A stretch of DNA of 44,794 nucleotides from an uncultured Lachnospiraceae bacterium (GTDB lineage: Bacteria > Bacillota > Clostridia > Lachnospirales > Lachnospiraceae). A model generated the notes under the pieces. That model ran no database searches and was not told where the DNA came from. It saw only the letters and a program-made list of their open reading frames with translations. The position numbers were made by a program, and so were the translations under genes. Shown piece after piece: positions 1 to 44,794 of this stretch (position 1 is its first letter; every line of letters starts with the position of its first letter). The stretch covers positions 1 through 44,794 of the forward strand of contig CACWQH010000038.1 of the NCBI GenBank assembly GCA_902762955.1. Reading direction: 5' to 3'.

Positions 1-1
1 A

Positions 2-445
2 GGCGGATGGATATGTCATAATTGTAAGAAAGCCAATTATTCTTATATAGGTTCATGCTCATGCGGTATGACAAGAGATGAATCTGAGAGACTTGAAAAA
101 GACGACAGGGATAAGGCAATTTCCGAAATGAGAGAAAGAGTTGCTAAGAGTAAGGAAATGTCAGCTTTGAAAGCTCAAAGTGAATTTAATGAAGCGGAAA
201 CATTTGACAGAGAGATAAAAGCCGGTAGTGTGCTGGAAGCTTCAGTTTTAAAGAAAGAAAATAAAACATGGGAGTGCCTTGCATGCCATACAGTCAATGA
301 TGAGGATGCTCAAAGCTGTAAGAACTGCGGTCAGATAAAAGCTATGGGGTATAAGAATGTTAAAATGATATATTGCCCAAGCTGTGGTACTGCGCTCGAT
401 GGTGGTTCTAAGTTTTGCTACAAGTGTGGAACAAAGATTAATTAG
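2..445 (+). CDS. Zinc-ribbon protein, 5' end outside window
   Basis: The reading frame is open from the first bases of the window, so the ATG at 68 is probably internal and the true start lies upstream. Three cysteine clusters are visible: CHNC followed by CSCG before the ATG at 68, CLAC...CKNC in the middle, and CPSC...CYKC at the C-terminus (double zinc-ribbon style). Between the first and second lies a highly charged, Lys/Glu-rich stretch likely to be helical. The clusters suggest binding of two or three zinc ions; such ribbons often occur in adaptor or regulatory proteins, but nothing here fixes a function. A hairpin with a T-run follows the stop codon, so this is the end of its transcript. 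Confidence 0.7.
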   Translation, partial: GGWICHNCKKANYSYIGSCSCGMTRDESERLEKDDRDKAISEMRERVAKSKEMSALKAQSEFNEAETFDREIKAGSVLEASVLKKENKTWECLACHTVNDEDAQSCKNCGQIKAMGYKNVKMIYCPSCGTALDGGSKFCYKCGTKIN

Positions 446-454
446 AAAATATAT

Positions 455-522
455 ATCCGGGGAAGGTTATCGTATGCACAACTTTTTTGCAAATGATAAT
501 TGCCCCCGGATTTATTTTTTTT
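455..522 (+). terminator. Rho-independent terminator after zinc-ribbon gene
   Basis: The arms ATCCGGGG (455-462) and CCCCGGAT (504-511) are perfectly complementary and are followed by a T-rich run (TTTATTTTTTTT). The loop is long, about 41 bases, and contains a further small GCAA/TTGC pairing. Position between two genes with a promoter just downstream supports termination. Confidence 0.7.
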
Positions 523-525
523 GGC

Positions 526-553
526 TTGAAAATAATATAGAATAATGTATAAT
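526..553 (+). promoter_or_regulatory. Promoter of the ABC exporter pair
   Basis: TTGAAA (526-531) and TATAAT (548-553) are separated by 16 bases. The -10 box overlaps an upstream in-frame ATG at 552, so that ATG cannot be the translation start of the following gene; the start at 597 fits. Confidence 0.65.
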
Positions 554-596
554 GTCGAATGGTAATATTTTAAAAACTAATCATACAGGATGTAAA

Positions 597-2363
597 ATGA
601 AACGTATACTTTATTATTTTAAAAATTATAAATTAAAATCCGTTCTTGCTCCATTGTTTAAAATGCTTGAAGCAAGCTTTGAATTGTTGGTTCCTCTTGT
701 TATGGCCGCAATCATTGATAAAGGTATTAATAATAATGACAAGCCTTATATATATAAGATGGGGCTTGTCCTTATTGCGCTTGGTATAATAGGACTTGTA
801 TGTTCAATTACGGCACAGTATTTCTCGGCGAAAGTCGCTATGAGCATCGGAAAGGAACTTCGATTTGATTTATTTAAGCATATTGAAACCTTATCTTACA
901 CTGAGATAGATGAGATAGGTACGTCTACGCTTGTAACGAGGATGACGAGTGATATTAATCAGGTTCAAACCGGTGTAAATATGTTTTTAAGACTTTTTAT
1001 GCGTTCACCATTTATAGTATTTGGTGCGACCATTATGGCATTTACGGTTGATTTTCATGCGGCGCTTGTTTTTCTTATAACTCTGCCGGTTTTATTTGTC
1101 ATAGTTTTTGGTATTATGATCATCTCAATTCCACTCTATAAAAAAGTTCAGAAAAAGTTGGACAGGGTTACTTTAAAAACTCGTGAAAATCTGTCCGGTG
1201 TCAGAGTTATAAGAGCCTTTAATCAGGAGGTAAATGAAAAAAAAGAATTTAAAGAGGTGACATCAGAACTGACAAAGGGGCAGATTTTTGTTGGAAAAAT
1301 AAATTCATTTTTAAACCCTCTTACCTATGTGGTTATAAACCTTTCTATAGCTGCACTTATATGGAAGGGTGGCGAGCGTGTTGAAGGTGGATTCATACTT
1401 CAAGGTTCGGTTTATGCACTTGTTAATTATATGTCGCAGATTCTGGTGGAGCTTGTCAAACTGGCGAATCTTATTATTACAGAAACCAAGGCAGTTGCAT
1501 GTGCTAAACGTATAAGTGATGTATTTGATATGAAGAGCAGTCAGGCTTATATTAGTTCAGAGGATATTGGTAACGACCTGTGGAACAGGCAGGTTACAGA
1601 TGCAAATGACAATAATGTGGACATAGCTCCAAAGGTTGAATTTATAAATACAGGTCTTACCTATAAGCATGCAAAGGAAGCGTCGATTGAAGGCTTAAAT
1701 CTGATTGTTAATAAGGGCGAAACCGTTGGTATAATCGGTGGTACCGGTTCAGGTAAATCCACTCTTGTAAATCTTATCCCGAGATTTTATGACTGCACCG
1801 AGGGTAAGGTGCTTATAGACGGTATAGACGTAAAGGATTATCCAAAGGATAAGCTGGTCAAAAAGATAGGCGTGGTTCCGCAAAAGGCGGTATTGTTTAG
1901 CGGAACTATCGAGGATAATATCAGATGGGGCAAGGCAGATGCCACCAAAGAGGATATAGAGCTTGCTCTGGATATCGCCCAGGCAAAGTCCTTTGTGGAT
2001 GAAAAAGAGGGTGGTATATCATTTAAGCTTAATCGCGGAGCAAAAAATCTTTCAGGTGGGCAAAAGCAAAGGCTTACCATAGCAAGAGCACTTGTAAAGC
2101 GTCCTGAGATATTGATTTTAGACGACAGTTCATCGGCTCTTGATTATGCAACGGATTCGGCACTTCGTATGGCTATAAAAGAAAAGATAAAGGATACAAC
2201 AGTATTTATGGTTTCACAGAGAGCAACTTCCATTATGTATGCTGATAAAATAGTTGTACTTGATGACGGAAAAGTTGTAGGACTTGGAACTCATGAGGAA
2301 TTGCTTAAATCCTGCGAGGTATATCAGGAGATATATTATTCGCAGAATAAAGAAAAGGCATAG
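597..2363 (+). CDS. ABC exporter half-transporter, degenerate ATP site
   Basis: 588-residue exporter with an N-terminal six-helix membrane domain (about residues 1-310) and a C-terminal ATPase domain. Walker A GGTGSGKST lies near residue 380 and signature LSGGQ near 485. The Walker B segment reads ILILDDSSS, with Asp in place of the catalytic Glu, and the switch-loop His is replaced by Gln (VSQR). These losses mark the degenerate partner of a heterodimeric exporter (BmrCD/LmrCD/TM287-288 type), pairing with the gene 48 bases downstream. The start at 597 (MKRILYYFKNYK) has AGGA six bases upstream; the earlier ATG at 552 overlaps the -10 box. The substrate cannot be told from sequence; drugs, lipids or peptides are all possible. 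Confidence 0.9.
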   Translation: MKRILYYFKNYKLKSVLAPLFKMLEASFELLVPLVMAAIIDKGINNNDKPYIYKMGLVLIALGIIGLVCSITAQYFSAKVAMSIGKELRFDLFKHIETLSYTEIDEIGTSTLVTRMTSDINQVQTGVNMFLRLFMRSPFIVFGATIMAFTVDFHAALVFLITLPVLFVIVFGIMIISIPLYKKVQKKLDRVTLKTRENLSGVRVIRAFNQEVNEKKEFKEVTSELTKGQIFVGKINSFLNPLTYVVINLSIAALIWKGGERVEGGFILQGSVYALVNYMSQILVELVKLANLIITETKAVACAKRISDVFDMKSSQAYISSEDIGNDLWNRQVTDANDNNVDIAPKVEFINTGLTYKHAKEASIEGLNLIVNKGETVGIIGGTGSGKSTLVNLIPRFYDCTEGKVLIDGIDVKDYPKDKLVKKIGVVPQKAVLFSGTIEDNIRWGKADATKEDIELALDIAQAKSFVDEKEGGISFKLNRGAKNLSGGQKQRLTIARALVKRPEILILDDSSSALDYATDSALRMAIKEKIKDTTVFMVSQRATSIMYADKIVVLDDGKVVGLGTHEELLKSCEVYQEIYYSQNKEKA

Positions 2364-2411
2364 ATGTTTGACGTGATAGGAATTGAGAGATTCATTAAAG
2401 GATAGTTTGAG

Positions 2412-4154
2412 ATGAAAAAAAATAATTCGTGGATTTTAAAAAGAATTATGCAACACATAAAAAAGTACACCTTTTGGGTAGTGCTTTCATTTGTATGCGC
2501 ATTTGTATCCGTTATTGCAACGCTTTATGCTCCGATACTTACAGGTGATGCCATTAATCTGATCATTAAACCGGGAGAGGTTGATTTTGACGGAATAAAG
2601 GAAATCATAGTTAAGTTTTTGATGGTTGTCGGTATAACGGCACTTTCCCAGTGGGTCATGAGTATAATCAATAACCATATAACCTATATGGTTGTTAAGG
2701 ATATAAGGATTGAGGCCTTTAATCATCTTTCAGATATGCCTCTTTCCTATATAGATTCTCATTCGCATGGAGATATCGTAAGCCGTATAGTTACGGATAT
2801 AGACCAGTTTGCTGATGGACTATTAATGGGCTTTTCACAGCTTTTCACAGGAATCGTTACGATAATCGGAACACTTTGCTTTATGTTATATCTTAATGTA
2901 TCTATTGCCCTTGTGGTAGTAGTACTTACGCCTTTATCTTTATTTGTTGCTGCATTTATAGCAAAGAGAACCTACAAGCTTTTCAGGGGTCAGTCAGAGT
3001 CAAGAGGCGAACTTACAGAACTTGTAGATGAAATGATAGGAGAGCAAAAGATAGTTCAGGCATTTGGCTATGAAGACGATGCTTTGAAAAGATTTGAAAT
3101 AATAAATGATAAGCTTGAAAAAGACAGTATGAATGCGACTTTTTACTCATCACTTGTCAATCCTTCGACAAGATTTGTAAATGGATTGGTTTACGCAGCT
3201 GTTGGTATAATCGGTGCATTTGCTGTGCTTAGGGGCAAGCTTTCTGTCGGAAGACTTACAAGCTTTTTAAGCTATGCCAATCAGTATACCAAGCCTTTTA
3301 ATGAGATATCAAATGTTATAACCGAGCTTCAAAATGCCATCGCTTGTGCAGGCAGGGTGTTTGAGCTTATAGACGAGCCGGGTGAGGTTAGTGAACCGGT
3401 AGGTGCAAGGGTGCTTGATAAGGCAAAAGGCGAGATAGTTATCGAGGATGTTTCATTTTCATATACAGAGGATAAGAAGCTTATCGAGCATCTTAATTTA
3501 CTGGTTAAGCCGGGCATGAGGGTTGCGATAGTAGGACCTACCGGCTGCGGTAAGAGTACGCTTATCAATCTTTTGATGAGATTTTATGATGTAAATGCAG
3601 GTAGCATAAGTGTGGATGGAACTGATATAAGAAAGATGACCAGGGAGAGCCTGCGTGACAATTACGGTATGGTGCTTCAGGAGACCTGGCTTAAGACCGG
3701 TACCATCAGGGACAATATCACTTATGGCAAGTCGGATGCATCTGATGAAGAGGTTATAGAGGCTGCAAAAAAGGCGCATTCGCATAGTTTTATCAAGAGA
3801 CTTCCACAGGGATATGATACTATTATCACAGAAGATGGAGGTAATCTTTCACAGGGACAAAAGCAGCTTCTTTGTATAACCAGAGTTATGCTCCTTATGC
3901 CGCCTATGCTTATCCTTGACGAAGCAACTTCCTCTATAGATACCAGAACGGAAATCCGTATCCAAAAAGCTTTTAACAGGATGATGGAAGGCAGGACGAG
4001 CTTTGTGGTTGCTCACAGGCTTTCAACCATTAAGGAGGCTGACATCATCCTTGTCATGAAGGATGGAAATATAATCGAAAAAGGCTCACATGAGGAACTC
4101 CTTGCTATGAATGGATTTTATAGTAACCTCTACAATGCGCAGTTTGCACATTAA
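2412..4154 (+). CDS. ABC exporter half-transporter, canonical ATP site
   Basis: 580-residue partner of the preceding exporter. It has a membrane domain (about residues 15-310) and an ATPase domain with Walker A GPTGCGKST (near 375), Walker B LILDEATSSID with the catalytic Glu (near 500) and switch His in AHRLST (near 534). Its signature motif is LSQGQ rather than LSGGQ. In known heterodimers the deviant signature of one subunit faces the deviant Walker B of the other; that is the pattern seen here, so the two subunits together would form one active and one inactive ATP site. It lies 48 bases after the first gene, presumably on the same mRNA. The extreme C-terminal codons run into a set of 33-bp repeats. 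Confidence 0.9.
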   Translation: MKKNNSWILKRIMQHIKKYTFWVVLSFVCAFVSVIATLYAPILTGDAINLIIKPGEVDFDGIKEIIVKFLMVVGITALSQWVMSIINNHITYMVVKDIRIEAFNHLSDMPLSYIDSHSHGDIVSRIVTDIDQFADGLLMGFSQLFTGIVTIIGTLCFMLYLNVSIALVVVVLTPLSLFVAAFIAKRTYKLFRGQSESRGELTELVDEMIGEQKIVQAFGYEDDALKRFEIINDKLEKDSMNATFYSSLVNPSTRFVNGLVYAAVGIIGAFAVLRGKLSVGRLTSFLSYANQYTKPFNEISNVITELQNAIACAGRVFELIDEPGEVSEPVGARVLDKAKGEIVIEDVSFSYTEDKKLIEHLNLLVKPGMRVAIVGPTGCGKSTLINLLMRFYDVNAGSISVDGTDIRKMTRESLRDNYGMVLQETWLKTGTIRDNITYGKSDASDEEVIEAAKKAHSHSFIKRLPQGYDTIITEDGGNLSQGQKQLLCITRVMLLMPPMLILDEATSSIDTRTEIRIQKAFNRMMEGRTSFVVAHRLSTIKEADIILVMKDGNIIEKGSHEELLAMNGFYSNLYNAQFAH

Positions 4155-4236
4155 AACTTGCGATTTTGCAGTAAAATATCAAAATAAAACTTGCGATTTT
4201 GCAGTAAAATATCAAAATAAAACTTGCGATTTTGAA
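4153..4236 (+). repeat. 33-bp direct repeats, two full copies and a partial
   Basis: The unit begins AAAACTTGCGATTTTGCAG and ends ATATCAAAAT; copies start at 4153, 4186 and 4219, and the third diverges after ACTTGCGATTTTG. The first copy overlaps the stop codon of the ABC gene. The array lies immediately upstream of the candidate promoter and coding start of the damaged ATPase gene, so it may be an operator array for that gene; this is inference. Confidence 0.85.
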
Positions 4237-4261
4237 ATAATACATATATAATATATATAAT
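4232..4261 (+). promoter_or_regulatory. Candidate promoter of ATPase remnant
   Basis: TTGAAA (4232-4237) and TATAAT (4256-4261) are separated by 18 bases, directly after the 33-bp repeats. A second TATAAT at 4247-4252 is too close to the -35 box. Confidence 0.45.
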
Positions 4262-4282
4262 ACAAGTTTTGAGGTGATTGTT

Positions 4283-4555
4283 TTGATATTTAAACGCAAG
4301 ATATATAATCAGATTCTTGATTGGAAAAATAAATCAGATGGCAAGACTGCACTAATTGATTTTCTTGTAACAAAGAAAAATAAAATATGTCCAATCGAGG
4401 TAAAAAGCTCAGGATACAGCAAACATCCGTCAATTGACGAGTTTTCAATCAAATATTCATCGCGTATATCGGATCAATATCTTATATATACAAAAGATTA
4501 TCAGAAAGATGGTAATATAGTAATGTTGCCGATTTATATGACACAGTTTTTATAA
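4283..4555 (+). pseudogene. DUF4143-family AAA ATPase remnant, internal deletion
   Basis: The first roughly 25 residues (IFKRKIYNQILDWK...GKTAL) match the usual N-terminus of DUF4143-type AAA ATPases just before the Walker A loop. The next residues (IDFLVTKKNKICPIEVKSS through PIYMTQFL) match the C-terminal end of the same family, which carries a nuclease-like D...E-V-K motif. The P-loop and the whole central part, normally some 350 residues, are missing, and the two ends are joined in frame at GCACTAATTGAT near 4350. A GAGGTG ribosome site at 4271-4276 favours a TTG start at 4283; a GTG at 4274 overlaps that site. The product, if made, would be about 90 residues and could not bind ATP. The family assignment is from recalled motifs. 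Confidence 0.7.
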
Positions 4556-4620
4556 AATGATTTCAAACTAAATATTGACATATTATATGTAAACAACTCA
4601 AGATGTAGTTGTTTTTTGGA

Positions 4621-4657
4621 AAAAGTGGCTAAAATACAGAATTTTAGCCACTTTTTG
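4621..4657 (+). terminator. Strong, possibly bidirectional terminator
   Basis: A 15-bp perfect stem (arm AAAAGTGGCTAAAAT, 4621-4635) with a five-base loop ends in CTTTTTG on the plus strand and AAAA on the other side. It separates the ATPase remnant from the giant surface protein gene. Confidence 0.85.
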
Positions 4658-4712
4658 TCATAAAAAAGGTGTTGCAATTTTGCATATAATCCGATATTAT
4701 GTAAAGTAGGAT

Positions 4713-4790
4713 TATAATATAGTAGGGTAAGTCTGCCCTTTTTTAAAATAATAATATTTGTTATAGAATAATATCATCATTCAGGGAGGA
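4713..4790 (+). promoter_or_regulatory. Leader and ribosome site of the giant adhesin
   Basis: A TATAAT box lies at 4713-4718 without a convincing -35 box. A small hairpin follows (AGGGTA...TGCCCT at about 4725-4739) and is followed by TTTTTT, which could act as an early transcription stop or mRNA 5' cap structure. The ribosome site GGGAGGA (4784-4790) lies six bases before the ATG. No other feature is apparent in this intergenic region. Confidence 0.4.
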
Positions 4791-4796
4791 TAAGAG

Positions 4797-7700
4797 ATGA
4801 AGGATTCAAAAAGAAAAGTTGCAAGACCAAGAAAGAGAGTGATAGCAATACTTCTGTCAGTACTTATGGTGCTGTCTATCATTATACCAAGTGGTGGAAG
4901 CGGTGTAAGGTATAATGCTTACGCTGAAGGGGAGGAGTCTGCCATTGGAGAGGGGGTAGACCTTAATTCAGAAGAAGGAGCTGCTGAGGAAAGTGTGACT
5001 TCAGAAGAAGGTGCTGAGAAATTAACTGCTGAGGAGGTGACTCCTTCGGAGGAAGGTGCAGATACTTCCGAAGAAGGCGAGGATAAGTATGCGGTAAATA
5101 TTCCGGCATCAACAGAAGAAATAACAGAAGCAGTGGTAGAAGAAAATCCTGTTGATGAAGATATTATAGATAATGAGCAGCTTTTAGGTGATGGTGGAAC
5201 TGTAACACGTTCACCTGAATTGATAAATTATGTATCTGATGCAGATGCCAAGACCGGCATTACATACGATTCAACCAACAATTCGTGGATCGGTGTAAAC
5301 CTTGACAATGAATATGAGTTTACGATTTATTTTACGGAGACTGATGTAAAGCAGTTTATAGAAGATGGGGCAAATATGACTTATACTATACCTAATGGTA
5401 TAGTTGCCAATAATATTGCAAGTACATATATAGACCTTATTTATAAGCAAAGCGGCAGCGATGAAACCGTTAAGGTATCAAATAATCCGTTTAGCGTACA
5501 AAATGGTGTTATTACCTTTAATTTTAATACAAGTGATTCTAACTTTGAAACATTAAAAAATTCGGAAGATGCCCAGTTTTACTTGACTTTTAAGGGCAAA
5601 TTTGATGGTTCGACTCAAAATATCAACTTTGGTAACGGCGTTACAAGAACAATCGATGCATCACTTTCAAGCGATGTGTCGGTTGACAAATGGAGCACCG
5701 GTTCTATAACCTCTGAGGCTGATAGTAAGCTTAGCTATACTGTCAGAGTAAAATCCTCCGGTTATAGCACGGGTATTACATTAAATGATGGTATTGATAA
5801 CAATGGCTTTGAAATAGAAAATGTTAATTATAAAATATATGACAGCTACGGAAAGGAAGTAACCACAGGGGTTACTGTAGAAGGTACCGGTCTTTCTACT
5901 GATAAAAATAGCATAAACTATACTATAGATAAGCTTCCTAACGGATATTATGTAGACTTTACATATGATGTTAAGCTTAAAAACAGTACGGATATTTCAA
6001 CAGTTGATACAGACGGCGATGGCAAGGTAGCTATCAAAAATACCGCCAATGTTACAAGTACGGAGGACACCAATTCATATAACAATTCCAAAACAGTTAC
6101 AAATAATATTACATACAGTTCAATCCAAAGCAAAACTGCAGAAGTTGTAGATGCAAATGAGGGTATAGTAAATTGGACCATTAAATTAAACCCTGAAATG
6201 ATGGTTTCGTTAAAGGGTAAGACCTTGACGGATGTACTTAATGATTCAAATACTACAATTAGCGATAATCAAGATTTTAATAGTAATATAACTATAACGG
6301 CTTATGATAATGCTTCGGGAACAGAAACCGCCAAAGCAACTTATACTGTAACTAAACCGACAGGTAAAGATTTTTCATATACCTTTACTGATACTGACCC
6401 ATACTATTACATAATTACATATCAGACAAAGGCTACTGATATGAATTCACAGATTTCTGATATGAAATTAAAAAACACCGCTACGTTTTTAGGAAATGAT
6501 AAAACAGCGGAAGCGACTATAGGTATAGGCGATAAGCTTGCTATAAATAAGACCGCAACAGAGGTAACGTCTGATTATGTTACATGGACTGTAACGGTTG
6601 ATGTACCTGCTAAGGGACTAGATAGTCTTGTACTTACTGATGCCGGGCCTAATTCATCAAATTATTATTATGATGATATAGATACATCTTCTATAAATGT
6701 AACCGGTTTAACAGGAAGTGAAGGTTATACAGCATCTTATTCGACTACAACAAGGGGAAGCGATAATGAGACGGTTACGTCAGGCTTTACACTTGTATTT
6801 CATAAATCTGACGAAACAACCGGTCTTGATGAAACGACTGCCAGCAGACAGATTTTTCTTACATATAAAACCAAGGTTGACCAAAAATGGCTTGATGCTG
6901 CGGCACAGGAAAGCTGGCGTAAAACTCATACCAATAATATAAGCGCTGTAGCAAACGATATAAGAATTGACACCTCTGCTGATGCAACTCCGTCTAAGGT
7001 TGAAATTGATAAATCCTTAGGCAGTAAGGGCACTATAACTATAGGGGATAAGAAGTATCCATATTATGAATTTAAGGTAAGGATATCGCCTGTTGACAGT
7101 GATACAGTTACTATTACAGATACATTACCGGAAGGATTTAAAATATACGAGGAAACTCCGGAAACAGATTGGTCGAGGAAGACAAAAGCCTACGGAAGTA
7201 AGTCGGTTTGGAGTCCGGAAACCCAAATTGGTTATTATAGTAGTACTGTTACCGATAGTGGTGTTACATATTCAACTAGTGGTAATAATGTAACCTTTAC
7301 AGTAGATATTAAAAAAGATTCAGAAGATAAATATTATGATTACTACTGGCTTGACTATTATATTATAGTAAAAGATGAATCATCATTAACAAGCTTAACC
7401 CAGACAGCTTTGGATAACCAAGGTAAGAGTGTGCTTACAAATACAGCAAAATATAAGGGTACGAGCGCATCCATCAATTTTGATTTTGAGCCTGATAAAG
7501 CTGACAGCAGCGTAGTTTCAAAGGAACTTATCAGTGAAGAAAATGGTGTTGCTACATATAAGATAGATGTAAACCCTGAAAAATTAAGATTAAATTCAGG
7601 AGAAAATATAACGCTTACAGATACCTTTACTAATTTGAGTATTGACTACTCAACTATCAAGATAACGGCAATTGACCCTGCAAATGCTGAGGTGGTTTCC

Positions 7701-10700
7701 TGTGATGTTCGTAGTAACGTTATGACAGTTGTATTGAAGGATGCAACGCATTATACAATTGAGTATAAGTCAAATGTCTTGTCTAACGGAACCTATACAA
7801 ACGTGGTTGAAGTAGCAGGCTTTACGGCTACTAAGTCAGCCAGCTATTCTTCTTCGGGTGGTGGTGATTACGGAAATTATCTGTCTATCAATATATTTAA
7901 GCAGGAGTACGGAAACTCGCTTAACAAGCTTGAAGGTGTAGAATTCCAGTTGTTTGTTGATGTTAATGGAGTTGCCACTCCGGTTACAGATGAGAGAGGA
8001 AGAATTGTAACCGCAACTACTGATGAAAATGGTAAAGCAACCTTTCAGGGAAGCTCATCCTCAGGCTGGAAGATTGAAAAGGGAAAGAAATATTATGTTA
8101 AAGAGTTAAATCCACCGGAAGGATATCTTGGAATAGATGGATATTATAACTTTACCATAGCGGATGTTTCGGATTGGAATCACTATGTATATAAGACCGG
8201 TGAAACCATGCGTGTGGATAACAATAAGATAGACCTTAAGGTTACCAAGACATTGGACAATGCTCCGGATAATCTTGATTTAAGTAAAATTAAGTTTACT
8301 GTTGTCGTCAGTGAGGGTGAAGGTTCTTCTGCAAGTACTCATACATACAATAAAACCCTTGCAGAAATCAAGACCGGTGCTGATACAGGTTCAAAATGGT
8401 ACAGCTATGATGCAGCTACAAAGACGTATACATGGTATATTACAGACCTTACAACCGGAAGCAGTGCAACAGTAACTGAAACAATTGACTCTGCTGAAGC
8501 ATCAGAGCAGCCAAGCTCAATTACCTATAGTATATTGGAGGATGGCGCTGCAACTGTTTCAGAACAGGCATATACAAGTGGCAGTGCTGTAAATGTTTCA
8601 GGTCTTGCGGAGGATTCTATCAAGACTGTAGCATTTACAAACAGCTATGCAGGTGCTGTGGATGTTACTCCTGTTGCATATAAAAAGCTTGACAACAAAA
8701 CCAAGGGAACAGGTGCAAGCCAGACCTATCCGTTGGATGGACTTTCATTTGATTTTGCCATATATGAAATTCCGGATAATTTTTATACAACATTGGGCGA
8801 TAGTCATAGGAGTGCAATAAGTGAAGATAATTTAAAAAATGCATCAAATTGGAAAGCAAATTCATTATCTACAGCAACAGCCTCGGACGAAACAGATGCT
8901 AAGGCAACCTTTGATAAGATAAACTATAACTTTGAAAGTGGAACGACCTTCCCGCAATATTACTACTATAAGATAGTAGAAAATTCTTCGGGCTACAGTA
9001 AGATAACAAATGATACCGGTTATGTTATCATGTCTGTTGTCATAAATAAAGATGCCCAGTCAGGAGTGCTTTCGAAGACTGTAACATACACCAAGTACAA
9101 AGCGGACGGTACAAAAGAGGTTGCAGAAACCTCTGAACCAAAGGCTGTAGCATTTAACAACAGCACTGCCGAAACAACCCTTTCACTTAAGGCAAACAAG
9201 CTCTTGACTGAAAACGGAAGAAGCGTAACACCGGGAAATGACTTTAGCTTTAAGCTTGAAGCTGTAGAATTAAATGGTGTGAAGGATACTCAGACCAATG
9301 CAAATCAGCCGGCGGTTATAAATAATGGCAGCAATGTTACATTTACTAATCTTACTTATAAGGCTTCTGATATAAGCACTGATAGCTCAAAGCCTACTGT
9401 TTACAGATATAGAATCAGCGAAAATGATGCACCTGAAGGCTACAGTAAGGATACAAATTATTACTATGTAGATGTGACAGTTATTCGTGATACATCTACA
9501 GGAGGAGTAAAGACCGAGACAAAGATTACAAAATATAGTGTTTCCGGTGCGGTAATAGAAGACAATGTCGCTACATCAAGGATAAGCTTTACCAATACTA
9601 AGTCTGCACGTACAGGCAGCGTTTCACTTGCTATCTCAAAGAAGGTTGATGGTAGTGCGGATGGTGTAAAAGGAAGCACATACGGTAAATTTGATTTTTA
9701 CTGCGGATACGTAGGAGAACAGTCCAATACTCTTAAGCCTGCTGAGATAACATCTTCTACTGCATGGACTAATCCTAAAACAGGCGTATGGTCAGCAGAT
9801 ACTAATATAATTACCTTCCCTGCAATAGAGTATAGTACAGCAAATGGTACAAATACTGAGCTTGGTACGGGTAAACACATTTATAGAATCTATGAAGGTG
9901 GTAATGGATATAACGGAATAAATAATTCACGTGATTTCTATATCGTGGTTGTTTCCGTTACTGACCCGGGAAGTGGAACAGCACTTACGACATCAGTAGA
10001 CAGTGTATATAAGTATGCATATAATACTTCTACTGGAACGTATGATACTGCTCAATCTGTAAGTGGAACAGGTTCATCAAATGTAATATTTGATAATACA
10101 AGCAATCAGGTAAGTGTTCCTATAACTGCAGAAAAGACTATAACCGGGGGAGACCACTCTAAGGCAGGCTTTAAATTTACTATAAATGCGATAGAAAATA
10201 GCACGAGTGGATATAAGCTTTATAAAAATGCAAGTGGAACTGCTTATACCGAAACTGTTACTTCGGATGCGGATGGTAAAATAACATTTTCTAATCTTGT
10301 ATTTACTAAGGCATCGGATGCAGGACGTTATCAGTTTGAAATAAAAGAGACTGCAGGTTCAGATACTACAATTACCTATGATGAGAGTGTTTATAGGGTT
10401 ACCGTAAATGTAACGTATAACGATACAACAAAGACTTTGGCAGCATCAATAGAAACAGTTGAAAAAAAGAATAGTTCAGGTGCTACTTATTATACAGTAC
10501 AAAATAAGTCAGTTTCTTTTGAAAATAAGCTTGTGCCACAAAAAGGCTCCATAACCTTTACTGCACAAAAGAAGCTTAAAAAGGCCGGAGAAACAGAAGC
10601 AGGAACAGATATTACCGGTACAGATGGTAATCTTAAAGAATTTTCATTTAAGCTTGAACAGGTTGATGCAAGCGGTACTACAGTATCATCCGGAGTGAAT

Positions 10701-13700
10701 CAGACTAAGCAAAATACTATAAATGGAATAATTAATTTTGATGCAATAACTTATGATAATAGTATGGTTACTAATTCTCCATATTATTATAAGATTAGTG
10801 AAGTGGCTTCGACATCTAATGATGGTTATAAATATTCTGATGCTGTATATTATGTAAAGGTTGATTTAAGTGTTGATACTTCAACTAATCGTGTTGTTGC
10901 TACTCCGACTTACTATAATGATGTAAGTATGAGTAACGTAATTACAGCCGACAATTTAGTATTTATAAATGAAGAACAAAAGGCAACTCTTAAGCTTGAA
11001 GCACATAAGGAGCTTGTTGGTGCAAGTATATCCGATTATTATGGAAGCGATAACAACGGCTTTGAGTTTACAGCAACCAAAGACGGAAAAATTTATAAGG
11101 GATATAATGATAATTCCGGAAATGTTGTAATTGATATAAATGAGGTGTTTGGAATTGCAGACGTTATTAAGACGACTACAGCAGTAAATCATGCTCCTTA
11201 TGAATATGTTATTAAAGAAACAGCGAAAGATGGGTTTATATGTGATACAAATGAGTATGTTGCAAAAGTAACATTTAACTTTACTTCAAATGGAATTGAA
11301 CCAACGATAACATATTATAAGAGCACAGATTTAAACAATTCCGTATCGGAAAGTGATGTTAAATTTATAAATACCAAGGAAGATACGCAGGAGATTACGA
11401 TTACTGCTTTAAAGACATTTGGTGATCCGGCTGTTGAACCGGGTGCAAACAGAATCTTCAGTTTTGGTTTATATAAAGGCGATGATACTACACCTGTTCA
11501 GATAAAGCAAAATGATGAACATGGTAATATAATATTTGATAAAATTGTATATGATCAAAATGACCTCGGTTTAGAAGATACAAAAACATATGTTTATAAG
11601 GTTAAGGAAATTGTGCCTTCTCCACGTCCTCTTCCGGGATATAAATATGACACGACAGTATATACAATAAATGTTACATTAACAAGAAATAATACTACCG
11701 GAAAAATAGATATTACGCATAACATAATAAAGAGCGGTAGCTCAGATTCACAAAGTGGAACAAATATTATTGGTAGAGATTCCTCAGACAATGAATTTAT
11801 ACAGTTTAATAATGTTTATGAAGGAAAAACAGATTGGCCTCTTTCAGTAAGAAAAGTATTATCAGGTAATGAGGATGTTAATGAGTCGTTTAAATTCGAA
11901 CTGTACAGATGTACAGGGGATGATTTCGATACAAATGGAATTACACCGATAATTGTTAATTCTGATAATACCGGATATGCAGTATTTAAACCGGAGGATA
12001 TTACAATTACAACCGGATCAACTAACTATTTTGTGCTTAAAGAAGTTAATACCGGTGATCAGCTTATTTCTTATTCGACAAGAGTTTACAAACTAATAGT
12101 AACTGCTGATTCTGAAGGAAACGTAACTGTTAGAGATTCGGATTATACAAACATTATTTACGATGAAGCACGTGTTACATTTACCAATTCTATAGAAGTT
12201 AAGGTCAAGAAAACCAATGCGGATGGAACAGTAGCATTAACAGGTGCTGAACTTCAGGTGAAAAATGGTAATGCAGTTGTAAATACAAAGAATGGCAACC
12301 AAACAACAGATGGAAATACCGACAATGTTTATTCAGGTATAACTGTAGGACAGGAGTATACATTGGTTGAAAATAAAGCCCCTGTTGGATATGCGATAGC
12401 AGACCCGGTTAAGTTTAAGGTTGTATATGATTCAACAAACCAAAAGTATAAACTTCAGGTTAATTATGGAAACGGATATGTTGATGTTACAGGCACAGGT
12501 GATGCTGCAGTTACTGTTGTTATGAAGGATACTTCAAATAAGCTTATCATCAACAAGAAGATATCAGATACTACCTACCTTGCGGGTGCAACACTTCAGG
12601 TTAAGGATGCTTCAGGTGCTACATTAGGAACTGCATGGACTACTGATACAAATGGTACTGACAATCAGAACCACAGCATTGACTTAAGTACACTTACTCC
12701 GAATAAGTGGTATACATTAGAAGAGACATCTGCTCCTTTTGGATATAAGATTGCAACACCCGTACAGTTCATGATTGATTCTGATAACAAAGTGTGGACT
12801 AAGAAGCAGGGTGAAGCTGACACAGCAAAGATTGAACTTACCGCTGTAGAAGGCAAGTATACACTTACCATGTTTGATGAACCATTGGAGCTTACGATTA
12901 CCAAGTTAAATAAAGCTACAGATGATAAGCTTCCGGGAGCTGTATTCTCTATATATGCTAAAGACGGAAGTGGACTTATACAGTCAGGTATGGAAGTGGA
13001 TTCAGTTGGAACGCTTAAGTTAAATGTTCTTAGTCTTGGACTTGTAGCAGATAAGGAGTATATACTTGAAGAAACAACTGCTCCTGAGGGATTTGAAATT
13101 ATAAATCCGATTACATTTAAGATTACAAATGATAATACTCTTGTTGTAAATGGTGAAAACCAGACCGGTATGGAGATAAAGGTATATAATAAGAAAGAGG
13201 GAACAATATATATCAGTAAGGTTGATCCTTCTAATCCGGGCGTTGAGCTTAGAGGTGCTTTGCTTGTTGTAAGTCAGGATGGAACTGAAAAATATAGCTT
13301 TACTTCAACTGCAAATGCTTATGAAATCAGAACAGGTTCATTGGAAAAGAACAAGGTATATATCTTAAAGGAAATTGATGCTCCAAAAGATGTAAATGGA
13401 GTTCCTACACATTATCTTGCGGCTGAGATAAAGTTCTATATAGATAACGATAGTGAGCTTTATGTACAAAAAGAAGGAGAAGCAGATTTCTCACATAGCT
13501 CCGACGGAAAGATTGTTATGGAAGATAAGGCAAGAGATGTTGTCAAGATTAGTAAGGTTGACCTTGTAACGAGTGATGAGCTGCCGGGCGCAAAGCTTAA
13601 GATAACAGATGAAAATGGCAGACCGGTTTATGAAAAGACTGTTGATGAGCATGGAAATCTGATTACTACAACCAACAAGCTTGAGCATACAACAAATGGC

Positions 13701-15695
13701 AGAAAGTGGGAGATTGACTACTCGACATTTGAACTTGACACACCTTATGTGCTTACTGAGATAACTGCACCGGATGGTTATGAGGTTGCAGAAGATATAA
13801 CCTTTAAGATCGTCAATGAGGGTGGAGATAATGTAATTAAGATTAAGCAGGCTGATGGTTCATGGGTAACAAATACCAACATGACCGTAGTAATGCAGGA
13901 TGCTCCGATGAATTATGTTTCATTTATTAAGCTTGATAAGTCAAGCGGACAGACTCTTGCAGGAGCAGGGCTTACTATCTACGAAGATAACGGAGATGTG
14001 GCTTATAGCTTTACTACTACAGCCAATGCAACTCGATTCAGGGTTGATGATTTTAGTGTAAATGAAGAGTATACATTAAAAGAGACTACTGTACCGGAAG
14101 GCTTCTACGAGGCTGATGAAGTGGTATTTAGAGTAAGCTTTGTTGAGACTGCTAACGGCAGAATACGTAAGCTTTTTGTAAGAGATACAGACGGAACATT
14201 TAAGGTTAGAGAAACCGGTCAGATAATTGTTGAAGATGAACGAGTTTACAAGGTTAAGATTTCTAAGGTTGATTTAACTTCTGAGGAAGAGGTACCGGGT
14301 GCTCACATTCAGATTATCGATGAAAACGGCAGTGTGGTAACCGAGTGGGATTCAACCGATGAACCTAAGGAGATTGAAGGCTTACGTCCAAATGTAACAT
14401 ATACTCTTAGAGAAACAGTTGCTCCTTTAGGTTATAAGATTACAACAGATACGACATTTGCGCTTAAGTCTGACGCAACAATTGATTATGATAAGACTAC
14501 AACAGCTATATCGAGTGAAGGAGTGCTTCTTGTAAAGGATGATATAACAAGTCTTAACTTTACTAAGTATGGTCTTGTAAATGAATCCTGCGCGCCTGAT
14601 CCGGCAGCTTATGCACCGCTTGAGGGTGTTGAGTTTGAAGCATACTCAATTGATGAGGACGGCAATGTATCGGATGCTCCTGTCGCAACGGCTAAGTCAA
14701 GTAAAAATGGTATCGTTATATTTACTAAGCTTGCAAAGGGTAAATATCAGATACGCGAATCAAAGAGTGTAGATGCATTTAAGATATGTGAGGATTATTT
14801 CTACGCAACAGTTGATGATAATAATTTTGCAGGACTTACCGACAAGGATGGCAATAAGATCGAAGGTAACAGAATAGTTGATGACCAGTATAGAACAGAT
14901 ATCGTATTTACTAAGGTAAGTGAAAAGGATAAGTCAAAGAAGCTTGCCGGTTCAACTTACGGACTTTATAGGAAAAACGACTCTGCTGAAGAGACTCTTG
15001 TAGCAACAGCGGTATCAGATAAGGATGGAGTAGTAACCTTTAAGGGTGTAATTACAGGTATTAATTATGTCATAAGAGAGCTTGAATCACCGGAAGGCTA
15101 CTATGTATCTGAAAATCCTATCGAGATGAGCTTTAAGGTTGATGGTGAGGATGTAGTTAGAGCTACATTGAAGGATGGAAGCGGAACGATTGTTCTTGGA
15201 ACAAATGGTGAGATAACCTGGCTTGAACCTTCTGTAGTAGTTAACTTCCTTAAGGTTGATGGAGACAATAATCCTCTTCCTGGAGCTACACTTGCTGTAC
15301 TTGATATGAATGGTGCTCCTGTAAAGGATGCTGATGGAAAAGAAATCAAATGGGTTTCAACAACTACTGCATATGAGGTTGCTGATGTATTTGAAGATGG
15401 AGTAAGTTATCAGTTAGTTGAGTTAGCGGCACCTGAGGGATATGATATTGCTGAACCAATCGTATTTGAAATACCTGATGACAAGGTTGGTACAGGCGAA
15501 AATAAGGTGATTTCCGTAACTATGATAGACAGACTTACTACAACAGTTACTCCACCTGAAAAGACCACACCTCCATCAGTTAAGACAGGTGATACGACAC
15601 CGATTAAGCCGGTAGCAGCTATGATGTTCATATCACTTGCAGGTATTGTTTATCTTCTTATATTCAGAAGAAGACATAAGAAGATGTTCAAGTAA
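4797..15695 (+). CDS. Giant sortase-anchored SpaA/FctA surface adhesin
   Basis: 3632-residue cell-wall protein. A basic signal peptide with a hydrophobic core (residues 15-30) ends at a likely AYA/E cleavage site after residue 43. An acidic SEEGA-type repeat segment follows (about 44-120). Residues about 140-1010 are adhesin-like beta domains (several with an NKTATEVTSDYVTW-like start). One SpaA/Cna-B-like domain lies near 1021, about eight FctA-like pilin isopeptide domains between about 1284 and 2460, and ten tandem SpaA-type domains between about 2465 and 3560, each ending in a Y-x-L-x-E-x-x-A-P-x-G-Y/F motif. The C-terminus has a proline-rich stretch, the sorting motif SVKTG (3594-3598), a hydrophobic helix and a basic tail. 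The Lys and Glu positions suggest intramolecular isopeptide bonds. Probably an adhesin or stalk; no sortase gene is in the window, so anchoring would use a distant sortase. The ligand is unknown. Confidence 0.93.
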   Translation: MKDSKRKVARPRKRVIAILLSVLMVLSIIIPSGGSGVRYNAYAEGEESAIGEGVDLNSEEGAAEESVTSEEGAEKLTAEEVTPSEEGADTSEEGEDKYAVNIPASTEEITEAVVEENPVDEDIIDNEQLLGDGGTVTRSPELINYVSDADAKTGITYDSTNNSWIGVNLDNEYEFTIYFTETDVKQFIEDGANMTYTIPNGIVANNIASTYIDLIYKQSGSDETVKVSNNPFSVQNGVITFNFNTSDSNFETLKNSEDAQFYLTFKGKFDGSTQNINFGNGVTRTIDASLSSDVSVDKWSTGSITSEADSKLSYTVRVKSSGYSTGITLNDGIDNNGFEIENVNYKIYDSYGKEVTTGVTVEGTGLSTDKNSINYTIDKLPNGYYVDFTYDVKLKNSTDISTVDTDGDGKVAIKNTANVTSTEDTNSYNNSKTVTNNITYSSIQSKTAEVVDANEGIVNWTIKLNPEMMVSLKGKTLTDVLNDSNTTISDNQDFNSNITITAYDNASGTETAKATYTVTKPTGKDFSYTFTDTDPYYYIITYQTKATDMNSQISDMKLKNTATFLGNDKTAEATIGIGDKLAINKTATEVTSDYVTWTVTVDVPAKGLDSLVLTDAGPNSSNYYYDDIDTSSINVTGLTGSEGYTASYSTTTRGSDNETVTSGFTLVFHKSDETTGLDETTASRQIFLTYKTKVDQKWLDAAAQESWRKTHTNNISAVANDIRIDTSADATPSKVEIDKSLGSKGTITIGDKKYPYYEFKVRISPVDSDTVTITDTLPEGFKIYEETPETDWSRKTKAYGSKSVWSPETQIGYYSSTVTDSGVTYSTSGNNVTFTVDIKKDSEDKYYDYYWLDYYIIVKDESSLTSLTQTALDNQGKSVLTNTAKYKGTSASINFDFEPDKADSSVVSKELISEENGVATYKIDVNPEKLRLNSGENITLTDTFTNLSIDYSTIKITAIDPANAEVVSCDVRSNVMTVVLKDATHYTIEYKSNVLSNGTYTNVVEVAGFTATKSASYSSSGGGDYGNYLSINIFKQEYGNSLNKLEGVEFQLFVDVNGVATPVTDERGRIVTATTDENGKATFQGSSSSGWKIEKGKKYYVKELNPPEGYLGIDGYYNFTIADVSDWNHYVYKTGETMRVDNNKIDLKVTKTLDNAPDNLDLSKIKFTVVVSEGEGSSASTHTYNKTLAEIKTGADTGSKWYSYDAATKTYTWYITDLTTGSSATVTETIDSAEASEQPSSITYSILEDGAATVSEQAYTSGSAVNVSGLAEDSIKTVAFTNSYAGAVDVTPVAYKKLDNKTKGTGASQTYPLDGLSFDFAIYEIPDNFYTTLGDSHRSAISEDNLKNASNWKANSLSTATASDETDAKATFDKINYNFESGTTFPQYYYYKIVENSSGYSKITNDTGYVIMSVVINKDAQSGVLSKTVTYTKYKADGTKEVAETSEPKAVAFNNSTAETTLSLKANKLLTENGRSVTPGNDFSFKLEAVELNGVKDTQTNANQPAVINNGSNVTFTNLTYKASDISTDSSKPTVYRYRISENDAPEGYSKDTNYYYVDVTVIRDTSTGGVKTETKITKYSVSGAVIEDNVATSRISFTNTKSARTGSVSLAISKKVDGSADGVKGSTYGKFDFYCGYVGEQSNTLKPAEITSSTAWTNPKTGVWSADTNIITFPAIEYSTANGTNTELGTGKHIYRIYEGGNGYNGINNSRDFYIVVVSVTDPGSGTALTTSVDSVYKYAYNTSTGTYDTAQSVSGTGSSNVIFDNTSNQVSVPITAEKTITGGDHSKAGFKFTINAIENSTSGYKLYKNASGTAYTETVTSDADGKITFSNLVFTKASDAGRYQFEIKETAGSDTTITYDESVYRVTVNVTYNDTTKTLAASIETVEKKNSSGATYYTVQNKSVSFENKLVPQKGSITFTAQKKLKKAGETEAGTDITGTDGNLKEFSFKLEQVDASGTTVSSGVNQTKQNTINGIINFDAITYDNSMVTNSPYYYKISEVASTSNDGYKYSDAVYYVKVDLSVDTSTNRVVATPTYYNDVSMSNVITADNLVFINEEQKATLKLEAHKELVGASISDYYGSDNNGFEFTATKDGKIYKGYNDNSGNVVIDINEVFGIADVIKTTTAVNHAPYEYVIKETAKDGFICDTNEYVAKVTFNFTSNGIEPTITYYKSTDLNNSVSESDVKFINTKEDTQEITITALKTFGDPAVEPGANRIFSFGLYKGDDTTPVQIKQNDEHGNIIFDKIVYDQNDLGLEDTKTYVYKVKEIVPSPRPLPGYKYDTTVYTINVTLTRNNTTGKIDITHNIIKSGSSDSQSGTNIIGRDSSDNEFIQFNNVYEGKTDWPLSVRKVLSGNEDVNESFKFELYRCTGDDFDTNGITPIIVNSDNTGYAVFKPEDITITTGSTNYFVLKEVNTGDQLISYSTRVYKLIVTADSEGNVTVRDSDYTNIIYDEARVTFTNSIEVKVKKTNADGTVALTGAELQVKNGNAVVNTKNGNQTTDGNTDNVYSGITVGQEYTLVENKAPVGYAIADPVKFKVVYDSTNQKYKLQVNYGNGYVDVTGTGDAAVTVVMKDTSNKLIINKKISDTTYLAGATLQVKDASGATLGTAWTTDTNGTDNQNHSIDLSTLTPNKWYTLEETSAPFGYKIATPVQFMIDSDNKVWTKKQGEADTAKIELTAVEGKYTLTMFDEPLELTITKLNKATDDKLPGAVFSIYAKDGSGLIQSGMEVDSVGTLKLNVLSLGLVADKEYILEETTAPEGFEIINPITFKITNDNTLVVNGENQTGMEIKVYNKKEGTIYISKVDPSNPGVELRGALLVVSQDGTEKYSFTSTANAYEIRTGSLEKNKVYILKEIDAPKDVNGVPTHYLAAEIKFYIDNDSELYVQKEGEADFSHSSDGKIVMEDKARDVVKISKVDLVTSDELPGAKLKITDENGRPVYEKTVDEHGNLITTTNKLEHTTNGRKWEIDYSTFELDTPYVLTEITAPDGYEVAEDITFKIVNEGGDNVIKIKQADGSWVTNTNMTVVMQDAPMNYVSFIKLDKSSGQTLAGAGLTIYEDNGDVAYSFTTTANATRFRVDDFSVNEEYTLKETTVPEGFYEADEVVFRVSFVETANGRIRKLFVRDTDGTFKVRETGQIIVEDERVYKVKISKVDLTSEEEVPGAHIQIIDENGSVVTEWDSTDEPKEIEGLRPNVTYTLRETVAPLGYKITTDTTFALKSDATIDYDKTTTAISSEGVLLVKDDITSLNFTKYGLVNESCAPDPAAYAPLEGVEFEAYSIDEDGNVSDAPVATAKSSKNGIVIFTKLAKGKYQIRESKSVDAFKICEDYFYATVDDNNFAGLTDKDGNKIEGNRIVDDQYRTDIVFTKVSEKDKSKKLAGSTYGLYRKNDSAEETLVATAVSDKDGVVTFKGVITGINYVIRELESPEGYYVSENPIEMSFKVDGEDVVRATLKDGSGTIVLGTNGEITWLEPSVVVNFLKVDGDNNPLPGATLAVLDMNGAPVKDADGKEIKWVSTTTAYEVADVFEDGVSYQLVELAAPEGYDIAEPIVFEIPDDKVGTGENKVISVTMIDRLTTTVTPPEKTTPPSVKTGDTTPIKPVAAMMFISLAGIVYLLIFRRRHKKMFK

Positions 15696-15721
15696 AAGAT
15701 ATATTAAAAAATAATACAATT

Positions 15722-15764
15722 AACAGGAGCGTAGAGGCTTGTGCCGATACGCTCCTTGTTTTAT
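15722..15764 (+). terminator. Terminator of the giant adhesin gene
   Basis: AACAGGAGCGTA (15722-15733) pairs with TACGCTCCTTGTT (15748-15760) with a one-base bulge, followed by TTTATT. It begins 27 bases after the stop codon. Confidence 0.85.
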
Positions 15765-15777
15765 TCTGTAAAAAATG

Positions 15778-15806
15778 TTGACATTGAAAAAATAATTTAT
15801 TATAAA
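15778..15806 (+). promoter_or_regulatory. Promoter of the DMT permease gene
   Basis: TTGACA (15778-15783) and TATAAA (15801-15806) are spaced by 17 bases, close to the ideal housekeeping promoter, 35 bases before the ATG. Confidence 0.75.
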
Positions 15807-15840
15807 TACTATTAGACTTTTTAAAGAACAGGATTAGATT

Positions 15841-16812
15841 ATGGCTAAAAAAGACAATTCATTGCGCAACTCATTTCTACTTTTGCTTACTGCTATAATA
15901 TGGGGAACCTCCTTTGTTGCCCAGTCGGCAGGTATGGAATATATAGGCCCTTTTACATTTAGTGTAACAAGGTACATACTTGGTGGAACTATACTTATAC
16001 CTGTTATTATTTTCATGAATAATCTCAGCAAGAAGAGCAGATTAAAGGATGGTATATCAGAGGATGATATAAGAATTGAAGATAAAGAAGTATTTAAGCG
16101 TTCTGTCAGATACGGAATTGTATGCGGTATTATCCTTTGTGCTGCAAGCAATTTTCAACAGATGGCTATGCTTCACGCATCTGCAGGTAAGGCAGGCTTT
16201 ATAACTGCTTTTTATATCATTCTTGTACCGATAGTAGGTATATTTTTTAAGAAAAAGACTTCGCCGATTATATGGTTTTGTGTTTTGCTTGCCCTCGTTG
16301 GACTTTATTTCCTGTGCATAGGCAGAGGTGGAGAGTATGTATTTGAGATTTCGGATGTACAGCTTCTTATATGTGCACTCATTTTTTCGTTTCATATTAT
16401 TTTTGTCGATTATGCCAATACTAAAAAGGTAAATGGTGTGATTATATCAAGTACGCAGTTTTATACAGCAGCTTTGCTGAGTGCGGTTTTCTTATATCCG
16501 ATGGATGGAGTTGTTTATGATATGCTGCCTACTATGGATTTGATTATTAAGGCTGCACCTTCTATACTTTATTCGGGTATTATGTCCTGCGGGGTTGCTT
16601 ATACCTTGCAGATAATCGGTCAAAAGGATGTCAATCCGACTGTGGCATCGCTTATTATGAGCCTTGAATCGGTTGTTTCGGCGATTTCCGGTTTCCTTAT
16701 CCTTGGTCAGAAGATGTCTGTGGATGAGATAATCGGATGTGTAATTATGTTTGTGGCGATTATACTTGCAGAGCTTCCTGTTGGGAAGAAAGGCGAGAAG
16801 AGTGTGAAATGA
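15841..16812 (+). CDS. EamA/DMT-superfamily permease
   Basis: 323-residue integral membrane protein with about ten hydrophobic segments in two EamA-like halves. The first half starts with the characteristic AIIWGTSFVAQSAGM; the second contains PSILYSGIMSCGVAYTLQIIGQK and ends in SLESVVSAISGFLILGQ, both typical of the family. A hydrophilic loop rich in Lys and Glu (about residues 60-80) separates early helices. Family members export metabolites such as amino acids or import vitamins and nucleotides; the substrate cannot be assigned. It has its own promoter and appears monocistronic. The ATG at 15841 has AGGA about nine bases upstream. Confidence 0.88.
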   Translation: MAKKDNSLRNSFLLLLTAIIWGTSFVAQSAGMEYIGPFTFSVTRYILGGTILIPVIIFMNNLSKKSRLKDGISEDDIRIEDKEVFKRSVRYGIVCGIILCAASNFQQMAMLHASAGKAGFITAFYIILVPIVGIFFKKKTSPIIWFCVLLALVGLYFLCIGRGGEYVFEISDVQLLICALIFSFHIIFVDYANTKKVNGVIISSTQFYTAALLSAVFLYPMDGVVYDMLPTMDLIIKAAPSILYSGIMSCGVAYTLQIIGQKDVNPTVASLIMSLESVVSAISGFLILGQKMSVDEIIGCVIMFVAIILAELPVGKKGEKSVK

Positions 16813-16858
16813 TTTTGTTCTTTTGTTAGAATAATGTAAAATAAAGGCATGATTTTAG

Positions 16859-16886
16859 TTGAGAATATATTAAACGGCTATATACT
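16859..16886 (+). promoter_or_regulatory. Candidate promoter of the DUF1902/HicA pair
   Basis: TTGAGA (16859-16864) and TATACT (16881-16886) are separated by 16 bases, about 80 bases before the first gene. Confidence 0.4.
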
Positions 16887-16966
16887 TTCAGATGGAAAAG
16901 TGTTAAAATATTTTTTAAGAAGGATTTTGACTAAAAATATATCATAGGTAAAAGGGGCGTGAAAGT

Positions 16967-17179
16967 ATGGAATACGTAATAAGAATTGAATGGGATAGTG
17001 AAGCAAAGGTGTGGATTGCTGAAAATGATTATTTACCTTTGACAATAGAATCGGAATCTTTGGATAATCTTATGGATAGAACAAGAAAACTTATACCTGA
17101 ACTTGTAGAGTTGAATAATCTTCCTAATCCTAAATATTTATATTTTTTCCTCGAAAACAGAGAGGAAGTGGTTGCCTAA
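16967..17179 (+). CDS. DUF1902 protein, likely antitoxin partner of HicA
   Basis: 70-residue protein with the start EYVIRIEWDSEAKVWIAEN and a following SESLDNLMDR helix, as expected of the small DUF1902/HicB-like fold that partners HicA toxins. No C-terminal DNA-binding domain is present, unlike full-length HicB, so any autoregulation would need another mechanism. Its TAA stop shares one base with the ATG of the next gene (TAATG), implying translational coupling and a matched dose of the two products. An AGGGGCGTG ribosome site precedes the start. Confidence 0.75.
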   Translation: MEYVIRIEWDSEAKVWIAENDYLPLTIESESLDNLMDRTRKLIPELVELNNLPNPKYLYFFLENREEVVA

Positions 17180-17373
17180 TGGCAGAATTTGAAAAGAAAG
17201 TTAGAGAGATACTTAAAGATAATAACTGCTGGTTCGTAAGGCATGGAAAAGGGGATCATGATATTTGGTATAGCTCGATTACAAATAAGCATTTTCCTGT
17301 AGATTCAAAAATTAAATCTCGACACACTGCTAATGGTATTATGAAACAAGCAGGAATAGATTATCATTTTTGA
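17179..17373 (+). CDS. hicA: HicA-family mRNA interferase toxin
   Basis: 64-residue double-stranded-RNA-binding-fold protein. The segment WFVRHGKGDHDIWYS contains the G-x-G-x-H motif with the catalytic His of HicA, followed by a short beta strand (HFPVDSKI) and the final helix HTANGIMKQAGI typical of the family. HicA toxins cleave mRNA and are held inactive by the upstream partner. The gene overlaps the upstream one by a single base, and its last ten bases overlap the 3' end of the convergent LysR gene. The catalytic residue appears intact, so the pair may be functional. Confidence 0.78.
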   Translation: MAEFEKKVREILKDNNCWFVRHGKGDHDIWYSSITNKHFPVDSKIKSRHTANGIMKQAGIDYHF

Positions 17374-18356
17374 TAATCGTTTGAACAATAACTAATAAAT
17401 TTACTAAGAGCTGCATGTTTTATCTTTCCATTTGGATAGATGAAACCTACGGTTCTTTTTTTGACCTCGTTTTCAAGTGGCAGTTCTATAATCTGACCAC
17501 TTTCCAGATAATCGGTCGCAAATTCACGTACTATACTTGCGACTCCCATACCGATGGCAGCGAAATCTATGAGAAGATCCATGTTATTGATCTCAAGTAC
17601 CTGATTTGGATATATACATTCCTCAGCCAGATATCTGTCTATATGAGTTCGGGTTATATTGTTAGGTTCTAACAGCATAAGATTTGATTTTTCAAGTATT
17701 TCCTTTATGGAAAGCTTAAAATCACTCTTGTTTTCTTTATCGTTTATAAATGATGTAAGGTTACCTGCAAAAAAGTATGGACTTTCAACCACCTCAGACT
17801 CATCCTTTTCTCTTAGATGAAGATTGTCTATATAGTTGTCCGATGCTACAAATATATCATGTATGTCCTGAAGTTTCTTATATTCGTATCCTTTTGGTAT
17901 ATCCGTTTCGCAGATAAGACCTATATCAATTTTATCAGCCTGTAAGAGTTTGATAGTATTGATAGTAGAGTGACAGTCGATAATTACCTTGATATGAGGA
18001 TTTTCGGTTATAAATCCCTTGAGATAATCAAGGAGTATATGTTTGCATAGTGAGGTGCTGACGCCGATTCTCAGCTGACCGATACCAAGCTCGTTAATCT
18101 TTTTTATTTCGTCCTCGCCCTTTGTAATGCTCTCAAATGCAGAATCTATATGCTTATATAAAACCTCACCCTCTGATGTCAAGGCAACACCCTTTGAAGT
18201 TCTTTCAAATAATTTTACACCAAGTCCCTCCTCAAGCTTGGATAAGGACTTACTGATAGCAGGCTGACTGATAAAAAGCTTTTCCGCCGCCTTGCTGAGA
18301 CTCTTATACTTGGCAACATTATAAAAAACCTTGTAATTATTCAAATTATCGTACAT
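17364..18356 (-). CDS. LysR-family regulator, probably of the leu genes
   Basis: 330-residue LysR-type regulator. Residues 1-60 form the winged helix-turn-helix (NYKVFYNVAKYKSLSKAAEK, then QPAISKSLSKLEEGLGVKLF), and the remainder is the effector-binding periplasmic-protein-like domain. It is transcribed divergently from leuC with 527 bases between the starts. A perfect palindrome with T-N11-A spacing lies at 18510-18526, centred about 65 bases upstream of the predicted leuC transcription start, which is the standard LysR activator position. The target is therefore inferred to be leuCD, with 2-isopropylmalate a plausible but unproven ligand. Its 3' end overlaps hicA by ten bases, so antisense interference between the two is possible. 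Confidence 0.88.
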   Translation of the reverse strand: MYDNLNNYKVFYNVAKYKSLSKAAEKLFISQPAISKSLSKLEEGLGVKLFERTSKGVALTSEGEVLYKHIDSAFESITKGEDEIKKINELGIGQLRIGVSTSLCKHILLDYLKGFITENPHIKVIIDCHSTINTIKLLQADKIDIGLICETDIPKGYEYKKLQDIHDIFVASDNYIDNLHLREKDESEVVESPYFFAGNLTSFINDKENKSDFKLSIKEILEKSNLMLLEPNNITRTHIDRYLAEECIYPNQVLEINNMDLLIDFAAIGMGVASIVREFATDYLESGQIIELPLENEVKKRTVGFIYPNGKIKHAALSKFISYCSNDYQK

Positions 18357-18509
18357 AACAAAACCTCACAAATTATCAGATTATAAAAACAAAATAATAT
18401 ATCTACGTTAATCTATAAAAAACATTACCCCTAATTGGTTTCAGACATAAATATTTATTTGAATTAAGTATAAATCATATAACAGTATTTTATTATACAC
18501 TAATAAAGC

Positions 18510-18526
18510 TATAACTTCAAGTTATA
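18510..18526. promoter_or_regulatory. LysR-type operator (perfect 17-bp palindrome)
   Basis: TATAACTTCAAGTTATA is a perfect palindrome containing T-N11-A. It lies in the lysR-leuC divergent region, with its centre near 18518. Confidence 0.6.
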
Positions 18527-18546
18527 TCACCTATTAATAATATTCA

Positions 18547-18576
18547 TTATGAAAAAAAATCTCCTTATGTTACAAT
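18547..18576 (+). promoter_or_regulatory. Candidate leuC promoter
   Basis: A TACAAT -10 box lies at 18571-18576 with a poor -35 (TTATGA at 18547-18552, 18-base spacer), as expected for an activator-dependent promoter. It predicts a start near 18583 and a leader of about 300 bases that would contain the whole structured element. Confidence 0.45.
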
Positions 18577-18603
18577 AACAATCAGTTTACTGGCGGATTA
18601 ATT

Positions 18604-18841
18604 GGCGTGCCGTACAAAAACTTAAGTCTTAGTTGTACAGATAACAATGTATAAGCAGGTACTCTGAAGACACCGGTACTTAGCGATTTGTATGACGATT
18701 ATAATCAACTTTACGAAGTAAAGAGTTGATTATAATTGGCATACGAAGAGTTTAGTACCGCTGCGTCTGAGGGTAGCGGGAGCGTGCCTGCGATACATTG
18801 GTTATCTGTACAACTAAGTCAAGAAATTACATCGGCACGCC
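18604..18841 (+). promoter_or_regulatory. Structured leader element, copy 1 (leuC)
   Basis: Nested inverted repeats: GGCGTGCCG (18604-18612) with CGGCACGCC (18833-18841); a roughly 25-bp arm starting TTAGTTGTACAG with its complement ending CTGTACAACTAA; GCAGGTAC (18655-18662) with GTGCCTGC (18784-18791); AGAC (18668-18671) with GTCT (18765-18768); and CGGTACT (18674-18680) with AGTACCG (18754-18760). The terminal part is a long extra hairpin of about 60 bases. The core is shared with the purC leader. No T-run follows, so a simple terminator is unlikely. Not recognised as T-box, ykkC or another known riboswitch class. Confidence 0.8.
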
Positions 18842-18883
18842 CCACAAATTTCCGCTAAAAAGAATATTATGGAGGAAACCAAT

Positions 18884-20149
18884 ATGGGTATGACTATGAC
18901 ACAGAAAATTCTTGCAGCTCATGCAGGACTTGAAAGTGTAAGCGCAGGACAGCTCATTGAAGCAGATTTGGATTTGGTTTTGGCCAATGACGTCACAGCT
19001 CCTGTTGCAATTCACGAGATGGAGAAATTCAACAAAAAAGAAGTGTTCGACAAGGATAAGGTTGCTCTTGTTATGGACCACTTCACTCCTAATAAGGATA
19101 TCAAGAGTGCAGAGCATTGTAAATGCGTAAGAGAGTTTTCAAAGGACTATGATATTACAAACTTTTTTGATGTAGGTGCAATGGGAATCGAGCATGCATT
19201 ATTACCGGAAAAAGGTCTTATAGTGGCAGGTGAAACCTGTATAGGTGCTGATTCACATACATGTACATATGGTGCACTCGGTGCATTTTCAACAGGTGTT
19301 GGAAGTACTGACATGGCAGCCGGTATGGTTACCGGTAAGGCATGGTTTAAAGTACCTTCCGCAATCAAGTTTAATATAGTAGGAGAAAAGGCAAAATGGG
19401 TAAGCGGTAAGGATGTTATCCTTCACATTATCGGTATGATAGGTGTGGATGGTGCGTTGTATCGTTCCATGGAATTTGTCGGTGAGGGAATTAAGAATCT
19501 TACCATGGATGACAGATTTACCATAGCCAATATGGCTATAGAGGCAGGTGCCAAAAATGGTATCTTCCCTGTAGATGAACTCACAGAAGAATATATGAAG
19601 GAACACTCAACCAAGTCTTATACAAAGTATGAGGCTGATGCCGATGCAGAGTATGATGAGGAATATACAATTGATTTATCTACTCTTAAGCCTACCGTAG
19701 CATTTCCTCATCTTCCTGAAAATACAAAGACTATCGATGAGGTTGGCGATATAAAGATTGATCAGGTTGTAATAGGTTCCTGTACAAACGGCCGTATCTC
19801 TGATATGAGAATTGCAGCTGATATTATGAAGGGAAAGAAAGCCGCTGACGGAGTAAGAGTTATCGTTATTCCGGGAACTCAGGATGTATATCTTCAGATG
19901 TTAAATGAAGGCTTGACTGAAATATTTATAAAAGCAGGTGCTATAGTTTCAACACCTACCTGTGGTCCTTGCTTGGGAGGACATATGGGAGTTATGGCTG
20001 CCGGTGAGAAAGCAGTTTCAACAACCAATCGTAACTTTGTAGGCAGAATGGGACATGTGGATTCAGAGGTTTACCTTGCAAGCCCTGCCGTTGCTGCGGC
20101 ATCAGCTATAACAGGTAAGATAAGCTGTCCATGTGAGCTTGGATTATAG
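18884..20149 (+). CDS. leuC: 3-isopropylmalate dehydratase large subunit
   Basis: 421-residue aconitase-family subunit that, with LeuD, isomerises 2-isopropylmalate to 3-isopropylmalate in leucine synthesis. The iron-sulfur cluster ligands are visible in GSCTNGR (near residue 299) and TCGPC (near 359 and 362); the active-site segment [21 protein letters not shown] is also present. The length fits the short bacterial/archaeal-type LeuC. The ATG at 18884 has GGAGG eight bases upstream; an earlier ATG at 18869 overlaps that ribosome site and is rejected. It is followed by leuD after 19 bases. Confidence 0.95.
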
Positions 20150-20168
20150 GACAAAGGAGGTTATGAAA

Positions 20169-20657
20169 ATGAGAGCGTGTGGAACAGTTCATAAATACGG
20201 TGATAACGTAGACACAGACGTTATAATTCCTGCAAGATATCTTAATTCATCAGACCCTGCTGAATTAGCGAAAAATTGTATGGAAGATATAGATAAGGAT
20301 TTTGTAAAAAGAGTTAAGCCGGGCGACATCATGGTTGCCAACAAGAACTTTGGCTGTGGTTCTTCGAGAGAGCATGCACCGATAGCCATAAAGGCATCAG
20401 GCATAAGCTGCGTTATAGCCGAAACCTTTGCCAGAATCTTTTACAGAAATGCAATCAATATAGGACTTCCGATTATAGAATGTCCTGAGGCTGCCAAGGC
20501 AATCGAAGCCGGTGATACAGTGGAAATCGATTTTGATTCCGGTATGATATATGATAAGACAAAGGGTTTGGAATTTAAAGGACAGGCGTTTCCTCCGTTT
20601 ATGCAGGAGATTATAAAAAGCGGTGGCCTTATAGCAAGAATTAATGCTAAAAATTAA
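20169..20657 (+). CDS. leuD: 3-isopropylmalate dehydratase small subunit
   Basis: 162-residue swivel-domain partner of LeuC. Family motifs [28 protein letters not shown] and [16 protein letters not shown] are intact, and the length is standard for the short LeuD class. The start at 20169 sits eight bases after AAGGAGG (20154-20160); the ATG at 20163 is only two bases from it and is less likely. It forms a tight operon with leuC. No clear hairpin terminator follows, so transcription may run on through the structured element into purC. Confidence 0.95.
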
Positions 20658-20723
20658 TTTATAATTATTTAGTTTTTTATTGATTAATAACTCATAAAAA
20701 AAATTATTTAGTATTTATTTTAA

Positions 20724-20740
20724 CTGTTAATATTTAACAG
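20724..20740. promoter_or_regulatory. Palindromic operator candidate before purC
   Basis: CTGTTAATATTTAACAG is a perfect 7-3-7 inverted repeat directly abutting the structured purC leader element. It could be a repressor site or part of the promoter region; no convincing -35/-10 pair was found here. Confidence 0.35.
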
Positions 20741-20879
20741 GACTTGACAGAATAGAAATAATTCATAAGCAGGTACTTTGAACACGCCGGTACTTAACGA
20801 GCATGCGAGTTTAGTACCGTTGCGTGTGAGAGTAGCGAGAGCGTGCCTGCGATGAATTAATTTCTATTCTGGAAAGTCC
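20740..20879 (+). promoter_or_regulatory. Structured leader element, copy 2 (purC)
   Basis: GGACTT (20740-20745) pairs with AAGTCC (20874-20879); a roughly 20-bp arm (CAGAATAGAAAT...) pairs with ATTTCTATTCTG with a one-base bulge; GCAGGTAC (20769-20776) pairs with GTGCCTGC (20843-20850); ACACGC (20782-20787) with GCGTGT (20822-20827); CGGTACT (20788-20794) with AGTACCG (20813-20819). The core is near-identical to the leuC leader, while the outer arms are unrelated in sequence but equally complementary. The element ends 21 bases before the purC ATG. Confidence 0.8.
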
Positions 20880-20900
20880 GTAAAGAGAAAGGAAGAAAAA

Positions 20901-21770
20901 ATGAAAGAATTTAAACCGGTTAAGGAAGGTAAAGTAAGAGAGATATACGATAACGGCGACAATCTTATTATGGTAGCTACAGACAGAATAAGCTGCTTTG
21001 ACGTAATACTTAACAATGTCGTAACCAAAAAGGGTACAGTGCTTACCCAGATGTCAAAGCTCTGGTTTGACATGACAGAGGATATAATTCCAAACCATAT
21101 GATATCCGTAGATGTAAATGATATGCCGGAGTATTTCAGACAGCCACAGTTTGATGGCAATTCAATGATGTGTAAGAAGCTTGAAATGCTTCCTATCGAG
21201 TGTATCGTTCGTGGATATATAACAGGAAGCGGTTGGGAGAGCTACAAGAAGGATGGTACCGTATGTGGTATAAAGCTTCCTGACGGTCTTAAGGAGTCTG
21301 ATAAGCTTCCGGAACCTATATACACACCTTCCACAAAGGCTGAAATAGGTGAGCATGATGAAAACATTTCCTATGAGCAAAGCGTAGCACACCTCGAGAA
21401 ATACTTCCCGGGTAAAGGCGAGGAATATGCTTCAAAGCTTAGGGATTATACAATAGCACTTTACAAAAAATGTGCCGATTATGCACTTACCAAGGGCATA
21501 ATCATAGCGGATACAAAATTTGAATTCGGACTTGACGAAGATGGCAATATGGTTTTAGGTGATGAAATGCTTACCCCTGACAGCTCGAGATTCTGGCCGG
21601 CAGATGTATATGAGCCGGGACATTCCCAGCCATCCTTTGATAAGCAGTTCGCCCGTGACTGGTTAAAGAGCCATGAAGGCCACAACTGGACACTGCCACA
21701 GGACGTAGTTGATAAAACCATAGCAATCTACCTCGAAGGCTATGAGAAGCTTTCGGGTAAGAAGTTATAA
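20901..21770 (+). CDS. purC: SAICAR synthetase
   Basis: 289-residue phosphoribosylaminoimidazole-succinocarboxamide synthase, which joins aspartate to CAIR using ATP in purine synthesis. Recognised from the start KPVKEGKVREIYDNGDNL, the segment ATDRISCFDVILNN, the signature ECIVRGYITGSGW and the metal-binding D-E-M-L-T-P-D-S-S-R-F-W stretch. It resembles the longer yeast-like PurC form (about 290 residues) more than the roughly 240-residue Bacillus form. It is unusual to find it between leuD and leuB; its leader shares a structured element with leuC. The GAAAGGAAG ribosome site lies just before the start. Confidence 0.95.
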   Translation: MKEFKPVKEGKVREIYDNGDNLIMVATDRISCFDVILNNVVTKKGTVLTQMSKLWFDMTEDIIPNHMISVDVNDMPEYFRQPQFDGNSMMCKKLEMLPIECIVRGYITGSGWESYKKDGTVCGIKLPDGLKESDKLPEPIYTPSTKAEIGEHDENISYEQSVAHLEKYFPGKGEEYASKLRDYTIALYKKCADYALTKGIIIADTKFEFGLDEDGNMVLGDEMLTPDSSRFWPADVYEPGHSQPSFDKQFARDWLKSHEGHNWTLPQDVVDKTIAIYLEGYEKLSGKKL

Positions 21771-21776
21771 TAAATA

Positions 21777-22047
21777 AAGTATAAAAATCAAGATTTGTTA
21801 CCTGTTTAGGAAAAATTAAAGCAACAAAAAAGATAAAGCCGGTAACAAAAGCTATAAAAAACCAAGATTTGTTACCTGTTTAGGAAAAAACAAAGCAACA
21901 AAAAAGATAAAACCGGTAACAAAAGCTATAAAAAATCAAGATTTGTTACCTGTTTAGGGAAAATTAAAGCAACAAAAGAAGACAAGCCGGTAACAAAAAC
22001 TAAAAAAACCAAGATTTGTTACCTGTTTAGGGAAAAACAAATCAACA
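21777..22047 (+). repeat. 74-bp tandem repeats with internal dyads, leuB leader
   Basis: Four units begin at about 21777, 21851, 21925 and 21999. Each has TTGTTACC (at 21795, 21869, 21943 and 22016), and the first three also have GGTAACAA (21841, 21915, 21989). Each left half can pair with the right half of its own unit (loop about 37 bases) or with the right half of the preceding unit (loop about 18 bases), so alternative hairpins are possible. The fourth unit lacks the right half and leads into the leuB ribosome site. No promoter was recognised. Confidence 0.88.
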
Positions 22048-22067
22048 ACGTAAGAAAGGAAAAAAAC

Positions 22068-23150
22068 ATGAATTGTAATATTGCAGTTATAAAGGGTGAC
22101 GGAATCGGTCCCGAGGTAGTAACCGAAGCCATGAAGGTGCTCGATGCCGTAGGAAAAAAATACGGACATACCTTTAACTATGAACAGCTTCTTATGGGTG
22201 GCTGCTCGATAGATAAGTATGGTGAGCCTCTTACCGATGAAACGGTTGCCATAGCAAAGAAAAAGGATGCGGTTTTGCTTGGCTCAATCGGAGGAAATAC
22301 ACAGACTTCACCTTGGTATAAGCTTCCTCCAAATAAAAGACCTGAAGCAGGACTTTTGAAAATCCGTAAGGAGCTTGGACTTTTTGCAAATCTTCGTCCG
22401 GCTTATCTTTATCCGGAGCTTAAAGAGGCCTGTCCGTTAAAGGAAAGTGTTGCCGAAAGAGGCTTTGACATGATGATTATGCGTGAGCTTACAGGCGGAC
22501 TTTATTTCGGAGACAGATATACAAAGGAAGTCGACAACGTTTTGACGGCCGTAGATACGCTTACATATAATGAAAATGAGATAAGAAGGATAGCGATAAA
22601 GGGATTTGATATAGCTATGAAAAGAAGAAAAAAGGTTACTCTTGTTGATAAGGCAAATGTGCTTGATTCGTCACGTCTTTGGAGAAAGGTAACTGAGGAG
22701 GTGGCAAAGGATTATCCTGAGGTAGCTTACGAAACAATGCTTGTGGATAATGCCGCTATGCAGCTTGTAAAAGACCCGGCTCAGTTTGATGTAATGCTTA
22801 CGGAGAATATGTTTGGTGACATACTTTCCGATGAGGCATCCATGATAACAGGCTCAATCGGAATGCTTTCATCAGCGTCCTTAAATGAAACAAAATATGG
22901 TCTTTATGAGCCATCAGGCGGTTCGGCTCCGGATATAGCAGGAAAAAACATAGCTAATCCTATAGCTACTATATTAAGCGCAGCCATGATGTTAAGATAC
23001 ACATTTGACCTTGATAAAGAAGCTGATGCTATAGAAAATGCAGTTAAGAAAGTACTGGAAGAAGGATATAGAACCATCGATATCGCTAAACCGGGCGAGC
23101 CACAGGTTAAATGCGATGAGATGGGCACCCTTATAGCCGAAAGAGTGTAA
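22068..23150 (+). CDS. leuB: 3-isopropylmalate dehydrogenase
   Basis: 360-residue NAD-dependent beta-decarboxylating dehydrogenase that makes 2-oxoisocaproate, the third committed leucine step. Motifs seen: [12 protein letters not shown] at the N-terminus, [17 protein letters not shown] with substrate-binding arginines, [26 protein letters not shown], and [18 protein letters not shown] with metal-binding aspartates. [16 protein letters not shown] is the nucleotide loop. The length is standard. It is preceded by the 74-bp repeat array and followed after 20 bases by a small membrane protein gene. Confidence 0.96.
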
Positions 23151-23170
23151 TAAGGCGGGAGTTAAATAAA

Positions 23171-23599
23171 ATGGATGAGAATAACAGACAGTATATGAAT
23201 CAACAGTATATGAATCAACAGTATATGAATCAACAGTATATGAATCAACAAGATATGAATCAACAAGATATGAATCAACAGTATATGCAAAATGGTGCAA
23301 ATGTACAAGATGATTTGGATAAACCTGAAAATGAATGGAAATTTGCTATCGGAATAGGTATTGTAGGTGTAATATTGTCGATATTATGCGGTAGCTTCAG
23401 AATAAGGGTTATCAGTACATGGTTGATTATATTGTTACTGGCCGGGGTTTACTGTAGTTTTAAGGCCATACAGGGCGGTATAAAGACACGAAAGGCGATA
23501 TCGTTACTGATGGGAATAATCGCAATGGTGATTAATTTAGCCGCAACATTATATTATGGATGGAGTATGATTTATACTATCATATCAAAGTTTAACTAA
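23171..23599 (+). CDS. Small membrane protein with MNQQY repeats
   Basis: 142 residues. The N-terminus carries about seven copies of a five-residue Q-Y/D-M-N-Q unit, encoded by a 15-bp DNA repeat (CAGTATATGAATCAA type, about 23188-23290), then a short acidic linker. The C-terminal part has three hydrophobic segments (about 55-75, 78-95, 110-135). Gln/Asn-rich cytoplasmic tails ahead of such helices occur in DUF4190-like proteins, but no function is known. The repeat is in frame and its copy number could vary by slippage without breaking the frame. It lies between leuB and ilvD with a GGGAG ribosome site; any link to amino acid synthesis is only by position. Confidence 0.75.
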   Translation: MDENNRQYMNQQYMNQQYMNQQYMNQQDMNQQDMNQQYMQNGANVQDDLDKPENEWKFAIGIGIVGVILSILCGSFRIRVISTWLIILLLAGVYCSFKAIQGGIKTRKAISLLMGIIAMVINLAATLYYGWSMIYTIISKFN

Positions 23600-23658
23600 A
23601 ATTTACTGCTGAATGCTTACAGAAAAAATATAGAAAAAAATAGAAGGAGATATTAGTT

Positions 23659-25326
23659 ATGACAAGTGATAACATGAAATGTGGTCTTCAACAGGCACCT
23701 GCACGTTCACTTTTGAATGCGCTTGGTTATACTGCCGAAGAAATTAAAAAGCCAATGGTCGGTATCGTATGTTCATACAATGAGATTGTACCCGGACATA
23801 TGAACCTTGATAAGATTGCCGAAGCTGTAAAGCTCGGTGTCGCCGAGGCAGGCGGAACACCGGTTATGTTCCCTGCGATAGCAGTATGTGATGGTATTGC
23901 TATGGGACATGTGGGTATGAAATATTCACTTGTAACAAGAGATTTGATAGCTGATTCTACAGAGTGTATGGCTATCGCTCATCAGTTTGATGCACTCGTT
24001 ATGATACCTAACTGTGATAAGAACGTTCCGGGACTTCTTATGGCAGCTGCAAGAGTAAATGTTCCTACTGTATTTGTATCGGGTGGACCTATGCTGGCAG
24101 GACATATACACGGAAGAAAGAGAAGTCTTTCATCTATGTTTGAAGCAGTCGGAGAACGTACTGCCGGAAAGATTACCGATGAGGATGTAATTGAATTTGA
24201 GGAAAAGGTATGTCCTACCTGCGGTTCATGTTCAGGTATGTATACTGCAAACTCTATGAACTGTCTTACTGAGGTACTTGGTATGGGACTTCCGGGAAAT
24301 GGAACTATACCGGCAGTTTATTCAGAAAGACTTCGTCTTGCTAAGAAAGCCGGATATGCAGTTATGGATATGTTAAAGAAGAACATCCGCCCACGTGACA
24401 TTATCACAAAGGATGCTATCTTAAATGCTCTTACAGTGGATATGGCACTTGGATGCTCAACCAATTCCATGCTTCATCTTCCTGCAATTGCACATGAGAT
24501 AGGCTTTGACTTTGATATATCATTTGCCAATCCGATCAGTGAGAATACTCCTAACCTCTGTCACCTTGCACCTGCAGGTCCTACATATATGGAAGACCTA
24601 AACGAAGCAGGCGGTGTATATGCAGTAGTTAAAGAGCTTTGTGATATCGGACTTATAAATGAAGATTGTATGACAGTTACCGGTAAGACCATCGGTGAAG
24701 CTGTTAAAAATTCAGTAAATAGAAATCCTGAGGTTATACGTCCTGTTGATAATCCATATTCTAAGACAGGCGGACTTGCGGTTCTTAAGGGTAATCTTGC
24801 ACCGGACGGTTCAGTTGTAAAGCGTTCAGCAGTCGTACCTGAGATGCTTAAGCATGAAGGCCCTGCAAGAGTATTTGATTCGGAAGAGGATGCGATTGCA
24901 GCAATCCTCGGAGGAAAGATTGTTGACGGAGATGTTGTTGTTATAAGATATGAAGGCCCTAAGGGTGGTCCGGGTATGAGAGAGATGCTCAATCCTACAT
25001 CAGCAATTGCAGGTATGGGACTTGGTTCATCAGTAGCACTTATTACAGACGGACGTTTCTCAGGAGCAAGCCGTGGTGCTTCCATCGGACATGTATCACC
25101 GGAAGCAGCAGTTGGCGGACCTATCGCATTTGTAGAAGAGGGAGATATAATTGAGATTGATATCAATAATTACTCCATCAACTTAAGAGTTTCTGATGAG
25201 GAACTTGCAAAGCGTAAAGCTAACTGGACACCAAAGGAGCCAAAGGTTACAACAGGATATCTTGCAAGATATGCAAAGATGGTAACATCAGGCAACAGAG
25301 GCGCAGTACTTGAGATTAAGGATTAA
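23659..25326 (+). CDS. ilvD: Dihydroxy-acid dehydratase
   Basis: 555-residue iron-sulfur dehydratase that converts dihydroxy-isovalerate and dihydroxy-methylvalerate to the keto acids of valine/leucine and isoleucine. Cluster cysteines are seen in [10 protein letters not shown] and in [16 protein letters not shown], the latter followed by [17 protein letters not shown] and [24 protein letters not shown], typical of the C-terminal part, are intact. The length is standard. AGAAGGAGAT precedes the start. It is co-oriented with leuB and ilvB. Confidence 0.96.
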
Positions 25327-25351
25327 AACAATTCACATAACAAATTATGAT

Positions 25352-25380
25352 TTGAAATATTATATGGATTATGTTATTCT
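25352..25380 (+). promoter_or_regulatory. Promoter before ilvB
   Basis: TTGAAA (25352-25357) and TATTCT (25375-25380) are separated by 17 bases, with TG at 25372-25373 giving an extended -10. It lies 30 bases before the ilvB ATG, with AAAGGAGAA as ribosome site. Confidence 0.6.
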
Positions 25381-25409
25381 ATCAAACATATTAGAAAAGG
25401 AGAATTTGT

Positions 25410-27088
25410 ATGAAACAATTAACAGGCTCAGAGATAATTATTGAATGTTTAAAAGAGCAGGGAGTTGATACAGTATTCGGATATCCTGGAGGTACTATAC
25501 TTAATGTATATGATGCACTTTACAAGCATCAGGATGAGATTCATCATATACTTACCTCTCATGAGCAGGGGGCCGCACATGCTGCTGATGGATATGCCAG
25601 AGCAACCGGTAAGGTTGGTGTATGTATGGCTACTTCAGGTCCGGGTGCTACAAATCTTGTAACAGGTATTGCAACAGCATATATGGATTCCATCCCTCTT
25701 GTTGCAATTACAGCAAATGTAAATGTTACAGCACTTGGTAAGGACAGCTTCCAGGAGATAGATATAGCAGGCGTGGTTATGCCTATTACAAAGCACAGCT
25801 TTATCGTTAAGGATGTACATAAGCTTGCTGATACCATTAGAAGGGCATTTAAGATTGCCCAGACCGGAAGACCTGGCCCTGTACTTGTAGACGTTACAAA
25901 GGATGTAACTGCCAATGTTGCCGATTACGAGGCAAAGGCACCGGAGTCAATCGAAAGAATTACAAGTACAATTAAGGCAGAGGATTTGGAACAGGCAGTA
26001 AAGCTTATCGATAAGAGTGAGAGACCGTTTATCATAGCAGGTGGCGGTGTGATAGCTGCAGATGCTTCACCGGAGTTAAAGAAGCTTGCTGATAAGATTG
26101 ATGCTCCTGTATGTGATACTCTTATGGGTAAGGGTGCATTTGACGGAACAAATGAAAGATATACCGGTATGATTGGTATGCACGGTACAAAGGTTTCAAA
26201 CTTTGCGGTAAATAAGGCTGACCTTGTAATCGTTGTCGGTGCAAGATTTTCAGACAGAGTTATCGGAGATGCCAAGAAGTTTGCAGCCAATGCCAAGATA
26301 TTACAGTTGGATATAGATGCTGCAGAGGTTGATAAGAATGTAGTTGTTGATGCAAGCGTTATAGGTGATGCCAAAGAGGTTCTTAAGATGATTTCTTCAA
26401 GAATTAAGGCAAGAAAGAAGCCTGAGTGGCATAAGGAGATAGAGGAGTTAAAGAAAACATATCCTGATCATGGTGATATGAATGCTTTCTCCGGACCTGC
26501 GATAATCAATAAGATATATGAGATAACCAAAGGAAAGGCTACAATTACTACTGACGTAGGACAGCATCAGATGTGGGCTGCACAGTACTATAAGTACACT
26601 AAGCCAAGACAGCTCCTTTCATCAGGCGGACTCGGTACTATGGGATACGGTGTTGGTGCATGTATCGGTGCAAAGGTCACAATATTACCATCAACATCGC
26701 CGGTGACGGATGCTTCAGAATGAATATGAATGAGATTGCTACAGCAGCAAGATATAACATTCCTATCATTCAGGTAGTTATAAATAATCACGTTCTTGGT
26801 ATGGTTAGACAGTGGCAGACACTTTTCTACGGTGAGAGATATTCCAATACCGTACTTGAGGATAATGTTGATTTCGTTAAGGTTGCCGAGGCATTGGGCG
26901 CAACAGGTATAAGAGCTACTGACCTTAAGGAGTTTGAAAAGGCTTTAAAGGATGCTATAAAGCTTAACAAGCCTGTGGTAATCGATTGTATAATTGACAA
27001 GGACGATAAGGTTTGGCCGATGGTTCCTGCCGGAGCTCCTCTTGAGACATGCTTTGATCAACAGGATCTTGATGCAAAAAACAAGTAG
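25410..27088 (+). pseudogene. ilvB: Acetolactate synthase large subunit, frameshifted
   Basis: Residues 1-423 are a normal thiamine-diphosphate enzyme start (YPGGTILNVYDALY, EQGAAHAADGYARATG with the catalytic Glu, the FAD-binding middle domain, TTDVGQHQMWAAQYY, GLGTMGYGVGACIGAK). At about 26679 the frame shifts; the rest (INIAGDGCFRMNMNEIATAA, with the GDG...NN cofactor motif in VVINNHVLGMVRQW, ending in FDQQDLDAKNK) continues in another frame to 27088. Comparison with the usual spacing of about seven residues between GAK-V and INIAGDG suggests loss of about ten bases. The first frame ends at 26723 before the cofactor motif, so its product should be inactive. No ilvN or ilvC follows. A sequencing or assembly error is the main alternative. 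Confidence 0.85.
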
Positions 27089-27192
27089 ATATTGGTAATA
27101 CGATTTATAATATAGATAAAAATATTATATATCGCAATGTAATTAAAAAAATATATTAATAATAAAGATTAAAATTCAGGAGGATTTATTAA

Positions 27193-28275
27193 ATGGCAAG
27201 AGTATTTAACTTTTCAGCAGGACCTTCAGTTTTACCTGAGGTTGTTTTACAGCAGGCAGCAGATGAGATGATGGATTATAAGGGCTCAGGTATGAGCGTA
27301 ATGGAGATGAGCCATCGTTCAAAGGTATATGATAACATTATCAAGGAAGCAGAGAAGGATTTAAGAGACTTACTTGAGATACCGGATAACTACAAAGTTC
27401 TTTTCCTTCAGGGTGGTGCTTCACAGCAGTTTGCTGCTATACCTATGAATCTTATGAAAAATGGTGTTGCTGATTATATAATTACAGGTCAGTGGGCTAA
27501 GAAGGCTTATGAAGAAGGTAAGAAGTATCTTAAAGCCAACGCTATCGCATCATCTGCAGATAAGACTTTCTCTTATATACCCGACTGCTCAGACCTTCCT
27601 ATATCAGAAGATGCAGACTATGTATATATCTGCCACAACAATACAATTTACGGAACTGCATTTAAGGAACTTCCAAATACAAAGGGTAAGATTCTTGTTG
27701 CAGATATGTCATCAGATATACTTTCGCAGCCTGTAAATGTAAGTGATTACGGCTTAATCTACTTTGGAGTTCAGAAAAATGTCGGACCTGCAGGTGTAGT
27801 TGTGGTTATCATAAGAGAAGATTTAATCAGAGATGATGTTCCTGAGTTTTGCCCGACAATGCTTAAGTATAAGACTCAGGCTGATGCTGATTCTCTTTAC
27901 AATACACCTCCATGCTACGGTATATATATCTGCGGCCTTGTATTTAAGTGGGTTAAAGAGATGGGTGGTCTTACAGCTATGAAGGCTCATAATGAGAAGA
28001 AAGCTGCCATTCTTTATGAATTCCTTGATTCTTCAAAGATGTTCAAGGGAACAGTTGAAAAGAAAGACCGTTCACTTATGAATGTACCTTTTGTAACAGG
28101 TAATGAAGAACTTGATGCCAAGTTTGTTAAAGAAGCGACAGAAGCAGGATTCGTTAATCTTAAGGGACACAGAACAGTTGGCGGTATGCGTGCATCTATC
28201 TACAACGCTATGCCGATTGAGGGTGTTGAAAAGCTTGTTGCATTTATGAAGAAATTTGAGGAAGAGAATTCATAA
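27193..28275 (+). CDS. serC: Phosphoserine aminotransferase
   Basis: 360-residue PLP enzyme of serine synthesis, converting 3-phosphohydroxypyruvate and glutamate to phosphoserine. Motifs: VFNFSAGPSVLPEVVL at the start, FLQGGASQQFAAIPMNL, the PLP lysine in FGVQKNVGPAGV (near residue 194), and GGMRASIYNAMPIEGVE near the C-terminus. The length is standard. CAGGAGGA ribosome site upstream. It is followed after 75 bases by serA, the usual clostridial arrangement. Confidence 0.96.
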   Translation: MARVFNFSAGPSVLPEVVLQQAADEMMDYKGSGMSVMEMSHRSKVYDNIIKEAEKDLRDLLEIPDNYKVLFLQGGASQQFAAIPMNLMKNGVADYIITGQWAKKAYEEGKKYLKANAIASSADKTFSYIPDCSDLPISEDADYVYICHNNTIYGTAFKELPNTKGKILVADMSSDILSQPVNVSDYGLIYFGVQKNVGPAGVVVVIIREDLIRDDVPEFCPTMLKYKTQADADSLYNTPPCYGIYICGLVFKWVKEMGGLTAMKAHNEKKAAILYEFLDSSKMFKGTVEKKDRSLMNVPFVTGNEELDAKFVKEATEAGFVNLKGHRTVGGMRASIYNAMPIEGVEKLVAFMKKFEEENS

Positions 28276-28350
28276 GAACATATATTTAATCCATTTATAT
28301 AATAATATATGATTTAATGATAATCGCTATACGTTGAAGGAGAATATAAA

Positions 28351-29514
28351 ATGATAAAGGTTAATTGCTTAAATCCGATTGCAGACTGTGGTATGGATTT
28401 ATTTACAGATAATTATGAAAAAACAGATAACTTTGCAGATGCTGATGCTGTACTTGTAAGAAGTGCTGCTATGCATGATATGGAGCTTTCAGATAAGCTT
28501 CTTTGTGTAGGACGTGCCGGTGCCGGTGTAAATAATATACCTCTTGATAAGTGTGCCCAAAAAGGTATCGTTGTTTTTAATACTCCGGGTGCAAATGCAA
28601 ACGGTGTTAAAGAGCTTGTTGTTGCCGGTCTTTTACTTGCTTCAAGAGACCTTATGGGCGGATACAACTGGGTTAAGGAAAATGCTTCTGATGAAAACAT
28701 CGGTAAGGCAGTAGAAAAGCAGAAATCAAAGTATGCCGGCAATGAGGTTATGGGAAAGAAACTTGGTGTAATCGGCCTTGGAGCAATCGGAGCCAAGGTT
28801 GCAAATATCGGTTTCAGACTCGGTATGGAAGTTTATGGTTATGATCCTTATGTATCCGTAGATGCAGCATGGAGACTTTCAAGCCATGTAAAGCATATTA
28901 CAAATGTTGAGGACATTTACAAAGAGTGTGATTATATCACTATTCATGTTCCTGCACTTGATTCAACAAAGGGTATGATTAATAAAGACGCATTTGCACT
29001 TATGAAGGACGGAGTTAAGATTCTTAACTTCGCAAGAGATATCCTTGTAAATGATGATGACATGATAGAGGCTCTTGCATCAGGTAAGGTTTCTAAGTAT
29101 GTAACCGATTTCCCTAATGCTAAGATTGCAGGAGTGGATAATGTAATTACATTACCTCATCTTGGAGCATCGACTGCTGAATCAGAGGATAACTGTGCGG
29201 TTATGGCAGTACAGGAGATAATGGAGTTTGTTGAAAATGGTAATATCAAGAACTCAGTTAATTATCCTGCAATTGATGCCGGTGTATGTTCAAGTGCTTC
29301 AAGAATCACAGTTTGCCACAAAAATATCCCTAATATGCTTACTCAGTTTACAGGTGCATTTTCATCTAAGGGAATCAACGTAACTGATATGGTAAGTAAG
29401 TCAAGAGGAGATTGGGCATATACCATACTTGATGTAGCTGATAAAGCGGATGATTCAATAGTAAGCACAATCAGTGCCATCGACGGCGTTGTTAAAGTAA
29501 GAATTGTAAAGTAA
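28351..29514 (+). CDS. serA: D-3-phosphoglycerate dehydrogenase, short ACT type
   Basis: 387-residue NAD-dependent dehydrogenase that opens the serine pathway. The nucleotide-binding fingerprint is GVIGLGAIGAKVAN; the catalytic His is in ITLPHLGAST, and the partner Arg/Glu lie in the NFARDI and adjacent segments. The last roughly 70 residues (ITVCHKNIPNMLTQFTGAF...) form an ACT domain, usually a serine feedback site. It lacks the extra intervening domain of the long form. The AAGGAGAA ribosome site precedes the ATG. No obvious T-rich terminator follows; a strong hairpin begins 36 bases later in the asd leader. Confidence 0.94.
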   Translation: MIKVNCLNPIADCGMDLFTDNYEKTDNFADADAVLVRSAAMHDMELSDKLLCVGRAGAGVNNIPLDKCAQKGIVVFNTPGANANGVKELVVAGLLLASRDLMGGYNWVKENASDENIGKAVEKQKSKYAGNEVMGKKLGVIGLGAIGAKVANIGFRLGMEVYGYDPYVSVDAAWRLSSHVKHITNVEDIYKECDYITIHVPALDSTKGMINKDAFALMKDGVKILNFARDILVNDDDMIEALASGKVSKYVTDFPNAKIAGVDNVITLPHLGASTAESEDNCAVMAVQEIMEFVENGNIKNSVNYPAIDAGVCSSASRITVCHKNIPNMLTQFTGAFSSKGINVTDMVSKSRGDWAYTILDVADKADDSIVSTISAIDGVVKVRIVK

Positions 29515-29549
29515 ACGAATGTTAAGTTTTGTCGTATATTAAAAAGTAA

Positions 29550-29629
29550 ACAGCCCTGTATATAAGAAAAGCTTAGCCACCGTTAAACGATGAGTGTGTG
29601 TGGCGAATCTTTCTTATATACAGGGTTGT
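29550..29629 (+). promoter_or_regulatory. Long hairpin in the asd leader
   Basis: ACAGCCCTGTATATAAGAAA (from 29550) pairs with its complement at 29610-29629 with one G-T wobble. An inner GCCAC/GTGGC helix (29576-29580 with 29599-29603) and the small palindrome CGTTAAACG lie inside. The structure ends about 20 bases before the asd ATG and close to its ribosome site, so it could affect mRNA stability or translation; it lacks a T-run and is not a standard terminator. Confidence 0.75.
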
Positions 29630-29648
29630 AGGGAAAGGTATAATTAAT

Positions 29649-30734
29649 ATGAGTGAAAAGTTAAAAGTTGGTATCCTTGGTGGTACGGGTATGGTAGGCC
29701 AGAGATTTATATCCCTGCTTGAAAATCATCCTTGGTTTGAGGTTGTAACTATAGCAGCCAGTCCAAGAAGTGCGGGAAAGACCTATGAAGAGGCAGTAGG
29801 CGGAAGATGGAAGATGGATACACCTATGCCTGAGGCTGTCAAGAATATTATTGTTCATAATGTAAATGAAGTAGAAGAGGTTGCAAAGACCGTTGACTTT
29901 GTATTCAGTGCCGTAGATATGTCTAAGGATGAGATTAAGGCTATCGAGGAAGCCTATGCAAAGACTGAGACTCCGGTTGTATCAAACAACAGTGCACACA
30001 GATGGACACCTGATGTACCTATGGTAGTGCCTGAGATTAACCCTGAGCATATGAAAGTTATTGAGTTCCAGAAGAAGAGACTCGGTACTACAAGAGGTTT
30101 TGTTGCGGTTAAGCCTAACTGTTCAATTCAGAGCTATGCACCTGTTCTTACTGCATGGAAGGAATTTGAACCATACGAGGTTGTTGCTACGACTTATCAG
30201 GCTATTTCCGGTGCAGGTAAGACCTTTGCAGACTGGCCGGAGATGGTTGGAAATATTATCCCGTATATCGGTGGTGAGGAAGAAAAGTCTGAAAAGGAGC
30301 CTCTTAGAATCTGGGGTGAGATCAAGGACGGAGTTATCGTTCCTGCTGATTCACCTAAGATTACCTGTCAGTGTATAAGAGTGCCGGTTCTTAACGGACA
30401 TACTGCAGCAGTTTTTGTTAAGTTTAAGAAGAATCCTACCAAGGAACAGCTTATCCAAAAGTTAGTTGAATTTAAGGGTGTTCCTCAGGAACTTGGTCTT
30501 CCGAGTGCACCTAAGCAGTTCATCCAGTATCTTGAGGAGGACAACAGACCTCAGGTTTCTCTTGATGTGGATTACGAAAACGGTATGGGCGTGTCTGTAG
30601 GACGTATTCGTGAGGATTCAATCTACGATTGGAAGTTCGTTGGATTATCCCATAATACCGTAAGAGGTGCTGCAGGCGGAGCAGTCCTTTGCGCTGAGCT
30701 TCTTAAAGCACAGGGATATATAACTAAGAAATAA
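29649..30734 (+). CDS. asd: Aspartate-semialdehyde dehydrogenase, archaeal-type
   Basis: 361-residue NADP enzyme that reduces aspartyl phosphate to aspartate semialdehyde, the branch point to lysine, threonine, methionine and diaminopimelate. Features: GILGGTGMVGQRFISLLE nucleotide-binding start, catalytic Cys in VKPNCSIQSY (near residue 157), and YQAISGAGKTFADWPEM. The sequence fits the archaeal/fungal-type Asd subfamily rather than the E. coli type. The start at 29649 (MSEKLKVG) follows a GGGAAAGG ribosome site; an upstream in-frame ATG at 29598 lies inside the hairpin and is rejected. It appears to be the last gene of the amino acid block. Confidence 0.94.
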   Translation: MSEKLKVGILGGTGMVGQRFISLLENHPWFEVVTIAASPRSAGKTYEEAVGGRWKMDTPMPEAVKNIIVHNVNEVEEVAKTVDFVFSAVDMSKDEIKAIEEAYAKTETPVVSNNSAHRWTPDVPMVVPEINPEHMKVIEFQKKRLGTTRGFVAVKPNCSIQSYAPVLTAWKEFEPYEVVATTYQAISGAGKTFADWPEMVGNIIPYIGGEEEKSEKEPLRIWGEIKDGVIVPADSPKITCQCIRVPVLNGHTAAVFVKFKKNPTKEQLIQKLVEFKGVPQELGLPSAPKQFIQYLEEDNRPQVSLDVDYENGMGVSVGRIREDSIYDWKFVGLSHNTVRGAAGGAVLCAELLKAQGYITKK

Positions 30735-30746
30735 ATATGTGAGTTG

Positions 30747-31052
30747 GTCGGTTATATAGACTGTACTCCCAATATGATTATTATAAAACAGGTACTCGCA
30801 TAGCACGTTCGCACTCTTTGAAACATGTAAGAGTACTAAGTGCATAAATATGCTTTATTCTAATGCGTATCAATTATAAAAATGAAGAACACCACTCACT
30901 TTTGCATGTAATGCAAGTGCGTGGTGTTCTTCATTTTTCTTCTTGCTTCGCAAGAAGAAAGGGCATTTATTTACTAAGTGCTCACATGTTTCAAACGGCT
31001 ACGCTAAGCACCTGTTTTAATAATCATATCGGGAGTGCCCTATATAACCGAC
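30747..31052. repeat. About 306-bp imperfect palindrome after asd
   Basis: GTCGGTTATATAG at the left end pairs with CTATATAACCGAC at the right. AATATGATTATTAT with AATAATCATAT, AAAACAGGT with ACCTGTTTT, TTTGAAACATGT with ACATGTTTCAAA, and AATGAAGAACACCAC with GTGGTGTTCTTCATT follow inward. A separate small hairpin (CTTCTTGCTTCGCAAGAAG) sits on the right arm. The centre is near 30910. It fills the 448-base gap before the next gene, together with a short CACGCTTCGCGTG hairpin at 31052-31064. No convincing coding sequence is present. Confidence 0.85.
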
Positions 31053-31107
31053 ACGCTTCGCGTGATTATGTTTTCATTATTTATTAAAAACCTATGTCAC
31101 AATAGAC

Positions 31108-31136
31108 TTGAAAACAATAGAAAATTAGAATATAAT
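31108..31136 (+). promoter_or_regulatory. Promoter of the Thr/Glu-repeat protein
   Basis: TTGAAA (31108-31113) and TATAAT (31131-31136) are separated by exactly 17 bases. Confidence 0.75.
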
Positions 31137-31182
31137 ATACACTATAGTTATAAATTTGCTTTGCTGTTATGAGAGGTGTAAA

Positions 31183-31629
31183 ATGAAAAAAACTATAAAA
31201 TATGGGATTGTTATTTTTGTTTTACTAGCTATAATTGGATCTGCTATGAATAAAACAAAAGACGAAAAGGAAACTGTTGAAACTACAGAAGCAATGACAA
31301 CTGAGGAAGTAACGACAACTAAAGAAGTAACAACAACTGAAGAAGCAACGACAACTGAAGAAGTAACAACAACTGAAGAAGCAACGACAACTGAAGAAGT
31401 AACAACGACTGAGGAAACAACGACAACAGAAGAAGTAGCGACAATAGAGCAAACGACAGAAATTCATACATCATCATATGTTTTAAATACAAATACTATG
31501 AAAGCGCATGTTCCAAGCTGTTCAAGTGTGAATAAAATTAAAGAAGGAAATAGAAAAGATGTAGAGTCTGATCCGGAAACATTAACAAAACAAGGCTATT
31601 CTCCTTGTGGAAATTGTCGTCCTTGGTAA
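31183..31629 (+). CDS. Membrane-tethered or secreted Thr/Glu-repeat protein with Cys-rich end
   Basis: 148 residues. An N-terminal hydrophobic segment (residues 7-22) acts as signal or anchor. Residues about 35-95 are repeats of T-T-T-E-E-V/A, encoded by an 18/36-bp DNA repeat, probably an extended, possibly glycosylated wall-spanning stalk. The C-terminal roughly 50 residues (YVLNTNTMKAHVPSCSSV through GYSPCGNCRPW) hold a His and three cysteines (H-x-x-x-C and C-x-x-C), resembling the small zinc-binding domain found at the end of some secreted nucleases; no nuclease domain is present here. The start at 31183 has GAGAGGTG five bases upstream, better than the in-frame ATG at 31156. Function unknown. 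Confidence 0.78.
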   Translation: MKKTIKYGIVIFVLLAIIGSAMNKTKDEKETVETTEAMTTEEVTTTKEVTTTEEATTTEEVTTTEEATTTEEVTTTEETTTTEEVATIEQTTEIHTSSYVLNTNTMKAHVPSCSSVNKIKEGNRKDVESDPETLTKQGYSPCGNCRPW

Positions 31630-31646
31630 AGTATATAAATTTTTTT

Positions 31647-31677
31647 AAGTGAGGTAATGTATGCCTCACTTTTTTTA
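31647..31677 (+). terminator. Terminator after the Thr/Glu-repeat gene
   Basis: AAGTGAGG (31647-31654) pairs with CCTCACTT (31664-31671), followed by a run of T. Confidence 0.85.
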
Positions 31678-31725
31678 TTAGATTTATCATTAGCTTAATT
31701 TACATAAATTTAATTAGTTAACATA

Positions 31726-31758
31726 AAAATGACACTATTTGTGTCATTTTGCTTTTTT
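31726..31758. terminator. Second hairpin, possibly bidirectional terminator
   Basis: AAAATGACAC (31726-31735) and GTGTCATTTT (31741-31750) form a perfect 10-bp stem with a five-base loop, followed by GCTTTTTTT. Its AT-flanked symmetry would allow action on either strand. Confidence 0.6.
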
Positions 31759-31819
31759 TATTGTTTTTAGTTTTTATGTAATGTATGCTGATTATGAGAT
31801 GTAACGGAGGTTGAGGTGT

Positions 31820-32359
31820 ATGGATAGAAACGTTAATATTATTACTGATACTGATGGCAGTAAAATTGTATTGATAAATAATATTGAATTCAAAGGTAAG
31901 AGAAATGTTGATTGGAAGAATGTTGAGAACTACTTGAGGCAGTTTACAGGAGAGGCATTTATTGTAGAAGAATCAAAAGAAGTGATATACATAGGAAATG
32001 ATTTTCCGGATGAATATTCAAATTCAAATTATACACATAGGCTTAAGGGAGCAAGTGCAAAGGCTAAAGCAAATGCTGCTCAGGGTATTCCTGAATTGAT
32101 TGAGATAGCAACTAATAAAGAGTACGAGTTAAATCGAAAAGAAAAGCATAATAAGGATGCAAGATATGGTTGGTATCGCTATGAATCGAGATTTGCATTA
32201 CCTGTATTAGATGAAAATGGGAAAGTAGAACGATATAATATTTATCATGTACTAATGCTTATGAGACACTCACAAAATGGGAGGTTATATATGTATGATA
32301 TAATGGACATAAAAAAAGAGACGAGCAAACTTTTCAAATCAGAAGACTCTACTCAGTAA
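31820..32359 (+). CDS. Conserved hypothetical protein, possible BECR-fold relative
   Basis: 179 residues, no signal peptide or membrane segment. Distinct segments are INNIEFKGKRNVDW, IYIGNDFPDEYSNSNYTHRL, AKANAAQGIPELIEIATN, and KHNKDARYGWYRYESRFALP followed by YNIYHVLMLMRHSQNGRLYMYDI. The invariant-looking His, Arg, Tyr and Trp residues and the beta-rich C-terminus recall the RelE/barnase-like (PBECR) nuclease domains of phage and toxin proteins, but that is a tentative similarity from memory. The ATG at 31820 lies nine bases after GGAGG (31806-31810); a TTG at 31811 directly abuts that site. It stands alone between terminators and an AT-rich region. No partner antitoxin is visible. Confidence 0.6.
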   Translation: MDRNVNIITDTDGSKIVLINNIEFKGKRNVDWKNVENYLRQFTGEAFIVEESKEVIYIGNDFPDEYSNSNYTHRLKGASAKAKANAAQGIPELIEIATNKEYELNRKEKHNKDARYGWYRYESRFALPVLDENGKVERYNIYHVLMLMRHSQNGRLYMYDIMDIKKETSKLFKSEDSTQ

Positions 32360-32530
32360 AAGAACCCGTCAACTTTTTTTTATTATATGAATTTTATTTT
32401 GAAAAGTCAAGTTGTTAAAATAATTAATTCATAATAAATATAATATCTGTATTTTAAAAGTGAAATAATAATGTTTTATTATATATATTATGATATAATA
32501 TATGTGTTTATATGAGATGTATAATAAATG

Positions 32531-32655
32531 ATTAAACCTTCGGGTTTGATTATAAATTTTATTTTCAAGGAGAGTGCTGTTTGAAAAAGTACAACACAAT
32601 GGAGACTGTAGCATAACCGGGAGGTTTGCTGTCAGTCAAATCAAACCTCCCGCTA
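32531..32655 (+). other. Structured small-RNA or leader candidate with micro-ORF
   Basis: Part of the 336-base AT-rich gap before the GNAT gene. It holds a small hairpin AAACCTTCGGGTTT (32534-32547); AAGGAG (32567-32572) eight bases before a TTG; an 11-codon frame 32581-32616 encoding MKKYNTMETVA; GTGCTGT pairing with ACAACAC across that start; and an 11-bp hairpin CGGGAGGTTTG (32618-32628) with CAAACCTCCCG (32642-32652), not followed by T. It could be a leader peptide with an attenuator-like hairpin or a structured RNA. The rest of the gap shows only AT-rich sequence with several TATAAT-like boxes. Confidence 0.4.
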
Positions 32656-32695
32656 TTTAGCAACTTTAGGTCATAAGTTTTCAGGAGAATAAATA

Positions 32696-33322
32696 ATGAA
32701 TAAAAATGATTATATAATTCGTTTGGAAGAAAAGAAGGATTACAGAGATGTTGAAAATCTGGTCAGGGAATCGTTTTGGAATGTGTATCGTCCGGGGTGC
32801 AGTGAGCATTATGTGATTCATGTGTTACGGGATGATCCGGCATTTGTTCCTGAACTTGATTTTGTAATGGAAAAGGATGGCAGGCTGATTGGACAGAATA
32901 TGTTTATGAGGACTGTTATTGATTCGGATGACGGAAGAAGGATTGATGTTCTTACCATGGGACCGATAGGAATTATCCCTGAATTAAAGCGTAAAGGCTA
33001 TGGTAAAATCTTGCTGGATTACTCTTTAAAAAGGGCTGCAGAGCTTGGCTTTGGGGCGGTTTTGTTTGAGGGTAATATTGACTTTTACGGCAAGAGCGGA
33101 TTTGACTTTTCAAGTAAATTCGGTATCAGATATCATGATTTGCCGGAGGATGCGGATGCATCATTCTTTCTTTGTAAGGAATTGATTCCCGGATACCTTG
33201 ACGGTATCACCGGTGTATATCAGACACCGCAGGGTTATTATGTGAGTGATGAAGCTGTAGAAGAGTTTGATAAAAACTTTCCGTATAAGGAAAAGATGAA
33301 GCTTCCGGGACAGATATTCTAA
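32696..33322 (+). CDS. GNAT-family N-acetyltransferase
   Basis: 208 residues. The N-terminal half (IIRLEEKKDYRDVENLVRESFW) is the usual GNAT opening, and the acetyl-CoA pyrophosphate loop is visible in KRKGYGKILLDYSLKRAAELG (about residues 99-119) preceded by the MGPIGIIPELK strand. EGNIDFYGKSGFDF is the following strand and helix. It belongs to the predicted acetyltransferase (YhbS-like) type; the substrate is unknown. AGGAGAA lies upstream of the ATG. A hairpin terminator follows, so it is likely transcribed alone. Confidence 0.88.
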   Translation: MNKNDYIIRLEEKKDYRDVENLVRESFWNVYRPGCSEHYVIHVLRDDPAFVPELDFVMEKDGRLIGQNMFMRTVIDSDDGRRIDVLTMGPIGIIPELKRKGYGKILLDYSLKRAAELGFGAVLFEGNIDFYGKSGFDFSSKFGIRYHDLPEDADASFFLCKELIPGYLDGITGVYQTPQGYYVSDEAVEEFDKNFPYKEKMKLPGQIF

Positions 33323-33330
33323 ACGAAAAA

Positions 33331-33380
33331 ACTCAGAGTGGAGAAGCTTTGCTTTCCCACTCTGGGTAATTTTATTTTTT
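33331..33380 (+). terminator. Terminator after the GNAT gene
   Basis: ACTCAGAGTGG (33331-33341) pairs with CCACTCTGGGT (33357-33367) with one wobble, followed by AATTTTATTTTTT. Confidence 0.8.
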
Positions 33381-33431
33381 GTTAAAAATCAGATGGTTAT
33401 AATTTTAATAAATCTATTGAGGTAAAATTAT

Positions 33432-34142
33432 ATGAATATTTTAGTTACAAATGATGACGGAATTGATTCTGTAGGGATTGTCAAGCTTGCAAAGGCTGCA
33501 AAAAGGTTCGGAAATGTGTTCGTTGTGGCTCCTGACGGACAAAGAAGCTGTATATCGCACTCTATGACATATGGAAAACCGATAAGAATTTCAAGGTGTA
33601 AATTTCCGGTTGATGGGGTCGATGCGTTTAAAAGTAACGGTACACCTGCGGATATTGCGCGTGTTTGTTTTGCGGGCTTTTTGGAAGGAAAAATTGATGT
33701 AATGCTTGCCGGTATTAACGACGGATACAACATTTCAAGGGACATTCAATATTCGGGAACCGTTGCAGCAGCTATGGAGGCTTCGTTGTTTGGTGTTCAT
33801 GCTATAGCCTTTTCACAGGGCTCATATGAATACGGCGAGGTTGTGGATAAGTATCTTGACGGGTTAATTGAAGAATATATAGATAAGCCTTTGGGTGTGA
33901 ATAGGATTTGGAATATTAATTTTCCTGCATGTAAATCGGAGGATTGCAAAGGTATTAAAAGAGATTGCAAGGTTTCAACGGACACCTTTTATGATGATGG
34001 ATATACTGAAGAAATTGTAAAAGAAGGAGTATATGAATATAACATTATTCCAAAAAGAATCTGGGAGGCTCAAAAAGGCAGTGATTTGGCTGCGATTATT
34101 GATAATTATATTTCTGTAGGTGTTGTTAATAATATTGGATAG
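33432..34142 (+). CDS. surE: 5'/3'-nucleotidase SurE
   Basis: 236-residue metal-dependent survival-protein phosphatase. The diagnostic N-terminus MNILVTNDDGIDSVGI has the metal-binding D-D pair, followed by VVAPDGQRSCISHSMT with the metal-binding Ser, and AGINDGYNISRDIQYSGTVAAAMEAS with the Asn ligand and active-site segment. It removes phosphate from nucleoside monophosphates. It has a GAGGTAA ribosome site and is flanked by a terminator on the left and a promoter for the next gene on the right, so probably monocistronic. Confidence 0.93.
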   Translation: MNILVTNDDGIDSVGIVKLAKAAKRFGNVFVVAPDGQRSCISHSMTYGKPIRISRCKFPVDGVDAFKSNGTPADIARVCFAGFLEGKIDVMLAGINDGYNISRDIQYSGTVAAAMEASLFGVHAIAFSQGSYEYGEVVDKYLDGLIEEYIDKPLGVNRIWNINFPACKSEDCKGIKRDCKVSTDTFYDDGYTEEIVKEGVYEYNIIPKRIWEAQKGSDLAAIIDNYISVGVVNNIG

Positions 34143-34170
34143 TTAATTGAAAAACTTTTATCATTTATAG

Positions 34171-34199
34171 TTGTTTAAGGCGAACTTTTGTGATAAAAT
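34171..34199 (+). promoter_or_regulatory. Promoter of the kinase-DUF1015-glgB cluster
   Basis: TTGTTT (34171-34176) and TAAAAT (34194-34199) are spaced by 17 bases, 45 bases before the ATG at 34244. Confidence 0.5.
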
Positions 34200-34243
34200 A
34201 ATAGTATTTTAGTGGAATATTTTTATTTTTGGAGGCATATAGA

Positions 34244-34810
34244 ATGAAGAAGTTGATTTTAGTTACATCACCGCCTGCCTGTGGCAAGACATTTATATCA
34301 AAAAAACTTGCTAAGGCACTTACAAATTGTGTATATCTTGATAAGGATACATTGATCGTTTTATCAAAACAGATTTTTAAGGTGGCCGGACAAGAGTACA
34401 ACAGATCCTCTGATTTTTTCCAGAAGGAAATCAGAGATTATGAATATTATGCTGTACTTGACATTGCCTTTGAAGCACTTGATTATAATGATACAGTTCT
34501 TATCAATGCTCCATTTACGGAGGAGATAAGAGATGATGATTATCTTAAGAACCTTAAGATAAAGCTTGCTGAAAAGGATGCCGAGCTTTTTGTTGTATGG
34601 GTACATACAGACATAGAGGTTGCTCATCAGAGAATGATAAAGAGAGGATCCGACAGAGATGTTTGGAAGCTTGAGCACTGGGATGAGTATGTGGCAACAC
34701 AGAACTTTAAGCAGCCTGATAATATTGAGAATTTATTTGTATTCAATAATTCTTCAGAAGAGGATTATAAGAAATCAATTGACGCAGCAGTAAAGGCAAT
34801 CAGAGGATAA
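34244..34810 (+). CDS. P-loop nucleoside/nucleotide-kinase-like protein
   Basis: 188 residues. The Walker A loop is at the N-terminus (LVTSPPACGKTFISKKLAK); a YLDKDTLIVLSK segment resembles the substrate-binding part of shikimate/gluconate or zeta-type kinases, VLINAPF is the second strand, and a late R-M-I-K-R-G-S-D-R-D segment supplies lid arginines. The phosphate acceptor is unknown. GGAGG (34231-34235) is eight bases from the ATG at 34244; an upstream TTG at 34229 overlaps it and is rejected. It lies four bases before the DUF1015 gene, implying a shared mRNA. Confidence 0.78.
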   Translation: MKKLILVTSPPACGKTFISKKLAKALTNCVYLDKDTLIVLSKQIFKVAGQEYNRSSDFFQKEIRDYEYYAVLDIAFEALDYNDTVLINAPFTEEIRDDDYLKNLKIKLAEKDAELFVVWVHTDIEVAHQRMIKRGSDRDVWKLEHWDEYVATQNFKQPDNIENLFVFNNSSEEDYKKSIDAAVKAIRG

Positions 34811-34814
34811 TGAT

Positions 34815-36044
34815 ATGGCACTTGTAAAAACGTTTGAGGCATATAGACCGAGAACTGATATAGTTGATGAGGTTGCGGCACTTCCTTACGATGTATATAA
34901 CAGACAGGAAGCAAAGGAAGCGGTTGCCGGAAAGCCTCTATCATTTTTAAGAATTGACAGAGCAGAGACTGCTTTTGATGATGATATGGATATGTATTCA
35001 CCTTTGGTTTATGCCAAGGCAAAGGAACTTTTGGATGGCATGATTGAAAGAGGTGAGTATATAAAAGAGGATAAGCCGGTATATTATATATATGAGCTTG
35101 TTATGGATGGACGTGCCCAGACAGGTATCGTTGCATGTGCATCTATTGATGATTATATATCAGGTGTGATTAAAAAGCATGAGAACACAAGAGAGGAAAA
35201 AGAGATTGACAGAATTACACATGTAGATGTGTGTAATGCTCAGACAGGTCCTATTTTCCTTGCGTATCGTGCCAGGAAAGCAATCGATGAAATAGTAGAT
35301 AAGGTTAAGCAGACTGAAGCTGTTTATTCATTTGTTTCTGACGATGGAATAGGTCATTCTGTCTGGATTATCTCTGATGATAATGATATAGAAACCATTA
35401 GAAATGAATTTGAGAAATTATCTGATATCTATATTGCAGACGGACATCACAGAGCTGCTTCGGCAGTTAAGGTGGGTATCAAGAGAAGAGATGAAAATCC
35501 GGATGCAGATTACAGAGAATCGGATTATTTCCTTTCTGTGCTTTTTCCGCATGACCAGCTTAAGATACTTCCGTACAACAGAGTTGTAAAGGATTTAAAT
35601 GGTCTTTCCTTTGATGAATTTATGGACAAGGTCAAGTATAGATTTGATGTTGAGGAAAAGACGGATATGTATCAGCCTGAGGAAAAATGTACCTTTGGTA
35701 TGTACATTTTGGGCAAGTGGTACAAGCTCACTGCAAAGGATGATTTAAGAGTTGATGATCCGGTGCTTGGACTTGATGTATCTATTTTACAGAATAATCT
35801 TTTGGAACCTGTGCTTGGCATAAATGATCCAAGGGTTGACAAAAGGATAGATTTTGTAGGTGGAATAAGAGGATTAAAAGAGCTCGAAAGAAGAGTAAGT
35901 CAGGATATGGAGATTGCATTTTCGATGTATCCGACTTCTATAGATGAATTATTTTCGGTAGCAGATGCTGGTATGCTGATGCCGCCTAAATCTACATGGT
36001 TTGAACCAAAGCTAAGGAGTGGTATATTTATCCACAAACTGTAG
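34815..36044 (+). CDS. DUF1015 family protein
   Basis: 409 residues, matching DUF1015 by the start VKTFEAYRPRTDIVDEVAALPYDVYN, the central KKHENTREEKEIDRITHVD and PIFLAYR segments, and the C-terminal IADGHHRAASAVKV and FVGGIRGLKELERRV stretches. The GHHR motif and conserved Arg/Asp suggest a nucleotide- or phosphate-using enzyme. Family members are often reported near serA/serC in clostridia (recollection); here those genes are 6 kb away. It is in a compact operon with the upstream P-loop gene (4 bases) and glgB (14 bases). The biochemical role is not established. Confidence 0.88.
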   Translation: MALVKTFEAYRPRTDIVDEVAALPYDVYNRQEAKEAVAGKPLSFLRIDRAETAFDDDMDMYSPLVYAKAKELLDGMIERGEYIKEDKPVYYIYELVMDGRAQTGIVACASIDDYISGVIKKHENTREEKEIDRITHVDVCNAQTGPIFLAYRARKAIDEIVDKVKQTEAVYSFVSDDGIGHSVWIISDDNDIETIRNEFEKLSDIYIADGHHRAASAVKVGIKRRDENPDADYRESDYFLSVLFPHDQLKILPYNRVVKDLNGLSFDEFMDKVKYRFDVEEKTDMYQPEEKCTFGMYILGKWYKLTAKDDLRVDDPVLGLDVSILQNNLLEPVLGINDPRVDKRIDFVGGIRGLKELERRVSQDMEIAFSMYPTSIDELFSVADAGMLMPPKSTWFEPKLRSGIFIHKL

Positions 36045-36058
36045 AGGGGGAAGAATAA

Positions 36059-38266
36059 ATGTCCAAAAGAAAAGAGGTATTTGCTATAAACTGGATGGAG
36101 GTTGATGCTCTTGTTAAGGGCATTCATAACAATCCTCATCACATCCTGGGTATGCATGAATGTATAGATGATGTTTATATCAATGCGTATCTTCCGGGTG
36201 CAAAGGTAGTAAGTGCCATAGACACGGCAACACGTAAGAAATACACCTTGGTGTCTGACAGAGTAGAAGGATTTTATTCTGTTGTTATTAAAGATAAAAA
36301 GAGATTTGATTATAAGCTTGATGTAAAGTTCGAAGACGGACAGGAGCTTACCTATATCGATCCGTATATTTTTGAGTCTGTGATTGATCCGATTGATATC
36401 AGTCTTTTTAACGAGGGCGAGCATTACAACATTTATGAAAAAATGGGTGCTCATCCTATGGTAGTTGATGGTATCGAAGGCGTTCTTTTTGCAGTATGGG
36501 CTCCAAATGCGGACAGAGTTTCTGTTGTTGGTAACTTCAATAATTGGGATGGAAGACGCCATCCTATGAGAAAGCTTGATTATTCGGGTATATTTGAGCT
36601 TTTCATACCGGGCAAATATGTCGGCGAGATTTACAAATACGAGATACAGGCAAAGTCCGGCAAGGTATTTATGAAGAGCGATCCATATGCATTTTCAAGT
36701 GAAGTAAGACCTGCAAATGCATCAAAGATTGTAGACCTTTCTTACAAATGGAAGGATAGCAAATGGATAAGCGACAGAGAGGAAAACACTTCATTTTCAA
36801 AGCCTATGTCTATCTATGAGATGCATATAGGTTCATGGAAGAGACCGGATGACGGAAGAGAGTTTTTCAATTATCGTGATATAGCAGGAAAGCTTGCAGA
36901 ATATCTTAATGAGATGAATTATAATTATGTTGAGCTTATGCCTATTATGGAGCATCCTTTTGATCCGTCCTGGGGTTATCAGGTTACCGGTTACTATGCT
37001 CCGACTTCAAGATATGGTGAGCCTGCTGATTTTATGTATTTTGTAGATTATCTTCACAGCAAGGGTATCGGTGTAATCATTGACTGGGTACCTGCACATT
37101 TTCCAAAGGATGAGCATGGACTCGGAAGATTTGACGGAACACCTTTATATGAATGTGAGGATCCAAGACGTGGAGAACATCCGCACTGGGGAACATACAT
37201 TTTTAATTATGGAAGAAATGAAGTAAGGAATTTCCTTATTGCAAATGCTCTTTATTGGGCAGATAAATATCATATCGACGGTATCCGTATGGATGCTGTA
37301 GCTTCCATGCTTTATCTTGATTATGGAAGAAATGGCGGAGAGTGGCTTCCGAATATCTATGGCGGCAATGAAAACCTCGAGGCTATAGATATGATTAAGG
37401 AACTTAATCAGAAGATGCACGAGCTTCATAAGGGAGTTCTTATGATAGCCGAAGAATCCACTGCATGGCCTATGATGACTCATTCTGTTGAAGAGGGTGG
37501 ACTTGGTTTTGATTACAAGTGGAATATGGGTTGGATGAATGATTTCTTAAGCTATATCAAGTATGATCCGCTTTACAGAAAGTATCATCATAACAATCTG
37601 ACCTTTAGTATGGTTTATGCATACAGTGAGAACTTTATTCTTGTGCTTTCTCATGATGAGGTTGTACATGAAAAGGGCTCTATGATAGAAAAGATGCCGG
37701 GTGGATATGAGGATAAGTTCTCAAATCTGAGAGTTGCTTATGGATATATGATGACACATCCGGGCAAGAAGCTTTTGTTTATGGGACAGGAGTTTGCTCA
37801 GTTTACAGAGTTCAACGAGGCAACTGAAATTGACTGGTCATTATTTGAGTTTGATGCTCATGTCTATATGCAGGGATATGTTAAGGAATTAAATAAGCTT
37901 TATGAGACTGAACCTGCTTTATACGAGCTTGACAATAAGCCTGAGGGCTTTGAGTGGATTAACTGTAACAGTGCCAATACAAGTCTTTTGTCCTTTATGA
38001 GAAAGGGTAATAATCCAAAGGATACGCTTGTTATTATATGCAACTTTACTCCTATGGCACATAAGAGCTACAAGCTCGCAACACCGACAGGCGGCAGATG
38101 GCAGGAGATTTTCTCAAGTGACAATGTGAAGTTTGGCGGTGAGGGAAGAAATAACAAGACAGCCAAGCAGGCTAAGAAAGCAGAGTGTGACGGACAGGAT
38201 CACTATATATCTGTTAATGTTCCTCCGCTTTCAATTACAGTATTTAAAAAGAAATCAGATAAGTAA
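36059..38266 (+). CDS. glgB: 1,4-alpha-glucan branching enzyme
   Basis: 735-residue GH13 enzyme that adds alpha-1,6 branches to glycogen. It has an N-terminal branching-enzyme domain (about 1-120, with HHILGMHE), a CBM48 beta domain (about 135-225, AVWAPNADRVSVVGNFNNWDG), and the catalytic barrel (about 250-600) with nucleophile Asp in DGIRMDAVASML (near 411), acid Glu in MIAEESTAWP (near 464) and the third Asp in LSHDEVVHEKGSM (near 532). The C-terminal beta domain ends the protein. No other glycogen genes are in the window. A GAGGGGGAAG ribosome site precedes the start 14 bases after the DUF1015 gene. Confidence 0.96.
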   Translation: MSKRKEVFAINWMEVDALVKGIHNNPHHILGMHECIDDVYINAYLPGAKVVSAIDTATRKKYTLVSDRVEGFYSVVIKDKKRFDYKLDVKFEDGQELTYIDPYIFESVIDPIDISLFNEGEHYNIYEKMGAHPMVVDGIEGVLFAVWAPNADRVSVVGNFNNWDGRRHPMRKLDYSGIFELFIPGKYVGEIYKYEIQAKSGKVFMKSDPYAFSSEVRPANASKIVDLSYKWKDSKWISDREENTSFSKPMSIYEMHIGSWKRPDDGREFFNYRDIAGKLAEYLNEMNYNYVELMPIMEHPFDPSWGYQVTGYYAPTSRYGEPADFMYFVDYLHSKGIGVIIDWVPAHFPKDEHGLGRFDGTPLYECEDPRRGEHPHWGTYIFNYGRNEVRNFLIANALYWADKYHIDGIRMDAVASMLYLDYGRNGGEWLPNIYGGNENLEAIDMIKELNQKMHELHKGVLMIAEESTAWPMMTHSVEEGGLGFDYKWNMGWMNDFLSYIKYDPLYRKYHHNNLTFSMVYAYSENFILVLSHDEVVHEKGSMIEKMPGGYEDKFSNLRVAYGYMMTHPGKKLLFMGQEFAQFTEFNEATEIDWSLFEFDAHVYMQGYVKELNKLYETEPALYELDNKPEGFEWINCNSANTSLLSFMRKGNNPKDTLVIICNFTPMAHKSYKLATPTGGRWQEIFSSDNVKFGGEGRNNKTAKQAKKAECDGQDHYISVNVPPLSITVFKKKSDK

Positions 38267-38293
38267 TATAATGTTTGAGTATATGTAAATTAG

Positions 38294-38342
38294 GCGACAA
38301 AGAGGGGATTGCAGCTTAAATATTCCTGATTTGTCGCTTTTA
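38294..38342 (+). terminator. Terminator or attenuator between glgB and mscS
   Basis: GCGACAAA (38294-38301) pairs with TTTGTCGC (38330-38337), followed by TTTTA. Only 17 bases separate it from the mscS ATG, so mscS would need read-through or a promoter inside this region. Confidence 0.6.
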
Positions 38343-38359
38343 AACTGAGGTGATTTTTT

Positions 38360-39211
38360 ATGATTCTTGCAGATATTAATAATGCTGATGTATCAAAATT
38401 TGAAGCTTATATGGACAAGGTCGTTGAATGGTTTTTGGATAAGCTTTTACAGATTGCGATTATGCTTGTGTTTTTATTTATAGCATTTAAGGTTGCAAAG
38501 CTTATACTCAAGCTTATTAAACGCTCCTTTGATAAGACAAAGCTTGATACAAGTGTATCAGGGTTTTTGCTCTCGCTGATTAAGATAGTGATATATGCAA
38601 TCATAATAATAATGGCTGCTGCTATGGTTGGTTTTCAGGTGACTTCACTGGTCACAATACTTGGAACAGCCAGTCTGGCTATAGGTCTTGCACTTCAGGG
38701 AAGCCTTGCTAATTTTGCTGGCGGTGTACTCATACTAATCATGAAGCCGTTTAAGGTTGGTGATTATATAATTGAAAATGACAAAAAGTGTGAGGGTACT
38801 GTAGAGTCAATTGATATCTTTTATACAAAGTTAAGAACCTATGACAATAAGCAGATTGTTATACCAAACGGAAATATAACCAATAATTCCATCACCAATG
38901 TTACAGCCAATAAATGTCGTATGCTGGATTTGATTTTTGGAATATCATATAAACAGGATATAAAGACTGTTAAGGAAATTCTTTTGGGAATACTTGAGGC
39001 TTCGGAATACAGACTTAAGGACAGAGCGGTAAACGTTTTTGTTGATTCTCTGGGTGAAAGTTCTATCAAAATCGGAGCAAGGTGTTGGGTAGATGCTGCT
39101 GATTATTGGAATGCAAAATGGGAAATAACAGAAGCTATAAAATATGCATTTGATGAACACGGCATTGAGATACCATATAATCAGCTGGATGTAAATCTTA
39201 AGCAGGATTAA
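38360..39211 (+). CDS. Small-conductance mechanosensitive channel, MscS family
   Basis: 283 residues with three transmembrane segments (about 30-55, 70-95, 98-135). The pore-lining third helix is GTASLAIGLALQGSLANFAGGVLIL with the Gly/Ala packing pattern of MscS. The following KPFKVGDYI and VIPNGNITNNSI mark the beta domain, and the rest is the cytoplasmic vestibule. It opens under membrane tension to release solutes during osmotic downshock. The size is that of basic MscS (about 280 residues). A GAGGTG ribosome site lies before the ATG. Confidence 0.93.
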   Translation: MILADINNADVSKFEAYMDKVVEWFLDKLLQIAIMLVFLFIAFKVAKLILKLIKRSFDKTKLDTSVSGFLLSLIKIVIYAIIIIMAAAMVGFQVTSLVTILGTASLAIGLALQGSLANFAGGVLILIMKPFKVGDYIIENDKKCEGTVESIDIFYTKLRTYDNKQIVIPNGNITNNSITNVTANKCRMLDLIFGISYKQDIKTVKEILLGILEASEYRLKDRAVNVFVDSLGESSIKIGARCWVDAADYWNAKWEITEAIKYAFDEHGIEIPYNQLDVNLKQD

Positions 39212-39307
39212 AAAGTATTCATTTATTATGATAAAATGATCAGAGCTCTTGATAAATAATCGAATATATTAATGGATTTATTATGAAAATATGATTGAAA
39301 TATATGG

Positions 39308-39335
39308 TTGACAGTTTTTAAAGAATGGTTAAAAT
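39308..39335 (+). promoter_or_regulatory. Promoter of the CobW gene pair
   Basis: TTGACA (39308-39313) and TAAAAT (39330-39335) are separated by 16 bases, leaving a leader of about 90 bases. An AT-rich stretch with a TATAAT at 39398-39403 follows, then AAGGAGGA. No clear Zur-type operator was recognised. Confidence 0.55.
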
Positions 39336-39429
39336 AGTAATGATAAAGAAATATTTTTTTGATGTATTGTTTATATCAAAATATTTATAAATGTATTTAT
39401 AATGTCAGGCATAAGGAGGAAAGATTGAC

Positions 39430-40611
39430 ATGACAAAGATAGATATAATTTCAGGTTTTTTAGGTGCAGGTAAGACAACTCTTATTAAGAAGCTCATTGA
39501 CCAGGCATTTTCAGGTGAGAAGCTTGTGTTAATTGAAAATGAATTTGGTGAGATAGGAATTGATGGTGGATTTCTTAAGGAAGCAGGTGTTGAGATTACT
39601 GAGATGAATTCAGGCTGTATCTGCTGCTCACTTGTAGGTGATTTTGGTGAAGCTTTAAAGAAGGTTATAGATGATTTTGCACCGGACAGAGTTATAATCG
39701 AGCCGTCAGGAGTCGGAAAGCTTTCTGATGTAATGAAGGCTGTTGAGGATGTTAAGGAGCACGCTGACGTAGTTATAAACAGTGCTACAACAGTTGTAGA
39801 TGTACAAAAGTGTAAAATGTACATGAAGAATTTTGGTGAGTTCTTTAATAATCAGGTAGAAAGTGCAGGAACCATAGTTTTAAGCCGTACTCAGAATGTT
39901 GATGAAAAGAAGATTAATGATACCGTTGCACTTTTAAGAGAGCATAACAAGGATTGCGCTATAATCACTACTCCTTGGGAGGAAATAGAAGGAAAGGTTA
40001 TCCTTGATGCCATGGAGCATGCAAATACACTTGAAGCACTTATCGAGCAGGCAAAGAAGCTGCATGACGAGCATGAGCATCATCACCATCATGACCATGA
40101 TGAAGATGAGCATGAACACCATCATCACCACCACGATCATGATGAGGATGAAGACGAGCATGAGCATCATCACCATCATGACCATGATGAAGATGAGCAT
40201 GAACACCATCATCATCACGATTATGACGAGGATGAAGACGAGCATGAGCACCATCACCACCACGATCATGACGAGGAGTGCTCTTGTGGATGTCATCACG
40301 ACCATGACCATCACCACCATCATCATGCTGATGATATATTTAGCAGCTGGGGACTTGAGACAGCTAAGAAGTATGATAAGGATGAGATGAAAGAAATACT
40401 TGAGGTACTTGCTTATGAGTCCGATAAGTATGGAGTTATATTGAGAGCTAAGGGAATAGTTGCAGGCACAGGTGCTGACTGGATATACTTTGATCTTGTA
40501 CCGGGTGAGTATGAGATTAGAGATGGCAAGCCTGATTATACCGGAAAGCTTTGTGTAATCGGAAGTGAGCTTAAGGAAGATATGCTTAAGGAACTCTTTA
40601 AGCTTGCATAA
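39430..40611 (+). CDS. CobW/G3E GTPase with long His-rich insert
   Basis: 393 residues. The GTPase domain has Walker A GFLGAGKTT, the family metal motif CICC (in MNSGCICCSLVGDFGEAL), the E-P-S-G-V switch and the VDVQKCKMYMKNFG segment. Its guanine-specificity motif is not a clear N-K-x-D (LSRTQN). Residues about 213-300 are an array of (E-H)-H-H-H-H-D-H-D-E-D-E repeats plus CSCGC, a high-capacity zinc, nickel or cobalt store. The DNA shows 84-87-bp tandem units from 40066. A CobW C-terminal domain ends the protein. It is likely a metal chaperone or insertase; zinc is the most likely metal, given the ZNG1/YeiR-type relatives, but this is inference. It is 26 bases from the next CobW-type gene. 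Confidence 0.9.
   Translation: MTKIDIISGFLGAGKTTLIKKLIDQAFSGEKLVLIENEFGEIGIDGGFLKEAGVEITEMNSGCICCSLVGDFGEALKKVIDDFAPDRVIIEPSGVGKLSDVMKAVEDVKEHADVVINSATTVVDVQKCKMYMKNFGEFFNNQVESAGTIVLSRTQNVDEKKINDTVALLREHNKDCAIITTPWEEIEGKVILDAMEHANTLEALIEQAKKLHDEHEHHHHHDHDEDEHEHHHHHHDHDEDEDEHEHHHHHDHDEDEHEHHHHHDYDEDEDEHEHHHHHDHDEECSCGCHHDHDHHHHHHADDIFSSWGLETAKKYDKDEMKEILEVLAYESDKYGVILRAKGIVAGTGADWIYFDLVPGEYEIRDGKPDYTGKLCVIGSELKEDMLKELFKLA
40066..40290 (+). repeat. Tandem repeats coding the His-rich region
   Basis: Units starting GACGAGCATGAGCA at 40066, 40153 and 40237 are 87 and 84 bp long, with smaller CATGA/CACCAT sub-repeats. All changes between units are in frame, consistent with length variation by slippage. 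Confidence 0.8.
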
Positions 40612-40637
40612 TACAAACAATGAAGGGATAGATTAAA

Positions 40638-41600
40638 ATGAAAAGGCAGGAACAGATAGAAGAAATACCTATTTATATGTTTCTTGGTTTCTTGGAAAGC
40701 GGTAAGACAACCTTTGCTAAAGAAACGCTTATAGATAGAAATTTTACTGAAGGTGAGCCTACACTTTTACTTGTGTGTGAGGAAGGCATAGAAGAGTATG
40801 ATGTAGACGAGCTTAAGAAAAGAAATATATTTGTTGAGTATATTGAGGATAAGGATATCAATACTGAACATCTGCTTGATTTGCAGGATAAATATAATCC
40901 TACAAGAGTTATGATTGAGTATAACGGAACCTGGAAGATGGAAAAGCTTTTTTCCATAAGAGTTCCTAAAGGCTGGACAATAGTTCAGGTCATAACCTTT
41001 GTAGATGCACAGACCTTTGATGTATATATAGCCAATATGAAGGCTATGATGATGGAACAGCTTTCTACTGCTGATATGATTATCTTTAACAGATGCGATG
41101 AAAATACCAGGAAGGCTGAATACAGAAGAAGTCTTCGTGCAGTCAACAGAAGAGCGCAGGTTATATTTGAAAATAAGGACGGCTTGGCTGAAGTTGGAGA
41201 TGATGAAGTATTTCTTCCTTATGATATCAATCAGCCGGTTATCGATCTTGAGGAAGAGGACTTTGGACTTTTTTATATAGATGCCTGTGATAATCCTGAT
41301 AAGTATGTAGGCAAGAAGGTACATTTTAAGGCTATGGTTCATAAGCCTAAGGAATATAATGAAAATGAATTTGTTCCGGGAAGATTTGCTATGACCTGCT
41401 GCGCAGATGATATAGCATTTGTAGGCTTTAAGGCATATTATAAAGGTGCAGGTAAATTAAAAGACAGACAATGGGTTATGGTTACCGGTGAGGTTGGAAA
41501 GGAATACTATCCTGAGTTTGAAGGAGACGGTCCTGTTATTAAGGTTTCCGAGGTTGCCATGACTTCACCTGCTGCTGAAGAACTTGTATATTTCAACTAA
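40638..41600 (+). CDS. CobW-like GTPase fused to TIGR03943/DUF1980-like domain
   Basis: 320 residues. The N-terminal part has a P-loop (FLGFLESGKTTFAKE) and G3E-type layout but lacks the CxCC metal motif. The C-terminal about 110 residues (DFGLFYIDACDNPDKYVGKKVHFKAMVHKP, RFAMTCCADDIAFVGFKA, QWVMVTGEV, and P-V-I-K-V-S-E-V at the end) match the soluble domain of the TIGR03943/YcgQ-type permease subunit, with its conserved CCADD. The usual partner membrane permease (DUF318/YcgR) is not in the window. It probably works with the upstream His-rich CobW protein in metal handling; this is inference from the operon. The fusion assignment relies on motif recall. Confidence 0.8.
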   Translation: MKRQEQIEEIPIYMFLGFLESGKTTFAKETLIDRNFTEGEPTLLLVCEEGIEEYDVDELKKRNIFVEYIEDKDINTEHLLDLQDKYNPTRVMIEYNGTWKMEKLFSIRVPKGWTIVQVITFVDAQTFDVYIANMKAMMMEQLSTADMIIFNRCDENTRKAEYRRSLRAVNRRAQVIFENKDGLAEVGDDEVFLPYDINQPVIDLEEEDFGLFYIDACDNPDKYVGKKVHFKAMVHKPKEYNENEFVPGRFAMTCCADDIAFVGFKAYYKGAGKLKDRQWVMVTGEVGKEYYPEFEGDGPVIKVSEVAMTSPAAEELVYFN

Positions 41601-41702
41601 ACATTTATTTGTTCACAATAAAAACAAATTTTCATCAAAATTCTGTCAAAAAATAGATTTAATATATGTCTAAATTAAAGATAATAATTTAAGTTTTACT
41701 TA

Positions 41703-41730
41703 ATGTATCCTTGCTATTATAAGGATACAT
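41703..41730. promoter_or_regulatory. Inverted repeat upstream of htrA
   Basis: ATGTATCCTT (41703-41712) and AAGGATACAT (41721-41730) are a perfect 10-bp inverted repeat with an eight-base spacer, 30 bases before the htrA ATG. It may be a repressor site or mRNA hairpin; there is no T-run. Confidence 0.5.
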
Positions 41731-41759
41731 TCAATGACGGAAAGGAAGTTGATTTTAAA

Positions 41760-43052
41760 ATGAAACAGGAGACATTAAAGAAGACAAGTAAGACAGGCGG
41801 ATTTTTTAAGAAGGCAGTTGCGGTTGTTATGACTGCGGCAGTGTTTGGCGGCGTTGCAGGTGGAGTATTTAATCTTGTGGCGGCAGACAAATTAAATGGA
41901 ATTGCTGAGAAAAAGAATATAAGTGAGATTGTGAGTGATGCTTTGGATGACCTTGAAAATTCCGGTGTTGCAGATGCTAAAACAGATACATCAAAGGATG
42001 AAGAAAAGACAACAACCGATGAGATAATTCAGACAGCATCTACAGTCGATAATAATTCTCCATCAAGTGGAACACTTGATGTTTCAGCTATCGCAGAAAA
42101 TGTTATGCCATCTATAGTTGCAATAAATGTTAAAGGTGTTGAACAGATAAATCAGGGTATGTTCGGTACATACGAATATGAAACTGAAGGTGCAGGTTCA
42201 GGAATAATAATAGGAGAAAATGATACAGAGCTCCTTATAGTAACCAATAACCATGTTGTTGCATCTGCTGAAAACGTATCGGTTGTATTTTCCGATGGTG
42301 AGAGCTATGATGCAAAGGTAAAAAGTGTTGATTCAAGCTATGATTTAGCTATAGTGGTTGTACCGCTGGAAACTATATCAGATGATACAAAGGATGCAAT
42401 AAGAGTAGCCAATATAGGCAGCTCTGATGACCTTAAGGTTGGTGAACAGGTTGTAGCCATAGGAAATGCTTTGGGCTACGGTCAGTCAGTTACAACAGGT
42501 ATCGTAAGTGCCAAGGAAAGAACTACAGACACCAACGATTTGCCTCTTATCCAGACTGATGCAGCTATAAATCCGGGCAACAGTGGCGGTGCACTTCTTA
42601 ACATGAATGGTGAAGTAGTAGGAATCAATTCCTCAAAATACGCATCTACAGAGGTTGAAGGCATGGGCTATGCAATTCCTATGAGTGAAGTTAAAGAGAT
42701 AATAGATGGAATGGTTTCAAGAAAAACCAGAGAAAAGGTTGAAGAACGTTACCAGGCTAGCCTTGGTATCAGATGTGGTACAGTTACAGCAGATGCTTCA
42801 GAGCTCTATGGTATCCCAACCGGAGTACTCATCTCAGAAGTATTGGATGGCTCAGCAGCCGAAAAAGCAGGCTTAAAGAAAAACTATGTCATCACCAGAT
42901 TTGACGGACAGTCAGTATCTACAGCAGAAGGCCTCGTAGATATGCTCGAATACTACAGAGCCGGCGAAAAAGTCGAGGTAACCGTAAAATACCTAAAGGA
43001 CAACGAATACGTAGAAGACACCATCATAGTAAAACTCGGCAGGAAAAACTAA
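41760..43052 (+). CDS. HtrA/DegP-like membrane-anchored serine protease
   Basis: 430 residues. A short cytoplasmic basic stretch and a single membrane anchor (about residues 17-38) are followed by a Ser/Thr/Asp-rich linker to about 110. The trypsin-like domain has the His in TNNHVVA (near 164), Asp in SSYDLAIVVV (near 195) and Ser in NPGNSGGALLN (near 275). A single PDZ domain (about 330-428, GVLISEVLDGSAAEKAGLK) completes the protein. It degrades or refolds damaged exported proteins. The start at 41760 follows GGAAAGGAAG; an in-frame ATG at 41703 would add 19 residues and overlap the inverted repeat, and is rejected. Confidence 0.92.
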   Translation: MKQETLKKTSKTGGFFKKAVAVVMTAAVFGGVAGGVFNLVAADKLNGIAEKKNISEIVSDALDDLENSGVADAKTDTSKDEEKTTTDEIIQTASTVDNNSPSSGTLDVSAIAENVMPSIVAINVKGVEQINQGMFGTYEYETEGAGSGIIIGENDTELLIVTNNHVVASAENVSVVFSDGESYDAKVKSVDSSYDLAIVVVPLETISDDTKDAIRVANIGSSDDLKVGEQVVAIGNALGYGQSVTTGIVSAKERTTDTNDLPLIQTDAAINPGNSGGALLNMNGEVVGINSSKYASTEVEGMGYAIPMSEVKEIIDGMVSRKTREKVEERYQASLGIRCGTVTADASELYGIPTGVLISEVLDGSAAEKAGLKKNYVITRFDGQSVSTAEGLVDMLEYYRAGEKVEVTVKYLKDNEYVEDTIIVKLGRKN

Positions 43053-43089
43053 CCTTTCCCCACGGTAAACTTCGGTTTCCCGCAGTAGG

Positions 43090-43392
43090 ACCGGTATAAA
43101 AGCTCCTACCAACAGGAAATGCCATTTAGGCTTTTAAGACAGAAAAGAAAAAAGATAGGCTGTTACAACACACCATCGATTTGTTAAATCAGAGCACTCA
43201 TACTTTTGATATTCGCACGAAACCGAAAACTCGCTTCGCTCAAACAGTTCGGTTTCTGAGCGAATATCTTCAAGTATTCGTTGCTGATTTTACACAAATC
43301 GGGCGAAAAGTTGTAACAGCCTATCTTTTTTCTTTTTCTGTCATAATAAAGTATATGGTGCATTTCCTGTTGGTTGAAGCTTTCATACCGGT
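43090..43392. repeat. About 303-bp imperfect palindrome after htrA
   Basis: ACCGGTAT at 43090 pairs with ATACCGGT ending at 43392. Moving inward, CCAACAGGAAATGC with GCATTTCCTGTTGG, AAAAAAGATAGGCTG with CAGCCTATCTTTTTT, TGTTACAAC with GTTGTAACA, CGATTTGT with ACAAATCG, AAATCAG with CTGATTT, GATATTCGC with GCGAATATC and GAAACCGAA with TTCGGTTTC are complementary, with a turn near 43240. It lies 37 bases after the htrA stop in a 702-base gene-free stretch; frames through it are short and repeat-derived, so no gene is called. The rest of the stretch (43393-43754) shows a terminator and otherwise nothing recognisable. Confidence 0.85.
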
Positions 43393-43495
43393 AGCTTTAA
43401 TGTTGCTTAATGAGAACTTCGTAATCATCTGTAAAAATCAGTATAAAATAATATTAATAATTAAGACAAAAGAAGAAAAGTCTAACTCCTACTTT

Positions 43496-43550
43496 GGATA
43501 CTGGAAATAGTTAGTCTGCCATTGCTGCTATTTCCGGTATCCATTTTTAT
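43496..43550 (+). terminator. Strong hairpin terminator
   Basis: GGATACTGGAAATAG (43496-43510) pairs with CTATTTCCGGTATCC (43528-43542) with one wobble, followed by ATTTTTATT. Confidence 0.8.
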
Positions 43551-43754
43551 TCTTATGGTAGTGAATTGTTTTAAGTGATGGCTATGAAATAAGGGTTATA
43601 AATGCTTGTTTTTGATTTCAAGCTATGATAAGATTTAGAAAAGCGTATTCCATACTACAAGTTTATTCTGGATAAGTCTACAGATAGGGATTCTGAAAAT
43701 TCTTTGATAAACAAAATGAATCTTTTCTAATGATAGAAATGAGGTGTTAGAGTA

Positions 43755-44031
43755 ATGAGTTATCTTATGGAAGATGTAGGAGGTATTACAGACAAATATA
43801 GTATTAAGTATAAATGGGTGACAGTAGATGATGGGTACAAATTATCCTTTTTATACGAGGGTAAAGAATACTTGATTAAAGCTCCGAAGGTTAATGAGGA
43901 TGTTAAAATTCATAAAGAATATTATGACCAGGCAGCTTTATGACCAGGCAGCTAAGTGGCGAATAGATGAATTTATAGGGGAAATATTATTTTTACAGAA
44001 GGTTGCGGAGTACGAGAAAGGGCAAAAATAG
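43755..44031 (+). pseudogene. Small protein upstream of the HipA-like gene, broken by a 16-bp duplication
   Basis: The intact frame begins MSYLMEDVGGITDKYSIKYK and now ends after 62 residues at 43943. A 16-base unit, TATGACCAGGCAGCTT at 43923-43938, is directly repeated at 43939-43954 (last base A), adding one base of frame. Ignoring one copy, the frame would continue YYDQAAKWRIDEFIGEILFL and end at 44029-44031, overlapping the next start by one base, for about 86 residues. So a functional gene most likely existed with a longer C-terminus. GAGGTG (43741-43746) lies upstream. As the immediate upstream partner of a HipA-like kinase it may have acted as a regulator or antitoxin; the family is unknown to me. 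Confidence 0.75.
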
Positions 44032-44794
44032 TGAATGAAGTATATATCCTAAAACACAAAAATGTAGACGCGGCTATCATTGAATTTAATAGCATATCAG
44101 ATACTGCCAATTATATAAAGATTAAAGAACCGGAATATACATCGTTTATGAAGGATATGAGTGTTGAGGAATTCAACTTGTGGTGGAAATTTAGAGCCAT
44201 TCCTGATTCAAGAGTCGGCATTAAAGATATTCTTACTCAAAATGGGTGTGATACGTCTTTGTCGTTATTAAAGAAAAACTTAGGACTTAGCTTAACAGAT
44301 ACATTTTGGATTTGTCCAATTGGTATAGATTTAAAATGGGAAGATGTTTCTTTATTTTCCCATGTTGATAAAAAAGTATCTTTTAAAAGCATAACAGATG
44401 TTGATATAATTAATAATCCTAATGCATCATTAAGTGGAAATTTAAGAAAATATGCTGATTTTGTAGATGGACGCTGGAAATTATATAAGTATGGGGAAAC
44501 ATCTGATTTTCAACAATCAATAAATGAAAAATTTGCAAGTTTAATTAATGAAAGGCAAGGCTTTGATGAATACGTAAAATACATTACAGAAAAAATAAAT
44601 AATGAGGTAGTGAGTATTTGTGATTTCTTTACATCTGAAGATATAGAAATGGTTTCAGGTTTTGAGATTATGTATTCCGTTAAAAAAGATAATGATACTT
44701 CAGATTTTGAGCATTATATTAATCTGTGTAAAAGAAACGGTTTAGATGATTTAAGTATTAGAGAGTTTATGGATTATCAGACGTTATTGGATTT
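44031..44794 (+). CDS. HipA-like Ser/Thr kinase, 3' end outside window
   Basis: An open frame from a GTG at 44031 (NEVYILKHKNVDVAAIIEF-like start) runs to the window end, at least 254 residues. The segment FNLWWKFRAIPDSR, then LGLSLTDTFWICP, then NASLSGNLRKYADFVDGRWK and QSINEKFASLINERQGF..YVKY match the HipA-like kinase core (SL-G-G nucleotide loop and catalytic-lysine LYKYG region), as recalled from related clostridial proteins. HipA kinases phosphorylate translation factors in toxin systems, while others have regulatory roles. The start overlaps the intended end of the preceding gene by one base, indicating translational coupling. The catalytic Asp region lies beyond the window. Confidence 0.65.
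   Translation, partial: MNEVYILKHKNVDAAIIEFNSISDTANYIKIKEPEYTSFMKDMSVEEFNLWWKFRAIPDSRVGIKDILTQNGCDTSLSLLKKNLGLSLTDTFWICPIGIDLKWEDVSLFSHVDKKVSFKSITDVDIINNPNASLSGNLRKYADFVDGRWKLYKYGETSDFQQSINEKFASLINERQGFDEYVKYITEKINNEVVSICDFFTSEDIEMVSGFEIMYSVKKDNDTSDFEHYINLCKRNGLDDLSIREFMDYQTLLD

Follow-up and report, generated by a model that had tools for sequence, protein, structure and literature searches.

A branched RNA fold upstream of leuC and purC probably belongs to a MITE-like mobile element of Lachnospiraceae

Why do the leaders of leuC and purC, in one contig of an uncultured Lachnospiraceae bacterium, carry the same elaborate hairpin? The window, by which we mean the whole 44,794-nucleotide stretch of DNA that was analysed, holds one copy upstream of each gene, and the original prediction read the pair as an unrecognised structured RNA that could regulate leucine and purine genes together. 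The comparisons presented here support the fold and argue against the shared regulation. Both hairpins probably derive from a mobile element of Lachnospiraceae that is non-autonomous, MITE-like and of the fold-back type.

Each copy forms one long hairpin (fold z-scores of -14.9 for leuC and -11.1 for purC against dinucleotide shuffles), and in alignment the copies show 88% identity over 52 nt in one half and 84% over 44 nt in the other. From the outside inward, the element consists of outer terminal arms, asymmetric linkers, variable arms, an AA/G bulge and stem P1, formed by GCAGGTAC and GTGCCTGC, which contains a U-G pair in all 17 own-genome copies aligned and in 34 of 111 copies family-wide. 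P1 is followed by a tandem G-A step, stem P2, stem P3, which includes another tandem G-A step as well as a U-U mismatch, and a tip that is either a short or a long hairpin. The outer terminal arms are clear in the leuC copy. A further stem, P4, is a two-base-pair hairpin with a GNRA tetraloop that sits 5′ of the 3′ strand of P1. Neither P4 nor a third copy in the window, which a model search of 115 kb detected at 40.5 bits (E 2e-10), had been part of the original prediction. The features are as follows, with the evidence in brackets.

18566-18576, + strand: leuC promoter, probable extended -10 (conserved whether or not a relative carries the element)
18589-18857, + strand: entire insertion in the leuC leader, about 269 bp (filled leuC leaders aligned with empty ones)
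18591-18612, + strand: leuC copy, outer terminal arm, 5′ side, pairing in pieces with 18833-18856 (fold; the layout resembles that of the clade with terminal inverted repeats described below)
18628-18652, + strand: leuC copy, variable arm, 5′ side, pairing with 18793-18818 (copy alignment, fold)
18655-18791, + strand: leuC copy, conserved core (sequence match, fold, covariation)
18655-18662 with 18784-18791, + strand: leuC core, P1 (GCAGGTAC with GTGCCTGC)
18668-18673 with 18763-18768, + strand: leuC core, P2
18674-18680 with 18754-18760, + strand: leuC core, P3 (CGGTACT with AGTACCG), enclosing a long tip hairpin
18778-18781, + strand: leuC core, GNRA loop GGGA of P4
18793-18818, + strand: leuC copy, variable arm, 3′ side (copy alignment, fold)
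18833-18856, + strand: leuC copy, outer terminal arm, 3′ side (fold; alignment of filled and empty leaders)
20740-20766, + strand: purC copy, variable arm, 5′ side, pairing with 20852-20879 (copy alignment, fold)
20769-20850, + strand: purC copy, conserved core (sequence match, fold, covariation)
20769-20776 with 20843-20850, + strand: purC core, P1 (same strands as in leuC)
20782-20787 with 20822-20827, + strand: purC core, P2
20788-20794 with 20813-20819, + strand: purC core, P3 (same strands as in leuC), enclosing a short tip
20837-20840, + strand: purC core, GNRA loop GAGA of P4
20852-20879, + strand: purC copy, variable arm, 3′ side (copy alignment, fold)
30793-31017, - strand: third copy, diverged, its tip holding a long hairpin insertion; complementary arms reach to about 30745-31050

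The promoter assignment is based on sequence, and the putative -10 would place the element at the extreme 5′ end of the leuC mRNA. leuC seems to have a regulator of its own: the adjoining divergent ORF (17364-18356, 330 aa) has a start that we take to resemble that of a LysR-type regulator, and a palindrome, ATAACTTCAAGTTAT, lies at about 18510-18530 and is kept in many element-free relatives.

What had been reported about the two copies was confirmed in detail. The core strands are present in both; G18669 stands opposite C18767 in leuC and C20783 opposite G20826 in purC; the change from T-A to C-G outside the core lies at the third arm pair beyond the AA bulge; the extra tip hairpin of the leuC copy is present; and arms that differ between the copies yet are each self-complementary appear in the copy alignment and in the folds. 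The covariation extends well beyond this pair. Across 17 own-genome copies, 98.9% of cells are paired and 11 of the 31 pairs change on both sides, compared with 4.2 +/- 1.2 in shuffles, none of which reached 11 in 500, and with 0-1 in slid controls. Double changes affect 28 of the 31 pairs in 69 distinct copies and again in 111 distinct copies from many genera, although fitting to the structure biases both of these alignments in its favour. In the larger alignment 92.8% of cells pair, and its 717 double-change cells compare with 197, a count this high being found in none of 500 shuffles. The tetraloop of P4 is GNRA in 108 of the 111 distinct sequences by alignment count (GAGA 52, GAAA 28, GCAA 13, GGGA 8, GGAA 5, GCGA 2), the three remaining loops being GAGT, AGGA and GATA, and its closing pairs change together in four of the 111.

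The fold matches no class in Rfam 15, in line with the earlier claim. There were no hits at the gathering threshold in the whole window, two hits up to an E-value of 10 in 18400-20950, both outside the element, and one sub-threshold hit, away from the element, in 17 diverse loci. Nor did we recognise any description of this element in open-licence papers. Any claim of novelty rests on these two sources.

A structured RNA in two biosynthetic leaders invites a regulatory explanation, in which the hairpin is a riboswitch or a protein-binding RNA common to leuC, purC and other biosynthetic genes. The covariation of the fold agrees with this, as do several copies situated directly 5′ of amino-acid, purine, pyrimidine and folate genes. 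Searches of the own genome gave 22 matches with the RNA model, 29 aligned pieces with an 88-nt consensus and 10 places with an exact two-part pattern. Sense copies precede leuC, purC, argC, argJ, folD, pyrF, sufB, lepA, the GPR protease gene and a gene for a GlnA-like enzyme (below the family cut-off). Reversed copies adjoin ftsY, trpC, trpD, carA and a carbamoyltransferase gene (the last below the family cut-off). Three of 20 neighbour proteins scanned have no family (at L019, L015 and L023), two of them beside reversed copies. Sense copies do outnumber antisense ones: among 20 own-genome copies, both neighbours are co-directional with the element in 11 and opposite in six, two copies lie between divergent genes and one has no downstream ORF. 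The six reversed copies nevertheless speak against a leader function, as do neighbours such as lepA, ftsY, sufB and GPR, which have no common pathway. The same holds family-wide, where both neighbours run with the element in 118 and against it in 77 of 291 distinct elements (p 0.004; duplicates, copies less than 60 bp from a locus end and copies with fewer than 12 aligned arm columns excluded), and in G315, where 11 of 25 copies lie between convergent genes. For the own genome and G315, orientation was taken from a crude ORF caller. The riboswitch reading is disfavoured, since copies do not keep to the sense strand ahead of genes from any single pathway. One G315 subfamily (L218, L220, L223, L209 and other loci), often located between convergent genes, ends in GGGGCTGTAAAAA...TTTTTACAGCCCC, which by its sequence looks like a two-way terminator.

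Comparison of the same sites among relatives is also difficult to reconcile with a leader function. The leuC leader is filled in G000 (the own genome), G019, G023, G004 and G013, holds a collapsed remnant in G024 and is empty in two close relatives, G022 and G015; the element was not seen in the other 23 leuC leaders (up to 330 bases each). The G023 copy has one arm pair altered on both sides relative to the window. Among 16 relatives, the purC leader is filled in eight, namely G019, G013, G023, G004 and G022 and, with another subtype, the more distant G006, G025 and G035, whose copies count in favour of a leader element. It contains a remnant in G024, is empty in G015, and showed no element in the other six. 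Three further sites near the window are polymorphic as well, being filled, empty, remnant or altered. Part of this variation is explained by loss through deletion. With empty or remnant sites in close relatives, unrelated neighbours and both orientations, the element is not a regulator specific to leuC and purC, and a regulatory role common to leucine and purine genes is not supported. In view also of the target duplications of a sister clade described next, a shared cis-regulatory leader is the least probable of the readings weighed here.

The sister clade comprises G010, G014, G021, G028, G034 and G036. Here the element has terminal inverted repeats of about 15 bp, and many copies carry the ends AGGYRATTGCGAAA. 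Target duplications with a score of at least 8 flank 21 of 55 such elements (up to three substitutions allowed per end, not hand-curated), compared with 0.6% of mispaired flanks, and are 9-14 bp long. The bounded elements come in several sizes. A spacing of 135-136 bp recurs among shorter derivatives in G014; the two that were read from end to end measure about 150 bp and retain the arms and the GNRA hairpin without P2 and P3. Element ends differ between clades, and the window's own species has only varying outer arms in place of the terminal repeats. In that species a 9-nt flank repeat occurs in one of 20 copies, no excess over the control of 5%; G026 and G315 likewise show no target duplications above control, and in G006 flank repeats of at least 10 nt occur in three of 25 copies against 0.7%. 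Mobility is thus established for one clade, and for the window's clade we infer it from site polymorphism.

The original prediction had set a MITE, with conserved arms and flanking duplications, against an RNA fold. The observation that it named as refuting does occur in the sister clade, with its conserved terminal repeats and target duplications; in the own species no duplications are detectable. The accompanying argument that a transposon copy would conserve its arms does not hold, as the arms vary yet stay complementary although the element is mobile. The leuC alignment of filled and empty sites gave no sign that the arms are copied from host flank on insertion.

It may be that the folded single strand of the core, and not ends recognised by a transposase, determines mobility, either as RNA that a trans-acting reverse transcriptase turns back into DNA, which would make the element a bacterial SINE, or as single-stranded DNA. 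The core with its GNRA loop is common to genera with different element ends, and this route would account for arms that have to stay paired. The variable length of the duplications also fits, as does the failure to find a parent transposon, sought as a pair of terminal repeats spaced 320-4000 bp and enclosing a long ORF, in 428 loci. A further point is the arrangement of neighbouring copies: in the loci collected, all 18 cases of two elements within 450 bp of each other are head-to-head, 5′ side towards 5′ side (L205, L189, which is the same pair as L093, L195 twice, L197, L202, L267, L268, L275, L284, L305, L314, L317, L327, L331, L346, L350 and L354). Among the 47 of 50 matches listed for G026, close pairs are head-to-head in nine of nine cases, six of which are shared with the 18; these pairs often combine two subtypes. 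Flanking gene order varies among head-to-head pairs. On the other side, terminal inverted repeats with duplications are the typical product of DNA transposases, and short copies without P2 and P3 have multiplied in G014 (two examined). The Y1 transposase domain (PF01797) is found in two of 14 carriers and one of four non-carriers, and its absence from 12 carriers, together with the presence of target duplications, also led us to reject mobilisation of the REPIN/RAYT or IS200/IS605 type. We consider single-strand mobility unlikely; should the core prove to be what drives movement, bacterial repeats would have a new route of spread.

The arms also bear on whether pairing matters in RNA or in DNA. 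If pairing exists in DNA only, a transition in one arm yields G-T and A-C mispairs equally. Arm mispairs are instead skewed, with a G-U:A-C ratio of 218:86 in 207 elements and 259:138 in 291. By neighbour direction the ratio is 114:40 where both genes run with the element, 64:54 where both run against it, 35:18 between convergent and 30:10 between divergent genes; stratified by genome set, the G-U skew differs between co-directional and opposite neighbours with p 0.005. It is 24:5 in G315, 29:14 in G006, 33:19 in G026 and 85:26 in the other genomes outside the named set, and is not significant in the own genome (4:4) or in the named-genome set (84:70). Core mispairs show no skew (59:48), in part owing to a C-A pair that recurs in place of one U-A pair. 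The arm skew fits pairing kept in the transcribed strand in part of the family, own-genome copies being without it, and strand-biased mutation could contribute to the G-U excess.

Could the hairpin be simply a palindrome in the DNA, without RNA function, in which template switching during replication is all that keeps arms and core complementary? The copies show double changes with few intermediates, the pattern that PMC8794818 describes for template switching, and the even mispair ratio of the own genome points the same way. Degenerate copies at L034, L023 and L024 have turned into perfect palindromes, which fits template switching. Such copying leaves unaccounted for the bulges and mismatches that are conserved, the adherence of an unpaired loop to GNRA, the invariant U-G pair of P1 in own-genome copies and the overall G-U excess, and we rate it as very unlikely to be the whole explanation. 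At L034 (G000:C34:24513-24564), the 5′ half is now the reverse complement of the 3′ half, making a near-perfect palindrome.

For the mobile element that we favour, a cut-and-paste transposase would act in trans on the element ends. A copy arriving in an operon spacer or leader would be transcribed and would fold on itself, and its pairing may be maintained by two processes together, selection on the RNA strand and template-switch copying from one arm to the other. Counting against this explanation are the want of target duplications above control in the own species, G026 and G315, the different ends of the clades, the failure to find a parent transposase in 428 loci and the uneven G-U skew. 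Tentatively, and with somewhat less than even confidence, we propose that the likeliest use of the core is one for the element itself: being compact and inert when folded, it would make the insertion tolerable in host transcripts, a reading we rate lower because the G-U skew is uneven across genome sets. Hundreds of copies with free arm sequence and kept pairing constitute a natural experiment for separating RNA-fold selection from template switching.

Among known systems, bacterial MITEs are the closest in general form: the element is short, multicopy and intergenic, has no ORF of note, and in one clade carries terminal repeats and duplications. It departs from them in its conserved branched RNA core across genera with different ends, in arms that vary yet remain complementary, and in that no parent transposon was found in the 428 loci. 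REPINs, as described in PMC3116915, are likewise intergenic mobile hairpins with conserved parts, variable compensating stretches and inverted pairs, but they measure 20-100 bp compared with about 140-270 bp here. The element further differs from them in that its variable part is the arm and its conserved part the inner core, and from the REPIN/RAYT system in the transposase and duplication findings given above. The MRSC-65-2 motif, classed as a likely selfish element in PMC11109978, shares the long stem, strong covariation and dozens of copies per genome. It is portrayed there as one long stem that contains a UYCCGG repeat and occurs in diverse phyla; by this description our element is set apart by its bulges, tandem G-A steps and branched GNRA hairpin and by its near restriction to one family.

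Within the genus, matches occur in all 37 genomes searched, from one to at least 40 per genome, the highest load being 50 model matches in G026, and in none of 24 genomes of other families. With this distribution and no Rfam match, the element could be mistaken for a riboswitch wherever it is sited in a leader. Across the order 24 of 295 genomes, in 11 of 129 genera, were positive, as were 12 of 391 across the class, all in the same family; of 398 genomes across the phylum five were positive, four from this family and one from another class. Scans of more than 40 genomes ran under stricter filters, so that absences in them are not firm. The genome of the other class has nine copies, and the core and GNRA hairpin are present in the four that were folded. 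Among the matches listed, titles of named carriers are mostly Lachnospiraceae, Butyrivibrio and Clostridiales. Plasmids gave no copies, and viral contigs none by one exact pattern; in the phage set, the three hits to Erwinia phages are short and partial, and the element is present on two human fecal scaffolds, unannotated and deposited under the name Bacteriophage sp. (L405 215-333 at 65 bits, L406 2581-2705 at 35 bits). The scaffolds are possibly bacterial rather than phage DNA, and a phage or plasmid origin was rejected on these results.

Several other features were noted. A variant of 312 nt in G004 (L233 10486-10797) keeps the arms and P1 unchanged around a different, long folded interior, and the leuC match in G026 (L125) has one in-frame TGA. 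Between purC and leuB, the window contains a 74-bp tandem repeat of 3.7 copies (21776-22048); G023 has a similar array there, and relatives have the hairpin element or an empty site. The window also holds an ORF of 3632 aa at 4797-15695.
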